From Fructilactobacillus myrtifloralis (GTDB lineage: Bacteria; Bacillota; Bacilli; Lactobacillales; Lactobacillaceae): a stretch of DNA of 64,000 bases. Where the stretch lies: NCBI RefSeq assembly GCF_024029335.1, contig NZ_CP097116.1, positions 1,116,001-1,180,000 of the forward strand. Direction: 5' to 3'. The notes under the pieces are model-generated. The model made no database searches. It saw only the letters and a program-made list of their open reading frames with translations, and was not told the DNA's origin. The translations under genes and the position numbers were made by a program. Positions 1 to 64,000 of the stretch are shown here, piece after piece (positions within the stretch are counted from its first letter, which is position 1; the number at the start of each line of letters is the position of its first letter).

Positions 1-1178
1 AAACTAATCAGGTAGAGGATCGAGAGGAACAACATAACGATAAGTAAGTTGAAGTGCTCCATTAACAAGCCAATGACGAGGGATGACATGCCGCCCACGG
101 CACGACCCACGCCGACGATGATGTTGTTAGCACTCGAACGAACGGACGTAGGATACAGTTGACTAACGACGGCTCCATAACCACCGTACATTCCGTTGGA
201 AAAGAATCCAACGACGGCCCCGATCACCAGTAAGAGGCCGGTCGAGTGCGCGAGGGCAATGCTATATACTAGAACCGCTGAGGCCAGTAAAAAGATTCCA
301 AAGGCTAATCGAGGTCCAAGCCAATCCAGGATGGTCCCGAAGGTTAACATGCCGACGCTCATTCCGCCGATGGTGGCAAGCATCCACAGCGAGGACCCGG
401 CCACGTTTAAATGGCTTTGTTTTTGAACGATGGTGGGCAACCAGTTCATGAGGCCAAAGTAGCCGGCAATCTGAACCGTGGTCATAATCATGAGTCCAAT
501 CGTCGTCCAGGCCACCCGGGCGTTTGCAAACATGTACCGGCGAATGGCTGCAAACGGTGGCAGTTTTTCTCGTTGTCGCGCTGCGACAAACGTGGGTGAT
601 TCTTTTAAGTGACGGCGGACGAGGAAAACGAGGGCGATGGGGAGCAGGCCAAACAGGTAAAGGGCGTGCCACCCGAGGCTAGGAATCACTAAGGCTGCCA
701 GGATGGCCGCGGCTACGGCTCCCAGTTGACCACCGATTGCGGCAATGGACGACAATTTCCCGAGGTTGCGGTTAGGAAAGGCCTCCGCAATGAGGGTGAT
801 TCCAATGCCATATTCACCACCAGCCCCAATTCCAGCTAGCAAGCGAAATAGGTAAATCCAGTAGATGTTCGTAGCAATGCTCATGAGCGCGGTGGCAAGC
901 GCAAAAACAAAGATGGTGTGGGTAAACACCCGAACGCGACCGTACCGATCGCCTAGCATTCCAAAGAGAATGGCACCGATGAGCATCCCCCAGTTGGTAA
1001 TGGTTCCAATCAAGCCGGCCGCGCCGGGGGAGACGTGCAGGGTGGTAATGATGGAACTGAGGGTAAACGAAAGAAACAGCACGTCCATGTTTTCGAGCCC
1101 AAACCCAGAACTAGCGGAAAACAGAACTAGTTTTTGGTTGGCCGTTATCGGGACCTGCTGTTTAGATGCTTTTGCCAT
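1..1178 (-). CDS. MFS transporter, C-terminus cut by window edge
   Basis: The reading frame starts at the ATG complementary to 1176-1178 (MAKASKQQVPITANQK) and stays open to base 1, giving at least 392 codons. The protein alternates hydrophobic helices and short loops. It shows the MFS loop 2-3 signature GDRYGRVRVF, followed later by a second half starting near GYFGLMNWLPTI. It is therefore a 12-helix major facilitator in the cytoplasmic membrane, resembling the sugar/aromatic-acid H+ symporter branch. The substrate cannot be read from the sequence. The C-terminal helices lie outside the window. It is divergent from pyrF, and a Shine-Dalgarno (rc of tcctcc) sits just upstream of the start. 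Family call sure; substrate unknown. Confidence 0.85.
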   Translation of the reverse strand, partial: MAKASKQQVPITANQKLVLFSASSGFGLENMDVLFLSFTLSSIITTLHVSPGAAGLIGTITNWGMLIGAILFGMLGDRYGRVRVFTHTIFVFALATALMSIATNIYWIYLFRLLAGIGAGGEYGIGITLIAEAFPNRNLGKLSSIAAIGGQLGAVAAAILAALVIPSLGWHALYLFGLLPIALVFLVRRHLKESPTFVAARQREKLPPFAAIRRYMFANARVAWTTIGLMIMTTVQIAGYFGLMNWLPTIVQKQSHLNVAGSSLWMLATIGGMSVGMLTFGTILDWLGPRLAFGIFLLASAVLVYSIALAHSTGLLLVIGAVVGFFSNGMYGGYGAVVSQLYPTSVRSSANNIIVGVGRAVGGMSSLVIGLLMEHFNLLIVMLFLSILYLIS

Positions 1179-1252
1179 GTTGATTCCTCCAAATGGGGGT
1201 TCACGGACCCCGTTTATTTGTTGCTTTAATCAGTGTGCCATAAAGACTTCGT

Positions 1253-1281
1253 TTGTACAATCTTCGTTTTTATATTATAAT
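1253..1281 (+). promoter_or_regulatory. Promoter of pyrFE
   Basis: TTGTAC at 1253-1258 and TATAAT at 1276-1281 are separated by 17 bases. Transcription would begin near 1288 and run through the attenuator leader into pyrF. Confidence 0.75.
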
Positions 1282-1297
1282 GCGAGAAATTAATTAA

Positions 1298-1381
1298 ATG
1301 GTTCAGAGAAGCCAGATTAAAGCACAAGTTAATTAACCAGCGATTAGTGGGCCTTCTCGACCGTAGAGAAGGTCTTTTTTT
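1298..1381 (+). promoter_or_regulatory. PyrR-type attenuator leader
   Basis: The leader contains GGTTCAGAGAAGCC at about 1300-1313, which resembles the PyrR RNA-binding consensus (ARUCCNGNGAGGYU). A terminator hairpin follows: GGCCTTCTC (1350-1358) pairs with GAGAAGGTC (1366-1374), then seven T. UMP-bound PyrR would favour termination, lowering pyrFE expression when pyrimidines are plentiful. The hairpin is seen directly. PyrR control is inferred from the motif and from the downstream genes. Confidence 0.7.
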
Positions 1382-1415
1382 GGCTTCTTTTGAACCCGAA
1401 CCCCGGGAGGTACCA

Positions 1416-2144
1416 ATGACAGATTCACAAGCGACGCACCCACTAATGATTGCCTTAGATTTTCAAACTAAGGAAGCAGTGCAGGCTTTCTTAGCGCAGT
1501 TTCCCGATCCAGCCCACCTGACGGTTAAAATTGGCATGGAGCTGTTTGACCGTTACGGTCCTGCGATTGTCAAAGAAATTCAAGCCAGGGGCTGTGCCAT
1601 TTTTCTAGACCTAAAACTGTTTGACATTCCTAATACCGTCGAACGGGCGCTGACCCAACTCGGGGAACTCGGGGTGCAGTACGTGACGGTGCATACCCTC
1701 GGGGGCTCGGCCATGTTACAAGCAGCTCAGCGGGGCTTAGTTGCTGGTGCTAAGCGCGCTCACGTCGCGGTTCCCCATTTGTTAGGGGTGACGGAGCTAA
1801 CCTCGATTTCGCCAGTTGGACTACGGGACGAACAAAACTGTCGACTGACCATGACGGAGCAGGTGGTGGCCCTTGCAAAGCTTGCCCAGCAGTCGGACTG
1901 TGATGGGGTGATTACCTCGGCGCTTGAATTACCAGCACTAGTTGCCGCTGTCGGTCCCGAGTTTGAATACGTGGTGCCGGGGATTCGGTTAGCTAGTGAT
2001 GCGGCCGGAGACCAGCAACGGGTTGCAACGCCCCAAACTGCCCGGCAAGCCGGGGCCACGGCAATTGTGGTTGGTCGACCCATCAATCAGAGTAAGACGC
2101 CGGTGTCGGCATACGCACAGTATCAAACCGCTTGGAACGCCTAA
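1416..2144 (+). CDS. pyrF: Orotidine 5'-phosphate decarboxylase
   Basis: Catalyses OMP to UMP, the last step of de novo pyrimidine synthesis, in the cytoplasm. The 242-residue protein carries the family active-site signature LDLKLFDIPNT, with D65, K67 and D70 as the expected Asp-Lys-Asp charges. A phosphate-binding loop appears late as VVGRPI. The ATG at 1416 is chosen because gggagg lies 7 bases upstream; the earlier in-frame ATG at 1347 lies inside the terminator hairpin of the leader. It is followed after 13 bases by pyrE, and both genes sit behind the attenuator. Length is normal for the family. Confidence 0.97.
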   Translation: MTDSQATHPLMIALDFQTKEAVQAFLAQFPDPAHLTVKIGMELFDRYGPAIVKEIQARGCAIFLDLKLFDIPNTVERALTQLGELGVQYVTVHTLGGSAMLQAAQRGLVAGAKRAHVAVPHLLGVTELTSISPVGLRDEQNCRLTMTEQVVALAKLAQQSDCDGVITSALELPALVAAVGPEFEYVVPGIRLASDAAGDQQRVATPQTARQAGATAIVVGRPINQSKTPVSAYAQYQTAWNA

Positions 2145-2157
2145 AAGGAGCAGATAA

Positions 2158-2796
2158 ATGATGGAAAAACTTGAAACACAAATTTTGACACAGATGGTCG
2201 CCGATGGAATTGTGCAACTCAATGCCAAACAACCCTTTCAGTTTGCCAGTGGGATTCAGTCCCCCATCTATACGGACCTGCGCTTAACGATTTCGTATCC
2301 AGAATTGCGCACGAACTTAGCCACGGCGTTAGCAAAGTTGATTCAAACTCAGTATCCGAACGTAACGGTGATTGGTGGGGTGGCAACGGCTGGAATTCCC
2401 CACGCCGCCTTGGTGGCGAATGCGTTGAACTTACCGATGGTCTACGTCCGTTCCAAACCAAAAGATCACGGGACGGGGAAGCAGATTGAAGGCCGGCTGA
2501 CTAAGCAGGATCAGGTCGTGTTAATTGATGATTTGATTTCAACTGGTGGCAGTGTGTTGCAAGCGGCGCAAGCAGTGCAACGAGCTGGTGATCACGTTGC
2601 GGGAGTAGTTTCAATCTTTTCTTACGGCTTTCCCGACGCGGAAGAGAACTTTAAAGCGGCTGGGGTGCCCTTTACGCCCCTGCTGACCTATGCCCAACTG
2701 ATTCAACAGTTGCGAGCCCAACAAGTCATCACTCCAGAGCAATATCAGCGCTTCAATCAGTGGCATCATGATCCTTGGAATTGGATCCAGGGCTAG
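2158..2796 (+). CDS. pyrE: Orotate phosphoribosyltransferase
   Basis: Joins orotate and PRPP to give OMP, the substrate of the neighbouring PyrF. The 212-residue protein contains the type I PRTase PRPP-binding motif VVLIDDLISTGGS and, upstream of it, the flexible catalytic loop region KPKDHGTGKQIEG. aaggag at 2145-2150 is 7 bases before the first of two adjacent ATG codons; starting at the second ATG (2161) would remove one residue. It is the last gene of the pyrFE unit and is followed by a strong terminator. The other pyr genes are not in the window. Confidence 0.97.
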   Translation: MMEKLETQILTQMVADGIVQLNAKQPFQFASGIQSPIYTDLRLTISYPELRTNLATALAKLIQTQYPNVTVIGGVATAGIPHAALVANALNLPMVYVRSKPKDHGTGKQIEGRLTKQDQVVLIDDLISTGGSVLQAAQAVQRAGDHVAGVVSIFSYGFPDAEENFKAAGVPFTPLLTYAQLIQQLRAQQVITPEQYQRFNQWHHDPWNWIQG

Positions 2797-2825
2797 TTAC
2801 CTCCTAAATTCACTTAACTTTTGTA

Positions 2826-2857
2826 AAGGATTCGTAATACAGGCGAATCCTTTTTTA
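2826..2857 (+). terminator. Terminator after pyrE
   Basis: AAGGATTCG (2826-2834) pairs perfectly with CGAATCCTT (2844-2852) around a 9-base loop and runs into six T. Confidence 0.9.
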
Positions 2858-2933
2858 TGCTAGAATGTAGGCTACAACCTAACCAAAAAATAAACCTACA
2901 ATTAACGATTTGATATACGAAAGGACCTATAGC

Positions 2934-5900
2934 ATGGAGAGATACACGAAAGCCCATAACAGAATGGCTCTAGCAACGGGAGAAACAAAAACTAGAGCAA
3001 AGCTGACGAAGTCTAAGCACGGTTGGCTAAAGATTGCCATGGGCTTGACCTTTGCCTCAACTTCAATGTTTGCGGTTACGCATCAAGTTCACGCTGAAGT
3101 ACAAACAACGGTCCAAGCAAGTGTTCCAGCTGACCAAACAACGAGCGCCACTGCTGATCAGACGGCTACTCCAGTTGCCAACGCGGAAAAGGCCCCAGTA
3201 ACGAATGCTGATGCGCCAGCATCGTCAGCTGCCAGTGACCAGTCAACTACTGCCACTGATGCACCAGCTGATCAGACGGCTACAACTCCGCAAACTGATC
3301 AAGGAGAAGCAAAAGCATCTGATCAAACTACCCAGACGCAGTCGGACCAAACCACGGCAGACACTAAGGCCACTTCTGACAAGACGCAAACGGACACCAC
3401 GGCTGACCAACCAGCTGCTACCAGTAGTAAAACTGATGCGGATGCAACGACTACTAAGCAAGCTGCTCCGGCGGATGCTACTAGTCAGCCAAGTGCGGAT
3501 GCAAAGACCACTACTGATGACACCACGAAGGTTAAGGATCAAGCAGCCACGGATTCTAAAACGAGTACAGATGCCGTAGCCAGTCAAAAGACGGATGCGA
3601 CTCCTGATTCTGCTCAGGCGGACACAACTGCAACCAAGCAAACCGATGCCACTAAGCAGGATGCTTCAGACACCAAGGTAGCAACTGACCAAAGTACGAC
3701 TGACCAGACGGCTACTAAGACTACGGATGCTAACAAAACGACCACTGCTGCAGATGAGCACCAAGCACCTACCACTCCAACTTCTGAAGTGAAGAGTGCT
3801 ACTCCAACGGTGCGGTTAGCAGTGCAAACTCCTGCTAACCTGAACTTGGCAACGGCTAACATGACGCCACAAACGGGAACGTACACCGCTTCAGGGACGC
3901 AAAACGTCCGGGATGGTGCTAGTTTGTCCGCTGGAATTACGGGTCAACTCCAAAGTGGTGACAGCATTAACTACGATGGAAAAGTTCAAGCCGACGGTTA
4001 CACGTGGTTACACTATTACAACTATGAAAACAAAGACCGCTGGGTGGCTCAGTTAGCCAGTGCGACGACGAGTCACCAACAATTCATTGAATCTCTGTCT
4101 GCTGGAGCCATTGAAACTTGGAAGAAGTACGGTGTTTTACCAAGTATTTCGATTGCCCAAGCCATTGTTGAAAGTGCCTGGGGGCAAGCAGCACCTGGGA
4201 ATAACTTATTCGGAATTAAAGGTTCCTACAATGGTCAATCAGTGACTGTGCAAACCCAAGAATGGGTCAACGGTCGCTACATTACCATCTATGATAAGTT
4301 CCGGGCTTACCCAAGTTTTGCGGAAAGTATTCAAGACCACGGGGCCTTCTTATACCAAAACTCACGGTACGCCAACTTATTAGGGAACCGGGATTACGCC
4401 CAAACTGCTTGGATGCTCCAAAACGATGGGTATGCAACTTCACCAACTTACGCCAACACGTTGATTAGCGTCATCCAATCCAACAACTTGAGTCGGTTTG
4501 ACCAAAACTTGGATAACCCGGGTGTTCCTAATAACTCAGATAATAATTCTACGAACGTGGTACAAGCCAACGGAACGTGGACCTTTAGTTCGGACGTAAA
4601 CGTGCGGACGGCGCCCAGCCTGTCAGCTAGTGTGACCGGGGCTAAGTACACCGGTCAACAAATTACCTACGATGGGCTAGCTGATAACGATGGTTACACG
4701 TGGATGCGGTTTAAGGATAGTAATGGGGCTTACCGCTATGCAGCCCAAATCGGTGCTAATGCCGATGTGCCGGCACCAACGCCAACTCCTGATCAAGGTT
4801 CAACCAACCAAACTTCCGGTGTTTACACCGTTAGTGGTTGGCAAAACGTTCGTAACGGGGCTAGTTTGAGTGCCGGGATTACCGGTCAACTGCAAGATGG
4901 CGACACCATTTACTACGATGGCACTCGGGATGCCGATGGCTACCAGTGGTTACACTACAAGAATTACGCGGGCCAAGACCGGTGGTTAGCAAACCTGAAC
5001 AACGGGGGGCAAACCACGCCGGCTCCTGACCAAAACCACAATGACCAAGCAACGAACAACGAAGTTGGAGTTTACACGGTCAATGGTTGGCAAAACGTTC
5101 GTAACGGAGCTAGTTTAGGTGCCGGAGTCACTGGTCAGTTGCAAAACGGGGATACCATTTACTACGATGGCACCCGGGATGCTGACGGTTACAAGTGGTT
5201 ACACTACACGAACTATGCTGGTCAAGATCGCTGGGTTGCAGATTTGAACAATGGTGGTCAAAGTACCCCCGCTCCAGCCCCAGATCAAGGGAACCAAACG
5301 AGTAACCGTGAAACAGGCGCTTACACAGTGAACGGTTGGCAAAACGTCCGTACCGGATCAAGTTTGAGTGCCGGGGTCACTGGTCAACTCCAAAATGGTG
5401 ATACGATTTACTATGACGAAACTCGGGAAGCCGATGGTTACAAGTGGTTACACTACACGAACTATGCCGGTCAAGATCGCTGGGTTGCAGACTTGAACAA
5501 TGGGGGGCAAAGCACCCCTGCTCCAGCCCCAAGCAACGAAGCAACGGTGAGTGGTAGTTACACAATTAACGGTTGGCAAAACGTCCGCAACGACGCGAGC
5601 TTGAGTGCTGGGGTCACCGGACAACTGCAAAACGGCGACACGATTTACTACGACCGGACTCGGGATGTTGACGGTTACAAGTGGTTACACTACACGAACT
5701 ACGCTGGTCAGGACCGCTGGGTGGCTCAGTTGGATTTTGCCCAAGTTCCAAACGTTAACTTGGAAGTGACTTCGAACCTGAGTCAACGAGCACTCCAAAT
5801 TGCAAGTGCCCAAGCGGGGCGGCCATATGCTTACGGTGGAGCTACGCCACAAACTGGCTTTGATTGTTCTGGTTTAATCTATTATGCTTACCAACAAGCA

Positions 5901-6128
5901 GGGAAGACGTTACCACGGACAGCCGCTGCTCAATATGGTGCTACGCAACCAATTAGTAAGAGTCAGGCCCAAGCCGGGGACTTAGTGTTCTTTGATGATG
6001 GTGGGATTTACCACAACGGAATCTACCTTGGGAATGGTCGGATGTTAGATGCTCAAAACAATGGGGTAATCTACAATGACCTGCTGGCCTACTTCTCAGG
6101 CAACGTTTACTTTGGTCGAATTTACTAA
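2934..6128 (+). CDS. Secreted two-domain cell-wall hydrolase (glucosaminidase + NlpC/P60) with six SH3b modules
   Basis: A 1064-residue exported peptidoglycan hydrolase. The ATG at 2934 is preceded by aagga at 8 bases; an ATG at 2910 has no such site. Order: signal peptide with a KxxKxxxGW-like stretch (KLTKSKHGWLKIA) ending near VHA|EV; a Thr/Ala/Asp/Gln-rich linker to about residue 300; SH3b module 1 (about 316-373); glucosaminidase domain (about 380-525, with AIVESAWGQA and NNLFGIKG motifs); SH3b modules 2-6 (about 541-935); C-terminal NlpC/P60 domain (about 953-1064) with catalytic C978 in FDCSG and His in IYHNGIYLG. It should cut both glycan strands and stem peptides, for daughter-cell separation or wall turnover. 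It is monocistronic, between two terminators. Confidence 0.93.
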   Translation: MERYTKAHNRMALATGETKTRAKLTKSKHGWLKIAMGLTFASTSMFAVTHQVHAEVQTTVQASVPADQTTSATADQTATPVANAEKAPVTNADAPASSAASDQSTTATDAPADQTATTPQTDQGEAKASDQTTQTQSDQTTADTKATSDKTQTDTTADQPAATSSKTDADATTTKQAAPADATSQPSADAKTTTDDTTKVKDQAATDSKTSTDAVASQKTDATPDSAQADTTATKQTDATKQDASDTKVATDQSTTDQTATKTTDANKTTTAADEHQAPTTPTSEVKSATPTVRLAVQTPANLNLATANMTPQTGTYTASGTQNVRDGASLSAGITGQLQSGDSINYDGKVQADGYTWLHYYNYENKDRWVAQLASATTSHQQFIESLSAGAIETWKKYGVLPSISIAQAIVESAWGQAAPGNNLFGIKGSYNGQSVTVQTQEWVNGRYITIYDKFRAYPSFAESIQDHGAFLYQNSRYANLLGNRDYAQTAWMLQNDGYATSPTYANTLISVIQSNNLSRFDQNLDNPGVPNNSDNNSTNVVQANGTWTFSSDVNVRTAPSLSASVTGAKYTGQQITYDGLADNDGYTWMRFKDSNGAYRYAAQIGANADVPAPTPTPDQGSTNQTSGVYTVSGWQNVRNGASLSAGITGQLQDGDTIYYDGTRDADGYQWLHYKNYAGQDRWLANLNNGGQTTPAPDQNHNDQATNNEVGVYTVNGWQNVRNGASLGAGVTGQLQNGDTIYYDGTRDADGYKWLHYTNYAGQDRWVADLNNGGQSTPAPAPDQGNQTSNRETGAYTVNGWQNVRTGSSLSAGVTGQLQNGDTIYYDETREADGYKWLHYTNYAGQDRWVADLNNGGQSTPAPAPSNEATVSGSYTINGWQNVRNDASLSAGVTGQLQNGDTIYYDRTRDVDGYKWLHYTNYAGQDRWVAQLDFAQVPNVNLEVTSNLSQRALQIASAQAGRPYAYGGATPQTGFDCSGLIYYAYQQAGKTLPRTAAAQYGATQPISKSQAQAGDLVFFDDGGIYHNGIYLGNGRMLDAQNNGVIYNDLLAYFSGNVYFGRIY
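4815..5740 (+). repeat. Tandem SH3b-coding repeats
   Basis: Four nearly identical modules of about 180 bases (starting near 4815, 5065, 5315 and 5555) are separated by short Pro/Ala/Gln linkers. Each encodes GWQNVR, then GQLQ, DTIYYD, DGY, WLHY and DRW. The high DNA-level identity makes this stretch prone to repeat-number change and to assembly collapse. Confidence 0.9.
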
Positions 6129-6142
6129 GCAACTTCATGAAT

Positions 6143-6181
6143 AAAAATCACGGATTATCTACTTGATAATCCGTGATTTTT
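6143..6181. terminator. Terminator after the wall hydrolase
   Basis: A 17-base perfect stem (6143-6159 with 6165-6181) with a 5-base loop, flanked by A and T runs, so it can act in both directions. Confidence 0.9.
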
Positions 6182-6245
6182 AGTTAGGGCGCAGGTAAGG
6201 TATAATTTAAACTGACGTTATGACCGCATTTAAGAAAGGTATGGC

Positions 6246-7436
6246 ATGAAAAGCCCCAAATATTACGTTGAAATCCCCACTCAGGTGGTGCAGGAACTAA
6301 AGGCAACTGCTGGTGAGAAGTTTGCGTTGCAACTTGATAAAAACGGGATGCAGTTAGAAAAGCAGGACGTTAAACGGGCCTCATTGTGGGACGTTTCGTA
6401 CTGGTGGAACATCATTCCGGCCGTGGTAATGGCACTGTTATTCTTTGCCTACTGTGCGGAAAAGGGACAAAAGTTAATTCCTTTGACCGGGAGTTTTTCG
6501 ATTGCGACGGGGACGATTGTATTAGGCACGATGATGGGCTCCCTCTTGTTTACCATTTTTTTCGTAAAAACGCGCAATGATTCGGTTAATTCGGTCTATC
6601 GCAACATTTACTGGCGGAATTTGCCCACCATTGTCATCGCCGTCTCGCTAATCTTACTGGGGTCATTACTGGGGATCTTTTGGATTTTTGCCCGGGTGTT
6701 TTACGGGGCGGCCTTTGACCAGTACACGGCCGCGTTGATCCTGTTGATGTTTGGACTGATCATTAACACGATTATGATTAACGTGGCGGATAACATTACG
6801 CCGACCGTGCTGGTAGACTTGTTAATTCTCACGATCATCGGCGGTCTCTTAATTTCAATGCTGGCCAACGGGAATAAGCAGTGGTGGAAACATAACATTA
6901 GTTTTTTAGGGACGGCCAAGGCCATTGATAGCTGGCAGTTTAATCTAACCTTCATCTTCTCTGCACTTTTGATGCTGGCCCTCGTGGATTATTTGTTTGT
7001 TTCAATTAAACCCCTCCATCGGCCGAAGCTACCAACCTTCATCTTGCGGAGCTTGTTAACGTTATTGGCACTTGAAGCCCTGGGGGTCGGAGTAATTGCG
7101 AATAACCGGCAGATTCCCTGGATGCACTACTGGCATGATCGGTTTGCCTGGGCCATGGCGGGGACCATCATTATTTTAATTGGAGGGATCAAGTGGCTAT
7201 GGCCCGGGATTCCCAAGCGGTTCGTTTGGAATTCGTACCTGATGGGGAGTTTGATAATTATCGTGAGCATTCTGTTTCGCGTGGTCCACTATTTCTCGTT
7301 GACGGCGTTTGAAATTTTTGCTTCTGCGCTCGCCTTTTCGTGGATTGTGATGCTGTTTCAGTATCTGCTGGATGAAGTGAACCAACAAACCCAACAGGTG
7401 ACCGTGCAGTTACAGTTGCAGAAACCAAATAAGTGA
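6246..7436 (+). CDS. Polytopic membrane protein, DUF998-like
   Basis: A 396-residue protein with a roughly 45-residue cytoplasmic N-terminus (IPTQVVQELKATAGEKFAL, reminiscent of a SpoVT/AbrB-type strand pair) followed by about ten hydrophobic helices. The general build recalls DUF998 membrane proteins of lactobacilli; no catalytic motif is visible and I cannot assign a function. The start at 6246 has a purine-rich site (aagaaagg) upstream, and TATAAT at 6201-6206 may be its -10 box. The stop overlaps the leader of the next gene. Confidence 0.7.
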   Translation: MKSPKYYVEIPTQVVQELKATAGEKFALQLDKNGMQLEKQDVKRASLWDVSYWWNIIPAVVMALLFFAYCAEKGQKLIPLTGSFSIATGTIVLGTMMGSLLFTIFFVKTRNDSVNSVYRNIYWRNLPTIVIAVSLILLGSLLGIFWIFARVFYGAAFDQYTAALILLMFGLIINTIMINVADNITPTVLVDLLILTIIGGLLISMLANGNKQWWKHNISFLGTAKAIDSWQFNLTFIFSALLMLALVDYLFVSIKPLHRPKLPTFILRSLLTLLALEALGVGVIANNRQIPWMHYWHDRFAWAMAGTIIILIGGIKWLWPGIPKRFVWNSYLMGSLIIIVSILFRVVHYFSLTAFEIFASALAFSWIVMLFQYLLDEVNQQTQQVTVQLQLQKPNK

Positions 7437-7480
7437 AATTTAATTCGGACCCGCCTATAATGAAAGTGGAGGTGCTGATA

Positions 7481-8365
7481 ATGAAATTAAACTTAGATTC
7501 AACCATTACCCTAAACAACGGAATTGAAATGCCCTTACTGGGATTAGGAGTTTGGAAGAGTGATAACCAAACTGCTACTCAATCAGTAAAGTGGGCCTTG
7601 GCAAATGGCTACCGGGCTATTGATACGGCCAAGCAATACGGGAACGAAGCCGGAGTTGGTGAAGGACTCAAGCAGGGTCTTGCTGACAATGGTTTAAGCC
7701 GGGAAGACGTCTTTTTGACCACCAAGATCTTTAATGGTGACCAGGGTTACGAAAGCACCCTGAAAGCCTTTGAAGGCCAATTAGAACGGCTTCAAACTAG
7801 TTACGTTGATTTACTGTTGATTCACTGGCCAGTGAACGGCAAGTACAATGAAACTTGGAAAGCCATGGAAAAACTGTACCACGAGGGTAAGGTTCGTTCG
7901 ATTGGGGTTTCAAACTTTAACCTCGACCGGTTGTCAGACTTAATGGAACACGCTTCGGTTAAGCCTGTTTTGAACCAGATGGAATTTAATCCAGTAGAAC
8001 AAGAAAAAGACATTAAGGACTACTGTGATCGGCACCACATCTGGATTGAAGCTTGGTCTCCACTCGGACATGGGGAAGCATTGAACAACCCAGCCGTTAA
8101 GGAAATTGCTGCTAAATACAACAAATCAACCGCCCAAGTAATCTTGCGGTGGGAATTACAACGCGAATTAATCACGATTCCAAAGTCTACTCACGAAGAA
8201 TACATCAAGCAAAATGCCGACCTGTATGACTTCGAATTGAGTGATGCGGACGTGGCTTTAATCAATAGTTTAGACGTTGATCAACGTTCACTCTGGTATG
8301 GGGCTTTCAGTTGGAATGGTAACCCAGCCGGAATTGTAGATGCCGTTGATGAATGGGATCACTAA
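7481..8365 (+). CDS. Aldo/keto reductase
   Basis: A 294-residue NADPH-dependent oxidoreductase of the AKR family, closest in motifs to 2,5-diketo-D-gluconate reductases. Visible landmarks: GYRAIDTAKQYGNE (catalytic Asp and Tyr), TTKIF (catalytic Lys), LLLIHWPV (catalytic His), IGVSNF, and the cofactor-binding IPKSTHEEYI near the C-terminus. The ATG at 7481 is used because ggagg (7468-7472) is 8 bases upstream; the frame extends further upstream but overlaps the preceding gene. A TATAAT at 7456-7461 suggests its own promoter. Likely role is reduction of small aldehydes or ketones; the true substrate is unknown. Confidence 0.93.
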   Translation: MKLNLDSTITLNNGIEMPLLGLGVWKSDNQTATQSVKWALANGYRAIDTAKQYGNEAGVGEGLKQGLADNGLSREDVFLTTKIFNGDQGYESTLKAFEGQLERLQTSYVDLLLIHWPVNGKYNETWKAMEKLYHEGKVRSIGVSNFNLDRLSDLMEHASVKPVLNQMEFNPVEQEKDIKDYCDRHHIWIEAWSPLGHGEALNNPAVKEIAAKYNKSTAQVILRWELQRELITIPKSTHEEYIKQNADLYDFELSDADVALINSLDVDQRSLWYGAFSWNGNPAGIVDAVDEWDH

Positions 8366-8380
8366 ACCACGATTAACAAG

Positions 8381-8410
8381 GGACTCGACTTTAGTCGGGT
8401 CCTTTTTTTA
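8381..8410 (+). terminator. Terminator after the aldo/keto reductase
   Basis: GGACTCGAC (8381-8389) pairs with GTCGGGTCC (8394-8402), followed by seven T. Confidence 0.9.
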
Positions 8411-8468
8411 TTTAATCATTTCTTAAACTTTGCTATACTAAGAATAATTAAAATTTATGGAGGTTTCT

Positions 8469-9353
8469 ATGATTTCAGATGTACTGAGTAAGGCTTACAC
8501 CACGGTGAAGCACAACTTCTGGACCTTGCTGGCAATGGTGTTACCGGCTCTGTTAGTTTCGTTTATCGGTGGCGGCTTATCGTCAGCGGTCAGTAGTTTT
8601 AATTCTGTGACGAACGTGGACACGATGAACGGGCTTCTAACCGCTACCCCAGTTGATTTTGGTGGTTCCTTTCTAGTAACGTTAATTGTGGAAGTGATTT
8701 CTTTCCTGTTAATGCTATCCTTTGAATTAGGGTTGATCGTGAGCTTACAATCCGGTCACTTTAAGTTTAAAAATGCCTTTGTGGTGTTTCACGGCTTAAC
8801 GTGGCTAGTAATGCTCGGGATTTACGTGGTGTTTGCTGCCATCATGACGCTGTTAAGCCTGTTCTTCCTCATGGTCGTAATTGGGTTTGCAATCGCAGCT
8901 AATCAAAGTGTCTTTTTTGGCGTACTAGCATTTGTAGTCGCCGTAATCGGAGTGGTCGTGATTGCCTACGTAATGTTAGGGCTCCGGTACGTGTTCTTTA
9001 CGTACTTCGTGGCTAAAGAACAGGATGACATGAGCTTCTTTGCGGCCTTTGTCACTAACTGGAAGATGATGAAGGGGCACCGGTGGCAATTATTAGGCTT
9101 GATCCTAATGCAAGTGCTCATTGCTTTAGTCATTGCCTTAGTAGTTGGGATTATCGCTGCGTTGATCTTCGTCATTCTCGGAGTCATTGGTAATCCGGGC
9201 TTACGGTTAGTGGTTGCTGCCATCCTAGTCATCATTGCAGTCGTTCTTTTTATTGCTGTGTACCTGTTCTACGGGCTATGGTGTTCAATGGCGCACGTTC
9301 AATTTTTCTTGAAACTACGTGATCAAGACGCAGTGACGGATGCAGCCGAATAA
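8469..9353 (+). CDS. Membrane protein of unknown function
   Basis: A 294-residue protein with about six long hydrophobic helices and a short amphipathic N-terminus (MISDVLSKAYTTVKHNFWTL). The repeated structure resembles membrane-domain proteins such as DUF975 or the glycerophosphodiesterase membrane domain, but no diagnostic motif is certain. The ATG at 8469 follows ggagg (8459-8463) by 5 bases; the upstream in-frame ATG at 8457 overlaps that site. A TATACT near 8433 could be the -10 box. It stands alone between two promoters. Confidence 0.65.
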   Translation: MISDVLSKAYTTVKHNFWTLLAMVLPALLVSFIGGGLSSAVSSFNSVTNVDTMNGLLTATPVDFGGSFLVTLIVEVISFLLMLSFELGLIVSLQSGHFKFKNAFVVFHGLTWLVMLGIYVVFAAIMTLLSLFFLMVVIGFAIAANQSVFFGVLAFVVAVIGVVVIAYVMLGLRYVFFTYFVAKEQDDMSFFAAFVTNWKMMKGHRWQLLGLILMQVLIALVIALVVGIIAALIFVILGVIGNPGLRLVVAAILVIIAVVLFIAVYLFYGLWCSMAHVQFFLKLRDQDAVTDAAE

Positions 9354-9386
9354 TTTTTCCGGGAAATGCCGTGGAATATGGTAGAA

Positions 9387-9399
9387 TGAAACTGTTTCA
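9387..9399. promoter_or_regulatory. Palindrome at the ACP2 transcription start
   Basis: TGAAACTGTTTCA is a perfect odd palindrome lying directly after TAGAAT (9382-9387), a candidate -10 box. It could be an operator; no known consensus is matched. Confidence 0.35.
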
Positions 9400-9432
9400 A
9401 TTAATCTTAGATGAACTAATGGAGTGGTGAAG

Positions 9433-9690
9433 ATGGCTGAACAAGCAAATAAAGATCAAATTTTAGCAGAAATCAAGGATATCGTGGTGGATCAAACGGA
9501 TATTGATCCCGAAAAAATCACGTTAGACGCTAACTTCAAAGATAACTTGGACTTAGATAGTTTGGATATCTTTGAAATCGTGGATGCCTTAGAAGACAAG
9601 TACGACATCGAAATTGATGGCGACGAAGGCATGGAAACGGTTCAAGATTTAGTTGATTACGTAGCTAAGCAACTAGACGAACAAAAATAA
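9433..9690 (+). CDS. Acyl carrier protein, second copy
   Basis: An 85-residue acidic four-helix protein with the 4'-phosphopantetheine attachment Ser in LDLDSLDIFE. It is very similar along its whole length to the operon ACP at 20108, including the DGDEG and LVDYVAKQ segments, which points to a duplication. The ATG at 9433 has ggag 8 bases upstream. It is followed after 20 bases by a phosphopantetheinyl transferase, its probable activating enzyme. No ketosynthase or other fatty-acid gene is nearby, so it may feed a special acyl-transfer task or serve as a spare FAS II carrier. Confidence 0.93.
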   Translation: MAEQANKDQILAEIKDIVVDQTDIDPEKITLDANFKDNLDLDSLDIFEIVDALEDKYDIEIDGDEGMETVQDLVDYVAKQLDEQK

Positions 9691-9710
9691 GCTGGTAGGA
9701 GGCGGTTCGT

Positions 9711-10289
9711 GTGTTGAAATTCAAAACCGGACGGCTCACCGACTTACAATATCAACCGTATTATCGTCAGTTTCACATCGAGGATAACCAACGCCGGCAA
9801 AAAGACGTCGTTGCGCGCATTTTATTGGCCAAGCTGATGGAGTTGCCGGACGACGCCTTGTTAGCGGATGCGGAATTTACGACGATTGCGAATGGAAAGC
9901 CGTTGTTTGCGAAGCGAACGACGGCTTTTAACGTTTCGCATTCAGCGGATTTGGTCCTGGTGGCTATTTCTGACCGGCCGTTGGGGGTTGATGTGGAAAA
10001 GGTGAAGCCCATCCACTTAAACCGGTTAAAGCGGGCGTTTACGGTCGCAGAGTTAGCTTACTTAGAACAGCTGCCACCGGCGCGCCAGTCGCTGACCATG
10101 TTACGGCTGTGGACCGTGAAGGAAGCAGTTCTGAAGGAAACCGGGGCCGGCTTGCCGGGAAAACCCCGGACGGTGATTGTCAACGTCCCTCGGATGGACG
10201 TCGCCGAGCAACACGGACAGAAGTTTACGATCAATTTCCTCGCGATTCACGAAGATTACCTGGGCACGGTGGCCCAAAAAGAGGAATAA
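9711..10289 (+). CDS. Sfp-type 4'-phosphopantetheinyl transferase
   Basis: A 192-residue enzyme that moves phosphopantetheine from CoA to the Ser of a carrier protein. The Sfp-family Mg2+/CoA motifs are present: FNVSHSADLVLVA, GVDVEKV and LWTVKEAVLKETGAGL. It starts at GTG 9711, with aggagg at 9698-9703 seven bases before it. It is shorter than Sfp itself (about 225 residues), as in the compact Gsp/HetI-like subgroup. It forms an operon with the ACP paralogue just upstream and is closed by a long perfect terminator. Confidence 0.9.
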   Translation: MLKFKTGRLTDLQYQPYYRQFHIEDNQRRQKDVVARILLAKLMELPDDALLADAEFTTIANGKPLFAKRTTAFNVSHSADLVLVAISDRPLGVDVEKVKPIHLNRLKRAFTVAELAYLEQLPPARQSLTMLRLWTVKEAVLKETGAGLPGKPRTVIVNVPRMDVAEQHGQKFTINFLAIHEDYLGTVAQKEE

Positions 10290-10315
10290 GACCAGTGGAG
10301 GTTCGGACCAGTTAA

Positions 10316-10352
10316 ACAGCACGGAATGAATTCATTCCGTGCTGTTTTTTTG
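10316..10352. terminator. Terminator after the PPTase gene
   Basis: A 30-base perfect palindrome (10316-10345, 15-base arms) followed by seven T. Confidence 0.92.
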
Positions 10353-10466
10353 TAGGAAGGATCCGGGGATTAACGTGAGTGGCAATTAACTTTAAATAAC
10401 ATTAATTATTAGGTGGTGGGCAGCGTAATTAATGGTATGATAACAAGTAATCTCGGTTAGTAATCC

Positions 10467-10507
10467 ACTGGTTGGAAGGACCTGGAACCGTGTCCAGATG
10501 GTCCAGT
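10467..10507 (+). promoter_or_regulatory. Leader with competing inverted repeats before the MFS gene
   Basis: GGACC-TGGA (10478-10486) can pair with TCCA-gat-GGTCC (10493-10504), while ACTGG (10467-10471) can pair with CCAGT (10503-10507). The two pairings share the same CC and so exclude each other. It lies 28 bases before the start codon. A regulatory role is inference. Confidence 0.35.
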
Positions 10508-10534
10508 CAGAACAACCCACAAGGAGAAGCTGTC

Positions 10535-11833
10535 ATGAACGTGTATTGGAAAAACTCCACCTTCCGGGCCTTAGCCAATTCGAGCTTTTTGAGTGCGATT
10601 GGTTCGACGTTGTTTAACTTGGTCTTTCTGGTGTATGCGCAAACGTTACCGTTTAAAACGCTGGCCGTCTCCATTGTTTCGTTTGCTAATCTGGTTCCCA
10701 CTTTTTTCATGATTTTTAACGGGTACTGGGCAGACCACACGAATCCTAGGCATCGGTTTCGCTATGTGATTGGCTTACGCGGAATCCAGGGTTGTTTATA
10801 CCTGGGAATTGCGGGTTTATTGCAGGAGCCTGGCACCATGGGGCTGTTTGCGGGGTTAGTGGCGCTTAACGTTATTTCTGATTTACTGGCAGACTATACC
10901 ATTAATCTCATCATGCACTATGAAAAAATGATCCTGCACGGTCAAACCGAACGCCAGTCCGCACTCGGATTTTCCGCTGGGATGCGGAACATCATCTCGA
11001 TGGTGTTTCAAGCCGCGGGAGCTAGCTTGATTGTCCTGCTCCACAATAATTTTTCCCTGTTTGCGGTAATCAACGCGCTGTCCTTTTTGCTGGCGGGGCT
11101 GGTTTTAGTTCATGACCGCCGGTTATTTCGGCATTTGGATCGCAAAGCCGCGAGCACTCAAGCTGATCAGAATCAAAAAGAGGGGATGCTGGTTAGTTTA
11201 GGGCAGTCCTTTCGGACGATCTATGCGAACCACCCGTTATTCATCATGTTACTGCTGGCCCTGGCTTGTAATTCGTTGGGGGCTTCATTAGAGGGGTTAA
11301 CCGCAGTTTTATTGGCCAACGTGCGGACTCTGTGGCTGGGAAACTTTGCGACCACGGTCGCAGCCGTTAGTATCGTTGGTTCGTTATCAATTACCATTGC
11401 AGCGCTGTGGACCAACGACGGGTTACAACGGTTCTCACTTCCAAGTTTGACGGCCGTTAGCATGACGTTTTTAGTGCTGTTCGCGGTTAACATGGTTTGG
11501 TGGCAAAGTCCGCTGGTGATGCTAGTGACGATGGCGATTGCTAGTTATCCAATTGGAAAAATTAATCCCCGGGTGCAGAGTGAGATCTTCACCCTAACCG
11601 ATGCCCAGCATCTCACGGCGACCATGTCGGTAATTTCAACCGTCGTGTTGCTGGGGGCGCCGCTCGGCAATGTGATCTTTTTGGGGATTGCCAACCTCTT
11701 TAATCCGCAGGTGGCTTGGATTACATTTGGTGGCGCGGCCGTGGTAGTAACCATGGGGGCTTTTCTGTGCGTGTGGCAGTGGCCCCAGCTGGTGGCTAAC
11801 CAAGCCCAGCGAGTTAATAAAGAACCTGATTAA
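10535..11833 (+). CDS. MFS transporter
   Basis: A 432-residue polytopic protein with about 12 hydrophobic helices, a short N-terminus (MNVYWKNSTFRALANSSF) and a charged central loop (HLDRKAASTQADQNQKEG) dividing two six-helix halves. The organisation fits the MFS family of drug/metabolite exporters. The ATG at 10535 is chosen because aaggag (10521-10526) is 8 bases upstream; a longer frame from 10472 lacks a binding site. It is monocistronic and convergent with purA. Substrate unknown. Confidence 0.82.
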   Translation: MNVYWKNSTFRALANSSFLSAIGSTLFNLVFLVYAQTLPFKTLAVSIVSFANLVPTFFMIFNGYWADHTNPRHRFRYVIGLRGIQGCLYLGIAGLLQEPGTMGLFAGLVALNVISDLLADYTINLIMHYEKMILHGQTERQSALGFSAGMRNIISMVFQAAGASLIVLLHNNFSLFAVINALSFLLAGLVLVHDRRLFRHLDRKAASTQADQNQKEGMLVSLGQSFRTIYANHPLFIMLLLALACNSLGASLEGLTAVLLANVRTLWLGNFATTVAAVSIVGSLSITIAALWTNDGLQRFSLPSLTAVSMTFLVLFAVNMVWWQSPLVMLVTMAIASYPIGKINPRVQSEIFTLTDAQHLTATMSVISTVVLLGAPLGNVIFLGIANLFNPQVAWITFGGAAVVVTMGAFLCVWQWPQLVANQAQRVNKEPD

Positions 11834-11841
11834 AAAAAGCC

Positions 11842-11867
11842 GGTCTCAAATTCGTGAATTTGAGACC
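11842..11867. terminator. Shared terminator between MFS gene and purA
   Basis: GGTCTCAAATTC (11842-11853) pairs with GAATTTGAGACC (11856-11867). A run of A before it gives the T tract for purA on the minus strand. Confidence 0.85.
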
Positions 11868-11883
11868 AGCTTTGGTAGTTTAA

Positions 11884-13152
11884 TTAGCGCCGGTGGGTTT
11901 GTTCCCGGTCGGGGCCTACCGAATACCATTCGATGGGAACCTGAACGAGTTTTTCAACCGTCGTAATGTAGTTTTGGGCGTTTGCTGGGAGTTGATCAAA
12001 GGTGGTGCAGCCCGTGGTACTTTCGTTCCAGCCGGGCAATTCCTGGTAGACCGGTTCGCAGTTATCTAATTCAGTAAGATTAGCGGGGTAGTAATCGATG
12101 ATTTCCCCGTTGAGCCGGTAGCCCGTGCAGACCTTAATGACGTCTAGTTCGTCTAAGACATCCACACAGTTCATGGCGAGGGCAGTTAAACCAGAAACCC
12201 GGGCTGCATGCCGCAGGGCAACTGTATCTAGCCAGCCAATCCGCCGGGGCCGTTTTGTGACCGTCCCGTATTCATGGGCGGTGTCTCTAATGTGATCCCC
12301 AATTTGATCTAAAAGTTCGGTTGGGAATGGACCTTCACCAACCCGCGAAGTGTAAGCCTTGCAAACCCCAATCACATCAGTGATCGTGGTTGGACCAAGT
12401 CCCGCACCGACGGCGGCGCCTCCGGCAACCGGATTGGAAGAAGTTACGTAGGGATAAGTTCCGTGATCAATGTCTAACATGATCCCCTGAGCACCTTCAA
12501 AGAGTAATTGTTCTCCTTGTTGTAAGGCGTGATTCAGTAACACCGAGGTATCGGTCACGTAGGGTTGCATGCGGGCCCCGTACGCTAGGTATTCGGCATA
12601 GATCGTGTCGAAGTCCAGCGGTGCAACCCCGTACAGCTTCGTCAGTAATTCGTTTTTTTGCCGCAACGTTTCTTGCAGTTCCCGTTTGAGCGTGACTGGG
12701 TCAATCAAATCGGCGACCCGAATCCCGACCCGGGCAATTTTATCCATGTAGGCGGGTCCAATCCCCTTGTGGGTGGTTCCGATTTTATTCGTTCGTTGGG
12801 CTTCGCTTAATTCGTCAAACAGAATGTGGTACGGCATAATGATCTGCGCCCGCGAAGAAATGCGCAGGTTGTCAGTCGGAACGCCGTTTTCAGTGAGATA
12901 GTCAATTTCTTGAAAGAGCGATTGGGGGTTTAAAACGACCCCGTTTCCAATCACCGCCATTTTATCGGCGTAAAAAATCCCCGAGGGGAGCAATTGCAAG
13001 CTAAACTTGTGACCGTTGAACACAATCGTGTGACCGGCGTTATCGCCCCCTTGGTACCGAGCGATAGCATCGGAATCCTTACTAAGATAATCGACGATTT
13101 TACCCTTACCTTCATCGCCCCATTGACTACCAACAACTACTGTGACTGACAT
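11884..13152 (-). CDS. purA: Adenylosuccinate synthetase
   Basis: A 422-residue enzyme that joins IMP and aspartate with GTP to form adenylosuccinate, the first committed step to AMP. The N-terminus has the GTP-binding loop [11 protein letters not shown] and the IMP-site [19 protein letters not shown] and the C-terminal YSVGPDREQ are also typical. A gaggtg site precedes the ATG. The gene reads leftward and ends at a bidirectional terminator. A PurBox-like sequence lies about 90 bases upstream. Its product is the substrate of purB, encoded divergently 1 kb away. Confidence 0.97.
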
Positions 13153-13186
13153 ATAAGCACCTCGTTCATTTTTTTTACCAGTAGCA

Positions 13187-13215
13187 AGTTTACCAATCTT
13201 AACCGGTTAAATCAA
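13187..13215 (-). promoter_or_regulatory. Candidate purA promoter with central palindrome
   Basis: On the minus strand TTGATT (13215-13210) and TAAACT (13192-13187) are 17 bases apart. The spacer holds the perfect palindrome TTAACCGGTTAA (13199-13210), which touches the -35 box and could be an operator. Confidence 0.45.
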
Positions 13216-13240
13216 GAACTTAACTGATTTTTACGTACTT

Positions 13241-13254
13241 AAAGTTCGGCTTTT
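13241..13254 (-). promoter_or_regulatory. PurBox-like PurR site upstream of purA
   Basis: The minus strand reads AAAAGCCGAACTTT, one mismatch from the Gram-positive PurBox (AWWWCCGAACWWT). It lies upstream of the candidate promoter, as expected for a PurR-controlled purine gene. Confidence 0.55.
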
Positions 13255-13302
13255 ATTTACACGACTGGTAGCGCAGGTGTAGCTGCGGGGCTCTCGTCAG
13301 GA

Positions 13303-14058
13303 CTAGTTAGCTGGCTGGACCAACGCGGCTTGAAACTTCGTCTTGAAATCTGGATCCAGGTGCAGGGCGTCGGTGAGATAGTGATCAAAGGAGCCGTAGT
13401 GATTGTCAATCGTTGCAAAGGCGTGGGCCAAATAGGCTTGGTCGACGTTTAAAGCGACTTTAAGAACGGCGATTTGCTGGTCAGGAAGTTTACCCGTGAG
13501 AGCCGTTAAAATGGCTTCGTTAGCGTCCTTACGCAGTTCGTTGGTTTTGAGGTAGTCGGCATAAATTTGCTGCTCAGAGGCCCCGACTAACTTTAAAATC
13601 AAGGCGGCCCCAAACCCAGTGCGATCTTTGCCGGCAAAGCAGTGAAACAGAACCGGCTCGTTGAGGCTGAGAATCTGAGTTAAAAACGTGTGGTAGCCTC
13701 GTTGGGCGGACGGACTGAGCACTAGTTGTTCGTAAGTCTGCAACATTGACTGGGTAATGTTGTCAGCGTGGAGGAGCATGTCTTCCAGTGACGCACTACT
13801 AGTGGTGGCAGAGGCAAGGATGTCCAGGTTTTCGTTGGTAACGCCCGGCAGTTGGGTATCGGGACTAGCCTGAATTTCTTGGTGACTGCGAAAATCAAAG
13901 ATGTGGCGCAGGTGACAGTCCTTAGTTAAAAAAGCGACGTCCGAGTCTGTCAGATCAACGAGTTGACCACTCCGAAATAATCGGCCGGAGCGGAGGGTTC
14001 CACCGGGAACGTTGATGCCCCCGAGATCTCTGAAGTTAACGATTTTACTGGTTGGCAT
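13303..14058 (-). CDS. Tyrosine-protein phosphatase-like protein
   Basis: A 251-residue protein of the Y_phosphatase3 type (bacterial tyrosine/phosphoinositide phosphatases). The signature P-loop is complete: VLFHCFAGKDRTGFG, with the nucleophilic Cys and Arg of HCxxGKDR. The N-terminus NFRDLGGINVPGGTLRSGRLFRSG is typical of the family. It has no signal peptide, so it is likely cytoplasmic. It reads in the same direction as purA, 150 bases upstream of it, and is divergent from purB. Its natural substrate (phosphotyrosine, phosphosugar or lipid) cannot be told. Confidence 0.88.
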   Translation of the reverse strand: MPTSKIVNFRDLGGINVPGGTLRSGRLFRSGQLVDLTDSDVAFLTKDCHLRHIFDFRSHQEIQASPDTQLPGVTNENLDILASATTSSASLEDMLLHADNITQSMLQTYEQLVLSPSAQRGYHTFLTQILSLNEPVLFHCFAGKDRTGFGAALILKLVGASEQQIYADYLKTNELRKDANEAILTALTGKLPDQQIAVLKVALNVDQAYLAHAFATIDNHYGSFDHYLTDALHLDPDFKTKFQAALVQPAN

Positions 14059-14148
14059 GTTGTTTTTGCTCCTTTTGCTTGGTCTTTAATTACTAGTATA
14101 CCAGGTAATTTAGGGGTCGGGGCAACTGGTAAGCACCCCGGACGGAAA

Positions 14149-14176
14149 TTGACAAATGGTTAGAAATCGTTAGAAT
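14149..14176 (+). promoter_or_regulatory. purB promoter
   Basis: TTGACA at 14149-14154 and TAGAAT at 14171-14176 with a 16-base spacer, 30 bases before the purB start. Confidence 0.75.
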
Positions 14177-14205
14177 TGAGGTATTTAAAAGTGGAGGATG
14201 GAACA

Positions 14206-15504
14206 ATGATTGAGCGGTATACCCGGGCACCAATGAAGCAAATTTGGAGCATGCAGAATCAGTATCAATCGTGGTTAGACGTTGAGATTGCGATTGACGA
14301 GGCCTGGAACAAACTAGGCTTAATTCCGGATGCGGACCTCGCTGCGATTCAGCAAAAGGCCAAGTTTGATCCAGACGAAATTGCCCGCCTGGAAGCAATT
14401 ACGCACCATGATGTGGTGGCCTTTACCCGCGACGTGTCGGAATCGTTAGGACCAGAAAAACGTTGGATTCACTACGGCGTTACCAGTACGGACGTGGTGG
14501 ATACCGCGCAGGGACTCCGGTTAAAAGAGGCAGATGCCGTGTTACGCGAGGATCTGAATACCCTGTTAGCCACCATTAAAGCGCAGGCGCTGAAGTACAA
14601 AAATACGGTAATGATGGGCCGAACCCACGGAGTTCAAGCAGAACCTACTACCTTCGGACTCAAACTCGCTCGGTGGTATTCGGAACTCAAGCGTGACATT
14701 GACCGGTTTAACCACTCCGCTGCTGGAGTCGAAGCTGGAAAAATTTCGGGGGCCGTGGGGACCTTTGCGAACATTGATCCAGCGGTGGAAGAGTATGTTT
14801 GTCACAAACTGGGATTACGTGCCCAAGAAATTGCTAGTCAGGTGTTACCACGGGATTTACACGCTGAGTACTTAGCAACGCTGGCTCTCATTGCCACTAG
14901 TTTAGAAAACTTTGCCACGGAAATCCGGAGCTTACAACGCTCTGAGATCCACGAGGTGGAGGAACACTTTAATGCCGGTCAAAAGGGCTCGTCGGCAATG
15001 CCGCATAAACGGAATCCGATTGGTTCAGAAAACATTTGTGGGTTAGCCCGTACGATGCGGGGCTTAATCACCCCGGCTTACGAAAACGTGACCCTGTGGC
15101 ACGAACGTGATATTTCCCACTCTTCCGCCGAACGAATCATTTTGCCCGAAAGTACGACGTTGCTTGATTACATGTTGCACCGGTTTAACAACATCCTTAA
15201 AAACCTGGATGTCTTCCCCGACCGGATGAAGGCTAACATGAACATCACCCACGGATTAATTTACAGTCAACGGGTGATGTTGAAGTTGATTAATACCGGT
15301 TTGAGTCGGGAAGCGGCTTATGATTTGGTGCAACCGCTAACGGCGCAGTCCTGGGAGCAACAAACCTCGTTTAAGCAACTCGTGGAAGCCAGTCCAGAAA
15401 TCACGGCGCGCTTGAGTCCGGCTGACATTGAGGATGCGTTTGACTATCACTACCACCTCCGCCACGTGGATGACATCTACCGACGGGTGGGATTAGAAGA
15501 ATAA
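14206..15504 (+). CDS. purB: Adenylosuccinate lyase
   Basis: A 432-residue enzyme of the fumarase/aspartase superfamily. It splits adenylosuccinate into AMP and fumarate and also SAICAR into AICAR and fumarate. Visible motifs: GRTHGVQAEPTTFG, and the superfamily signature GSSAMPHKRNP containing the mobile catalytic loop. The ATG at 14206 follows ggagg (14193-14197) by 8 bases; an earlier in-frame ATG at 14176 overlaps the promoter. It has its own strong promoter and terminator. The next gene, fumC, would hydrate the fumarate released here. Confidence 0.97.
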   Translation: MIERYTRAPMKQIWSMQNQYQSWLDVEIAIDEAWNKLGLIPDADLAAIQQKAKFDPDEIARLEAITHHDVVAFTRDVSESLGPEKRWIHYGVTSTDVVDTAQGLRLKEADAVLREDLNTLLATIKAQALKYKNTVMMGRTHGVQAEPTTFGLKLARWYSELKRDIDRFNHSAAGVEAGKISGAVGTFANIDPAVEEYVCHKLGLRAQEIASQVLPRDLHAEYLATLALIATSLENFATEIRSLQRSEIHEVEEHFNAGQKGSSAMPHKRNPIGSENICGLARTMRGLITPAYENVTLWHERDISHSSAERIILPESTTLLDYMLHRFNNILKNLDVFPDRMKANMNITHGLIYSQRVMLKLINTGLSREAAYDLVQPLTAQSWEQQTSFKQLVEASPEITARLSPADIEDAFDYHYHLRHVDDIYRRVGLEE

Positions 15505-15515
15505 GTTGTAATTAG

Positions 15516-15551
15516 ATTCCATTGACGTGTTAACGTGAATGGAATTTTTGC
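15516..15551 (+). terminator. Terminator after purB
   Basis: ATTCCATT (15516-15523) pairs with AATGGAAT (15538-15545), with an inner ACGT/ACGT stem, followed by T residues. Confidence 0.75.
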
Positions 15552-15607
15552 TAAGTGGTGGGCATCACGAACCGCCCAGCTTGAACTAACGAAATGAGGT
15601 TACTTGG

Positions 15608-16990
15608 ATGACAGAAACACGAACAGAATCTGATACGCTTGGCCCCGTTGCGGTGCCGAAAACGGCGCTGTGGGGAGCGCAAACAGAACGCAGTCGGCAC
15701 AATTTTCCGGTCGGACCGTTAATGCCCGTCCAGGTGATTCGCGCCCTCATCGAAATCAAACGGGCAGCGGCACGGGTCAATGCCAAAGCCCAAAAAATTA
15801 GTTCGGACAAGGCCACGGCCCTTGAAACTGCGAGTGATTATTTGCTGGCGTTACCGGATCAGGAATTAATGCAATCCTTTCCCCTCCATGTCTACCAAAC
15901 GGGGTCTGGAACGCAGACCAACATGAACGTGAACGAAGTGCTAACCCACGTGGTAGCCGACCAGCAAGCGGAGCTTCGGGTGCAACCGAACGACGATGTG
16001 AACGCGTCGCAGAGTTCTAACGATACCTTTCCAACGGCGATGAACATGGCTGCCTACCAGGCGGTGCAAGCATTACTGCCCCAGTTAGAACATTTAATGG
16101 CTTCGTTAAAACGGTTGGAAACGAAGTACTGGCAGGTGGTTAAGATTGGGCGAACCCACCTCCAAGATGCTACTCCGTTGACCTTTGGCCAGGAAATCTC
16201 GGGCTGGCTGAGTACGGTCCAGCGCGATACGGAAGCCCTCCGTCAAGCTGCCCAGGGGCTCTTACAGCTTCCCATCGGGGGAACGGCGGTCGGAACGGGT
16301 TTGAATACGCCACCGCACTTTGACACGGAAATGGTGGCGGAATTAAGCGCTGCTCGAAACGTTCCGTATCAGGTGACGAATAAGTTTGCCGGCTTGACGG
16401 CCCATTCTGATTTACTGACGACCCACGGCGTAGTGCGGACCCTCGCGTCTGATTTGTTGAAGATTGCCAATGACATCCGCTTCTTAGCCAGCGGACCCCG
16501 GGCCGGATACGGGGAACTGACCATTCCCGCCAATGAGCCGGGCTCGTCGATCATGCCCGGGAAGGTGAACCCAACCCAGGCCGAAGCGATGACAATGGCG
16601 GCCACGCGGATTATGGGCAACGATACCACGCTTACGGTGGCCAATAGTCAGGGTAACTTTGAAATGAATGTGTACAAACCGGTTATGATCGCGAGTTTCT
16701 TAGAGTCGGTGGACTTGCTCACGGGCTTGCTCCCGAACTTCACGGATAAGATGGTCGCGGGGATTCAGGTTAACCAAGCCCGCATGGAACAACTGGTGGA
16801 CGATTCCTTAATGACGGTGACGGCCTTAGCTCCGCACATTGGGTACCACCAGGCGGCTGAAATTGCGAACCAAGCCCTAGCAAAGCACGAACGGTTACGT
16901 GATGCGGCGCTTGATTCCGGATTAGTGACGGCGGCTCAGTTTGACCAGTGGGTGCAACCGTTACAAATGACGAATTATGAGCGGAACTAA
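15608..16990 (+). CDS. fumC: Fumarate hydratase, class II
   Basis: A 460-residue iron-independent fumarase converting fumarate and malate. Signature GSSIMPGKVNP and the substrate-site stretches QTGSGTQTNMNVNE, ASQSSNDTFPTAMN and GRTHLQDATPLTFGQE are intact. With no other TCA gene nearby, the likely role is recycling fumarate from PurB (and from arginine synthesis) to malate. A weak gagg precedes the ATG at 15608. A strong bidirectional terminator follows. Confidence 0.96.
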   Translation: MTETRTESDTLGPVAVPKTALWGAQTERSRHNFPVGPLMPVQVIRALIEIKRAAARVNAKAQKISSDKATALETASDYLLALPDQELMQSFPLHVYQTGSGTQTNMNVNEVLTHVVADQQAELRVQPNDDVNASQSSNDTFPTAMNMAAYQAVQALLPQLEHLMASLKRLETKYWQVVKIGRTHLQDATPLTFGQEISGWLSTVQRDTEALRQAAQGLLQLPIGGTAVGTGLNTPPHFDTEMVAELSAARNVPYQVTNKFAGLTAHSDLLTTHGVVRTLASDLLKIANDIRFLASGPRAGYGELTIPANEPGSSIMPGKVNPTQAEAMTMAATRIMGNDTTLTVANSQGNFEMNVYKPVMIASFLESVDLLTGLLPNFTDKMVAGIQVNQARMEQLVDDSLMTVTALAPHIGYHQAAEIANQALAKHERLRDAALDSGLVTAAQFDQWVQPLQMTNYERN

Positions 16991-17020
16991 AAAAGGACGA
17001 TGCCGCGGCATCGTCCTTTT
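16991..17020. terminator. Bidirectional terminator fumC / YczE-like gene
   Basis: A 30-base perfect palindrome with A and T ends, serving both convergent genes. Confidence 0.92.
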
Positions 17021-17028
17021 TGTGTACT

Positions 17029-18042
17029 TTATTTTTGACCAGCGTTTTGGTTGTTCTTAGAGCTGGTGTTGTTAACGGGTGAGTTCTTTAAGTCGCCCCG
17101 CTTGTCCCGTTTTACCATTTCGGCGATTAACATCCGGTATTGAGACCGGTAATCGTTGTAGGCCTTTTGGGAAGCTTGCATGTTGTGTTCCGTTTCTTGA
17201 ATCTGTTTGATCAATTCCCGGTTAGTGTAACCCGCGAGGTGCATTTGCATGTCCAGCGTCGAGTTATAAGCCTTCGATAGGGAGTTGTAACCAGATTTGG
17301 TAGCCTTAGTAACCCCACTCGCCAAGTTCTTAACGGTTGGGTGCCCACTCAGGTCATCGATGTAATCCATCGTTGGGGTACTAATACTCCGATCCCAGAA
17401 GGAAATTAGGGGACCGGCGAAGAAGGCCACGATGATGGAAGCAAATCCAACTGGTCCGTGAACGAGGACGGCGGCAATCAAGAAACAAATATCTTGAACC
17501 ACCCGGGCCGTTTTATACTTACAGTGAAGCCGGGCCGAAGCGATCGGGGCAATTGCATCGTATGGTGCAACCCCCAGGTCAGGAGCCATGTATAACGAAC
17601 TTCCGGCAGTAAAGAGCAGTAACCCGAGGATTAAGTCGGCAACCAGCACGAGGAAGTTAACGTGGCCGGGGAACAGTTGGTGATAAATTGATGAGAACCA
17701 CTGAATTTCAAATCCAACGAGGACCATGTTCATGATGGTTCCGATTCCGATCTTCTTGCGGTCTAGCAACAGCACGAAGATGAAGATGACGAAGTTCGCA
17801 CATAGTTGGTAAACCCCCAGTGAGGTGTGCAGAATGGTTGCCATCCCGGTATTAACGGCCGTAAAGGGATCAAGTCCGAGGATTGGCGATGACTTTAACA
17901 GCGCAGCCCCCATTGACAAAATTGCAATCCCGATAAAGGACATTAACGTCCGGAGAGAAATGTTAATGACTTTTCCAAAGAAGGAAAAGTTTTGTTGAGG
18001 AGCGGTCGTTGTACTTTCGCTACCACTATTTTCATTATTCAT
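17029..18042 (-). CDS. YczE/YitT-like membrane protein with long cytoplasmic tail
   Basis: A 337-residue protein. After a polar N-terminus it has about six hydrophobic helices with the family-like segments LGLDPFTAVNTGMA and LGVAPYDAIAPIAS. From about residue 215 to the end it is hydrophilic and helical (TNRELIKQIQETEHNMQASQ), likely a coiled coil in the cytoplasm. The membrane part resembles YczE-type proteins of unknown transport role; the tail is longer than usual for them. It is monocistronic and convergent with fumC. Confidence 0.75.
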   Translation of the reverse strand: MNNENSGSESTTTAPQQNFSFFGKVINISLRTLMSFIGIAILSMGAALLKSSPILGLDPFTAVNTGMATILHTSLGVYQLCANFVIFIFVLLLDRKKIGIGTIMNMVLVGFEIQWFSSIYHQLFPGHVNFLVLVADLILGLLLFTAGSSLYMAPDLGVAPYDAIAPIASARLHCKYKTARVVQDICFLIAAVLVHGPVGFASIIVAFFAGPLISFWDRSISTPTMDYIDDLSGHPTVKNLASGVTKATKSGYNSLSKAYNSTLDMQMHLAGYTNRELIKQIQETEHNMQASQKAYNDYRSQYRMLIAEMVKRDKRGDLKNSPVNNTSSKNNQNAGQK

Positions 18043-18239
18043 AAGTTAATTTAAATCCTTTCAAAAAATTTTGATTGTCCCAATTATACCATAACGCAAA
18101 GCAAGGGGTGATGGTCAATTTAATTGTGAAAAAAGGACAATTGCGGGCGAACCGTGCGCTCATTTCCAATTTATATTATAATCGAGGTAACTAGGGGTAA
18201 CGGTAACTAACGAGGGTTAGAGAAAGACGGAGGACCCGC

Positions 18240-18410
18240 ATGCGACTAATGAAGTTAACGAAGCAGGATTTTACGGCGTTGGGAAACTGGCGGAACCGGG
18301 AACAAACCTTACTGAAAGTTCATCGATTGGTGCGCAAGGGGCGTCCCCGGACCTTTAACCTGAATGCCCAACAACTGGCCTTATTTTTGCTAGCTCAATT
18401 AAAATACTAA
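18240..18410 (+). CDS. Small basic protein, 56 residues
   Basis: ATG at 18240 with cggagga (18228-18234) just upstream, 56 codons, stop at 18408-18410 overlapping a terminator stem. The protein is rich in Lys and Arg (WRNREQTLLKVHRLVRKG) and ends in a hydrophobic helix (QQLALFLLAQLKY). TATAAT at 18177-18182 may be a -10 box. The complete set of signals (RBS, ORF, terminator) makes it a likely real gene; function unknown. Confidence 0.65.
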   Translation: MRLMKLTKQDFTALGNWRNREQTLLKVHRLVRKGRPRTFNLNAQQLALFLLAQLKY

Positions 18411-18442
18411 GGACAAAGCCCCGGCTTACTTTGTCCTTTTTT
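18409..18442 (+). terminator. Terminator after the 56-residue ORF
   Basis: AAGGACAAAG (18409-18418) pairs with CTTTGTCCTT (18429-18438), followed by T residues. The stem begins in the stop codon. Confidence 0.88.
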
Positions 18443-18539
18443 ATATGTATGGGGTCTGCTTGGGACTGACTGACGTTCTGTTACTGATTATTTAATGTGT
18501 AACTAGGGTCCTCAAGGGGTGCAAACAGCCATGCGCGCG

Positions 18540-18559
18540 GGATTGGAGCCCTCCGATCC
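18540..18559 (+). other. Hairpin in the fab operon upstream region
   Basis: GGATTGGAG (18540-18548) pairs with CTCCGATCC (18551-18559) with one G-T pair. No T run follows, so it is not a terminator. The rest of 18443-18539 shows nothing I can name. Confidence 0.4.
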
Positions 18560-18573
18560 GATTAAGGAATTTA

Positions 18574-18609
18574 GAGTTAATTGCAACTCAGTTCCGTTTT
18601 CTTGAGAAT
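18574..18609 (+). promoter_or_regulatory. Candidate fab operon promoter and operator
   Basis: The inverted repeat GAGTTAATTGCAACTC (18574-18589), nested inside GGAA/TTCC arms (18566-18569, 18592-18595), overlaps a weak -35 (TTGCAA, 18581-18586). A weak -10 (GAGAAT, 18604-18609) follows at 17 bases. The inverted repeat is clear; promoter assignment is tentative. It does not match the FabT consensus I know. Confidence 0.4.
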
Positions 18610-18655
18610 AGGTGGAGTAGCCAACCAACATTTTAGGAATTGAGGAGTAAGAACA

Positions 18656-19099
18656 ATGGCAATCATGAATGCAAAAGAAATTATGGAGTTAATCCCGAAC
18701 CGGTATCCGATCCTTTTCATTGATCGGGTTGATGAAATGACGCCGGGCGAATCGATTGTGGCCACCAAAAACGTCACAATTAATGAAGAATACTTTCAGG
18801 GGCACTTTCCGGGGAACCCGGTGATGCCCGGAGTCCTAATCATTGAGTCAATGGCTCAGGTCGCTTCGATTTTAATCCTGAGTTCACCGCAGTTTGAACA
18901 CAAAACGGCCTACCTCGGCAGCATTAAGAACGCCAAGTTCCGCCGGATGGTTGAACCAGGGGATGTCTTAACCTTCCACGTTACGATGGATAAAGTGCGT
19001 GATCGGACGGGGTCCGTTTCCTGTGTGGCCTACGTTGGCGACGAAAAGGCCTGTGAAACGAAGTTAACCTTTATCGTCGATCGGCAAGAAAGAGATTAA
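18656..19099 (+). CDS. fabZ: 3-hydroxyacyl-ACP dehydratase FabZ
   Basis: A 147-residue hot-dog-fold enzyme removing water from 3-hydroxyacyl-ACP. The full active site is present: HFPGNPVMPGVLIIESMAQ, with catalytic His and Glu. gaggag at 18642-18647 is 8 bases before the ATG; MNAKEIM at 18665 is an alternative start. First gene of the fatty-acid operon, one base before fabH. Because the second FabZ copy further down lacks the His, this is the better candidate for the main dehydratase. Confidence 0.95.
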   Translation: MAIMNAKEIMELIPNRYPILFIDRVDEMTPGESIVATKNVTINEEYFQGHFPGNPVMPGVLIIESMAQVASILILSSPQFEHKTAYLGSIKNAKFRRMVEPGDVLTFHVTMDKVRDRTGSVSCVAYVGDEKACETKLTFIVDRQERD

Positions 19100-19100
19100 C

Positions 19101-20078
19101 ATGGCAAGTTACGCGATTAAGGCGGCGGCCCTTGCGGTTCCTGACCGGGTCGTCACTAATCAAGATTTAGCACAAATTATGGATACATCCGATGCCTGGA
19201 TTCGGCGGCGAACGGGGATTAAGCAACGCCACATTGCGACGCAGGAGACCAACGCGTCCCTGTGTCTGCAGGTGGCCCGCCAGCTAGTTAGCCAATCCGA
19301 GGTCGCCGTGGACGAACTGGACTACATCATCGTCGCCACGATGTCTCCTGATTACCTCACCCCGGCAGTGGCGGCAGAGGTGCAGGGGGGCTTAGGTGCA
19401 ACGAACGCCGTTGCCTTTGATGTCAATGCTGCTTGTTCGGGGTTTGTGTATGCCACCCAGGTGATGAATTCCCTCTTGGCTAAGCTTCCCGGGGGGACTG
19501 GAATCGTAATTGGGGGGGAACGACTGAGTAAGTTAGTGGACTGGTCAGATCGGACCATGGCCGTGTTGTTCGGGGATGGAGCAGCGGGCGTCCTGGTGAA
19601 AAACGACGGGAGTCCCTCCCAGGTGCTAGCAACGGATTTACGCACGGTGGGAAGGCTGGGTTCGGCCCTGACGGCGGGGCAGCTCGCGGAGCAAACCCCC
19701 TTTGGGGCGGGGAAGCCCGCAACGGATCACCGCTACTTTGCCATGGATGGCCACGAAGTGTATAACTTTGCTACGCGCCAATCGCCTGCTTCCATTCAAC
19801 GAGCGGCCGATCAAGCCGGAGTGGAGCTTAGTGCCATTAAGTACTTTGTGATGCACCAGGCCAATGCCCGGATTGTGAAACGGGTTGCCAAGCAGTTGGA
19901 CCTACCCTTGGAGCGGTTTCCCATTAACATTACCGAATATGGGAATACGGCGGCGGCCAGCGAACCACTGCTACTCGCCGAGTTGATTGCGCAACACAAG
20001 CTGCAACGCGGTGACTACGTCGCACTAACCGGTTTTGGTGGCGGACTGACGGTCGGAACTGTTATTATTAGATACTAG
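19101..20078 (+). CDS. fabH: 3-oxoacyl-ACP synthase III
   Basis: A 325-residue condensing enzyme that starts chains from acetyl-CoA (or a similar primer) and malonyl-ACP. Catalytic Cys in DVNAACSGFVYA, His in MHQANARI, Asn in EYGNTAAAS. The C-terminal GFGGGLTVGTVII is typical. One base separates it from fabZ, and acpP follows after 29 bases. Confidence 0.96.
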   Translation: MASYAIKAAALAVPDRVVTNQDLAQIMDTSDAWIRRRTGIKQRHIATQETNASLCLQVARQLVSQSEVAVDELDYIIVATMSPDYLTPAVAAEVQGGLGATNAVAFDVNAACSGFVYATQVMNSLLAKLPGGTGIVIGGERLSKLVDWSDRTMAVLFGDGAAGVLVKNDGSPSQVLATDLRTVGRLGSALTAGQLAEQTPFGAGKPATDHRYFAMDGHEVYNFATRQSPASIQRAADQAGVELSAIKYFVMHQANARIVKRVAKQLDLPLERFPINITEYGNTAAASEPLLLAELIAQHKLQRGDYVALTGFGGGLTVGTVIIRY

Positions 20079-20107
20079 ATTAAGATTTATTTAAGAGGAG
20101 AAAACCA

Positions 20108-20365
20108 ATGAGTGAAACTAGTAAAGACCAAATTTTAGCTAAAATTAAAGAAATTGTTGCTGATCAAACTGATGATGTTCAAGTGGAAGACATTACCTTA
20201 GATACCAACTTTAAGGATGGCTTGGATCTCGATAGTCTGGACGTCTTTGAAATTGTGGATGCCTTAGAAGACGAATATGACATTGAAATTGATGGCGACG
20301 AAGGCATTGAAACCGTGCAACAACTGGTGGATTACGTTGCTAAGCAAGTAACCGACAAAAACTAA
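20108..20365 (+). CDS. acpP: Acyl carrier protein (operon copy)
   Basis: An 85-residue acidic carrier. The phosphopantetheine Ser lies in LDLDSLDVFE. gaggag precedes the ATG. Located between fabH and fabD, so it is the main fatty-acid carrier. Nearly the same sequence is found in the second ACP gene at 9433. Confidence 0.96.
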   Translation: MSETSKDQILAKIKEIVADQTDDVQVEDITLDTNFKDGLDLDSLDVFEIVDALEDEYDIEIDGDEGIETVQQLVDYVAKQVTDKN

Positions 20366-20389
20366 TCATTGCACTAGATTGAGGCTGTT

Positions 20390-21310
20390 ATGACGAACGT
20401 AGGTTATTTATTCAGTGGACAAGGGAGTCAGTTTCCGGAGATGGGGTTGGACTTGTATACGCAGGAGCCGCAGTACCGTGCGGCGCTGGATCAGGTTCAC
20501 ACCACGCTGGGAATCGACTTAACCGATCCGGAACAACTAAATCACCCCCAAAACGTCCAGGTGGCAATTTTGGCCATGAGCTATGGAATTAGCCAAATTT
20601 TGGCCGCGGATGGAATTACGCCCCAGGCCATGATGGGGCTCAGCTTAGGCGAATACAGCGCCCTGGTTGCGAGTGGAGCGTTTCAGTATCCCGACGCGTT
20701 AGCGCTGGTGCACGACCGCTCTCACTATATGGAAGAAGCAGGGGCGCAGAATCCGGGAGCCATGGCGGCCGTGTTAAAACTGGCCCCAGAGACGGTAACG
20801 GAGGTCGTTGCTGATCTACCGGATGTGTATCCAGCGAACTATAATACGGCGAGCCAAACCGTGATTGGGGGGACAACGGCTGGGATTGCCCACGCCACCC
20901 TGGTGCTGCAAGCAGCCGGGGCAAAACGAGTGGTGCAGTTACCAGTTGCGGTTGCGTCCCACACCCCGCTGATGCAGCCGGCTAGTGACCAGTTGCAACA
21001 GCGGCTCCAGGCGGTGCCCGTGCACGACTGGACGGTGCCGGTGATTAGTAACACCACTCAGGTTCCGTTTACTGCTGCCACGCTGAAAGCCACGTTGACT
21101 CAACAACTAGTTCGTCCAACCCACTTTCAGGCCGATTTAGAGTATTTACACGCCCACACGGCGGTCGACACGTTGATTGAAATTGGACCGGGGGACACGT
21201 TAACGCGGTTTGCGAAAAAGACGGTCCCAGAGCTCACCACCTACCATGTGGATAGCGTGGCGACCCTTGCCAAGGTCCGAGCAGAACTAAACACGGAGGT
21301 TAGCAAATGA
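20390..21310 (+). CDS. fabD: Malonyl-CoA:ACP transacylase
   Basis: A 306-residue transferase loading malonyl on ACP. N-terminal oxyanion motif FSGQGSQ, nucleophile Ser in MGLSLGEYSALV, catalytic His in VASHTPLM. The start at 20390 has a weak upstream site. It ends in an ATGA overlap with fabG (4 bases), a sign of translational coupling. Confidence 0.96.
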   Translation: MTNVGYLFSGQGSQFPEMGLDLYTQEPQYRAALDQVHTTLGIDLTDPEQLNHPQNVQVAILAMSYGISQILAADGITPQAMMGLSLGEYSALVASGAFQYPDALALVHDRSHYMEEAGAQNPGAMAAVLKLAPETVTEVVADLPDVYPANYNTASQTVIGGTTAGIAHATLVLQAAGAKRVVQLPVAVASHTPLMQPASDQLQQRLQAVPVHDWTVPVISNTTQVPFTAATLKATLTQQLVRPTHFQADLEYLHAHTAVDTLIEIGPGDTLTRFAKKTVPELTTYHVDSVATLAKVRAELNTEVSK

Positions 21311-22044
21311 CGACAACCAAACAAGTCGCTCTCGTTACTGGTGGAACCAAGGGAATTGGCCTAGCGATTGCGAAGCACCTAGCTAGCAACGATCAGTACC
21401 AAGTGGTAATTAATTCCCACCGAGAATTAGATGCTGACGCCGTTCGCGCGTTGCAAGCTGAGTTTTCTACCGAAGTCGGCATTGTCACTGGAGACGTTGC
21501 GCAGGCAGAAGATGCCGAACGAATGATCCAAACGGTCGTGGACCAGTACGGTTCGTTAGCGGTCTTAGTTAATAACGCGGGGCAAACCCAGGACAAATTA
21601 ATGACACGGATGACGGAAGCGTCCTTTAAGGATGTCTTAGGCACGAATCTCGTGGGAACGTTCAACATGTCCAAATTTGCGTTGAAAGTGATGCAAAAGC
21701 AACGAGCTGGCGTAATCATTAACATGTCAAGCATTGCCGGACTCCACGGGAACTTGGGACAAGCAAACTATTCTGCTAGTAAGGCTGGGATTGTCGGTTT
21801 GACTAAGACGACGGCCCGTGAAGGCGCGTTACGGGGAATTCGGTGTAACGCGGTGGCCCCCGGGATGATTAACACGGACATGACGGCCAAGTTAAGTGAT
21901 AAAATTGTAAAACAGTTTGAAAATGAAATTCCGCTCAAGCGGTTTGGAGAAGTGCAGAGCATTGCCGAAACGGTTGCCTTTTTGGTTGAAAATGACTACA
22001 TTACTGGTCAAGTAATCACCGTTGACGGTGGGCTAACGATGTAG
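21307..22044 (+). CDS. fabG: 3-oxoacyl-ACP reductase
   Basis: A 245-residue short-chain dehydrogenase using NADPH. Cofactor motif TGGTKGIG, NNAG, catalytic Ser in INMSSIAG and YSASK. The start codon overlaps the fabD stop by 4 bases. Performs the first reduction of each elongation cycle. Confidence 0.96.
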   Translation: MTTTKQVALVTGGTKGIGLAIAKHLASNDQYQVVINSHRELDADAVRALQAEFSTEVGIVTGDVAQAEDAERMIQTVVDQYGSLAVLVNNAGQTQDKLMTRMTEASFKDVLGTNLVGTFNMSKFALKVMQKQRAGVIINMSSIAGLHGNLGQANYSASKAGIVGLTKTTAREGALRGIRCNAVAPGMINTDMTAKLSDKIVKQFENEIPLKRFGEVQSIAETVAFLVENDYITGQVITVDGGLTM

Positions 22045-22071
22045 TTCTGCATTTTTAAAAGGAGGAAACTT

Positions 22072-23313
22072 GTGAGTAATCGAGTAGTAGTAACAGGGAT
22101 GGGGGTTGTTTCCCCCGTTGGAAATACCGCCACGGAATTTGTGGACAACATTTTAGCGTCTAAAAATGGAATTGGCCCCATCACGAAGTTTGATGCCAGT
22201 GAAACGGGGATCTCCGTTGCCGCTGAGGTTAAGGACTTTGATCCAGGCAACCGCTTGAGTAAAAGAGACTACAAACGGTTGGATCCTTACGCGCAGTATG
22301 CCTTGTATACAGCGAAGGAAGCCATGGATCAAGCTGGGTTGGTGTTAAACGAAAACTACCAACCAGAAGACCTTGGCGTAATCTATGGAACTGGAATCGG
22401 TGGGATTCAAACCATTGAAGAACAACTCCAAAAAGCCTTTAAAAAAGGACCACGCCGGGTATCACCACTGTTCGTGCCGAAGGCCATTTCCAACATGGCG
22501 GCGGGAAACGTCTCCATGTATTTTGATGCGCAAAACACCTCGCAAACGGTGGTAACGGCCTGTGCATCAGGAACCAACGCCGTGGGGGATGCGTTTGAAT
22601 ACGTTAAAAACGGGAAGGCCAAAATCATGATCGCCGGAGGAACCGAAGCGGCGGTAAGTATGATGGGAATCGCCGGGTTCGCCGCCCTTACAGCCCTCTC
22701 AACGTCCACGGATCCGGATAAGGCGTCGCTGCCATTTGACGTGAACCGGAACGGGTTTGTGCTTGGTGAAGGAGCTGCTTCCCTCGTGCTAGAAGATTAC
22801 GAACATGCTAAACAACGGGGCGCCCACATTTTAGCCGAAATCGTGGGTTACGGAACTACCAGTGATGCTTACCACCTGACCGCTCCAGATCCGGACGGAA
22901 AAGGTGCCATCCTGGCGATGAAACAGGCCCTGAACGAAGGTGGGATTGCCCCAGAAGAACTGGATTACGTTAACGCCCACGGAACGGCAACCCATGCGAA
23001 TGATGTGGCCGAAGGTTCTGACATTGAAAAGTTATTTAAGGATAACGATCACGTTAAAACGAGTTCCATCAAGGGAATGGTTGGGCACTCGCTGGGAGCT
23101 GCTGGTGGTCTAGAGGCAGCAATCCTAGTGGGCGCCTTGCAACGCGGTCAAATGCCTGTGAACGTAGGACTGTACGAACAAGATCCAGAAATTCACATTG
23201 ACCTGGTGAACGACGATAACAAACAAGCGCCCATTAAAACGGCCATTAGTAATTCGTTTGGTTTTGGGGGTCATAACGCCGTAATTGCAATGAGAAAGTG
23301 GGAAGAAGATTAA
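22072..23313 (+). CDS. fabF: 3-oxoacyl-ACP synthase II
   Basis: A 413-residue elongating condensing enzyme. Catalytic triad: Cys in VTACASGTNAVG, His in NAHGTATHANDVAE, His in MVGHSLGAAGG. It starts at GTG 22072 with a perfect aaaggagg (22058-22065) 6 bases upstream. Its TAA stop shares one base with the accB ATG. Confidence 0.96.
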   Translation: MSNRVVVTGMGVVSPVGNTATEFVDNILASKNGIGPITKFDASETGISVAAEVKDFDPGNRLSKRDYKRLDPYAQYALYTAKEAMDQAGLVLNENYQPEDLGVIYGTGIGGIQTIEEQLQKAFKKGPRRVSPLFVPKAISNMAAGNVSMYFDAQNTSQTVVTACASGTNAVGDAFEYVKNGKAKIMIAGGTEAAVSMMGIAGFAALTALSTSTDPDKASLPFDVNRNGFVLGEGAASLVLEDYEHAKQRGAHILAEIVGYGTTSDAYHLTAPDPDGKGAILAMKQALNEGGIAPEELDYVNAHGTATHANDVAEGSDIEKLFKDNDHVKTSSIKGMVGHSLGAAGGLEAAILVGALQRGQMPVNVGLYEQDPEIHIDLVNDDNKQAPIKTAISNSFGFGGHNAVIAMRKWEED

Positions 23314-23741
23314 TGAATGAAGCTGATATTGAACGGTTATTAGCCAAATTTGATCAATCAAGCCTTCAAGAACTGAAAATTGATGGGGACGGCCTGAACG
23401 TCTATTTTAGTAAGCAAGCCACTCCGCAGCAGCCAGTGGCACCCACAACAAAACCAGCAGCTGCACCGGAACAGGCGCCGCATGCGCAGACAGCTAATGC
23501 TCCGTACCGGCTCAAAGCGCCGATGGTGGGAATTGTTTACGTCGGTCCGAGTCCGGATAAACTGCCGTATAAAGCGGTTGGTGATCACGTCAAAAAGGGC
23601 GAAACGATTTGTGCCATTGAAGCCATGAAGTTAATTAATGAAGTGAAAAGTCCCGTAGCCGGAACGATTAAGAAGTGTTTATTCACGGATGGTGAAATGG
23701 TGGAATATGACCAACCGCTGTTTGAGATTGAGGAGGATTAA
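23313..23741 (+). CDS. accB: Biotin carboxyl carrier protein of acetyl-CoA carboxylase
   Basis: A 142-residue protein. An N-terminal helix region (MNEADIERLLAKFDQSS), a Pro/Ala-rich flexible linker (about residues 35-65), and a C-terminal biotinyl domain with the lysine in AIEAMKLINEV. The ATG at 23313 overlaps the fabF stop by one base; a slightly longer frame from 23298 lies inside fabF. The lysine would be charged by the biotin ligase at 27981. Confidence 0.95.
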   Translation: MNEADIERLLAKFDQSSLQELKIDGDGLNVYFSKQATPQQPVAPTTKPAAAPEQAPHAQTANAPYRLKAPMVGIVYVGPSPDKLPYKAVGDHVKKGETICAIEAMKLINEVKSPVAGTIKKCLFTDGEMVEYDQPLFEIEED

Positions 23742-23742
23742 G

Positions 23743-24156
23743 ATGGAATTGAATGTAAATGATTTTATCCCCCAACGTTATCCCTTTGAAATGATTGATA
23801 AAATCGTGGCGGTTACGCCCGGGGAAAAAGCGGAAGCCCAAAAGAATCTCACGACTAACGAGTGGTACTTCTCAAACGGGAATCCGTTAACCCTTCCGCA
23901 CCCCATCATCATTGAATCACTAGCTCAAACTGGCGTCGTGGCCATTTTGTCGATGCCCGAGCATCGTGGTCACAACGTCTTTTTTGGGGGCATTAAACAG
24001 GCTGAATTTTATGCTGAAATGCGACCAGGCGACGTTTTACAGCTCAAGGTGCACCTCACAAAGCTAAAACGCAACGTGGGAGTTGGTCATGGCAAAGTCC
24101 TGCGGGATGGCGAAGTGATTGTGGCGGCCGATTTGATGTTTGCCATTGAAGCGTAG
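23743..24156 (+). CDS. Divergent FabZ-like hot-dog protein
   Basis: A 137-residue hot-dog-fold protein in the place where lactobacilli carry a second fabZ. The ATG at 23743 is supported by gaggagg a few bases upstream. The N-terminus (FIPQRYPFEMIDKI) and the catalytic Glu helix (IIIESLAQTGVV) match FabZ. The GHFPGNPVMPG loop that carries the catalytic His in the first copy is here YFSNGNPLTLPHP. The His is thus absent from its usual place, though the nearby PHP offers another one. It may be a specialised dehydratase or isomerase, or a non-catalytic partner. Surely expressed, between accB and accC. Confidence 0.85.
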   Translation: MELNVNDFIPQRYPFEMIDKIVAVTPGEKAEAQKNLTTNEWYFSNGNPLTLPHPIIIESLAQTGVVAILSMPEHRGHNVFFGGIKQAEFYAEMRPGDVLQLKVHLTKLKRNVGVGHGKVLRDGEVIVAADLMFAIEA

Positions 24157-24165
24157 GGTGACGAG

Positions 24166-25539
24166 ATGATAAAAAAGGTTTTAATTGCCAACCGGGGTGA
24201 GATTGCCGTCCAGACGATTCGCTCCCTCCATGAGCTTGATTTACAGGCCGTGGCGGTCTATTCCACCGCGGACCGCGACAGTTTATTTGTCGAACTCGCG
24301 GACCAAGCGGTTTGCATTGGGAGCGGACTTCCCCAGGATTCTTATTTGAACATGGGAGCGGTTCTTGATGCCGCCGTGTTAACCGGATCAGATGCCATTT
24401 TTCCCGGATATGGATTTTTAGCTGAAAATAGTGAGTTTGCCGAGTTGTGCCAGGATTATGGGATCAAGTTCATCGGACCAAGTGCCCACGTGATTGAGTT
24501 GATGGGGAACAAGGCGAACGCTAAGGAAACCATGCAACACCTCGGGGTACCGACGATTCCGGGCTCCGATGGCTTTGTGGATTCGCTGGACCAGGCACAA
24601 CAAGTGGCGGACCGCATTGGGTATCCGGTGATGCTCAAAGCCGCCGCTGGTGGTGGCGGCAAGGGGATTCGCCAGGTGAACAATCAGGACGAAATGAAGC
24701 GAGCCTTTACGGAAACCAAGCGGGAAAGTCAGCTTTCATATGGCGATGATCGCTTATACTTAGAAAAAGATTTATCCGATGCCAAACACATCGAAATGCA
24801 GGCCATTGCCGATCAACATGGGCATGTGGTCTATTTCCCCGAACGGGATTGTTCCTTGCAACGCAACCACCAAAAAATCATTGAAGAATCGCCCTGTTTA
24901 AAACTCAGCGAACAGGAACGAGCAACAATGGGGGCCGTGGTAACGAAGGCCATGAAGGGGATTAATTACGAAAACACGGGTACCTTTGAGTTCCTGATGG
25001 ATCGTGACCACCAGTTTTACTTCATGGAAATGAACACCCGGCTGCAGGTCGAACATACCATTACCGAAGAAGTGGCCGGCGTAGAATTGATTAAAGCGAT
25101 GATTCAAGTCGCTGACGGAGAGAATTTACCGTTTCAACAGGCCGACTGTGGGGTGCATGGCTATGCCCTTGAATGTCGGATTAATGCCGAGGCGCCCGAA
25201 CGCAATTTTCAACCCTGTGCCGGAAAGATTACGGCGCTTCACTTCCCCGTAGGGACGTACGGAGTGCGCATTGACGCGGGCGTCGAAGCTGGGAGTGTGA
25301 TTTCCCCGTTTTACGATTCGATGATTGCAAAAATCATCGTGCACATGCCGACGAAGGCCCAGGCGGTGCGCAAATTAATTCGTGTGTTAGAAGAATTTCG
25401 CATCGACGGAGTTGAGACGAACCGGCAGTTTTTACTTGATTTGCTGCACGATCAGCACTTTCAAACGGGGGACTTTAACAACCTCTACATTGAAAATGTC
25501 TTTTTGAAAGATTGGATGAAACAACATGGAGCAAAATAA
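24166..25539 (+). CDS. accC: Biotin carboxylase subunit of acetyl-CoA carboxylase
   Basis: A 457-residue ATP-grasp enzyme carboxylating biotin on AccB. N-terminal IANRGEIAVQTIRS, ATP loop KAAAGGGGKGIR, and MEMNTRLQVEHTITE with catalytic residues are all present. Its end overlaps accD by 14 bases. Confidence 0.97.
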   Translation: MIKKVLIANRGEIAVQTIRSLHELDLQAVAVYSTADRDSLFVELADQAVCIGSGLPQDSYLNMGAVLDAAVLTGSDAIFPGYGFLAENSEFAELCQDYGIKFIGPSAHVIELMGNKANAKETMQHLGVPTIPGSDGFVDSLDQAQQVADRIGYPVMLKAAAGGGGKGIRQVNNQDEMKRAFTETKRESQLSYGDDRLYLEKDLSDAKHIEMQAIADQHGHVVYFPERDCSLQRNHQKIIEESPCLKLSEQERATMGAVVTKAMKGINYENTGTFEFLMDRDHQFYFMEMNTRLQVEHTITEEVAGVELIKAMIQVADGENLPFQQADCGVHGYALECRINAEAPERNFQPCAGKITALHFPVGTYGVRIDAGVEAGSVISPFYDSMIAKIIVHMPTKAQAVRKLIRVLEEFRIDGVETNRQFLLDLLHDQHFQTGDFNNLYIENVFLKDWMKQHGAK

Positions 25540-26365
25540 CGCAAAGCAGCCAAGTCCCGCGGAGTTGCAAAAACGCATGGAGCAAATTCCAGACGTGTGG
25601 ACGAAGTGTCCCATTTGTGGGGAAATGATTTATAAGAAACACTTGGATCGGTTCAAGGAGTGTCCTAATTGTCATTACGGGTTCCGCCTCGGGGCGCAAG
25701 CGCGAATCGCGTTACTGTGTGATGATTTTCAACCGTATAACGACCAGTTGCAGGCGCCCAGTAAGTTTCAAGATCCAAAGTACCAACAAAAGTTACAGCA
25801 AGCCCGCGCCACGACGAAGCTGAACGAAGCGGTCTTAACCGGAACGGGGACGATTGCAGGGCAGCGTGCGGCAATCGGAGTGATGGACTGGCGGTTCATC
25901 ATGGGAAGCCTCGGCACCACGACCGGGGAGTTGCTTGCCCGGCTCTTTGAACTAGCAACGAAGGACCACCTCCCAGTGGTGATTTTTACCGCCTCGGGGG
26001 GTGCCCGAATGCAGGAGGGAATTGAATCCTTGATGCAGATGGCGAAGGTTTCAGAAGCAGTCGCCGAACACAGTCGGGCCGGCTTGGTCTACATTAGTTA
26101 CCTCTGTGATCCGACGACTGGGGGCGTAACCGCTAGTTTTGCCATGGAAGGGGATCTCCTCCTGTCAGAACCGCATGCCTTAATTGGATTTGCGGGCCGG
26201 CGGGTCATTGAACGAACGATTCAACAGGTTCCCCCGAAGGACTTTCAACGCGCAGAAACGTTACTAAAACACGGTTTCTTGGATGCAATCGTGCCCCGTC
26301 GCGAAATGGTAACAACGCTTGGACAAATTTTAGCGATTCACGAAGGTGGTGGTTGGCATGGCTAA
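25526..26365 (+). CDS. accD: Acetyl-CoA carboxylase carboxyltransferase beta subunit
   Basis: A 279-residue protein. The N-terminal four-Cys zinc finger (KCPICGEM and KECPNCHYGF) is complete. The crotonase-like core has TASGGARMQEGIESLMQMAK. Works with AccA to move CO2 from biotin to acetyl-CoA. Overlaps both neighbours (14 bases with accC, 8 with accA). Confidence 0.96.
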   Translation: MEQNNAKQPSPAELQKRMEQIPDVWTKCPICGEMIYKKHLDRFKECPNCHYGFRLGAQARIALLCDDFQPYNDQLQAPSKFQDPKYQQKLQQARATTKLNEAVLTGTGTIAGQRAAIGVMDWRFIMGSLGTTTGELLARLFELATKDHLPVVIFTASGGARMQEGIESLMQMAKVSEAVAEHSRAGLVYISYLCDPTTGGVTASFAMEGDLLLSEPHALIGFAGRRVIERTIQQVPPKDFQRAETLLKHGFLDAIVPRREMVTTLGQILAIHEGGGWHG

Positions 26366-27128
26366 GACAACGGCCTTTGACCGGGTGTTACAGGCTCGGT
26401 CACAGGATAAAATTAGTATCCGGGACCTCGTCGCCGGCCTCACGGATAACTTTTTGGAGTTACACGGCGATCGTGCCTACGGTGATGATCCGGCCGTTTA
26501 CGGTGGGATTGGTCAAATGCAGGGGCGCCCAGTCACAATTGTGGGGATTCGCAAGGGTGATGACCAAAAGAGTGCCGCTGACGTCCACTTTGGGTCCGCG
26601 GAACCGGATGGCTATCGGAAGGCGCTCCGCCTAATGAAGCAGGCGGAAAAGTTCCACCGTCCGATCATCACGTTGGTAAATACCCCTGGAGCCTATCCCG
26701 ATGTGGAAGCTGAATACCACGGCCAGGGATATCTGATTTCGCAGCTAATCCTGCAGGGGATGCAGTTGCGGGTTCCCTACGTTTCGATCATTGTCGGCGA
26801 AGGGGGCAGTGGTGGCGCCCTCGCCCTTGCCGTGGGAGATACCGTGTGGGCGTTTGAAGAAAGTATTTATTCGGTCTTATCACCGGAAGGGTACGCCACG
26901 ATTCTTTGGAAAGATTCGAGCCGGGTGCAAGAAGCCGCCGAAGTTATGAAACTCACTCCAGAGGACTTATTGCAACAGGGGATTATCGACCGGATTATTC
27001 CAGAAGTTCGGACTGATTCGCAAATCGAGCAGTTAAAAACCGAATTATTTGGTAAAATAGAAGAGATTAGTGCAATGTCGACGACCGAAATGCTCCAAAA
27101 GCGGTTCGCTCGGTATCGTAACTTTTAA
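26358..27128 (+). CDS. accA: Acetyl-CoA carboxylase carboxyltransferase alpha subunit
   Basis: A 256-residue subunit without the long N-terminal coiled coil of E. coli AccA, as usual in lactobacilli. Motifs: LHGDRAYGDDPAV, NTPGAYPDVEAEYHGQG and GEGGSGGALALAVGD. The ATG at 26358 overlaps the accD end; an in-frame ATG at 26346 is also possible. A hairpin follows before fabI. Confidence 0.95.
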   Translation: MAKTTAFDRVLQARSQDKISIRDLVAGLTDNFLELHGDRAYGDDPAVYGGIGQMQGRPVTIVGIRKGDDQKSAADVHFGSAEPDGYRKALRLMKQAEKFHRPIITLVNTPGAYPDVEAEYHGQGYLISQLILQGMQLRVPYVSIIVGEGGSGGALALAVGDTVWAFEESIYSVLSPEGYATILWKDSSRVQEAAEVMKLTPEDLLQQGIIDRIIPEVRTDSQIEQLKTELFGKIEEISAMSTTEMLQKRFARYRNF

Positions 27129-27136
27129 TTTAGGGG

Positions 27137-27178
27137 CTAACTAATGGGATGTACCTGTTAGTTAGTTTTGTGTTTTTT
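27137..27178 (+). terminator. Hairpin with T tracts between accA and fabI
   Basis: CTAACTAA (27137-27144) pairs with TTAGTTAG (27158-27165), followed by TTTTGTGTTTTTT. It could partly end transcription and lower fabI output, or serve only for mRNA processing. Confidence 0.55.
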
Positions 27179-27209
27179 AAATTAGAAATTGAAAGGATGA
27201 CCAAGAACC

Positions 27210-27977
27210 ATGGCTGCTAACTTATTAGAAGGTAAAAAGATTGTCATCATGGGAGTGGCAAACAAAAAAAGTATCGCATGGGGTTGTGCCCAAGCGGTCG
27301 CTGCTCTCGGCGGTCAAGTAATCTTGACCTACCAAAACGAACGGATGAAGCAGAGCTTAGCCCGCTTTGTGGATCCAGAGACGCCGATGTTTGAGTGTGA
27401 TGTCGCAGAAGACCAGAACGTGGAACAAACTTTTTCTGCCATTCACGATCAGTTTGGCAACATTGACGGCGTGATCCACGCGATTGCTTACGCTGACAAA
27501 GAAACGCTTCAAAACGGCGTGATCAACACCAAAGAAGCTGGTTTCAACCTCGCCCAGGATGTGAGTGCCTACTCCTTAATCTCGGTAACCCGCTACGCCT
27601 CAAAGATTATGAACAATCCGGGGAGTATCGTGACGATGACTTACATGGGTTCCACTTACGCCATCCGGAACTACAACATGATGGGGATCGCGAAGGCTTC
27701 CTTGGAGTCAGCCATGCGTTACTTAGCCGTTGAACTGGGCGACCAGGGGATTCGGGTGAACGCTGTTTCGGCCGGGGCCGTTCGGACCTTAGCCGTAACG
27801 GGAGTGAAAGGACACGGAGAACTTTTGAAGGAATCAGAAGCCCTCACCACGGACGGAAAGAGTGTCTCAAAGGCTGAAATCGGAAATACGGTAGCCTTCT
27901 TGGTTAGTGACCTAGCAACTGGAATCACCGGTGACGTGATTTACGTTGATAAGGGAGTTCATCTGTTTAACACTTAA
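27210..27977 (+). CDS. fabI: Enoyl-ACP reductase
   Basis: A 255-residue NADH-dependent reductase for the last step of the elongation cycle; target of triclosan-type inhibitors. FabI-type cofactor region GVANKKSIAWGCA, and the active-site Tyr-x6-Lys seen as YNMMGIAK. gaaaggatga precedes the ATG. It is the only enoyl reductase seen here; no fabK or fabL in the window. Confidence 0.95.
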   Translation: MAANLLEGKKIVIMGVANKKSIAWGCAQAVAALGGQVILTYQNERMKQSLARFVDPETPMFECDVAEDQNVEQTFSAIHDQFGNIDGVIHAIAYADKETLQNGVINTKEAGFNLAQDVSAYSLISVTRYASKIMNNPGSIVTMTYMGSTYAIRNYNMMGIAKASLESAMRYLAVELGDQGIRVNAVSAGAVRTLAVTGVKGHGELLKESEALTTDGKSVSKAEIGNTVAFLVSDLATGITGDVIYVDKGVHLFNT

Positions 27978-27980
27978 ATC

Positions 27981-28736
27981 ATGACACTAGACAAGCAACT
28001 GTTAGCAGCGACAACCGGGTTACCGGTCAGTCACTTACACCTGTTTAGCCAGGTCGATTCAACGATGACCGTCGCGGAACAAACCGAACTGACTGGGTTT
28101 CATTTAATCGTGGCGGAGCGGATGACGGCGGGCCGCGGGCAACGAGGCCATTCGTTTACGGCCCCCCAGACGGGGATGTACGTCACCATTGTCACGCCCG
28201 TACTACCCCCGTTTTTAACGCAACCAGGATTACTGACCATGGGGGTGGCGGCGGCTACCCACCAGGCCATTGCCCGGGTCTTACACGTGACCACCCAGTT
28301 AAAGTGGGTTAATGATTTGTACTATCATGATCACAAGGTAGGGGGCATTTTGGTCGAGGTGAAAAACAATTCACGCAATCAGCCCGAAAACTATCTGATT
28401 GGAATTGGATTGAATTTGGCGCCCCACCGGTCGTTAGCGGCGGTGCAAGCCACGGCGTTAACGACCGACCTGCACGCTCGTGATCAGTTGATTGCAGAGG
28501 TCTACCGTCAAGTCGTGGCGTTTCTGCGCCAGCCCAAGGTTCAGACGGTACAAGCCCTGTATAACCAACACTTGTTGTGGCGAAATCAAGTGGTCCAGGT
28601 GACCGTGAACCACCACCTGTATCAGGGGTTAATTCAGGGTCTCGACCAGCAACTAGGGTTAGAATTAGTTGATCAAGATGGGCACTTGCACCAGCTCACG
28701 GCTGAGGCCGCGACCCACTTACGTCCAGTTCGGTAA
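27981..28736 (+). CDS. birA: Biotin--[acetyl-CoA-carboxylase] ligase
   Basis: A 251-residue ligase that biotinylates AccB. The catalytic loop GRGQRGHSF and the core KWVNDLYYHDHKVGGILVE are typical. There is no N-terminal helix-turn-helix, so it is a pure enzyme and not a biotin repressor. It lies 3 bases after fabI, so biotin loading is co-expressed with its target. Confidence 0.93.
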   Translation: MTLDKQLLAATTGLPVSHLHLFSQVDSTMTVAEQTELTGFHLIVAERMTAGRGQRGHSFTAPQTGMYVTIVTPVLPPFLTQPGLLTMGVAAATHQAIARVLHVTTQLKWVNDLYYHDHKVGGILVEVKNNSRNQPENYLIGIGLNLAPHRSLAAVQATALTTDLHARDQLIAEVYRQVVAFLRQPKVQTVQALYNQHLLWRNQVVQVTVNHHLYQGLIQGLDQQLGLELVDQDGHLHQLTAEAATHLRPVR

Positions 28737-28757
28737 TCGCCGGAGGAGGAAGGGAAT

Positions 28758-29297
28758 TTGCATCCAAAACGAGAAAAAAAGCGGGAACAAACCCGCCAGC
28801 AAATTATTTTGGGACTGTTAGAGTTAATGCTCGAAAAACCCTATGCGGAAATCACCGTGAAGGAACTTTGTAAGCAGGCTAAGGTCTCCCGGATGACCTT
28901 TTACCGGAATTTCCATACGAAGGAAGAGGTGATTGAGGGGCAGTTTGCGATGGTTTACGCAAACTTCATCCAACGGCTAGTAGCCCAAAAACGGTTTGCC
29001 TTTTACGACGTGGCGACGACCTTCTTTACCCTCATTAAGGAAAACCAACTGATGATGGAGGCCCTGGTGCACAATAACCTGACCAACCTCCTCTTAGATG
29101 CTCTGACTAACTACGTAAAAACGTTGATTGAGCAGCAAATTTTGATCACCCGGGAACAGTCCTCTCAGTTTTTAGTGGCCATGATTTCTGGAGGATTAAC
29201 CGAAGTGATCGTGGTGTGGACGAAGAATGGGATGCAGGAATCGGTAGAAGAGCTGGTTCTGTTTGCATCGAAGTACATGCATTTAAAGACTAATTAA
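28758..29297 (+). CDS. TetR/AcrR-family regulator at the end of the fab operon
   Basis: A 179-residue DNA-binding protein. Helix-turn-helix near residues 30-50: ITVKELCKQAKVSRMTFYRNF. The C-terminal ligand domain resembles the TetR_C_8 (DhaS-like) group. It starts at TTG 28758, with ggaggagga 8 bases before. It is the last gene of the operon. Because FabT is missing, it is a reasonable candidate for sensing acyl or biotin status, but this is inference. Confidence 0.85.
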   Translation: MHPKREKKREQTRQQIILGLLELMLEKPYAEITVKELCKQAKVSRMTFYRNFHTKEEVIEGQFAMVYANFIQRLVAQKRFAFYDVATTFFTLIKENQLMMEALVHNNLTNLLLDALTNYVKTLIEQQILITREQSSQFLVAMISGGLTEVIVVWTKNGMQESVEELVLFASKYMHLKTN

Positions 29298-29326
29298 AAA
29301 AGCACCCCGTAATCGGGTGCTTTTTT
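29296..29326 (+). terminator. Terminator of the fab operon
   Basis: AGCACCC (29301-29307) pairs with GGGTGCT (29315-29321) between A and T runs. Confidence 0.88.
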
Positions 29327-29353
29327 AATTGGGTCTGAGAAAAAGAAGCCACA

Positions 29354-29384
29354 AAAAAAGCACTCACAATTGTGAGTGCTTTTA
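29354..29384 (-). terminator. Terminator of the cold-shock gene
   Basis: Palindrome AGCACTCACA/TGTGAGTGCT centred at about 29370, with an A run (T run on the minus strand). Confidence 0.88.
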
Positions 29385-29392
29385 AAAGTTAA

Positions 29393-29596
29393 TTAGCCTT
29401 CAACGGGAGTAACGTTAGCAGCTTGTGGGCCACGGTCGCCATCTTCAACGTCTAAAGTAACTTTTTCGCCTTCGTCAAGGGTTTTGAAACCGTCCTTGTT
29501 GATAGCTGAGAAGTGAACGAATACGTCACCATCGTCAGTTGTAATAAAACCGTAACCCTTGTCAGCGTTAAACCATTTAACAGTACCTTGCTTCAT
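29393..29596 (-). CDS. Cold-shock protein
   Basis: A 67-residue single-domain RNA chaperone. Both RNA-binding motifs are present: KGYGFI (RNP1) and VFVHFSAI (RNP2). ggaggt lies upstream of the ATG. A leader of about 118 bases separates promoter and start, as in other csp mRNAs where the leader senses temperature. Confidence 0.96.
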
Positions 29597-29720
29597 AATA
29601 TGAAACCTCCATAAAAAAATATATTTAATGTTGCTCTAGTTTGAATCTAATAAGGAAGTCATTCTATATAAAACAAAACAAGAAACCTTAAAAACTCGAA
29701 ACCTATCACACATTGGTACA

Positions 29721-29748
29721 AGTATAACATGGCAACCAGGAATGTCAA
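29721..29748 (-). promoter_or_regulatory. Cold-shock gene promoter
   Basis: Minus strand TTGACA (29748-29743), 16-base spacer, TATACT (29726-29721). Predicted start near 29714 leaves a long 5' leader. Confidence 0.75.
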
Positions 29749-29843
29749 CCACTATTCCACATTTTTTTGGGAGCCGAGCAGGGTGCTTTACCGGCTTACG
29801 TGAAAAAAGTACAATAAAGGCTAGCGAAACGGAGGGAAGCAAA

Positions 29844-30542
29844 GTGAAAACCTTAGTAATTGTGGCCCATCCCGAATACGAAGATTCGAGCACTCAAGCC
29901 TTTTTAAAGCGGGCGCAGGCGGAGTTTGAAACCGTAACGTGGAAGCGGTTAGACTCTAGTCAGTGGCCGTTAGACGTTTCCACGGAACAACAGGCGCTGA
30001 TTGCGGCGGAGCGGGTGATTTTTCAATTTCCCCTGTACTGGTATAGCGCGCCGGCGTTACTGAAACAGTGGGAGGACGACGTGTTAACCCGCGCCTTTAC
30101 CTTTGCCAGTGAACGGGGCTGTTTAGCCGACAAACAGCTTGGAATCGTCACTTCGCTGGGTTCGGCTGCCCAGGAGTTCCAGGCGGGCGGTACCGAAGGC
30201 TTTAGCCTGTCGGAGATTCTGACGCCCTACCGTGCCCTTGCGCATCGGGCTGGGATGCAGTTTTTAAAGCCGCTGGTGATTGACCAGTTTGGCTACCAGT
30301 CAGAGGCGGAACAGGCAGAATTATTGATCAAGTACCAGCAGTACCTAACTGCCCCCCAACCATTGTCCTTTGAGCAACGTGTAGACTGGTTAATTCAGCA
30401 ACTCAAACGGTGGCAGACGACGCAACCAGTAGAACGACAGCAACGCTTAGCGTTGGTAATTGACCAACTAAGCGCCAATCAAGAGCATTTAGACGACCTT
30501 AAGGACCAGATTAAATTGATTCGCCAAGCAGAGGAGGGGTAG
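29844..30542 (+). CDS. Flavodoxin-fold NAD(P)H dehydrogenase (quinone) family protein
   Basis: A 232-residue protein of the Flavodoxin_2 family. N-terminal FMN-binding VIVAHPEYEDSSTQAF, then FQFPLYWYSAPALLKQWED, and GIVTSLGS. The C-terminal 60 residues are helical and less usual for the family. The start is GTG 29844, with ggaggg 7 bases upstream; the frame extends further to 29742 without a binding site. Likely role is reduction of quinones or similar electrophiles. It forms an operon with the 60-residue ORF that follows. Confidence 0.88.
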   Translation: MKTLVIVAHPEYEDSSTQAFLKRAQAEFETVTWKRLDSSQWPLDVSTEQQALIAAERVIFQFPLYWYSAPALLKQWEDDVLTRAFTFASERGCLADKQLGIVTSLGSAAQEFQAGGTEGFSLSEILTPYRALAHRAGMQFLKPLVIDQFGYQSEAEQAELLIKYQQYLTAPQPLSFEQRVDWLIQQLKRWQTTQPVERQQRLALVIDQLSANQEHLDDLKDQIKLIRQAEEG

Positions 30543-30544
30543 CA

Positions 30545-30727
30545 ATGGAAACCGAACAATGGTTATTAGAAACCCTAACTGAGTTAGAAAAGGACGCGGG
30601 ACCACTACCCGTGACGACCAGTGCTTTACTGGCCGCGACCAGGGCGGCCGTGACGGAACAGGCCCAACGAATTGACCAAGCAGAAGCGGAACTGGATGGA
30701 CGCATCTGGAGTCCAGCGAAGTGGTAA
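30545..30727 (+). CDS. Small acidic protein, 60 residues
   Basis: Begins 2 bases after the flavoprotein stop, with gaggagg upstream, and ends before a strong terminator. It is predicted mostly helical (ETEQWLLETLTELEKDAG). It is probably a partner of the flavoprotein or an unrelated co-transcribed small protein; no family recognised. Confidence 0.7.
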   Translation: METEQWLLETLTELEKDAGPLPVTTSALLAATRAAVTEQAQRIDQAEAELDGRIWSPAKW

Positions 30728-30730
30728 ATA

Positions 30731-30779
30731 AAAAATCCCACGCAAGGGAGCAGTGTAGCTCCACGTGCGTGGGATTTTT
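30731..30779. terminator. Bidirectional terminator
   Basis: AAAAATCCCACGCA (30731-30744) pairs with TGCGTGGGATTTTT (30766-30779); shared by the small ORF and the convergent kinase gene. Confidence 0.9.
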
Positions 30780-30786
30780 AGGCTGG

Positions 30787-31590
30787 TTAAGGAGTCGCCC
30801 AGTGATTAATGGGACCAAATTGGTGCCCCACGTTAATCCCGTTCTTAATGCAGGCGTCCACGTAGGTTTTCGCGTTCCGAATGGCAGTTTCAACGGAGTG
30901 CCCGAGCCCGAGTTCAGCCGTGATGGCGGCCGAGAGGGTATCTCCCGTCCCGTTTTTATGGGTAGTTTCGTAGTACGGCTCTGTGAGTTCAAAATTGGTC
31001 CCATTTTCAAGAAGGACGTAGTCGGTAACGGTTGTCTGGTCAGCTTGATCATGACGACCCTTCACCATTACGTTGCGAGCGCCCATCTGTTGGAGCTGGT
31101 GGGCTGCTTGGGCTTGAAAGTCCGGGGTCTCTGGATCGAGCCCAGTTAATTTCACGGCCTCAAAAAAATTGGGCGTGAGCACTTCGGCCAGCGGTAAGAG
31201 GCGGTTGACCAGCGTTTCAAAGGCAACTTGCTCTAACAATTGGTCACCGTGCTTGGTGATGATGACCGGATCAACCACGAGGGGACCAAAGTCGTACTTT
31301 TCGTAGTTATCGGCCACCGTGTTAATGATGGTGGCGTCCGCTAGCATTCCGGTTTTAGCGGCCCGAATGTGGAAATCAGTCGCGAGGTCGTGGAACTCCT
31401 GACTAATGAAGTCGGCGCTCATGTTAACTCCAGCGTGAATCCCAAAGGAATTCCCGGCAACACAGGCCGTGATGACGGTTGCTCCGTACACGCGCTTGGC
31501 AAAAAAGGTTAACAGGTCAGCTTGCATGCCGGCACTACCATCACTATCACTCCCGGCAATGGTAACGACCTGGGGATAATCGTTGAGCAT
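30787..31590 (-). CDS. ThiD/PdxK-like (hydroxymethylpyrimidine or pyridoxal) kinase
   Basis: A 267-residue ribokinase-superfamily kinase. N-terminal TIAGSDSDGSAGMQADL, KTGMLADA, VDPVIITKHGD and the catalytic anion-hole motif NGTGDTLSAAI fit ThiD and the ThiD-like pyridoxal kinases of Firmicutes. No other thiamine gene is nearby, so a pyridoxal salvage role is equally possible. It is divergent from the 41-residue ORF. Confidence 0.88.
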   Translation of the reverse strand: MLNDYPQVVTIAGSDSDGSAGMQADLLTFFAKRVYGATVITACVAGNSFGIHAGVNMSADFISQEFHDLATDFHIRAAKTGMLADATIINTVADNYEKYDFGPLVVDPVIITKHGDQLLEQVAFETLVNRLLPLAEVLTPNFFEAVKLTGLDPETPDFQAQAAHQLQQMGARNVMVKGRHDQADQTTVTDYVLLENGTNFELTEPYYETTHKNGTGDTLSAAITAELGLGHSVETAIRNAKTYVDACIKNGINVGHQFGPINHWATP

Positions 31591-31615
31591 AAAGGCTCCG
31601 CCTCCTTGAAGAAAT

Positions 31616-31645
31616 TTGATTTTTTAACGTTGGGTGTATTATAAT
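31616..31645 (+). promoter_or_regulatory. Promoter of the 41-residue ORF
   Basis: TTGATT (31616-31621), 18-base spacer, TATAAT (31640-31645). Confidence 0.7.
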
Positions 31646-31690
31646 ACAAGGAGCTGTTATTTGTAAGTCTAAAGTAAAGGAGTGTTCATC

Positions 31691-31816
31691 ATGAGAATTT
31701 GTCATCCAAATGGTGTCCAAGGTCGGCGACCAATTGACCAGAAAAAACGCAAAAAAGAACAAAAAAGAGTAGCAGATTTACAAAAGTTCTTGAAACAAAA
31801 ACCTGCTGAAAAGTAA
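31691..31816 (+). CDS. Small basic protein, 41 residues
   Basis: ATG at 31691 with aaggag (31678-31683) upstream and a good promoter. The protein starts MRICHPNGVQGRRP and then becomes a Lys/Gln-rich helix. A terminator follows 4 bases after the stop. The signals support a real gene; a nucleic-acid-binding role is a guess from charge only. Confidence 0.65.
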   Translation: MRICHPNGVQGRRPIDQKKRKKEQKRVADLQKFLKQKPAEK

Positions 31817-31819
31817 GTA

Positions 31820-31857
31820 AAAAGGGAGTTACGCACTAACGCGTAGCTCCCTTTTCT
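31820..31857. terminator. Bidirectional terminator overlapping the next gene's end
   Basis: AAAAGGGAGTTACGC (31820-31834) pairs with GCGTAGCTCCCTTTT (31841-31855) with one mismatch-type pair. Its right arm encodes the last codons of the convergent gene. Confidence 0.85.
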
Positions 31858-32291
31858 TTTTTGGCTTTCGTAGCCTTCACAATTTCTTTTTTCTTCAATT
31901 TTGACATGGCCCGCAGTTGGTCTTTCAACTCGTTAATCTCTGCGGCGTGACTCTCCTTCCACTTTGCAAAGGAATTATTTGAGTCCGTATCCGCCGGTTT
32001 TAACCCGGTATTTAACCAAAACATTGCTTCTGAGAGGCTATTAAAATTCCGTAACCAGAGCGTTTGCCCGTTTTCAGAATCAAAGGCAACGTAGGAGCGG
32101 GATTTCTTTTTCAGAAACGTGTGCCGTCTAATTTTAAAAGCTTCTCTTTTTCTGGTTAAATAGTAATCAGGTAAAATAAAGCTTCCGGCGGAAATTAATT
32201 GAGGAAAACGTTCATTGCGTTTGGCGTGTCGATCGCGCAACATTTTCATGGCTTGATCAGCCGTGATTAGTTCAATATTAAGCTCAGACAT
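31836..32291 (-). CDS. Hypothetical basic protein
   Basis: A 151-residue soluble protein, very rich in Lys and Arg, with a central segment RSYVAFDSENGQTLWLRNF and a C-terminal charged helix (KLKKKEIVKATKAKKEKG). A gagg site lies upstream. No family recognised. The charge suggests nucleic-acid or ribosome contact, which is inference. Confidence 0.6.
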   Translation of the reverse strand: MSELNIELITADQAMKMLRDRHAKRNERFPQLISAGSFILPDYYLTRKREAFKIRRHTFLKKKSRSYVAFDSENGQTLWLRNFNSLSEAMFWLNTGLKPADTDSNNSFAKWKESHAAEINELKDQLRAMSKLKKKEIVKATKAKKEKGATR

Positions 32292-32392
32292 TATTATTCT
32301 CCTCCTACTTATACTATTATTTTTACATAAAAAGCACGTCCTGCAAAGGATTTAGACTGATTAATTATAGATTACCACAAAGGAGTCCCGTG

Positions 32393-33094
32393 ATGACTAA
32401 CGCTAAAAAATATTACGCCGTAAAACGAGGGCGCAAACCGGGGATTTATTCCACCTGGGCCACCGCTAAAGCCCAAGTTGAGGGATTTTCGGGGGCCCAG
32501 TACCGGGGTTTTGCGGACCAAGCAGCGGCACACCAGTATCTAAATGATGCTGAGGCCTCCCATCCTACGACAGCAGCAACAACCAGTTCCACCCGCCCGA
32601 CCATCGTTGTCTTTACGGACGGCGGTTCGCGGAATCACGGCAACGTCGCCGGCGGGCACGTGCAGGCTAGCGATCCAGCGGCCTGGGCCTATCTAATTGA
32701 CTATGCGGGGCGGCAACACGCCGACTCCGCCGGTGAGTGGGGAGTGACTAACAACAAGATGGAAATCACCGCCCTAGTAAAAGCGTTACAATGGTTGCGA
32801 GCGCATGATTTTCAACACGAACAGGTGGGCGTGGTTTCGGACTCCCGGTACGTTTTGAATGCGATTCAAAAGGGCTGGTTAGCGGGCTGGCAACGACGTG
32901 GTTGGAAGCGAGCAGCCGGAGAACTGAAAAACAAGGAGTTGTGGCAACAACTGGCCGCTTTACTCACGGAGTTTACGCACCTGCAACTGGCGTGGACCAA
33001 GGGCCATGCGACGAACCAGGGAAACGTGTACGTTGACGAGCGCTTGAACCAAACGATGGACCAAATGGAAAGGGAGCGGGCACATGACAACTGA
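32393..33094 (+). CDS. Ribonuclease HI with N-terminal RNA/DNA-hybrid-binding domain
   Basis: A 233-residue nuclease cutting the RNA strand of RNA-DNA hybrids. The N-terminal domain (KYYAVKRGRKPGIYSTWATA with GAQYRGF) is the viroplasmin-like hybrid-binding module found in eukaryotic-type RNase H1. The C-terminal catalytic domain has the four acidic residues: FTDGG, KMEIT, VSDSRY and YVDERL. The ATG at 32393 has aaaggag 7 bases upstream; a GTG directly before it is too close. Ends 11 bases inside the next gene. Confidence 0.93.
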   Translation: MTNAKKYYAVKRGRKPGIYSTWATAKAQVEGFSGAQYRGFADQAAAHQYLNDAEASHPTTAATTSSTRPTIVVFTDGGSRNHGNVAGGHVQASDPAAWAYLIDYAGRQHADSAGEWGVTNNKMEITALVKALQWLRAHDFQHEQVGVVSDSRYVLNAIQKGWLAGWQRRGWKRAAGELKNKELWQQLAALLTEFTHLQLAWTKGHATNQGNVYVDERLNQTMDQMERERAHDN

Positions 33095-33656
33095 ACGAGC
33101 TAAGATGACGGCGGGAGCAGCCTTTAATCAGTTTGACCCGGAACTAATTAAACGGCGGATTCTGGTCCGCAAGCAGTTACAAACCATTAACAATACCCCG
33201 GATAACGAAAAGCGGAATGCGCTGGTAAAGGAGTTACTGGCAGCGACGGGACCGGAATTTTTTGTGGAAACCGACCTCCAGTTTGACTACGGATTTAATA
33301 TCTACATTGGGAATAACTTTTTTGGGAACTATCACCTTACCCTCCTAGATTCGTGTCCCATTCGATTGGGGAAAAACTGTTACATCGGGCCGAACTGCGG
33401 CTTGTATACAAACATTCATCCCCTGAACGCCCGTGACCGGATTCACGATGTGGAGCTTGGGGCGCCGATTACCGTCGGGGACAACGCCTGGCTAGGGGGT
33501 GGCGTCACGATTCTTCCGGGCGTCACGCTCGGCCAAAACGTCGTGGTGGGCGCCGGTGCCGTAGTCACCAAATCGTTTGGTGATGACGTAGTCCTCGCGG
33601 GTAATCCAGCGCGGGTGATCAAAACAATCGATAATCATGATTTAACTGAATGTTAA
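33084..33656 (+). CDS. Maltose/galactoside-type O-acetyltransferase
   Basis: A 190-residue left-handed beta-helix acetyltransferase. An N-terminal helical maltose-acetyltransferase cap (RRILVRKQLQTINNTP) precedes hexapeptide repeats. NIHPLNARDR contains the catalytic His, and the loop GDNAWLGGGVTILPGV is typical. It overlaps the RNase H gene by 11 bases. Acetyl-CoA is the donor; the acceptor sugar is unknown. Confidence 0.92.
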   Translation: MTTERAKMTAGAAFNQFDPELIKRRILVRKQLQTINNTPDNEKRNALVKELLAATGPEFFVETDLQFDYGFNIYIGNNFFGNYHLTLLDSCPIRLGKNCYIGPNCGLYTNIHPLNARDRIHDVELGAPITVGDNAWLGGGVTILPGVTLGQNVVVGAGAVVTKSFGDDVVLAGNPARVIKTIDNHDLTEC

Positions 33657-33662
33657 AAGTGT

Positions 33663-33737
33663 TATAATCAAATAAAATCATTCAGATGATGGATACCGCT
33701 ATGGGGTTCGCTTTTCGATCGCGCTAGCGGTATTTTT
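33663..33737 (+). promoter_or_regulatory. Leader with promoter-like -10 and terminator hairpin before the BCCT gene
   Basis: TATAAT at 33663-33668 (TTAACT 15 bases upstream) comes just after the acetyltransferase stop. It is followed by a hairpin with ATACCGCTA (33693-33701) pairing with TAGCGGTAT and then six T to 33737. It may be simply the terminator of the preceding operon, or an attenuator on transcripts from the new promoter. Confidence 0.5.
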
Positions 33738-33775
33738 TGTGAAGTAAAAGCCGGGACGCTTTCTGGAGGAACACC

Positions 33776-35404
33776 ATTTTTAAACATTTCAACATTGATA
33801 AGTTCGTATTTATTCCCACCATGGTCATTTTTGTGGCGGTGGCAGTCATTTTAATTTCCGGTGGGCATCCACTGCAGGGCGATTTAGCCACCGCATTGAC
33901 CTGGATTACCAAGCAGATGGGGTGGGCCTACATGATGGTCTACATCATTAACTTTGTGTTCTTTTTGTGGTTGATTTTTAGTAAGTACGGTTCGATTAAA
34001 CTGGGCGAAGCCACCACCAAACCCCAGTACAGTAGCTTGCAGTGGGGAAGCATGGTGTTCGCCACCGCAATTGACGCCAGTATTTTAATGTTGAGTATGG
34101 TGGATCCGATTCGCTACGTCTCCCATCCCGCCTTTGGCATTCATCCCTTTTCAGAAGAGGCGTATAACTATGCCCACATGCTAGGGCAGTTTGACTGGGG
34201 GCCGATGGCCTGGATGATGTTTGCCCCGGCAGCCATTGCAATTGGCTATATTTTGTTCGTGAAGCAAACCAAGGTCCAACGGTTGAGTACGGCCATTAAT
34301 TTTTTGCAGGGTGACGCTAAGTGGCAGTATGTCGGACGGCAACTGGTCGATTTTTTAGTCGTCTTTGGGATTATGGGGGGCGTGGGGTCCTCCGTCGGGA
34401 TGGAGATTCCAATCATCTCAAACGTTTTAAGTGGGCTTACCGGCTGGCCGGATAGCATGGCTCTTAAACTAGGACTGTTTGCCATTCTGTTTGTCATCTT
34501 TGCCTGGACCGTCTGGCACGGGTTAAACGGGGGGATTGATCGCTTAAGTGACATGCACATCTGGACGGCCATCATCTTCTTAGCGTTCGTCCTGTTGGTT
34601 GGACCAACGATTTACATTTTAAGTTCAGAAACGAACAGCCTGGGCCTCTTAACCAGTAATTTTGTGCGGTTGAGTACCAACACGGTGCCCAATGGAACTC
34701 CGGACATTGCGAACTCCGAAACGATTTTTTACTGGGGGTGGTGGTTATCGTACATGCCGGTGATGGGGCTGTTTATCGCCCGCATTTCTAAAGGACGGAC
34801 GATTCGCCAGGTCTTACTTGGGATGCTCATGTATGGCTCGGCCGGTTGTTTGAGTTTCTACGCCATCCTCGGGGGTTACTCTCTGTGGTTGCAAAAAACC
34901 GGGACCTTGAACCTGGTGCACATCTTGAATGTCCATGGGCAGGCGGCGGTAATTACCGCGGTCCTCGGGACGTTACCCGTAAAGGGAATTGTGTTTACCG
35001 TCTACTGCTTGTCGTGCTTTATCTTTCTGGCAACTACAATCTCCTCGTCAGCCTACATCGTTTCGTCGTTTACGAGCTTGCAGTTAAAGGACAATCAGGA
35101 TCCCAGTCAGGTCAACCGGATGACGTGGGTCGTCGTCTTTGTCCTCTTTGCGGTGGGAATCGTGGTTGTGGGTGGCTTTACTACCATTCAAACCTTCTGT
35201 GCCATTGCCGGATTCCCGCTGATGTTTGTCTGCATCATGATCCTGGTTTCGATTTATCACATGGTCAAAACTGACGAAGGGATCGTGCTTAAGGCGAAGG
35301 GAATGGAAGACATGCGGGTCGAAAAGAAGAAGGAAAAAATGCGCCGGGTGCGGGCTCAGCACATGATTGCGAAGCTAAACGCTCATAACGACGATGCTGA
35401 ATAA
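33776..35404 (+). CDS. BCCT-family transporter (betaine/carnitine/choline type), apparent ATT start
   Basis: A 542-residue transporter with about 12 helices. BCCT signature region FYWGWWLSYMPVMG followed by LFIARISKGRTIR. Takes up compatible solutes or related trimethylammonium compounds. The first ATG in frame (33821) has no ribosome site, and the family-typical N-terminus FKHFNIDKFVFIPT lies upstream of it. The ribosome site ggagga (33765-33770) is 5 bases before ATT at 33776, and no ATG, GTG or TTG is in frame between that ATT and the TGA at 33740. So ATT is the probable start, unless the base is a sequencing error. Confidence 0.85.
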   Translation: MFKHFNIDKFVFIPTMVIFVAVAVILISGGHPLQGDLATALTWITKQMGWAYMMVYIINFVFFLWLIFSKYGSIKLGEATTKPQYSSLQWGSMVFATAIDASILMLSMVDPIRYVSHPAFGIHPFSEEAYNYAHMLGQFDWGPMAWMMFAPAAIAIGYILFVKQTKVQRLSTAINFLQGDAKWQYVGRQLVDFLVVFGIMGGVGSSVGMEIPIISNVLSGLTGWPDSMALKLGLFAILFVIFAWTVWHGLNGGIDRLSDMHIWTAIIFLAFVLLVGPTIYILSSETNSLGLLTSNFVRLSTNTVPNGTPDIANSETIFYWGWWLSYMPVMGLFIARISKGRTIRQVLLGMLMYGSAGCLSFYAILGGYSLWLQKTGTLNLVHILNVHGQAAVITAVLGTLPVKGIVFTVYCLSCFIFLATTISSSAYIVSSFTSLQLKDNQDPSQVNRMTWVVVFVLFAVGIVVVGGFTTIQTFCAIAGFPLMFVCIMILVSIYHMVKTDEGIVLKAKGMEDMRVEKKKEKMRRVRAQHMIAKLNAHNDDAE

Positions 35405-35486
35405 TGGGCAGGTTACGTGGGGTTCCAATTTGACACGCCGAATCGGTGGTTTCATGCTATGATATTAGCGAAGGGAGGTGAAGAAA

Positions 35487-35933
35487 ATGACTGAAGTAGA
35501 ACCATTGACGTTTAAACGGATCTTGCTGACGATTGACGCTGACGATCCGAGTGCGAACGAAGCGGCGTTACGGTACGCAGTGACCCAGGCCAAGACGTTT
35601 CACGCTGAACTCGGGATTTGTTCGGTATTAGAGGGTGATGACATCAACATTTATGATTCTCTGACACCGAAGAAATTAGACGAGAAGCGGGCCGCCTTGA
35701 ACCAGGTGATTGATCACTACGTCACCATGGCCGAGGACTTTGGGGTTAGCGATGTGACAGCGATTGCCAGTGAAGGTGGCGACATTGATGATGAAATCCT
35801 CGACACGATCATTCCGAACTTTAAACCGGATTTGTTAGTGTGTGGGGCCGATAAGGATGGCGAACACCATTTTTACAGCATCAGTGTTAAGTTAGCGAAG
35901 AAGGCCAAGATTTCGGTGATTGTGGTCCGGTAA
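35487..35933 (+). CDS. Universal stress protein UspA family
   Basis: A 148-residue cytoplasmic protein of the Usp fold: ILLTIDADDPSANEAALRYA at the start, and the C-terminal strand KISVIVVR. The usual ATP-binding glycine motif (GxxGS) is replaced by GADKDGEHHFYS, so ATP binding is uncertain. The ATG at 35487 has an excellent ggagg 8 bases upstream; an earlier ATG (35478) overlaps it. Confidence 0.9.
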   Translation: MTEVEPLTFKRILLTIDADDPSANEAALRYAVTQAKTFHAELGICSVLEGDDINIYDSLTPKKLDEKRAALNQVIDHYVTMAEDFGVSDVTAIASEGGDIDDEILDTIIPNFKPDLLVCGADKDGEHHFYSISVKLAKKAKISVIVVR

Positions 35934-35971
35934 TTAAGACCACAGGGGGAGTTTGAAGGTAGGTAAACACG

Positions 35972-36607
35972 GTGACAGAACGACTGCGACGGTTTTTTGC
36001 AACGGGAACAACGGATGAGATTACGCAACGCTTGTTAGGCAAGCTATTGGTGTACCACTCGCCCCACGGGTTGATGAGTGGCTACATCACGGAAGCAGAA
36101 GCCTACTTGGGTCAACGGGACTCAGCCGCCCATGCCTATCAAGGCAAACGAACGCCGGCAAACGAGGCGCTCTATGGAGTTCCGGGGACCATTTACATTT
36201 ATTCGATCCACTCCCGCCTCTGTCTGGACGTCGCCGCGCAGGCGGAGGGGGTCCCAGAGGGAATCTTGATCCGAGGGTTAGAACCAGTCGCAGGACGGGC
36301 GTTAATGGAACAGCACCGCGCTAAGCATGGTTATGACCTAACCAACGGACCGGGCAAACTGATGGAAGCCCTCGGGATCACGGATAAGCAACTCAACGAG
36401 CGCGAGTTTGGGGAGACGGACTTAGACATTGATTTAGAACACGGAAAGACGCCGCAACAAATCATGGCGAGTGGTCGAATCGGCGTCAGTGACCGGGGTA
36501 GTTGGACGGATAAGCCGTATCGTTTTTACGTGGCCGGGAATCCGTATGTTTCTAAGCTCCCGAAACGAGACTTTGACCTGCAAAATCACGGGTGGTTACC
36601 TGACTAA
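35972..36607 (+). CDS. DNA-3-methyladenine glycosylase, AAG/MPG type
   Basis: A 211-residue base-excision-repair enzyme removing alkylated purines. ITEAEAYLGQRDSAAHAY contains the catalytic Glu region, with GVPGTIYIYSIHSRLCLDV and LTNGPGKLMEALGI. Starts at GTG 35972 with aggtagg upstream. A terminator follows 17 bases after its stop. Confidence 0.93.
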   Translation: MTERLRRFFATGTTDEITQRLLGKLLVYHSPHGLMSGYITEAEAYLGQRDSAAHAYQGKRTPANEALYGVPGTIYIYSIHSRLCLDVAAQAEGVPEGILIRGLEPVAGRALMEQHRAKHGYDLTNGPGKLMEALGITDKQLNEREFGETDLDIDLEHGKTPQQIMASGRIGVSDRGSWTDKPYRFYVAGNPYVSKLPKRDFDLQNHGWLPD

Positions 36608-36623
36608 ACCCTTGAAAATGACG

Positions 36624-36654
36624 AGCGTAATTCCAGTTGGAATTACGCTTTGTT
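36624..36654 (+). terminator. Terminator after the glycosylase gene
   Basis: AGCGTAATTCC (36624-36634) pairs with GGAATTACGCT (36639-36649), then TTTG. Confidence 0.75.
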
Positions 36655-36718
36655 GTTGCTAAGGTCATTTGGCCCTGTGCTAAGATTTGTGGTATGATTA
36701 ACTAGTAATGAAAATTAC

Positions 36719-36792
36719 CGGGATATAGCTCAGCTTGGTAGAGCGCATGCTTCGGGAGTATGAGGTCGCAGGTTCAATTCCTGTTATCCCGA
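36719..36792 (+). tRNA. tRNA-Pro (anticodon CGG)
   Basis: Acceptor CGGGATA/TATCCCG, D-arm GCTC/GAGC, anticodon stem CATGC/GTATG with loop TTCGGGA, T-arm GCAGG/CCTGT, discriminator A at 36792. No CCA is encoded. TATGAT at 36693-36698 with TTGGCC 18 bases before it is the likely promoter. Reads CCG codons. Confidence 0.93.
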
Positions 36793-36857
36793 TTATAATG
36801 ACAGTGAGAGTGGAACACGTAAAAGCGGGTTTCACTCTTTTTATTTGGCAAATTGCC

Positions 36858-36885
36858 TAATTTTGTGTAACTAAACACAAAATTA
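36858..36885. promoter_or_regulatory. Rex-like operator upstream of adhP
   Basis: TTGTGTAACTAAACACAA (36863-36880) has the TTGTG/CACAA half sites and 18-base length of Rex boxes; the arms extend by flanking A/T bases. Placed upstream of the adhP promoter it fits redox (NADH) control of ethanol genes. The central bases differ from the usual consensus. Confidence 0.55.
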
Positions 36886-36978
36886 TGTTTCACGGGTTTA
36901 AGAGCGATGGAATGCGCGATTATAGCCTTTTTGCGCTCTGTTTTAATCTTTTTTAATAATTAAAATAACTTTTTTTCG

Positions 36979-37007
36979 TTGACATGTGAATATTTGAACA
37001 ATATAAT
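36979..37007 (+). promoter_or_regulatory. adhP promoter
   Basis: Near-consensus TTGACA (36979-36984), 17-base spacer, TATAAT (37002-37007), with a second overlapping TATAAT at 37007-37012. Confidence 0.88.
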
Positions 37008-37045
37008 ATAATCGTAAAGTAAAGGTTTGGAAAGGGGAATAAAAG

Positions 37046-38074
37046 ATGAAAGCAGCTGTTGTTCGTCCCAACTCAGATGGGTACGTTGACATCAAGGATG
37101 TTAATCTCCGTCCGATTGCGGACCATGAAGCACTAGTTAAGATTGAATATTGTGGGTTGTGTCACACCGATTTACACGTGGCCGCTGGTGATTTTGGTCC
37201 AGTTCCAGGTCGGATCATTGGTCACGAAGGCGTGGGGAAGGTAACCCAAGTCGGAAAAGACGTTGACAACTTGAAGGTCGGCGACCGGGTTTCGATTGCC
37301 TGGTTCTACTCCGCTGACGGAACCTGTCGGTACTGTGTTACTGGAAACGAAACGCTCTGCCGGAACGTTAAAAACGCTGGGTTTAGCGTTGACGGTGCGA
37401 TGTCAGAAGAATGCATCGTGGATGCGAAGTATGCGGTTAAAGTGCCCGATGAACTGGATCCCATCCAGGCCACGTCGTTAACCTGTGCGGGAGTAACGAC
37501 TTACAAGGCCCTAAAAGAAGGCGACACGAAGCCCGGTGATTGGGTTGAAATCGTTGGAGCTGGTGGCCTTGGAAACCTGGCCGTTCAACTTGCTAAGCAC
37601 GTCTTTGGCGCCCGGGTGGTAGTTACCGACGGTAATCCTGCCAAACTGCAAGCTGCGCAAGAAAACGGGGCGGACGTTGTGATTAACCGGCACGATGACG
37701 ATGCAACGGAGCAAATCATCAAGGCCACGGATGGTGGCGTTGACGCTGCAATCGTGACGGCCGTTAGTGCCCCCGCCTTTACGAACGCTGTAAACGCATT
37801 GGCTCCCAACGGAACGTTAGTGGCAGTGGCCTTACCCAAGGGTGACATGGCGCTAAACATTGATAAAACCGTTTTAGATGGAATCAAAGTCGCTGGGTCC
37901 CTAGTAGGAACGCGGGAAGACCTGCGCGAAACCTTCCAGTTTGGTGCCGCTGGCGAAGTTAAACCAATCGTTAAGACCGATAAGTTGGAAAACATTAATC
38001 ACGTCATTGACGAAATGAAGGCCGGCAAGATTGTGGGTCGGGTCGTCTTTGACTTCACGGGCGCAACGGCCTAA
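37046..38074 (+). CDS. adhP: Zinc-dependent alcohol dehydrogenase
   Basis: A 342-residue medium-chain dehydrogenase. Catalytic zinc ligands: CGLCHTDLH and GHEGVGKV region. NAD-binding GAGGLGNLA. In the structural-zinc loop the first of four Cys is replaced: [16 protein letters not shown] has only three Cys, with Asp at the first position, which may still bind zinc or weaken it. Reduces acetaldehyde to ethanol (or the reverse). A strong promoter and Rex-like box lie upstream; adhE follows after 74 bases. Confidence 0.94.
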
Positions 38075-38148
38075 AAAGAATTAACCGGCAACCGGGCGCT
38101 TTGTAGCACGCGCCCCTGTAACCCAGAAGAATAACCGGAGGAAAGAAC

Positions 38149-40767
38149 ATGTCTGACAAAAAAGAAGCACAAGAAAACAAAGCAATTGACGCGACGATTG
38201 ACGAAATGGTTAAAAAGGCGCACGTTGCTTTAGACGAAATGAGTAACTTTGACCAAGCCAAGGTCGATGAAATCACCCACGCCATGGTAATTGCTGGGGT
38301 GGATGCTCACCAACGTCTCGGTAAAATGGCGTACGAAGAAACCGGACGGGGAGTTGCCGAAGACAAGGCCATCAAGAACCTGTTCGCAACCGAAGAAATT
38401 TGGCACGACATTCGCAACGATAAGACGGTCGGGGTCATCGACGAGAATTCGGAAGAAGACTTAATAAAAGTGGCCGAACCCCTCGGAGTGTTAGCCGGGA
38501 TTACACCGGTTACCAATCCAACCTCAACCACCCTGTTTAAGTCAATCATTTCCATGAAAACTCGGAATGCGATCATCTTTAGTTTGCACCCGCAGGCCTT
38601 ACAATCCTCGATTGAAGCTGCGCGGATCATGCGCGATGCAGCTGTGGCCGCTGGGGCGCCTAAGGATTGTATCCAGTGGATTGCCGAACCAAGTCGGGAA
38701 GCAACTAACGCCTTGATCAAGAACCCCGGAGTAGCATGTACCTTAGCCACCGGTGGCCCTGGCCTAGTCAAAGCCGCTTACTCAACTGGGAAACCAGCCT
38801 TAGGGGTAGGTCCTGGAAACGGTCCAGTTTACATCGAAGCAACGGCCAAGATTCCGGAAGCCGTAAACGACATTGTGTTGTCAAAGACCTTCGATAACGG
38901 GATGATTTGTGCCACGGAAAACAGTGCCGTCATTGACGATCAGATTTACGCCGATGTGAAAGAACAACTGGAACGTAACAACGTGTACTTTGTGCCGGAA
39001 GCCGAGAAACAACAACTGACCGATGCGATGTTTGATAGCACCCGGTTGAGCGTTAAAGGTCCCATCGCGGGGGCAACGGCAAAGCAAATTGCTGAAATGG
39101 CCGGGATTAAGGTCCCAGAAGACACCCAGGTGCTTGCCGTTGAAATGACGGGAATTGGCCCGAAGTACCCAATGTCTGGTGAAAAGCTCTCACCCGTAAT
39201 CTCGGTTTACCACGCTAAGGATCATCACGAGGCCTTTAAAATCGTCAACAAACTGTTGGAATACGGTGGGTTAGGCCACACCGCGGCCATTCAAACTACG
39301 AACGAAGAACTCGCAACGCAGTTCGGCGTGTTCGTAAAGGCTTCACGGGTCATCGTGAACTCCCCATCTGGACTTGGTGGAGTTGGAAACCTCTACAACA
39401 ACATGACGCCGTCCCTCACGCTGGGAACCGGATCATGGGGACAAAACTCGATCTCGCATAACGTGACGGACTATGACCTGTTGAACATCAAAACAATCGC
39501 AAAGAGAAGAAATAATATGCAATGGATTAAACTACCAAAGATTTACTTCGAAAAGAACTCCGTGCGCTACCTGAAGGACATGCCAAACATCCAAAAGGCC
39601 TTCATCGTGACGAGCCCATCCATGGTTAAATACCACTACGTTGACAAGGTGCTCGATGAATTAAACGCCCGGGATGATGGCGTTCAATACTACATCTTTG
39701 ATGACATTCACGGCGAACCAACCACCGAAACGGTTGATGCCGGAGTAATGCAAATGCGGGGCTTCCAACCAGATACCATCATTGCACTCGGGGGTGGATC
39801 ACCACTGGATGCTGCTAAGATGATGTGGTTAATCTACGAAAACTCCGAAACGGACTTCTTTGGAGCTAAACAGAAATTCTTGGACATCCGGAAACGGGCC
39901 TACCGCTTCGAAAAACCAAGTAAGTCGAAGATGGTTGCCATCCCAAGTACTTCAGGAACTGGTTCAGAAGTAACGCCGTTCTCCGTAATTACGGATGCTA
40001 AGCTCCACATTAAGTACCCACTGGCAGACTACGCTTTGACTCCAGACGTGGCCATCATTGACCCTCAATTTGTCAAAACGGTGCCCAAGAGTACGATTGC
40101 TGCTTCCGGACTGGATGCCTTAACGCACGCGATTGAATCCTACGTTTCCGTGATGGCCTCTGATTACACGCGGCCGTTGTCACTGCAAGCCATCAAGATG
40201 ATTTTTGAAAACCTGACGGCTTCTTACAACGGCGACATGGAAGCGCGCGACAAGATGCACACTGCTTCCACGATTGCCGGAATGGCCTTTGCGAACGCCT
40301 TCCTTGGGATTACCCACTCGATTGCCCACAAACTCGGGGGTCAATTCGGAATTACCCACGGAATTGCGATTGCCATTACTCTGCCACACGTTATTAGGTA
40401 CAACTTCAAGCAACCGAAGAAGATTGCAACGTGGCCGAAGTACGAATCCTTCCGGGCTGATCAAGACTACGCTGAAATTGCCCGCTACATTGGTTTGCCA
40501 GGGAATACGAACGAAGAACTGAAGGAAGCCTTGGTTCACAAAGTGATTGAGCTGGCGCACTCCGTTGGCGTAACGTTGAGCCTGAAAGCCCAAGGCGTTG
40601 ATCGCCAGGAGCTGGAAGATAAAGCACAACGGTTAGCGGAACTGGCTTACGGGGATCAATGTACAACTGCCAACCCGAAGGAACCGTTGATTGCGGACTT
40701 GAAACAAATTATTCTCGATGAATACGATGGGATTGGCGTCGAAACGGAAACTAACCGCGAAGTCTAA
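38149..40767 (+). CDS. adhE: Bifunctional acetaldehyde-CoA/alcohol dehydrogenase
   Basis: An 872-residue fusion. The N-terminal CoA-acylating aldehyde dehydrogenase (about 1-445) has catalytic C254 in MICATENSAV. The C-terminal iron-dependent alcohol dehydrogenase (about 455-865) has GGGSPLDAAK, SGLDALTHAIE, THSIAHKLGG and HGIAIAI with iron ligands. It turns acetyl-CoA to ethanol with two NADH, the main NAD-recycling route in heterofermentative lactobacilli. Known members form long spirosomes. Good ggagg upstream; terminator downstream. Confidence 0.97.
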   Translation: MSDKKEAQENKAIDATIDEMVKKAHVALDEMSNFDQAKVDEITHAMVIAGVDAHQRLGKMAYEETGRGVAEDKAIKNLFATEEIWHDIRNDKTVGVIDENSEEDLIKVAEPLGVLAGITPVTNPTSTTLFKSIISMKTRNAIIFSLHPQALQSSIEAARIMRDAAVAAGAPKDCIQWIAEPSREATNALIKNPGVACTLATGGPGLVKAAYSTGKPALGVGPGNGPVYIEATAKIPEAVNDIVLSKTFDNGMICATENSAVIDDQIYADVKEQLERNNVYFVPEAEKQQLTDAMFDSTRLSVKGPIAGATAKQIAEMAGIKVPEDTQVLAVEMTGIGPKYPMSGEKLSPVISVYHAKDHHEAFKIVNKLLEYGGLGHTAAIQTTNEELATQFGVFVKASRVIVNSPSGLGGVGNLYNNMTPSLTLGTGSWGQNSISHNVTDYDLLNIKTIAKRRNNMQWIKLPKIYFEKNSVRYLKDMPNIQKAFIVTSPSMVKYHYVDKVLDELNARDDGVQYYIFDDIHGEPTTETVDAGVMQMRGFQPDTIIALGGGSPLDAAKMMWLIYENSETDFFGAKQKFLDIRKRAYRFEKPSKSKMVAIPSTSGTGSEVTPFSVITDAKLHIKYPLADYALTPDVAIIDPQFVKTVPKSTIAASGLDALTHAIESYVSVMASDYTRPLSLQAIKMIFENLTASYNGDMEARDKMHTASTIAGMAFANAFLGITHSIAHKLGGQFGITHGIAIAITLPHVIRYNFKQPKKIATWPKYESFRADQDYAEIARYIGLPGNTNEELKEALVHKVIELAHSVGVTLSLKAQGVDRQELEDKAQRLAELAYGDQCTTANPKEPLIADLKQIILDEYDGIGVETETNREV

Positions 40768-40784
40768 GATCCCAAATAACTGAT

Positions 40785-40826
40785 TAAAAAAACCACTGGT
40801 TCGTTACTGAACCGGTGGTTTTTTTG
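40785..40826 (+). terminator. Terminator after adhE
   Basis: AACCACTGGTTC pairs with GAACCGGTGGTT between runs of A and seven T. Confidence 0.9.
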
Positions 40827-40908
40827 TGGATAAGGGACTGAAATTGGCACGGGAACCACTGGGGGAAAATGGTATAATGCGCATAATTAACCGACGGGAG
40901 GCCAACTA

Positions 40909-42090
40909 ATGCCAGCATTATCACGTTCCCAAACCAATCTAATCGTCTACTTAACCTCTTTCTTTTTGTATAACTTTGCACGGGTGCTCCCACATGCCGT
41001 GCTGACCGTAATCCTGCTTAATAAGGGGATGAGTGTCGGACAAATCGCGGTGATTCAGAGTTTCTTCATGATCGCGGTGTTGGGATTCGAACTGCCATCG
41101 GGACTATTGACGGACACTTGGTCAGAGCAACGGGTGTACGAATTGTCACTGTTGTTACTAGCACTTTCGTACGGATTAATCATGTGGTCGCATTCCTTTT
41201 GGATCCTGAGTGGGTCCTGGTTTATCTACGGGATTAGTAGTGCGGCCATCAGTAGTTCGCTAGAAACCTATTTTCTGCGGCAGTATCAACACAACGAGCC
41301 CCTGATCAAGCGGTTTAACGTGCGCTTTAACAATACCAATTTGATGAGTAGCCTGCTCGGTGGGGGACTAGGGTCCTTTATCTATGCTTACTTAGAGAAC
41401 GCCTTGTACATCATTTCGATTGTTCTGATTGGGGTTGCTTTCTGCTTAATCTTATTCGGCTTTCACGGAACCGCCGGCAAAGCTGCAGAACAGCGGAGCA
41501 GCTTCTGCGAGTTAGTGGCTTTACTGCGAACGGGCTTGTCGGCGCAGTTATGGCTGACAATCGGGCAGTTAGCGGTATTACAAATCGTGGCGCAACTCTT
41601 TTTCCAGTTCTGGCAGGTGTTGTTTCTAGGTGCCGGGCTTAAGCAAACCCAGTTTGGCTTGTTTTACGTTGGGTTTCAGCTAATCGCGTTAGGCAGTAAC
41701 TGGGTGTTTGCCCGCTGGAACTTTCGCCGGGGCGAAGTATTCTTAGTATTGCTGATGGTGAGTCTGTTCCTTAGCGCCCTGGCCTGTCAGCATTGGCAGT
41801 TTGGGATGGTTAGTTTAACCTGCCTCTTCTTAGTGCCCTTTAATATTTATAGTACCCAATTGCTGGTGAACCTGCAACGCCAAGCACCAGCACGGTCCCT
41901 TGCCTCGGTCACGGCGGTTTCTGGGACCTTGGGAAGCGTGGTGTCGCTGTTACTGCTGTGGGGCGTGGGGGTTCTGGACCACTTTCAATCGTTTCCGGTC
42001 GTGGCAGTAGAAGCCGTGGGATTGTTTGTGCTGTTGTCCGTGGGTGGCTACGTTTGGTTTGCGTGGCGGAGTCGGAGAATGGCTGAGTAG
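40909..42090 (+). CDS. MFS transporter
   Basis: A 393-residue polytopic membrane protein of about 12 helices. Loop 2-3 reads ELPSGLLTDTWSEQRVYELS, a variant of the MFS G-x-x-x-D motif. It has a cytoplasmic gap between halves at FHGTAGKAAEQRSSF. gggagg precedes the ATG. It is followed after 14 bases by an alpha/beta hydrolase, so the two may form an operon (export or detoxification are both possible). Substrate unknown. Confidence 0.82.
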   Translation: MPALSRSQTNLIVYLTSFFLYNFARVLPHAVLTVILLNKGMSVGQIAVIQSFFMIAVLGFELPSGLLTDTWSEQRVYELSLLLLALSYGLIMWSHSFWILSGSWFIYGISSAAISSSLETYFLRQYQHNEPLIKRFNVRFNNTNLMSSLLGGGLGSFIYAYLENALYIISIVLIGVAFCLILFGFHGTAGKAAEQRSSFCELVALLRTGLSAQLWLTIGQLAVLQIVAQLFFQFWQVLFLGAGLKQTQFGLFYVGFQLIALGSNWVFARWNFRRGEVFLVLLMVSLFLSALACQHWQFGMVSLTCLFLVPFNIYSTQLLVNLQRQAPARSLASVTAVSGTLGSVVSLLLLWGVGVLDHFQSFPVVAVEAVGLFVLLSVGGYVWFAWRSRRMAE

Positions 42091-42104
42091 GGATGGAGGA
42101 AGTT

Positions 42105-42887
42105 ATGCTGAAATTCACTAAAGTTGGTACCGGAATGCCAATTATTTTTTTGCATGGATATGAACTAGATGGTACTAGCCTAATGCCACTAACCGAGCCG
42201 GTGTTTAAAAAGCTCCTTTTCGGGTATCAACGGATTTACATTGATTTACCGGGAATGGGGCGTTCCCGCGAACTTGAATTTATTGATGCCAAAACGACGC
42301 TGCAAGAGCTTGTGCAAACATTACGCGCGTTAAATTTATCCCGGTTTCTAGTGGTGGGCCAATCATACGGCGGGTATTTAGCGACGGGATTAAAGAAAGA
42401 TTTTCCCCACGCAATGAAGGCTCAGCTGTTAGTAGTGCCAATGGTGGTTCCCAAACTTGCGGAACGGACCTTGGATAACTTAGCCCACCCGTACGTTGGT
42501 TCTAATTCAGACCAATTTACGGATGATTTTAAAGCGGTAAATGTAATTTTGAACCACCTAAAATTTGCATTATACCAACGATTGATTGAGAAGCCGTTAG
42601 CCTATAATCAAAGCACAAATCTGACTAGGGTAATGAATTCAGACCTTTACTCATTGCCAAACTGGTTAAATGCAATTGAGCCGGTTGCCACAATGTTGTT
42701 AGTGGGACGCTACGATAATATTGTTGGACACAAAGACCCGGTTAAGTTATTAACTCTCAAGTATCCTGAGCTAGGAATTAAGCAGTACGGAAATTCAGGT
42801 CACAACTTGATGATTGACGAAACGGACCGGTTTACTGCTGATTTAGTTCAGTTTGTCACAAAGTATTCCGGTTTCTCTACATCATAA
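42105..42887 (+). CDS. Alpha/beta hydrolase
   Basis: A 260-residue hydrolase with nucleophile Ser in VVGQSYGGYLA, oxyanion HGYELDG, acid in GRYDNIVGHKD and catalytic His in SGHNLMIDE. No signal peptide, so cytoplasmic. The ATG at 42105 follows ggagga; an upstream in-frame ATG (42093) overlaps that site. Composition is slightly more AT-rich than the genes before it. Substrate unknown. Confidence 0.88.
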   Translation: MLKFTKVGTGMPIIFLHGYELDGTSLMPLTEPVFKKLLFGYQRIYIDLPGMGRSRELEFIDAKTTLQELVQTLRALNLSRFLVVGQSYGGYLATGLKKDFPHAMKAQLLVVPMVVPKLAERTLDNLAHPYVGSNSDQFTDDFKAVNVILNHLKFALYQRLIEKPLAYNQSTNLTRVMNSDLYSLPNWLNAIEPVATMLLVGRYDNIVGHKDPVKLLTLKYPELGIKQYGNSGHNLMIDETDRFTADLVQFVTKYSGFSTS

Positions 42888-43016
42888 ATTGGACTGGATT
42901 CTCGAACGAAGACTAATCATAAGTAGCTTAAGTAGCAACAATTGAATTTTAATTAACTTTTATAATAATGATTTGTACATGATATAATAATGACATTAAT
43001 AATCTGGGAGGCAATC

Positions 43017-46000
43017 ATGAAGACAGATGTACCGTATAATGTGGGACTTGATATTGGGACCAGCTCGATTGGGTGGGCCATCACGGACGAAAATAACCGC
43101 TTGATTTCAGTTAAGGGTCATTATGGAATTGGGACGCGGTTGTTTAAGGAAGGCGAAGCAGCTGCCGACCGGCGCGGGTTTCGGACAACGCGACGGCGCT
43201 TATCGCGAAGAAAATGGCGGTTACGGCTGTTGGCGGAAATTTTTGATGCTCCGATTGCTGCAGTGGACCAGAGTTTCTACGCTCGATTACGGCAATCAAG
43301 CGTGTCGCCGTTAGATCCACAGAAAAAGCATGAATTTGCAGATAACATCTTATTTGCAGATCCGGACTTTACCGATCGAGATTATCACCATGAGTATCCA
43401 ACGATTTATCATTTACGGCATAAACTGGCTACGGAACAACGGCAGTTTGATGTCCGGTTAATCTATTTAGCCGTGCACCATTTGATTAAATACCGAGGCC
43501 ATTTTTTGAACAAGGCGGCTGCCAATAAGTTCAAGGCGGGGGAAATCGATCTAGCTACAGCCTTTCAGCAGTTAGATGATATTTTTGCCCAGCAACAACG
43601 TGATGACGTGCGGTTAAAAACCACGGACGTCAATCACCTGGTGAAAATTTTGACAGATACTAACTTTAGTAAGAGTGATCGCCAAAAGCAAATTGCGAGT
43701 GAAATTTTTGTGAAAGGTGACAAGGATCAGGATAAGCTTAATAAAAAGCTTGCTACGGAAATTGTGAAGGCAATTGTCGGGTTAAAAGCTAAGTTTGACG
43801 TGATTTTTGGGCTACAGGATGTTCCGAATGCTAAGGAGTTTTCGTTAACTTTCAATAGCGATGATTTTGACCAAAAGTTAGCTGATTTAGGCTCACAAGT
43901 GACGGATGAGGATCAGGAAATCGTGGCAATCCTGCAAAAGCTATACTTTGCCGTTGATTTAGCTGGAATCCTACAGAATCCGACCACGGGGAAGATGTTC
44001 TCAAGTATCTCGGAGGCCATGATTGATCGGTATGAACGGCATCATGATGACTTAGAGAAGTTAAAACAATTAGCAGCGCAGTTCAAGAAAGCGGGAAAGG
44101 TGGAACAAGCCACGGCTCTGAAACAGGCTTACGCCGATTACGTTGATGGTGAAGTTAGTAGCTATAAGAAACTCCCGTTGGATGAATTTATGAAGCGGGT
44201 GGGGAAGCAACTGGATGATTCGGCAGTGGCTACTGAAATTAAATCGGAGATTGATACGGGGCAATTTATGCCAAAACAACGTTCCAAAGAAAATGGGGCG
44301 ATTCCATATCAACTGCAGCAACAGGAGCTCGACGCCATCATTGAGAATCAGGGACAGTATTATCCCTGGCTTCGTGAAGCTAAAGAGCACCTGGATGCGC
44401 TGATTTCCTTCCGGGTGCCTTACTACGTCGGTCCGATGGTTGATCCAGAAGAAGTTAGTGCTGAAAACGGCAAATTTGCGTGGATGAAACGCAAAGATCA
44501 GGGGAGCATCACTCCGTGGAATTTTGCGGAAAAAGTTGATAAAACGACTTCAGCAACGAATTTTATCAAACGGATGACGGCCACGGATACCTACCTAATT
44601 GGAGCACCGGTGTTGCCGAAAAATAGTTTGTTATACCAAGAATTCACGGTTTTAAACGAGTTAAATAAGTTAAAAGTGAATGTGAATGGAAAGAAATTTG
44701 CATTAGAACCAGACCAGAAACAAGCGATTTTTAATCAGGTTTATAAAAACCACAAACGCGTTTCCTTGAAACGAATCAAGGAGTTTATGCAGGCCCAGGG
44801 TTGGATTAATACAGATGCCGATCTTTCAGGAACGACCGATCAAAAGAACGTTAACAATATATTGGGCACGTATAATGATTTTAAACCGATCTTTGGTTCC
44901 CAGCTGGATAATCCGGATCGCCAGGCGGACCTTGAACGCATCATTGAGTGGTCGACCATCTTTGAAGATGAACACATTTTCAAGTTAAAGCTGGATACAA
45001 TTAAATGGCTTACACAGGAACAAAAAACCCAGTTAGCAAAACACCGGTACCAAGGTTGGGGTCGATTATCGAAACAATTGTTAGCTGGGATAACAAACGC
45101 CAACGGAGAACGGGTAATTGATGTGTTGTGGAACACGGATCAAAACTTGATGGAAACCCTGGCTGATGATAGTTTCAAGGCTGCGATTCAAGAATTTAAC
45201 GGAGACCAGTTAGACCAACAAAACGTTTCCGACGTGATTGATGACTTGTATACATCTCCACAAAATAAAAAGGCCATGCGCCAGGTCTTATTAGTGATTG
45301 ATGACATTGAAAAGGCCATGGGTCACGCTCCTGCAAACATTATGATTGAATTTGCCCGCGAAGATCGAAACGATCATCGCTTAGTTAATTCACGGGCTAA
45401 CCAGTTAGATAAAACGTATCAGAACGCAAAGGCTGAGATTAGCAAGGATGTGCAGGCGGAATTAAAAGCGAAAATCAAAGATAAGGCGCAATTTAATGAC
45501 CGGCTCTATTTGTACTTCGTTCAAGGCGGTAAGGATTTATATACCGGGAAGCCAATCGATATTGATCGGCTTTCCAACTATCAAATTGATCATATCTTAC
45601 CGCAGTCCTTTATTTTGGATAACTCGTTGGATAATCGTGTGTTAACAGCTCAGGATAATAACCAGACCAAGGCTGACCGGCTCCCTGGAGAACTCTTTGG
45701 GGATAAGATGAAGGGTTATTGGAACACTCTGCGCGAGCACGGATTGATGACTTGGAAGAAGTACAATAATCTCATGTTAACTCCCGATAAAATTAGTAAG
45801 TTTAACAATCAAGGTCGGTTCATTAATCGGCAACTGGTTGAAACCCGCCAGGTCATTAAACTAATTGCAGAGATTTTGCACAACCGCTATGCCGATGAGG
45901 GACAGACTGAGATTGTTACGGTAAAAGCGAACTTAACCCATCACATGCGGACGAAATTCAACTTCTATAAAAACCGGAATGTGAATGATTATCACCATGC

Positions 46001-47048
46001 TTTTGATGCCTACTTATCAGTGTTTGTAGGAAATTGGTTGTTACAACAATATCCTAATTTGAAGCCATACTTTGTTTATGGTGATTATGCCAAGGGTGGA
46101 ATTAAGGACTTGAAGCATTTTAACTTCTTATACCGCTTTGAAAAGCAACATGAGTTAGCTGAAGATGGGCAGATTAAAACTGATCCAGACCAGTTATTGG
46201 GTTACATGCGCAAGTTGTATCAATTAAAACGGATGCTGGTAACCAAAGAACTGGAAACCAATCACGGGAATTTATTTAAGCAGACGGTCTTTCCGGCGCC
46301 GGCCCATGATAAAAAGATGAAGAAGCCACGAAAGTTGATTAACCCTAAAGCTAATCGTTCGAGTGACATTTATGGTGGTTATACCAGTAAAACGGCGGCT
46401 TTCATGACATTAGTTCGCGTGAAAAAAAGAGCGAAAGTCGAATATCGGCTTGCAAGTGTTCCGTTAGCTAATTTAGTTTGGCAACAACAGGGAATGTCCT
46501 TTGCTGAGATGGTCGATAAATCTGTTCGTCCCCAATTTACAGGAAAGAACGGTAAGGTAAATGATTATCAGGTTGTTAAAAGCAAGGTATACATTAATCA
46601 ACTAGTTAATGAGGATGGGTCAATGTTTACGTTAGCAAGTAAGCAATATCGGCATAATGCTCAACAGTTGGTGTTATCTGACCAAGCAATGAAAATTTTA
46701 AGCAGTAAGCCAACTGATCTTACTCGGGATGATTTGATTTTTGTTTTCAATGAAATTGTTGATAAGGGACAACGCTATTTTAAAGCTTATGATTTTAGTA
46801 ATAGTGAAGAAGCAAAAGTTCGATTTAGTGAGTTAGCTGATTTCGATGATATGAGAACAATTATTAACAACTTGTTGATTGGAATGCATGCCAATGCGCC
46901 ATATGCTGATGTTTCAAAGGTTGGGTTACCTAAATATTTAGGATTGTTCATTTTAACATCAGGTATAAAATTGAAACCTGAAACTAAATTTATTTACCAA
47001 TCTCCAACTGGTCTATTTTCCCGGCAAGTTAAAATTTCTGATTTGTAA
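43017..47048 (+). CDS. cas9: CRISPR-associated endonuclease Cas9, type II-A
   Basis: A 1343-residue RNA-guided DNA nuclease. RuvC-I GLDIGTSSIGWA with D12; Arg-rich bridge helix (RRTTRRRLSRRKWRLRLL); REC lobe in the middle; RuvC-II IMIEFARED with E778; HNH DHILPQSFILDNS with H859; RuvC-III YHHAFDAYL with D997; C-terminal PAM-interacting domain. All catalytic residues are intact. The ATG at 43017 has gggagg at 6 bases; the earlier ATG (42990) has none. It ends at a bidirectional terminator shared with tracrRNA. The family and subtype follow from csn2 and the length. Confidence 0.98.
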   Translation: MKTDVPYNVGLDIGTSSIGWAITDENNRLISVKGHYGIGTRLFKEGEAAADRRGFRTTRRRLSRRKWRLRLLAEIFDAPIAAVDQSFYARLRQSSVSPLDPQKKHEFADNILFADPDFTDRDYHHEYPTIYHLRHKLATEQRQFDVRLIYLAVHHLIKYRGHFLNKAAANKFKAGEIDLATAFQQLDDIFAQQQRDDVRLKTTDVNHLVKILTDTNFSKSDRQKQIASEIFVKGDKDQDKLNKKLATEIVKAIVGLKAKFDVIFGLQDVPNAKEFSLTFNSDDFDQKLADLGSQVTDEDQEIVAILQKLYFAVDLAGILQNPTTGKMFSSISEAMIDRYERHHDDLEKLKQLAAQFKKAGKVEQATALKQAYADYVDGEVSSYKKLPLDEFMKRVGKQLDDSAVATEIKSEIDTGQFMPKQRSKENGAIPYQLQQQELDAIIENQGQYYPWLREAKEHLDALISFRVPYYVGPMVDPEEVSAENGKFAWMKRKDQGSITPWNFAEKVDKTTSATNFIKRMTATDTYLIGAPVLPKNSLLYQEFTVLNELNKLKVNVNGKKFALEPDQKQAIFNQVYKNHKRVSLKRIKEFMQAQGWINTDADLSGTTDQKNVNNILGTYNDFKPIFGSQLDNPDRQADLERIIEWSTIFEDEHIFKLKLDTIKWLTQEQKTQLAKHRYQGWGRLSKQLLAGITNANGERVIDVLWNTDQNLMETLADDSFKAAIQEFNGDQLDQQNVSDVIDDLYTSPQNKKAMRQVLLVIDDIEKAMGHAPANIMIEFAREDRNDHRLVNSRANQLDKTYQNAKAEISKDVQAELKAKIKDKAQFNDRLYLYFVQGGKDLYTGKPIDIDRLSNYQIDHILPQSFILDNSLDNRVLTAQDNNQTKADRLPGELFGDKMKGYWNTLREHGLMTWKKYNNLMLTPDKISKFNNQGRFINRQLVETRQVIKLIAEILHNRYADEGQTEIVTVKANLTHHMRTKFNFYKNRNVNDYHHAFDAYLSVFVGNWLLQQYPNLKPYFVYGDYAKGGIKDLKHFNFLYRFEKQHELAEDGQIKTDPDQLLGYMRKLYQLKRMLVTKELETNHGNLFKQTVFPAPAHDKKMKKPRKLINPKANRSSDIYGGYTSKTAAFMTLVRVKKRAKVEYRLASVPLANLVWQQQGMSFAEMVDKSVRPQFTGKNGKVNDYQVVKSKVYINQLVNEDGSMFTLASKQYRHNAQQLVLSDQAMKILSSKPTDLTRDDLIFVFNEIVDKGQRYFKAYDFSNSEEAKVRFSELADFDDMRTIINNLLIGMHANAPYADVSKVGLPKYLGLFILTSGIKLKPETKFIYQSPTGLFSRQVKISDL

Positions 47049-47060
47049 AACTGAAGCACC

Positions 47061-47096
47061 AAAAAAGGGAAGCTATCAGATGATAGCTTCCCTTTT
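47061..47096. terminator. Bidirectional terminator of cas9 and tracrRNA
   Basis: GGGAAGCTATCA (47067-47078) pairs with TGATAGCTTCCC (47081-47092). The minus strand ends in six T (47066-47061), the plus strand in TTTTCT. Confidence 0.9.
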
Positions 47097-47211
47097 CTAA
47101 TATGTACGGCCCTTAAGGGCTCACAAGGATAAACTCCGCCATAGGCATTGTTTGATTTTAACTCAGTATGTCATTTCAATGAGATTAAAAACCGTTGGCA
47201 TCCCAACCAAC
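47062..47211 (-). ncRNA. tracrRNA
   Basis: On the minus strand an anti-repeat (47193 to 47156) is complementary to the CRISPR repeat: about 28 bases in a row match save one, then a bulge, then the lower stem with TTTTA. After it come a small stem-loop AGCCCTTAAGGGCC (47103-47122 region) and the terminator hairpin. The length of about 150 nt and the element order are those of II-A tracrRNAs. It is antisense to the cas operon. The 5' end is predicted from the promoter. Confidence 0.9.
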
Positions 47212-47217
47212 AATATC

Positions 47218-47246
47218 AATATAACGACTTTTTTTAGGAAAGTCAA
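47218..47246 (-). promoter_or_regulatory. tracrRNA promoter
   Basis: Minus strand TTGACT (47246-47241), exactly 17 bases, TATATT (47223-47218). The -35 box overlaps the cas1 ribosome site aaggaggt (47245-47252) on the other strand. Confidence 0.8.
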
Positions 47247-47258
47247 GGAGGTAGGAAG

Positions 47259-48164
47259 ATGGTGTGGAGAAGCGTTGTGATCACCCAACACGCTAAGGTA
47301 TCATATTCCGGACGACGGATCATCGTCCAAACTAACCAAACGGTGGCCGAAGTTCCAATCGATGATATCGAGGTACTGCTGATTAGTAACACACAGGCAG
47401 TACTAACGGCGCGGGCTATTAGTGAATTAGCACGTGCCGCAGTTAAAGTGATTTTTTCAGACGAGACTGGGGAACCGGTCTGTGAAACGGTTGATTATTT
47501 ACCGAATAATCGTAGTATGTCAGTTTTACAACGGCAGTTTGAGTGGGATGAAGCTCGCAAAGAACTACTATGGACTTGGTTAGTTACCGCTAAGGTTCAG
47601 ATGCAAATCACGGTTTTACAAAAACGTCACATTGATGCGAGTGATCTTGATTATGAATTCCGCAAAATTGAGATTAATGATCTTAGTAACCGTGAAGCAG
47701 TCGTTGCGCGCAAGTATTTTCCGTTACTGTTTGAAACTGGATTTGAACGACGGAATTTCCAGCCCGCTAACGCTGCTTTAAACTACGGTTATTCAATTTT
47801 ATTGTCATTGGTGAACCGTAACATTGTCGCCACGGGATGTTTGACGCAGCTAGGGATTCATCATCACAACGATGAAAATCAATTTAACCTGGGGTCAGAT
47901 TTGATGGAACCGTTTCGACCCATTATCGACTGGTGGGTAAGTGAACAAGAGATTAAGGAATTAACTCCAGAAGTTAAGATTAAGTTAGTTGATTTGTTGA
48001 ACCTAGAACTAAAGTTTAACGGCAAGAATACAATTTTAAGAAATGCACTAAAAACGCACGTGACGAACTGCATTAATTATTTAAATGGAGAACGAGAGAC
48101 TGCTAAAGTTGAGGTGGAATTAGGAGATGAGATATCGGATTATGCGCTTAATCGTAATGTTTGA
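47259..48164 (+). CDS. cas1: CRISPR integrase Cas1
   Basis: A 301-residue spacer integrase. The metal-binding residues are visible: Glu in NREAVVARKYF, His in LGIHHHNDENQ and Asp/Glu in NLGSDLMEPFRPI. aaggaggt lies 6 bases before the ATG at 47259. The end overlaps cas2 by 38 bases. Confidence 0.97.
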   Translation: MVWRSVVITQHAKVSYSGRRIIVQTNQTVAEVPIDDIEVLLISNTQAVLTARAISELARAAVKVIFSDETGEPVCETVDYLPNNRSMSVLQRQFEWDEARKELLWTWLVTAKVQMQITVLQKRHIDASDLDYEFRKIEINDLSNREAVVARKYFPLLFETGFERRNFQPANAALNYGYSILLSLVNRNIVATGCLTQLGIHHHNDENQFNLGSDLMEPFRPIIDWWVSEQEIKELTPEVKIKLVDLLNLELKFNGKNTILRNALKTHVTNCINYLNGERETAKVEVELGDEISDYALNRNV

Positions 48165-48447
48165 TTTGCCAATGGATACTAGTGAAGATAAGCGGAATTA
48201 CCGGAAGTTTCGCAAGGAGTTAATCAACGAAGGATTCTTAATGATCCAGTATTCGGTCTATGCCCGGGTTTGTGTCACCAAACAGTCCGCTCAGTTTACG
48301 GAAAATCGGATTAAAACGTTTTTACCTACCCGTGGATTGATTCAGACGTTGATGGTAACCGAAAAACAATACAATAGTATGCACTTTTTGGTTGGAGAGC
48401 AAAAGGATGATGTCCGGAATACCTCAGATCGGACGGTGGTGCTATGA
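48127..48447 (+). CDS. cas2: CRISPR-associated protein Cas2
   Basis: A 106-residue ferredoxin-fold partner of Cas1 in spacer acquisition. The start MRYRIMRLIVMFDLPMD matches II-A Cas2 proteins, with the conserved Asp in FDLP. It begins inside cas1, and its end overlaps csn2 by 4 bases (ATGA). Confidence 0.96.
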   Translation: MRYRIMRLIVMFDLPMDTSEDKRNYRKFRKELINEGFLMIQYSVYARVCVTKQSAQFTENRIKTFLPTRGLIQTLMVTEKQYNSMHFLVGEQKDDVRNTSDRTVVL

Positions 48448-49109
48448 AGCTAACTTTGTATCCGAATGCTCCCTTTGAAATTAATGCGGGAGTTCCCACT
48501 GTTATTCGGACTAATAATCAAGCCTTTTATACTAGTCTGAGTTTAGGCTTGCAAAGTAAGCAAGACATCGTTTTGAGTGATAATGATGAAGTACTTGAAC
48601 TCAATGACTATTTACAATTTATAGGAAACGTGGTTACTAATCCAGATCTGTTTACGCCCTTTAAACTGAAAATTGAACGGGAAATTCTGGAAAATTTAAA
48701 CGAGAAGGAACGCCAACGCCTATATCAATTAGATTGCGAACTTAAAAGTATTTTCTTGGGATCTGCTTATTTAGAGGATTTTCCGCTAACAATTAATGAT
48801 GAGTGGGACGTGAAAAAGCAGTATAAGTACTGTGGGATTAACTTTTTGCATGATGCGCAAGCAACTCCCTATGATATAATTAAGGAAGTTCTTAACTTAT
48901 ATAATCAATTTAATGCTAAAAAACTACTGGTTCTTGCTGATCTCTTTAATTACTTGGAAGAAGCCCAACAACTTCAGATATTTCAATTAATTAAAAAGTT
49001 GGAATTACATGTCTTACTATTAGATTTTTCCTGGCAACCATATTCCCAATTGTTAGAAGAATGCCGTTATTACAGCGTTGACAAGGATTTTGTAATCTTT
49101 GAGCGTTAA
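48444..49109 (+). CDS. csn2: CRISPR-associated protein Csn2
   Basis: A 221-residue protein that binds double-stranded DNA ends as a ring in II-A adaptation. It matches the canonical Csn2 length and build; ends DFSWQPYSQLLEECRYYSVD. Defines the subtype as II-A. Clearly more AT-rich than cas9. The first repeat begins only 20 bases after its stop, so leader sequence overlaps the gene end. Confidence 0.95.
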   Translation: MKLTLYPNAPFEINAGVPTVIRTNNQAFYTSLSLGLQSKQDIVLSDNDEVLELNDYLQFIGNVVTNPDLFTPFKLKIEREILENLNEKERQRLYQLDCELKSIFLGSAYLEDFPLTINDEWDVKKQYKYCGINFLHDAQATPYDIIKEVLNLYNQFNAKKLLVLADLFNYLEEAQQLQIFQLIKKLELHVLLLDFSWQPYSQLLEECRYYSVDKDFVIFER

Positions 49110-49129
49110 CGGATGAAATATTACAGACG

Positions 49130-49825
49130 GTTTTAGTAGTATGTCATTTCAATGAGATTAAGAACGAGCAGAAATAGCTAAAACATTTTTAACATGTTTT
49201 AGTAGTATGTCATTTCAATGAGATTAAGAACCTCCCAAGAGTTGAACTTTACAAACTACGTGTTTTAGTAGTATGTCATTTCAATGAGATTAAGAACCGA
49301 AGTAGTACCACTTTTTACCGTTTGCTAGTTTTAGTAGTATGTCATTTCAATGAGATTAAGAACCAAAATTTTTGAAATTTTTTGCGATTTTTTGTTTTAG
49401 TAGTATGTCATTTCAATGAGATTAAGAACGACACAAATTCTGTTTTACACACGTCACCGGTTTTAGTAGTATGTCATTTCAATGAGATTAAGAACGGGAT
49501 TGTATTCATCCGTGGTCAGTTTATGGTTTTAGTAGTATGTCATTTCAATGAGATTAAGAACGTCTTGGCGCTTTCAATGGTCACGTCCTCCGTTTTAGTA
49601 GTATGTCATTTCAATGAGATTAAGAACAATTATTGGAAGCATTTAGGCGGTACCTATGTTTTAGTAGTATGTCATTTCAATGAGATTAAGAACCTTGAAA
49701 ATTTAGTAAATAGTGATGATGTAGTTTTAGTAGTATGTCATTTCAATGAGATTAAGAACTACCAACTGCAATTCCATTTTGGGTATACTGTTTTAGTAGT
49801 ATGTCATTTCAATGAGATTGATAAT
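49130..49825 (+). CRISPR. Type II-A CRISPR array, 11 repeats and 10 spacers
   Basis: Repeats of 36 bases start at 49130, 49196, 49262, 49328, 49394, 49460, 49526, 49592, 49658, 49724 and 49790, in a strict 66-base period with 30-base spacers. The repeat begins GTTTTAGTAGTATGTCATTT and ends CAATGAGATTAAGAAC. The last copy ends in GATTGATAAT instead of GATTAAGAAC, marking it as the old (trailer) end. New spacers are therefore added next to csn2. No other repeat differences are seen. Confidence 0.99.
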
Positions 49826-49922
49826 TTGCGGCCATATTTATTGACTTTCAATCTAATTTATGTTAAAAATGATTTGTTGATAGATATTAGATTTTAGATG
49901 TATGTCTTTTGAGATTATAATT

Positions 49923-49947
49923 AAAGTCATTTTGACTTTTTTTATTT
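49923..49947 (+). terminator. Terminator after the CRISPR array
   Basis: AAAGTCA (49923-49929) pairs with TGACTTT (49933-49939), followed by TTTTATTTTT. It separates the pre-crRNA from the next operon. Confidence 0.75.
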
Positions 49948-49976
49948 TTGACATCAAAAAATTTCCCTAATATCTA
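49948..49976 (+). promoter_or_regulatory. Promoter of the TIR-caspase operon
   Basis: TTGACA (49948-49953), 17-base spacer, TATCTA (49971-49976). The -35 begins right after the terminator T run. Confidence 0.75.
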
Positions 49977-50019
49977 TATTTAATTTAAAACGTTTTGTTT
50001 TATGGAAGAGGGTAATTTC

Positions 50020-50397
50020 TTGAAAAAAAGGATTTTTATAAGCTTTGCTATTGAAGATGAAAAATTACGTGATTTTATTGTTGGACAATCTAAAAACAAG
50101 GAATCACCGTTTGAATTTATTGATATGTCTGTTAAAGAACCATGGACAAATTCTTGGAAGACTAAATGTAATTCTAAGATTAAAAGTTGTGATGGTGTAA
50201 TTGCATTTATTACAAGTAAAACTAAAAGTGCAAATGGTGAACTTTGGGAAATTAAATGTTCACAAGATAATAATATACCCATTCTTTTTGTTTGGGGGTA
50301 CAAAGAACATTTGTCGTATGTTCCAGGATTTGTAAATTCATCAAAAATTAAAAATTGGAAATGGGATAATATAGAAAAATGGATAGATAAATTATAG
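50020..50397 (+). CDS. Small TIR-like protein (ThsB/DUF1863 type)
   Basis: A 125-residue TIR-like protein. First strand KRIFISFAIEDEKLRDFI, central DGVIAFITSKT, and the catalytic-region helix ANGELWEIKC with candidate NADase Glu E77 (or E74), as in ThsB-type proteins. The start is TTG 50020 with gaggg 7 bases upstream; the ATG at 50002 has no ribosome site. In Thoeris systems such proteins sense phage and make a cyclic ADP-ribose-type signal. Very AT-rich. It is 24 bases before the caspase gene. Confidence 0.82.
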   Translation: MKKRIFISFAIEDEKLRDFIVGQSKNKESPFEFIDMSVKEPWTNSWKTKCNSKIKSCDGVIAFITSKTKSANGELWEIKCSQDNNIPILFVWGYKEHLSYVPGFVNSSKIKNWKWDNIEKWIDKL

Positions 50398-50421
50398 GAA
50401 TTTATTAAGGAGATAACATTT

Positions 50422-51396
50422 ATGATTAAAAGAAAAGCACTAATTGTAGGAATAGATAACTATCCTAATGCAAAACTTAAAGGATGCGTAAATGATGCCA
50501 AATCAATTGCGTCATTATTAGAAAAAAATGAGGATGATTCGCCTAATTTTGATGTTAGACTTGAATGCAACGTGCCAACTAAAGGAAAATTAAAAACTTA
50601 CATTAAAGATTTATTTTCAGGAAATGCTAGTGTAGCCTTATTTTACTTTTCTGGTCATGGTTATTCCATTGATAATGAAAATGGAATTGTAACCCCAGAT
50701 TTTTCTGAGGGAGATATGGGGATAACTGCAGGTGATTTATTGGAGATTGCAAATGATTCTCAAATTGAAAATAAAATTATAATTTTAGATTCTTGTTTTT
50801 CAGGTAGTATGGGTGGATCGGAACCCTTGAAATCTAATATATCTGCTATTAGCAAAGGTTTAACAATTATGACAGCAAGTTCAGAAAAAGAGCCTTCTTT
50901 AGAACGAGGTGGACATGGTTTGTTTACTTCTCTTTTTATAAAAGCTCTTGAAGGATATGCTTCAGATATTATGGGAAATATTACCCCAGCAGGTATTTAT
51001 TCTTTTATTGATCAAACGCTAGGTCCTTGGGACCAAAGACCTATTTTCAAAACTAACACTCAAAATTTTTATTATTTAAGAAAATCTACACCTGACGTTA
51101 GTTTAGATGTATTAAGAAGAATCAAAAATTATTTTGAGACTGAAAATAGTGAATTTGAATTAGATCCTTCTTATGAGTTTACTAATTCCCCAAAAGAAAA
51201 GCATTATATAAAAAAGCCATATGCGTCTAGTGAAAATGTATCAAAGTTTAAAGAATTACAGTTATATCAAAAAATAGGATTAGTTGAACCAGTTGATGAA
51301 GACTATATGTATTTTGCAGCTATGAATAATAAATCATGTAGGCTTACATTTTTAGGAAAACGATATTTTGAATTAGCGAAAGATGGTAAAATATAA
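50422..51396 (+). CDS. Caspase-like (peptidase C14) effector protease
   Basis: A 324-residue protein. The caspase fold covers about residues 1-220: KALIVGIDNYP first strand, catalytic H79 in YFSGHGYS, catalytic C125 in ILDSCFSGS, and TASSEKEPS. The C-terminal 100 residues form a separate domain with NYFETENSEFEL and a winged-helix-like end (CRLTFLGKRYFELA). aaggag is 9 bases before the ATG. Flanked by two TIR genes, it is best read as the effector of a Thoeris-type system, activated by a TIR-made nucleotide. The C-terminal domain could bind that signal (inference). Alternative: a free-standing metacaspase. Confidence 0.88.
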   Translation: MIKRKALIVGIDNYPNAKLKGCVNDAKSIASLLEKNEDDSPNFDVRLECNVPTKGKLKTYIKDLFSGNASVALFYFSGHGYSIDNENGIVTPDFSEGDMGITAGDLLEIANDSQIENKIIILDSCFSGSMGGSEPLKSNISAISKGLTIMTASSEKEPSLERGGHGLFTSLFIKALEGYASDIMGNITPAGIYSFIDQTLGPWDQRPIFKTNTQNFYYLRKSTPDVSLDVLRRIKNYFETENSEFELDPSYEFTNSPKEKHYIKKPYASSENVSKFKELQLYQKIGLVEPVDEDYMYFAAMNNKSCRLTFLGKRYFELAKDGKI

Positions 51397-51951
51397 ATGA
51401 TTTTAAATAAACAATTTTTATATGGTATAGCAAATGATCCTAGAAATGAAGTTCAAAAAAACCTTGGTCGGGCTTTTGGTAATAGTTCTTCATATGATCT
51501 TTTCATTTCGCATAGTTTTAAAGATAAAAATTTAATTGGAGCTTTAGCATCCCTTTTTGAAAAAGATGGAATATCGGTATATATTGATTGGATCCAGGAT
51601 TCGACACTAGATAGGTTAAATGTTACTTCTAGAACAGCGAACGTAATTAAAAATCGGATTAAACAGTGTACGGGATTAGCCTATATTGCCACAAAAAATA
51701 TTGTTGATTCAAAATGGTGCCCTTGGGAGTTGGGGATTGGTGATGGTATGAATAATGGGAAAGTATGTATTCTACCAATTCTTGAAACAAAATCAGATAC
51801 ATTTCATGGTCAGGAATATTTAGGATTATATCAATATATTGATTATTCATCTGCTGGTAGTTATGGAGGGAGTCATTTTTGGATAAATGATCCGCAAGAT
51901 GGTGAAAAAATTGTAACTCTTAAAGAATGGTTAAGAGGTAATGGTCATTAA
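51397..51951 (+). CDS. TIR domain protein (second TIR)
   Basis: A 184-residue protein with a canonical TIR domain from about residue 32: YDLFISHSFKDK (box 1), ISVYIDWIQDS (BB-loop region), GLAYIATKNIVDSKWCPWEL with candidate catalytic E111. An N-terminal extension of 30 residues precedes it. The ATG directly follows the caspase stop (TAAATG), so translation is coupled. It differs clearly from the first TIR of the operon, so they may make different signals or sense different phages. Its last 11 bases overlap the next ORF. Confidence 0.87.
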   Translation: MILNKQFLYGIANDPRNEVQKNLGRAFGNSSSYDLFISHSFKDKNLIGALASLFEKDGISVYIDWIQDSTLDRLNVTSRTANVIKNRIKQCTGLAYIATKNIVDSKWCPWELGIGDGMNNGKVCILPILETKSDTFHGQEYLGLYQYIDYSSAGSYGGSHFWINDPQDGEKIVTLKEWLRGNGH

Positions 51952-52195
51952 TTATGAACAATGGCAAGCGCACAAGCGGGCCGAATTGGGAAAAAAGCAG
52001 GCAGCGCAACGAACCAAACGTTCCAAGCTGATTAGGACGGTTTTAATCGTGATTGCCGTCCTGGTATTCTTATCGATCATAATGGGTTCCCTGTGGTTAG
52101 CGTTAGGCTTGATCTTTATGGGGTGCTTAGCGGCAATTCCCAATATTCTTGAAATCTTATTCATCGGGACCTTTTTTGACGACCATAATCATTAG
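51941..52195 (+). CDS. Small membrane protein, 84 residues
   Basis: An N-terminal basic helix (YEQWQAHKRAELGKKQAAQR) and two hydrophobic helices (LIRTVLIVIAVLVFLSIIMG and LWLALGLIFMGCLAAIPNIL). Its base composition is that of the host chromosome and not of the preceding TIR genes. The start lies inside the TIR gene and has only a poor ribosome site, so it may be a host gene whose front was replaced at the insertion point. Confidence 0.5.
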   Translation: MVINYEQWQAHKRAELGKKQAAQRTKRSKLIRTVLIVIAVLVFLSIIMGSLWLALGLIFMGCLAAIPNILEILFIGTFFDDHNH

Positions 52196-52227
52196 AATTC
52201 GTAGGTGATTTTAAGCATGAGTGTTAC

Positions 52228-52242
52228 GATTACAATGTAATC
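52228..52242. promoter_or_regulatory. Palindromic operator candidate
   Basis: GATTACAATGTAATC is a perfect 15-base palindrome 41 bases before the next gene, flanked by the further inverted pair TAAGCAT (52212-52218) and ATGCTTA (52253-52259). It resembles MarR/HxlR or BlaI-type sites. Confidence 0.5.
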
Positions 52243-52282
52243 ATTAGGATTAATGCTTAGTAAGCAGAAAGCGGGTCAAACA

Positions 52283-52936
52283 ATGAAAATGATGATTATT
52301 GGGGCCACTGGAATGACTGGTAAAGAATTAGTGGCAGAAGCCGTGGCCAATCAGATCCAGGTAGTAGCGAATGCGCGAAATGCGGACAAGTTAGCCGACT
52401 TACAAGCTGACTTTCCAGAAATTACAGTTTTAACTAAGGATGCTTTCGCGTTGGAACCAGCTGATTTTTCCGATGTCGATGTAATTATTGATGCGTTTGC
52501 CACCACGCCGAAGCAGGCGTATTTACACGTTGATTTAGCGACGAAACTAATCGCGATGTTTAGAAACAGTAACAAGCGCCTGGGCTTCATTTTAGGAGCC
52601 GGGAGTTTATACACCGATCAAACGCGTCAGCGCGTGGCGTATGATGATATCAAAGCTGATCAATCCACTGCTTCCTGGCGGGCAATTCCCGAAAATCAGC
52701 TCTATGAGCTAGAATTCTTACAGAACGTGAAAAACGTTAACTGGTTTGGGGTTTCTCCGGGCTTTAACTTTGTACCGGGTCCCAAAGCAGCGCAGGTCAT
52801 GGAAGGAACTGACTACTTGCTGTTTAACAAGGATCACGTTTCAGAAACCACGGCAGGGACGATGGCAGCTAGTGTGATTAAAGAAGTGCTCCACCCAGAG
52901 CATGCCAATCGTCGCTTTACGGTGATTAACGGATAA
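52283..52936 (+). CDS. NAD(P)-dependent sugar-epimerase-like oxidoreductase
   Basis: A 217-residue Rossmann-fold protein of the NmrA/atypical SDR group. Cofactor motif MIIGATGMTGKEL at the N-terminus; VIIDAFATTP, then GFILGAGSLYTD. No clear Tyr-x3-Lys, which is common in this group. The ATG at 52283 follows aaagcggg; an earlier ATG (52253) overlaps the palindromic region. A palindrome upstream suggests specific repression, perhaps redox-sensing. Function unknown. Confidence 0.82.
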   Translation: MKMMIIGATGMTGKELVAEAVANQIQVVANARNADKLADLQADFPEITVLTKDAFALEPADFSDVDVIIDAFATTPKQAYLHVDLATKLIAMFRNSNKRLGFILGAGSLYTDQTRQRVAYDDIKADQSTASWRAIPENQLYELEFLQNVKNVNWFGVSPGFNFVPGPKAAQVMEGTDYLLFNKDHVSETTAGTMAASVIKEVLHPEHANRRFTVING

Positions 52937-52955
52937 GACTTTACAATTATTACTA

Positions 52956-52996
52956 AAAAACCACTTAAATGGGGATTTCCATTTAAGTGGTTTTTA
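52956..52996. terminator. Terminator after the oxidoreductase
   Basis: A 17-base perfect stem (52956-52972 with 52979-52995) with A and T ends. Confidence 0.9.
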
Positions 52997-53126
52997 GTTA
53001 GTCATCGGGAGATGAGCTTTTTGATTTGTTTATCCTGAAAAATTAAGTTTCCAATGTTTTACCCCATCATTTTTGGTATGCTTAAATATAGACAAGTTAT
53101 TACTTTAACAAGGGAGAAGTCCAATA

Positions 53127-54200
53127 ATGAAAAGAATTGAATGGATTGATGTGACGAGGGGAATCGGAATGTTGTTAATTGTTATTGGACACTCCCTAAT
53201 GAACTATACTAATTCTGATTTTTCGAAAGCAGTTTTTGCCGTCAATGTTCCTATCTTCTTTGTTTTGTCGGGATACCTATTCAAGGTCAAACCATGGAAG
53301 AAATTTGCACATGGAGGGATGGATAATCTTTTGTTACCCTACATTGGAACTGCCCTTATTATTGTAATGCTTTCCATAATTGCCGTGCATTTTCCACACT
53401 TAAAGGGATTACAATCCCCGGGTAATGGACAACAAATGTTACTCGCAGCTGGGTATGGAATTGGAAGCCCGACCACGCTTAATCTAGGCACTTTTCATTT
53501 GGTTATTCCCGCGATTGGTGCCATTTGGTTCTTGTTAGCAATGTTAATTGGCAACTTTCTGTTCAATGTAATTGTAAAGCTGACCGGTCTGGTTCGATAC
53601 TCAATGACCCTGACTTTGGTCCTAAGTATTATCACAGCTCTGCTTGGTTTTACGACGGCAAAAGTACTGATATTACCATGGTCCATTAATGCGGCATTAA
53701 TTAGTCCAATTTTTTATTGGTTTGGCTATGCATTACGACACTATGATTTAGTCGAAGCTGGAACTAGCTACTATTTTATCGTTGGAATTGTCCTGTGGGT
53801 AATTTCAACTTGTTCTGGTTTTTTCTTTATGAACGTTGCATTTGCAACAAATCCTTTGCTGGCGGTGCTGGGAGGCATGGGCGGAAGTTACGCTTTGATT
53901 GTGATTTCCAAGTGGGCAGTAGCTCATGTAACCAGACTGACATTGCTAACGAATTTAGGGAAATATTCATTAATTGCCATGTGTTTTCACGATGTTGACT
54001 TAGATAATTTTAGTCTCCCTAATCGGGTCTTTTCCCTTTTAAGTACGTCTGGATTTAGTCTCGTGGGGGTAGTTGCTGTTGTAGCACTTCATTTAGTGGT
54101 CATCGCGCTAATGATTATTTTAATCCCCAAAATTCCAGTGTTACGAAATATTTATTTACACCGCCAGTTTGGTTTTAAAATTACCACCAAGTTAAAATAA
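53127..54200 (+). CDS. Membrane acyltransferase 3 family protein
   Basis: A 357-residue protein with about ten membrane helices. The N-terminus RIEWIDVTRGIGMLLIVIGH contains the conserved Arg and His of the OafA/acyltransferase-3 family, and VPIFFVLSGYLF is typical. It transfers acetyl or acyl groups to exported carbohydrates at the membrane. gggagaag precedes the ATG. Acceptor unknown. Confidence 0.9.
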   Translation: MKRIEWIDVTRGIGMLLIVIGHSLMNYTNSDFSKAVFAVNVPIFFVLSGYLFKVKPWKKFAHGGMDNLLLPYIGTALIIVMLSIIAVHFPHLKGLQSPGNGQQMLLAAGYGIGSPTTLNLGTFHLVIPAIGAIWFLLAMLIGNFLFNVIVKLTGLVRYSMTLTLVLSIITALLGFTTAKVLILPWSINAALISPIFYWFGYALRHYDLVEAGTSYYFIVGIVLWVISTCSGFFFMNVAFATNPLLAVLGGMGGSYALIVISKWAVAHVTRLTLLTNLGKYSLIAMCFHDVDLDNFSLPNRVFSLLSTSGFSLVGVVAVVALHLVVIALMIILIPKIPVLRNIYLHRQFGFKITTKLK

Positions 54201-54237
54201 GCCTTCTCGTCCTAATTGGATGGGGAGGCTTATTTTA
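54197..54237. terminator. Convergent terminator
   Basis: AATAAGCCT (54197-54205 region) pairs with AGGCTTATT (54227-54235) with an imperfect inner stem; serves the acyltransferase and the M50 gene. Confidence 0.6.
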
Positions 54238-55090
54238 GATGCAGGAGTTTCAACAGCAGCGCAACAAGCGTGATTTCTAGCCAACTGATTACGAGACACA
54301 GACTGATGAGAATTAGTAACACCAGCCATACGGCGGCACTAATTAACACGAATTGATCCAGCTGGTACGTCAGTTGTGGTTTCACGATGGCGATTCCCAT
54401 GATGACTATACTGAAGACCACGACTAACACCAGGTAAGTTTTAGCGCCCTGTAACGAACTCTTTAGGTCGGCAGAAGAGAGGCTAAAGGTGGTCGTGCTA
54501 ATCATGCCGATTAACAGGATGAGCAAGACTTGTTGCCAGCTAGCACTGGTTAAAAAGGCCTGCGCCGTTTCGCTAAGCCAGGTGAGACAGGTCTGCCAGG
54601 CAAAGCTGGCGTAGTCCGCAACCGGATGGGCTTGGTTAATAAATGCGGGCGCTTGAATGGGCGACCAGGTCGGATGACAGAGCACCTTAACCAACCAGCC
54701 GAGCACGAAGATCCCGCTGAACATCGGGGCGAGTCCGATGAAAAAATTACCCACCGCTTGGTACCAATTTCTCGGGTTATAACTGGAGGCAACGCTTCCT
54801 AGGGAGCCATCTCGATTGCCTGACAGGTTTAGTAGTTTAAAAGAACTAATGTGATGCAGGAAGACGAGCGCAAAGAGTAGGTGTCCCAGTTCGTGGATGA
54901 TCACGCCGAGACCGCCAACCCAGTACTGCGCCCGCTCGCTAAAGGTCGTGACGAGCGTTCGTTGGACCCGGCGGGCAAAGTGGGCGGTTAGCCAGCCGAC
55001 TAGTAACGGCCATCCAATTAAAATGATGCTTAAAAAGCCAGCTAACTTACCGGTTTGCCAGGCCCAGGCGAGGAAAAATGATTGGGACAT
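54230..55090 (-). CDS. M50-family-like membrane metalloprotease
   Basis: A 286-residue polytopic protein with a zinc motif HELGH in a membrane helix (VIIHELGHLLFALVF). A candidate third ligand region lies in the second half (NWYQAVGNFFIGLAPM). The family includes site-2 proteases and inactive relatives. No PDZ domain. The gene is alone on its strand. Substrate unknown. Confidence 0.8.
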   Translation of the reverse strand: MSQSFFLAWAWQTGKLAGFLSIILIGWPLLVGWLTAHFARRVQRTLVTTFSERAQYWVGGLGVIIHELGHLLFALVFLHHISSFKLLNLSGNRDGSLGSVASSYNPRNWYQAVGNFFIGLAPMFSGIFVLGWLVKVLCHPTWSPIQAPAFINQAHPVADYASFAWQTCLTWLSETAQAFLTSASWQQVLLILLIGMISTTTFSLSSADLKSSLQGAKTYLVLVVVFSIVIMGIAIVKPQLTYQLDQFVLISAAVWLVLLILISLCLVISWLEITLVALLLKLLHLK

Positions 55091-55247
55091 GCGCGTTTCT
55101 CACTTTCGTTGATAGTATGTTCATTATACTGAATGGTAGCCGGCCGGGCGTTAAAAAGCACTCGGTGCGGTGAATTGACAGTTTTTAAGGACTATAAGAA
55201 AATAGCGCTATGTAACCATAACGACGAGAAATGAGGTGGAGGTACGC

Positions 55248-56708
55248 ATGAAAATTACCCGATGGCTCGGCTTGCTGCTCACCCTAATGGTGAGTTTATG
55301 GGGACTGGGCGCTGTGGCCCACGCGGCCGGCCAGTCAAGTCGGTTTGTCCAAGATGAGGCGGGCGTATTATCCCCGTCCACGTTTCAGGCCGTGGATAAT
55401 GTCAATCAGTACCAGCTCAGTCATGTGAAGGGGAAGCCGCAGTACGCCGTGATCACTAAGAATGGGCTTCCCCGAGATACCAACATCGATGACTATGCGA
55501 TTGATACGGCCCGGAAGTTAAAAATTGGCCGGCCGGGCTGGCACAATGGAATCTTATTGGTAGTCAACGTGCAACCGGGCCACCACGTCGCGCGCTTAGA
55601 AGTGGGAACCGGGTTGCAAGGGGCGCTGCCAGATGGTGCCGTTGCCCAAATCTTTGCCACCCCCGCGGTGCACAATGCGCTCCGCCAGCAGGATTACGAT
55701 CGAGCGGTGCAAACGATTAGTACGTTAGTGGCACGGCGTCTGCGCGAGCATCAGCAAGAGATTGACCCGCCAAGTCAGACGCAATCACGGCAGACGACCC
55801 GGGCGGATCACCACGTGGGCCACCAGAATTTACTGTTTGTAATCTTATTACTGCTGTTAGTGGGGCTTGGGAGCCTTGTCTTTTCGTTAAAGGGACACTG
55901 GCATCGAAGCCGCAAGTCCTACGATCAAAAGGTCTTGGCCTTCTTACAGCACCAACAGTTACCGGTGAAGAATGAAGTCCTCTTAAACCGGATGGTGGAC
56001 AATCTCACGGCTAAACAGGTTAAACCCACGCCCGCCGCGCTATGGCAGGCCTTTAACGAAGAAAACTTAAAGCAGCAGGGAATTCAGCATGTCGAGGCTT
56101 TCCCTGAGTTGAAGCAGGGGCCCCTGAGCGTGCCCGCCTACCGGCAACGGTTAGCGGAATACGAGCAGAAAAAAGCGACCCGCACGCAAACGGTCAAAAC
56201 GGCGGCCACCAACTATCTCCGCGAGCAGGGTTATCCCGATGATCCGGCGGTGTTTCTGGTGAACCTCTTGGGAACCCCCGCCGTGCAACAGTACATTGCA
56301 ACGGGGACGAATTATGCGGCGGTTACTGCCACGATTGCCGACCAATTTCGCCGGCACATGGTGCTTAATTTCATGCAAACTGACCCAGACACCCAACGCC
56401 AGCTACAGCGCGAGGGTTTCATGGGACCGTATGCCGACTACGTGAACCGGTTGAGTCGGCGGCGTGTGGAGCGCATTTATAACGGTGGTAACATTCGGAG
56501 CGTCCTCTTACTATCAGCCCTAGCTGCTCTGTTAGGTTCATGGGGGGCGAATGCCGATCACCATGACCACTTTGACGACGGTCCCGGTTCGTTCTTTGGT
56601 GGTGATGGCGGCTCTGGCGGCTTCTTTGACGGTGGTTCGTTTGGTGACAGCTTTGGGGGCGACACCGGCGGATTTGACGGTGGCGGTGGCGACTCCAGTG
56701 GCTGGTAA
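55248..56708 (+). CDS. Secreted/membrane TPM-domain protein
   Basis: A 486-residue protein. Signal peptide (about 1-26) ending AHA|AGQ; TPM domain (about 30-170: FVQDEAGVLS, HNGILLVVNV, LEVGTGLQGALPDG); a membrane helix near 200-220 (LLFVILLLLLVGLGSLVF); a long cytoplasmic helical part; a second hydrophobic stretch (VLLLSALAALLGSWG) and a Gly/Asp/Ser/Phe-rich tail ending GGGGDSSGW. The build matches YgcG/TPM proteins, usually paired with LemA as here. The ATG at 55248 follows ggagg; the earlier ATG (55236) overlaps it. Function in envelope quality control is inferred. Confidence 0.88.
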   Translation: MKITRWLGLLLTLMVSLWGLGAVAHAAGQSSRFVQDEAGVLSPSTFQAVDNVNQYQLSHVKGKPQYAVITKNGLPRDTNIDDYAIDTARKLKIGRPGWHNGILLVVNVQPGHHVARLEVGTGLQGALPDGAVAQIFATPAVHNALRQQDYDRAVQTISTLVARRLREHQQEIDPPSQTQSRQTTRADHHVGHQNLLFVILLLLLVGLGSLVFSLKGHWHRSRKSYDQKVLAFLQHQQLPVKNEVLLNRMVDNLTAKQVKPTPAALWQAFNEENLKQQGIQHVEAFPELKQGPLSVPAYRQRLAEYEQKKATRTQTVKTAATNYLREQGYPDDPAVFLVNLLGTPAVQQYIATGTNYAAVTATIADQFRRHMVLNFMQTDPDTQRQLQREGFMGPYADYVNRLSRRRVERIYNGGNIRSVLLLSALAALLGSWGANADHHDHFDDGPGSFFGGDGGSGGFFDGGSFGDSFGGDTGGFDGGGGDSSGW

Positions 56709-56772
56709 CCAGCTTTAAAAGCCAGTATAATAAGAACCAAGCAACACGACCGGACGTAGAAAGGAAGAAACC

Positions 56773-57357
56773 ATGAAACTGAAAAAAGGCTACATCATTA
56801 CGGGGGTCATCGCCCTAATCATCGTGGTCCTAGGTGGGTGGTTGATTGGGACAAGTAATGGGTTTGTGCGCGGCCAGCAACAGATTAACCAGGATCAGGG
56901 GAACCTTGAGGTGCAACTCAAGCGCCGGGCGGATTTAACGCCCCAGTTAGTCAGCACCTTAAAGGGTTCCATGAAAAACGAACAAAAGATTTTTGGTGAC
57001 ATTGCGGCCTCCAGAAACCAGTATGCGAATGCGAAGACGTTGCAGGATAAAAACCAAGCGGTGCAGAACATGGACAAGCAAACCAACGTCCTGTTAAATG
57101 CGGTGCAGGAGAATTACCCTAACCTGGCGAGCTCGAATCAAGTTTCTGAGCTAATGACCCAGATTGAAGGCAGTGAAAACCGTGTGAGTCAGGCGCGCCG
57201 GACCTATAACCAGGATGTTACCGAATACAACACGCAGATTTCGGTGTTTCCGGGGGACCTGATTGCCCACTTTAAGGGCTTGAAGCCGTACCCAACGTTT
57301 AAGGCGGATGCGAACGCGCAAGCGGCCCCCAAAATTGATTTAAATACGGATAAATAA
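56773..57357 (+). CDS. LemA family protein
   Basis: A 194-residue protein with one N-terminal membrane helix and a long four-helix outer domain. NGFVRGQQQINQDQGNLEVQLKRRADLTPQLV is split here only by its known conserved positions: N-x-F-V near residue 32 and RRADL-x-PQLV near 50. It lies 64 bases after the TPM gene, the usual partner. Aaggaag lies before the ATG. Terminator follows. Confidence 0.92.
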   Translation: MKLKKGYIITGVIALIIVVLGGWLIGTSNGFVRGQQQINQDQGNLEVQLKRRADLTPQLVSTLKGSMKNEQKIFGDIAASRNQYANAKTLQDKNQAVQNMDKQTNVLLNAVQENYPNLASSNQVSELMTQIEGSENRVSQARRTYNQDVTEYNTQISVFPGDLIAHFKGLKPYPTFKADANAQAAPKIDLNTDK

Positions 57358-57387
57358 AAAAACAGTCCCGAGAGGACTGTTTTTTTA
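57356..57387. terminator. Terminator after lemA
   Basis: AACAGTCC (57361-57368) pairs with GGACTGTT between A and T runs. Confidence 0.88.
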
Positions 57388-57412
57388 TTAAAATGCTCAG
57401 GATCGCCGGATG

Positions 57413-57655
57413 TTATTGGTAAGTAATCGTCATGATGCATTTATAGGCATTTTGATAGGTAATATCGGTGTCTAAAATTTCGTAGCCATCATATTGGAGC
57501 CCACTCATCACCTCTTCGATGACCTGATTGGTGTCTTTATCAAAGAAAAAGGTAAAACCACTTAGTTTAAACGCAATCAGGTGCTTGTGGCCGTCTCGCT
57601 GCACCAGCCCCGGTTTTACTTTTTCGTAATGGGATGCGTTGGAAAAGATCGTCAT
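57413..57655 (-). CDS. Hypothetical small protein, 80 residues
   Basis: A soluble protein predicted as strands and helices (HKHLIAFKLSGFTFFFDKDT). It has gaggag upstream on its strand (rc of actcctt) and lies alone, convergent with lemA. No family recognised. Confidence 0.6.
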   Translation of the reverse strand: MTIFSNASHYEKVKPGLVQRDGHKHLIAFKLSGFTFFFDKDTNQVIEEVMSGLQYDGYEILDTDITYQNAYKCIMTITYQ

Positions 57656-57795
57656 AACTACTCCTTTACAAATTTAATTAAGTTGTTACTACAATAGCAT
57701 AGATACCGAACTAAGCATACCAATTTTACAATCCTTTGCTAGCGGACCGGAAACTACTATAATTAAGGTAATTAGAGCTGTTAAGGAGGGTTACG

Positions 57796-58203
57796 ATGCG
57801 ACGAACTAGAATGGGACTACTGCTAATCATGGGCTGTCTCGTACTCCTCACCCTAGCCGGGTGTCAAAACTTTTCCGTCACGGACCAGGGGCACGATTCT
57901 GTGAAAGTGTATGATGCAAACCACCAGCTCGTACGCCAGGCCACCCACGTGCGCCAACTAGACGCCATTACGAATCACAAGTACCAAGCGTTTCGCCATC
58001 AGGCGGTTCCAAAGGATGCTCAGGTCAATTACCGCTACGTAATTCACCAGCGCCAGCACAACCTGAAATTAACCGTGGTGGTCTATTCCAACTACCGGCT
58101 GGCCAAAATTAGTGGAATTCCGGTGCTGGGCAGTGGAACAGTTGCACTCACGCCCACCCAATTTAAAGAATTGAATGATCCAGAACGGCTGATTGCCCAG
58201 TAA
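57796..58203 (+). CDS. Small lipoprotein
   Basis: A 135-residue protein with a lipoprotein signal (MRRTRMGLLLIMGCLVLLT, lipobox LAGC with Cys 23). The outer part is hydrophilic and basic, of YxeA-like size. aaggagg is 6 bases before the ATG. It should be anchored to the outer side of the membrane. Function unknown. Confidence 0.78.
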   Translation: MRRTRMGLLLIMGCLVLLTLAGCQNFSVTDQGHDSVKVYDANHQLVRQATHVRQLDAITNHKYQAFRHQAVPKDAQVNYRYVIHQRQHNLKLTVVVYSNYRLAKISGIPVLGSGTVALTPTQFKELNDPERLIAQ

Positions 58204-58260
58204 ACGAGTATGATGAAGGAAGCAGATTAAAAGCAGAGGATTGGAAAGGAAGTTGAACCG

Positions 58261-58902
58261 ATGAAAGTAACGATTTTAGCTGCGGCAGGACAAATTGGAG
58301 AACTGGTCACCGCCGACTTATTGAACGACACGACTGATGAATTAACCTTGGTGGCCCGTGACGCGCCGGCCCGCTTGGCGAACTTTACTGATCCGCGGGT
58401 GACCCTCGTGGATTTAGACCTTTTGGAAACTAGTCAGCTAGCCGCCGTCTTGCACGGTCAAGACCTGGTGATTCTAGCAGTGACGCCCGATCAGGACGTG
58501 GCTGATAGTGTGATTAATGCCATGGACACGGCGGGCGTGCGCCGGATAATTGTTGCGGGGGCCATTGGTGTCGAAGATGAAGTTCCTGGTAAATTTGGCG
58601 AATGGAACCGCAAGATGAGTGGGGGCTTAATTGCTCCCTTTATTCAAGGCTTCCATGCCCTTGAAAATAGTGACCTGGACTACACCTATGTGCGGATGAC
58701 TTGGTTATATAATGATCCACAAAAGACCGACTATGTGATTACCCAACCAGGGGAACCCCAGGCCGGGGTGCAGATTAGTCGCTCAGCCGTGGCTAACTTC
58801 ATAACCCAGTTAGTGCAAGCCGGAGCCACTGATTACCAACGTGCTTCGATTGGGATTTATGAACCGGGTTCTGATCGCTATGACCACCCCACTTTTTACT
58901 AG
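58261..58902 (+). CDS. NAD(P)H-binding protein, NmrA-like
   Basis: A 213-residue Rossmann protein: TILAAAGQIGELVT (weak glycine motif), then VILAVTPDQDVAD and RRIIVAGAIGVED. Typical atypical-SDR of lactobacilli, related to the one at 52283 but with a different cofactor loop. ggaaagg lies before the ATG. Terminator follows. Confidence 0.82.
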   Translation: MKVTILAAAGQIGELVTADLLNDTTDELTLVARDAPARLANFTDPRVTLVDLDLLETSQLAAVLHGQDLVILAVTPDQDVADSVINAMDTAGVRRIIVAGAIGVEDEVPGKFGEWNRKMSGGLIAPFIQGFHALENSDLDYTYVRMTWLYNDPQKTDYVITQPGEPQAGVQISRSAVANFITQLVQAGATDYQRASIGIYEPGSDRYDHPTFY

Positions 58903-58934
58903 CGCCCGTCGTCTTAGTTAAATTAGCAACCCAC

Positions 58935-58967
58935 AACAGCCTTCGTGATGCGGGGGCTGTTTTTTTA
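58935..58967 (+). terminator. Terminator after the NmrA-like gene
   Basis: AACAGCC (58935-58941) pairs with GGCTGTT (58955-58961), then T residues. Confidence 0.85.
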
Positions 58968-58977
58968 GGAATTATTG

Positions 58978-59037
58978 TGACGGAGTGTCATTTTTATTGG
59001 TTAAAATGTTGACACCGTGTCACCGTAATGGTAAATT
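58978..59037 (+). promoter_or_regulatory. Promoter with two operators for the TetR-ABC operon
   Basis: TGACGGAGTGTCA (58978-58990) and TGACACCGTGTCA (59010-59022) are two 13-base palindromic sites 32 bases apart (three helical turns). The second overlaps the -35 TTGACA (59009-59014); the -10 is TAAATT (59032-59037) after 17 bases. This fits autorepression by the TetR protein encoded next. Confidence 0.7.
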
Positions 59038-59072
59038 ACAGGTAAACCAAGTTAGTAAAAGGAGAACAGACC

Positions 59073-59579
59073 ATGCCAACTAGCACTTTTGAAAAATTAC
59101 CAGCCGAGAAACAAGCCCGGATTAACGCGGCCCTGTTAACGGAGTTTTCGGCCTATTCCCTCGCAGAAGCTCAGGTCGCTCGAATTGTAGCGGATGCCGA
59201 GATTTCCCGGGGATCGTTCTATAAATACTTTAATGATATTTCTGATGCCTACCGCCACGAGTTTCAGCAGGTCATGTCGGAACTACACGCCCCCTTTAAA
59301 CGGGGCGCTTCAACCGTGGACGTTTCCGAAATGGTCCGGATGGTTGCGCAGTTTGTCACGGAAAGCACGCACAGTGAGTACCGAAGCTTCATGCGCCTGT
59401 ATTACCAACGCAACCAGTATCTACTGCCAACCGATATTTCACCGCGCACCCCCACCGAACGGGAGTGGGCGAGCTCGGTCCTGATTCACCAAAGCATTAA
59501 GGAAATCTTGCTGAATCCGGAGCGCCAGGCCGATTACCTCGCTCGCTTAGAGCGGACTTTAACCCAGTTGTTTAGTTAA
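59073..59579 (+). CDS. TetR/AcrR-family regulator
   Basis: A 168-residue regulator. Helix-turn-helix: AQVARIVADAEISRGSFYKY. aaaggag is upstream of the ATG. It begins an operon with an ABC exporter, and two operator copies lie in its promoter; it likely represses its own operon until a drug or peptide binds. Confidence 0.9.
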   Translation: MPTSTFEKLPAEKQARINAALLTEFSAYSLAEAQVARIVADAEISRGSFYKYFNDISDAYRHEFQQVMSELHAPFKRGASTVDVSEMVRMVAQFVTESTHSEYRSFMRLYYQRNQYLLPTDISPRTPTEREWASSVLIHQSIKEILLNPERQADYLARLERTLTQLFS

Positions 59580-59590
59580 GGAGGCTTACA

Positions 59591-60652
59591 ATGTTTTTAG
59601 CACTCCGAGAAATTAAATATGCAAAGCTTCGATACGGTTTAATCATGACGATGATCCTTTTGATCAGCTACTTAATTTTTATTTTGACCAGCCTAGCGGT
59701 GGGATTAGCGTCGCAAAATACCCAAGCCCTTAAGAGTTGGCAACCGAAGAGCATTGTTTTGAACAAGAACGCCAACGTCAACATCGGACAGTCCCTGTTA
59801 TTGCAAAGCGATCTTGACAAGGCCCACTTCAATCCGCGGACAGAAGCGGTCGTCGGCAACGCCCCGGTGGTGGCCACCGGCAAACATGCCAAGGTATCGT
59901 CCCAGTTCATGGGACTTTATCCGCACCAGTACGTGGCCAAGCAGCTCCAGTTAACCAGTGGGCATGCGGCCCGGAACGCTCAGCAGGTGGTAGTAGACCA
60001 GAAATTCAAACAGACGGGCTATCAGCTTGGCGATCACCTGCAATTTAACGGCGGTTCCAACCGGTATCAAATCGTGGGGTTTGTGAAAAACGCGAAGTAT
60101 AACATTGCCCCGGTGGTCTACGGCTCGCTGTCAACCTGGCACACCTTACGCAACTTGGACGGCCGGTTTGCGGGGAGTGCGGTGCTCAGTCAACGCGCGC
60201 ACTTCCAGATTCCCAGTTCGCAACTACATAGCTATAAACCGCAAACGGTGATTAATAACCTGCCCGGGTATACCGCGCAGACGTTGACCTTTACCCTGAT
60301 GATTGGGTTTTTAATGATAATTTCGTTAATTATCATCGCCGTGTTTCTATACATCTTAACGATGCAGAAACTGCCGAACTATGCGGTGCTCCGGGCGCAA
60401 GGCATTCCGGCCCGGAAGTTGGTTAACGCCACGATCGCACAAACGGTAATCCTCGTTGTCAGTGGGATGGGGGCCGGCCTCTTGCTGACCTTAGTAACGC
60501 TCTTCGTGCTACCAGCAGCGGTGCCCGTGGCCATTAGTTGGCCCATCATGCTCGCAACGGTGGTTGGATTACTGGGCACTTCGATGTTAGGTGCCTGCTT
60601 ACCAGCCTTATTAATTGTGCAAATTGATCCCGCGGATGCGATTGGAGGATAA
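59591..60652 (+). CDS. ABC transporter permease (FtsX/MacB type)
   Basis: A 353-residue membrane protein: one N-terminal helix (LRYGLIMTMILLISYLIFIL), a large outer domain (about 45-215), and three C-terminal helices of the FtsX domain. Single-FtsX permease likely working as a dimer. gaggctt is 6 bases before the ATG; 2 bases separate it from the ATPase gene. Confidence 0.92.
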   Translation: MFLALREIKYAKLRYGLIMTMILLISYLIFILTSLAVGLASQNTQALKSWQPKSIVLNKNANVNIGQSLLLQSDLDKAHFNPRTEAVVGNAPVVATGKHAKVSSQFMGLYPHQYVAKQLQLTSGHAARNAQQVVVDQKFKQTGYQLGDHLQFNGGSNRYQIVGFVKNAKYNIAPVVYGSLSTWHTLRNLDGRFAGSAVLSQRAHFQIPSSQLHSYKPQTVINNLPGYTAQTLTFTLMIGFLMIISLIIIAVFLYILTMQKLPNYAVLRAQGIPARKLVNATIAQTVILVVSGMGAGLLLTLVTLFVLPAAVPVAISWPIMLATVVGLLGTSMLGACLPALLIVQIDPADAIGG

Positions 60653-60654
60653 CG

Positions 60655-61329
60655 ATGGCAACGATTGAACTAAACAACATTACGAAGGGGTTTGGAACGG
60701 CGACCAGTTCGGAACTCGTCTTAGACCACGTCAACTTTGTTAGTAACGCCGGGGAAGTCACCATTATTACTGGTCCGTCTGGTTCCGGCAAAAGTACGTT
60801 ACTGACAATTATGGGGGCGCTCCGGAATCCCGATGCGGGAGAAGTGTGGCTTTCCGGCACCCAGGTGAACCAGCTCAGCCAGCGGGACCAGGATCACTTC
60901 CGCCTAGAAAAAATTGGGTTTATTTTACAGGCCCACACCCTAGTGCCGTTTTTGACGGTTCACGACCAATTTCGGTTAGTTGATCAGGTCAAACCAACCG
61001 GGAATTTAACGCCCGCTCACCAACAGGAGCTTCTGGAAACCTTGGACATCGCCGACTTGAAAACGCACTATCCTGCTGAACTGTCCGGGGGCCAGAGCCA
61101 ACGGGTGGCCATTGCCCGGGGACTGTATACGCAACCAGAGTTAATCCTCGCGGATGAACCGACGGCGTCCCTTGATGAAGCTCGGGTCACGAAAGTGTGT
61201 GAGTTGCTGGCCGCCGCTGCCCGGGAGCAGGGGAAAACCGTGGTCATCGTGACCCACGACGACCGGATGTACCCCTACGCCGATCATCTCTATGAATTGC
61301 TAGACGGTCAGTTACGCCAACGTCGTTAA
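60655..61329 (+). CDS. ABC transporter ATP-binding protein
   Basis: A 224-residue ATPase of the MacB/LolD type: Walker A TGPSGSGKST, signature LSGGQSQRVA, Walker B LILADEPTASLD, H-loop VTHD. Partner of the FtsX permease just upstream. Together they likely export a toxic compound or peptide. Confidence 0.95.
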   Translation: MATIELNNITKGFGTATSSELVLDHVNFVSNAGEVTIITGPSGSGKSTLLTIMGALRNPDAGEVWLSGTQVNQLSQRDQDHFRLEKIGFILQAHTLVPFLTVHDQFRLVDQVKPTGNLTPAHQQELLETLDIADLKTHYPAELSGGQSQRVAIARGLYTQPELILADEPTASLDEARVTKVCELLAAAAREQGKTVVIVTHDDRMYPYADHLYELLDGQLRQRR

Positions 61330-61333
61330 AAAT

Positions 61334-61366
61334 AAAAGACCGCGCCTTATGGGCGCGGTCTTTTTT
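61334..61366. terminator. Terminator, ABC operon / tRNA-Asn
   Basis: GACCGCGCC (61338-61346) pairs with GGCGCGGTC (61352-61360) between A and T runs; useful to both strands. Confidence 0.88.
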
Positions 61367-61374
61367 GTTACAAA

Positions 61375-61448
61375 CTGCTGTGGCTGGGCTCGAACCAGCG
61401 ACATCCTGATTAACAGTCAGGTGTTTCTACCAACTGAACTACACAGCA
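61375..61448 (-). tRNA. tRNA-Asn (anticodon GTT) with one extra base in the D-arm
   Basis: On the minus strand: acceptor TGCTGTG/CACAGCA with G discriminator; anticodon stem CCTGA/TCAGG, loop CTGTTAA; T-arm GCTGG/CCAGC. The D-arm reads GTTC, loop, then GAAAC where GAAC is expected, so one A bulges and the molecule is 74 nt before CCA instead of 73. No CCA is encoded. Confidence 0.88.
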
Positions 61449-61587
61449 AGAAGGTTTTTCCTAGTTTAACAATTTATTTCGGCTTTTGCAACGTTTAAAT
61501 GATAAAAATACGTAATTATTCGTTAATTAGTGATTTTAGTGCTATTTTAATTAAAAAACGTTAGTGATTAATGAGAGGAGGATTTCA

Positions 61588-62052
61588 ATGGCAGATTACA
61601 TTCACGAGCTTCGGCAGTTGGTGGGGCACCGACCGTTGATTTTGACCACCGCGGCGGGTGCCTTATTAAACGCGCAGCAGGAAGTCTTACTGCAGGAACG
61701 AACGGGGTACAACGATTGGTGTTTTCCGGGTGGTTACATGGAATATGGTGAACGAATCGTGGCGACCCTAAAACGAGAATTTAAAGAAGATGCCGGTCTT
61801 GCGGTTGCCCCGGTGCGGTTGTTGCACATTTTTGATGGCGATTGTTTTAAATATCCCAATGGTGACGAAGTTCAGTGCATTACACACTTTTACTTAGTCC
61901 GGCAGACCGGAGGGCACCTACTGCGCCAGCAGACCACAGAAACCAGCGCCGTGCGGTATTTTCCCTTAACCGCGTTGCCCCCGTTTTTTAACCAGCAATC
62001 CGAGAAGATGGCCCAGGCCGTTTGCGACTACGTGAACCACCGTTCGAGGTAA
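61588..62052 (+). CDS. Nudix hydrolase
   Basis: A 154-residue hydrolase of nucleoside diphosphates linked to a moiety X. The Nudix box is GGYMEYGERIVATLKREF followed by KEDAGL, with one conservative Glu-to-Asp change. The ATG at 61588 follows gaggagg; an upstream ATG (61564) has none. Convergent with the PhoP-like regulator gene, with 5 bases between. Substrate unknown. Confidence 0.9.
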   Translation: MADYIHELRQLVGHRPLILTTAAGALLNAQQEVLLQERTGYNDWCFPGGYMEYGERIVATLKREFKEDAGLAVAPVRLLHIFDGDCFKYPNGDEVQCITHFYLVRQTGGHLLRQQTTETSAVRYFPLTALPPFFNQQSEKMAQAVCDYVNHRSR

Positions 62053-62057
62053 TGCGC

Positions 62058-62780
62058 TCAATCTTTCGGCTGGGGATCATCAGTAACAAAGTGATAACCA
62101 AAGCCCCGGACCGTTTGAATGTAGTCGGGATGCTTAGGATCAGCTTCAATTTTATCGCGGAGGTGACTGATGTGGATGTCGACCATCCGTGACGTTTCGG
62201 AAATGTCGTAACGATCACCCCACACCCCCGCAAGTAACTGCGTCCGACTGAGGACCTGCGGAGCGTGCTCAATTAAATAGAGGAGCAGTTTTAATTCCTT
62301 GGGAGTTAGCCCTAAGTCCTGGTCGTTGCGAAAGGCCTTGTATTTTTGCCGGTCAATCACCACGTCGGCAAACTGCAGGCGGTCTTTGGTTGGGGACTGG
62401 GGAGCTTGTGATTCTTTCAAGCGCTGGTAGAGCCGGTGCTTTTGTTCAAACCGGGCGATAAGCTCCGCGGCCGGCCAGGGAGCGGGGACATAGTCGTCTA
62501 AACCGGTTTGAAAAATGGCGGTGGCAGCTTCTGTTGAATTGGCCAAACTGAGGATGGGCACTTGGTAGTGGTGCCGCACGTCGCTGAGAACGGACTGATA
62601 TTCGGCAAAGGGAAAGGCGGTTAAATCCCACAGTAAACCAACGCTTTGTTTGCGCTGCATTAACGTCTCCACCTGGGTTGGATCGTCAATGGTATCAACA
62701 AAGTATTGTTGGTCGTTAAAGGCCTGGCTCAGCTCAATGGCTAATCGGAGTTGGTTGGTTACTAACGTTATGTGTTGCAC
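62058..62780 (-). CDS. PhoP-like response regulator with degenerate receiver
   Basis: A 240-residue OmpR/PhoB-type regulator. The C-terminal winged helix is complete (LTPKELKLLLYLIEHAPQVL, VWGDRYD, MVDIHISHLRDKIE, IQTVRGFGYHF). The receiver lacks the acidic pair at its start (TLVTNQLRLA where VDDE-like residues are usual); a possible acceptor Asp is in LLWDLTAFP. It is divergent from pstS with Pho-box repeats between, which supports a phosphate role. No histidine kinase gene is adjacent in the window. Confidence 0.88.
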   Translation of the reverse strand: MQHITLVTNQLRLAIELSQAFNDQQYFVDTIDDPTQVETLMQRKQSVGLLWDLTAFPFAEYQSVLSDVRHHYQVPILSLANSTEAATAIFQTGLDDYVPAPWPAAELIARFEQKHRLYQRLKESQAPQSPTKDRLQFADVVIDRQKYKAFRNDQDLGLTPKELKLLLYLIEHAPQVLSRTQLLAGVWGDRYDISETSRMVDIHISHLRDKIEADPKHPDYIQTVRGFGYHFVTDDPQPKD

Positions 62781-62796
62781 ACGCTCACCTCAATTA

Positions 62797-62850
62797 TTTA
62801 CATAATCTTTACATAAAGCACACAGCACCTTTACATAATGATATTATACT
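62797..62850 (+). promoter_or_regulatory. Pho-box array and pstS -10 region
   Basis: TTTACATAA occurs at 62797-62805, 62808-62816 and 62830-62838, i.e. in phase with an 11-base period, with one degenerate unit between the last two. TATACT at 62845-62850 is the probable -10. Direct repeats of TT(T/A)ACA at 11 bases are the known PhoP-binding pattern of Firmicutes. Confidence 0.8.
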
Positions 62851-62890
62851 TGGTTTTGTAACGAAATGCAGAAATGAGATGGAGGCGCGT

Positions 62891-63757
62891 ATGCGATTGG
62901 GAAAGGGACTGGCCATTGGGTTAGTGGCGACGAGCTGTTTGTTGTTAAGCGGATGCGGAACCAAGAATAAAGAGCACGCCGTGACCGCCGTGGGATCAAC
63001 GGCCATGCAGCCGTTGGTGCAAAAGGCTGGGAGTGATTTTCAACAGCAGAATCAACAGTATACGGTGACCGTCCAGGGGGGCGGTTCCGGAACTGGACTG
63101 AGCCAGGCGGAAACCGGCGCGGTTAACATTGGGAATTCGGATATCTTTGCGGAGCAAAAGGACGGGATTCACGCTGACCGCCTTCAGGACCACCGGGTCG
63201 CTGTCGTGGGCATCGCACCCGTTAGTAACGAACACAACGGGGTCAACAACCTGACGCAACGTCAACTAGCGGCCATCTTTACGGGCAAGATTAAAAACTG
63301 GAAGGAAGTGGGGGGCAAAGACCTCCCCATCATCGTGATTAACCGAGCCCAGGGGAGCGGAACCCGGAAAACCTTTGAAGCTAAGGTTTTAAAGGGACAA
63401 CAACCGGTCAAGAGTCAGGAACAGGACTCAAACGGGACGGTTAAAAAGATTGTCCAAAACACACCGGGCACGATTAGTTATCTATCGTTACCCTACTTAA
63501 ACCGCGAACTGCAAACGGTCAAGGTGGATGGGGTCGCTCCCACCCCGCGCAACATTACGACGAATAAGTGGAAAATTTGGTCGTATGAACACATGTATAC
63601 CTCCAAACAACCTAGCAAACCAACCCAAGCGTTTCTAGCGTACCTCATGTCGAAACCGGTCCAGGCTAAATTGGTCAAGGAAGCTGGGTACGTCAGTATC
63701 CACGACATGAAGGTGCACATGACTCCCGATGATCGGGTACTTCCTGGGAACCAATAA
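62891..63757 (+). CDS. pstS: Phosphate-binding lipoprotein PstS
   Basis: A 288-residue substrate-binding protein of the phosphate ABC importer. Lipoprotein signal with LLSGC box. Phosphate-site motifs AVGSTAMQPLV, GGGSGTGLSQ, NIGNSD and NRAQGSGTRKTFE. The ATG at 62891 follows ggagg; the ATG at 62879 overlaps it. First gene of a pst operon under the Pho boxes; pstC follows after 11 bases. Confidence 0.97.
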   Translation: MRLGKGLAIGLVATSCLLLSGCGTKNKEHAVTAVGSTAMQPLVQKAGSDFQQQNQQYTVTVQGGGSGTGLSQAETGAVNIGNSDIFAEQKDGIHADRLQDHRVAVVGIAPVSNEHNGVNNLTQRQLAAIFTGKIKNWKEVGGKDLPIIVINRAQGSGTRKTFEAKVLKGQQPVKSQEQDSNGTVKKIVQNTPGTISYLSLPYLNRELQTVKVDGVAPTPRNITTNKWKIWSYEHMYTSKQPSKPTQAFLAYLMSKPVQAKLVKEAGYVSIHDMKVHMTPDDRVLPGNQ

Positions 63758-63768
63758 AGGAGGAACAG

Positions 63769-64000
63769 ATGAATAATATTCAAAAGAAATTAGTGCAGCC
63801 GAGTGCGGCGACCCATCAGGACCGCCGGGGGCGCCTCATCAGTTTTATCTGCGTGAGCTTTATCATGGTTTTAACGGTTGCCATCATTGGCTTTATCGCC
63901 ATTCACGGGCTAGCCACCTTTACTGAGAATCACATTTCCGTGTGGGACTTTCTTACCAAGAGTGATTGGAATCCTGGCCAAATGGGACCAAACGGCAAGC
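63769..64000 (+). CDS. pstC: Phosphate ABC transporter permease PstC, cut by window edge
   Basis: The first 77 codons only. Cytoplasmic start (MNNIQKKLVQPSAATHQD), then a long membrane helix (LISFICVSFIMVLTVAIIGF) and the outer segment FLTKSDWNPGQ, which is typical for PstC. aaaggagg is 5 bases before the ATG. The rest lies outside the window. Confidence 0.9.
   Translation, partial: MNNIQKKLVQPSAATHQDRRGRLISFICVSFIMVLTVAIIGFIAIHGLATFTENHISVWDFLTKSDWNPGQMGPNGK

Follow-up and report, generated by a model that had tools for sequence, protein, structure and literature searches.

The 64,000-nt stretch of Fructilactobacillus myrtifloralis DNA analysed here (the window) comes from a genome assembled as a single contig of 1.46 Mb and carries an intact type II-A CRISPR-Cas locus in the order cas9-cas1-cas2-csn2-array, with all four genes and the CRISPR array by which such systems are recognized. 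With its Cas1 as query, a search of named genomes gave matches in Fructilactobacillus lindneri (77%) and in F. sanfranciscensis (70%). The genes and the array are laid out as follows.

43017..47048, plus strand: cas9, type II-A (NCBIfam TIGR01865, 9.7e-282)
47259..48164, plus strand: cas1 (TIGR03639, 2e-79)
48127..48447, plus strand: cas2 (TIGR01573, 3.1e-21)
48444..49109, plus strand: csn2, which defines type II-A (TIGR01866, 6.7e-26)
49130..49825, plus strand: CRISPR array, with ten exact 36-nt repeats, one degenerate terminal repeat and 30-nt spacers

The cas9 product contains the Cas9_REC, HNH, RuvC and PAM-interacting domains (Pfam), and the start of the gene is best placed at the ATG that follows GGGAGG, not at the in-frame ATG upstream at 42990. 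The csn2 stop and the first repeat are just 20 bp apart (window 49109-49130), and the promoter and leader of the array are therefore probably located within the 3' end of csn2.

Several other features were seen in the window. A repeat-like element (GATTTTAGATGTATGTC-TTTTGAGATTATAAT, window 49889-49945) lies about 100 nt past the point where the last array repeat starts and is followed by a terminator-like hairpin; comparable lone repeats and terminators stand past the arrays of loci L093, L094, L104, L116 and others, and in L093 and L094, which belong to two species, the 'guide' preceding the lone repeat is nearly identical, as would be expected for a scaRNA-like RNA. No convincing match was found between the lone-repeat 'guide' and the cas9 promoter: the notion that the element beyond the array might direct Cas9 to that promoter was rejected, as the match covers only 10 nt, falls in the guide's non-seed half and was judged to be chance. 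The same judgement was reached for one more exact 12-mer match of the conserved guide of two species of genus g25, on a contig of a third genome other than the one with its CRISPR locus. Just downstream of the array (window 50002-52195), two TIR-like (ThsB) proteins are encoded on either side of a Peptidase_C14 caspase-like protein, and a small membrane-protein-like ORF comes next; this cluster resembles an anti-phage defence system of the Thoeris type. On the minus strand, window 29353-29700 matches the cspA thermoregulator leader of Rfam.

The element studied here occupies the 210-bp gap between cas9 and cas1. Given in the direction of its predicted transcription, from the cas1 side towards cas9, the features of the gap are the following.

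47245..47251, plus strand: cas1 Shine-Dalgarno (SD) sequence AAGGAGG, of which 47245-47246 are also in the -35 box
47241..47246 (read 47246-47241), minus strand: -35 box TTGACT (sequence; comparison of loci)
47218..47223 (read 47223-47218), minus strand: -10 box TATATT (sequence; conserved column block in related loci)
47194..47211, minus strand: tracrRNA 5' hairpin GTTGG..CCAAC, GTTGGTTGGGATGCCAAC, at the predicted start site (covariation)
47157..47192, minus strand: anti-repeat (29/36 identity to the repeat on the plus strand; duplex energy)
47131..47153, minus strand: tracrRNA bulged nexus (fold and covariation)
47103..47125, minus strand: hairpin after the nexus, GAGCCC..GGGC core (fold and covariation)
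47058..47101, minus strand: tracrRNA intrinsic terminator, 20-bp stem and TTTTTT (sequence)

The initial annotation had put the anti-repeat, a hairpin, the terminator and a TTGACT/TATATT promoter with a 17-bp spacer on the minus strand, and each of them was found there; it named neither the hairpin at the 5' end of the RNA (47211-47194) nor the fit of the terminator to the plus strand. An anti-repeat complementary to the cognate repeat is thus followed by a nexus and terminal hairpins, and the unit has, by prediction, its own intrinsic terminator and its own promoter, the latter supported by conservation. The RNA is predicted to start near 47211, downstream of both the promoter and the cas1 SD, and the 154-nt molecule folds at -54.3 kcal/mol (z = -5.1). 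An Rfam search returned no tracrRNA family match to the gap RNA, which shows only that Rfam does not cover the present tracrRNA variant.

The comparison covered 139 cas1 loci, belonging to Lactobacillaceae and to further families of its order; all locus counts given here include related loci and do not represent independent events or samples. An anti-repeat lies in the cas9-cas1 gap, oriented as in the window, in 74 of 99 Lactobacillaceae loci (26 genera). Outside this family, the tracrRNA is commonly located upstream of cas9 (25 loci); seven further loci resemble the window in having a tracrRNA in the cas9-cas1 gap, but it runs there in the sense direction, on the cas strand, and the CAAGG motif described below is absent. 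Within Lactobacillaceae, six loci (L066, L072, L082, L084, L085 and L095, genera g24, g36 and g40) carry the tracrRNA unit upstream of cas9 and have a cas9-cas1 gap of about 47-62 bp. These copies retain the 5' hairpin and a good -35 box, TTGACA or TTGCAA in the clearest of them, and lack an SD-like CCTCC beside the promoter.

Pairing with the repeat is strong and specific. Of the 36 positions of the repeat, the anti-repeat agrees with 29, no other non-array site in the 64 kb exceeds 21, and a genome-wide search found the gap site to be the sole copy in the genome. The predicted duplex of -41.8 kcal/mol lies far beyond shuffles of the gap (mean -15.1, s.d. 2.5, minimum -23.5). Across loci, the cognate repeat was the best partner of the anti-repeat in 47 of 50, with a duplex energy of -40.5 kcal/mol compared with -17.9 kcal/mol for repeats of other genera, and the two sequences have therefore coevolved.

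The helices of the predicted structure covary. In an alignment of 29 loci, its 33 pairs are formed in 84% of cases, changes on both sides of a pair occur in 172 cells against 62 in shuffles, and the score collapses once partners are shifted by a single base; a covariance model of 29 loci recovers held-out relatives. The nexus is paired in 95.3% of cells, with compensatory change at four of its eight pairs, and the inner helix of the hairpin that follows it has both-sided changes at all four pairs. The 5' hairpin is 95.1% paired and changes on both sides at five of six pairs, a covariation score reached by none of 500 shuffles; since it is kept in the copies upstream of cas9, it belongs to the tracrRNA itself. 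A covarying hairpin of this kind, placed where the tracrRNA is predicted to start, was found described nowhere in the open literature searched, coverage of which was incomplete, and we regard the hairpin as a small addition for which the evidence of novelty is weak. In the window this hairpin is also terminator-like, and early termination at it was considered and discarded, as the T-run is not conserved in relatives.

The promoter required comparison, because its match is in itself not unusual: 12 such sites were found where 12.3 would be expected by chance. Conservation across loci, and not the lone match, is what argues for it. In 51 loci the minus strand of the gap scores above shuffles for a promoter (p = 1e-4) and the plus strand does not (p = 0.92), and a TG extended -10 element is present in 30 of the 51.

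Taken together, these data leave little doubt that a Fructilactobacillus type II-A CRISPR-Cas9 system has its tracrRNA gene here, in which a sigma-70-type promoter would give rise to a minus-strand RNA of about 150 nt and overlaps the cas1 SD, most likely through compaction. The anatomy, the promoter position and the pairing are read from the sequence and its comparison, while expression and processing of the RNA at this locus are inferred from RNA-seq that others have published for related systems. In type II-A systems it is established that the tracrRNA pairs with the pre-crRNA, that RNase III trims the duplex and that Cas9 uses the product as its guide. The predicted RNA would act in the same way: transcribed from beside the cas1 ribosome site towards cas9, it would pair with the CRISPR repeats of the pre-crRNA, and the duplex, once trimmed by RNase III, would be held by Cas9 and used as a guide.

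A separate matter is whether the antisense arrangement regulates the operon. The initial annotation had suggested that polymerase collision or RNA pairing could balance cas9, cas1 and tracrRNA levels, a suggestion that did not gain support, given a predicted RNA that starts past the SD and a terminator that fits both strands. As the predicted start lies about 34 nt beyond the cas1 SD, the tracrRNA should be unable to mask it. On the plus strand the terminator hairpin is followed by TTTTCT and is terminator-like both ways; it would therefore stop much cas9 transcription before the tracrRNA unit, limiting collision, and may in this way hold the two polymerases apart by ending cas9 transcripts too. 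Because no plus-strand cas1 promoter in the gap rises above the shuffles (p = 0.92, 51 loci), cas1 is probably served by read-through. Over about 150 nt, any cas9-cas1 read-through mRNA and the tracrRNA would be fully complementary, so that pairing is in principle unavoidable, and the resulting duplex could be a substrate for RNase III.

From these elements a regulatory device could be assembled, in which tracrRNA transcription and RNase III-cut tracrRNA:mRNA pairing uncouple cas1-cas2-csn2 from cas9, the bidirectional terminator limits read-through, and the layout stands in for the autoregulation by a longer tracrRNA (tracr-L) known from streptococci. The frequency of the antisense gap layout (74/99 Lactobacillaceae loci, 26 genera), the dependence on read-through of a cas1 gene without a standout plus-strand promoter and the A-tract of the terminator, which gives a plus-strand T-tract (at least five T in eight) in 26 of 35 scored relatives with Cas1 at least 45% identical, speak in its favour. 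However, A-tracts before terminators are common and may merely extend the stem, and the tracrRNA copies upstream of cas9 indicate that the layout is not required; we consider such a device unlikely. Slightly less probable again is a more specific proposal for lactobacilli as a group, by which the antisense unit, including the bidirectional terminator and the 5' hairpin that covaries, would replace tracr-L and set the ratio of Cas9 to spacer acquisition through termination of cas9 transcripts and RNase III cutting of tracrRNA:cas mRNA duplexes. If the layout did set the cas9:cas1 ratio, this would suggest how systems devoid of tracr-L limit spacer acquisition.

The overlap with the cas1 SD, another point made by the initial annotation, is real: 2 bp (47245-47246) are common to the -35 box and the SD. 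In 45 of the 51 gap loci whose Cas1 reaches at least 45% identity, the cas1 SD and the best minus-strand promoter overlap, and CAAGG, the motif shared by the -35 box and the SD, is present in 41 (15 genera), against only two of 43 loci of other layouts in which it precedes cas1. The remaining genes of these loci have a C directly before AAGG in 12 of 88 cases, the tracr-bearing cas1 genes in 38 of 41 (Fisher p = 1e-18). No description of this overlap was found in the literature searched. Its conservation in the same register in many genera could be taken to mean that it couples tracrRNA initiation to cas1 translation, a polymerase at the -35 box competing with a passing polymerase or ribosomes. 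Yet an SD works in RNA and a -35 box in DNA, so the shared bases need have no regulatory effect; Lactobacillaceae with a distant Cas1 (below 45% identity) show the overlap in only four of 23 loci and otherwise have the -35 box elsewhere near the cas1 start; and the tracrRNA copies upstream of cas9 do without it. Such coupling is thus very improbable. The overlap is most likely a by-product of fitting the promoter tightly beside the start of cas1 where the gap is short and both signals are kept, arising because the tracrRNA unit adjoins cas1, as the upstream copies, with promoter and hairpin but no SD motif, illustrate.

That the repeat-like stretch of the gap is nothing but a decayed CRISPR repeat without anti-repeat function, as its likeness to the repeat on the array's own strand might suggest, has a negligible chance of being correct in view of the cognate coevolution, the covarying nexus and hairpins, the terminator, the promoter and its uniqueness in the genome.

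A functional tracrRNA gene, the preferred reading, provides a well-supported tracrRNA from which a usable dual guide for Fructilactobacillus Cas9 could be designed. It also brings out two details conserved across lactobacilli: the shared promoter and SD bases together with a bidirectional terminator between cas9 and the adaptation genes, and the hairpin at the 5' end of the primary tracrRNA.

Among known systems, that of Streptococcus pyogenes likewise has the tracrRNA of a type II-A system, the longer form of which, tracr-L, represses Pcas (PMC11417352). In contrast to the window, the streptococcal layout places the tracrRNA upstream of cas9, and the transcript predicted here, from its predicted start, has no room for a repeat mimic before the anti-repeat. 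A search for a tracr-L repeat mimic gave a score of at least 34 in none of 74 loci and likewise in none of the loci of streptococcal layout, and so had no power.

The closest parallels are found in lactobacilli, of which a bulged nexus is typical (PMC6070500). In L. salivarius, RNA-seq revealed a tracrRNA upstream of cas1 and transcribed from right to left (PMC11288051); for a cloned L. rhamnosus locus, small RNA-seq identified a 138-bp tracrRNA between Cas9 and Cas1 (PMC10541446); and in L. brevis strains a minus-strand tracrRNA was predicted between cas9 and cas1 (PMC9204096). The type II-A systems of L. rhamnosus GG, L. salivarius and L. brevis share with the window the gene order, the gap and a tracrRNA upstream of cas1, while their repeat and anti-repeat sequences differ. 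The annotated direction of the tracrRNA, on the minus strand towards cas9 and against the cas operon, accordingly agrees both with the layout seen here and with transcription from the cas1 side in the related system (PMC11288051). The element is an ordinary tracrRNA of a complete CRISPR-Cas9 system, in an antisense layout already published for lactobacilli.
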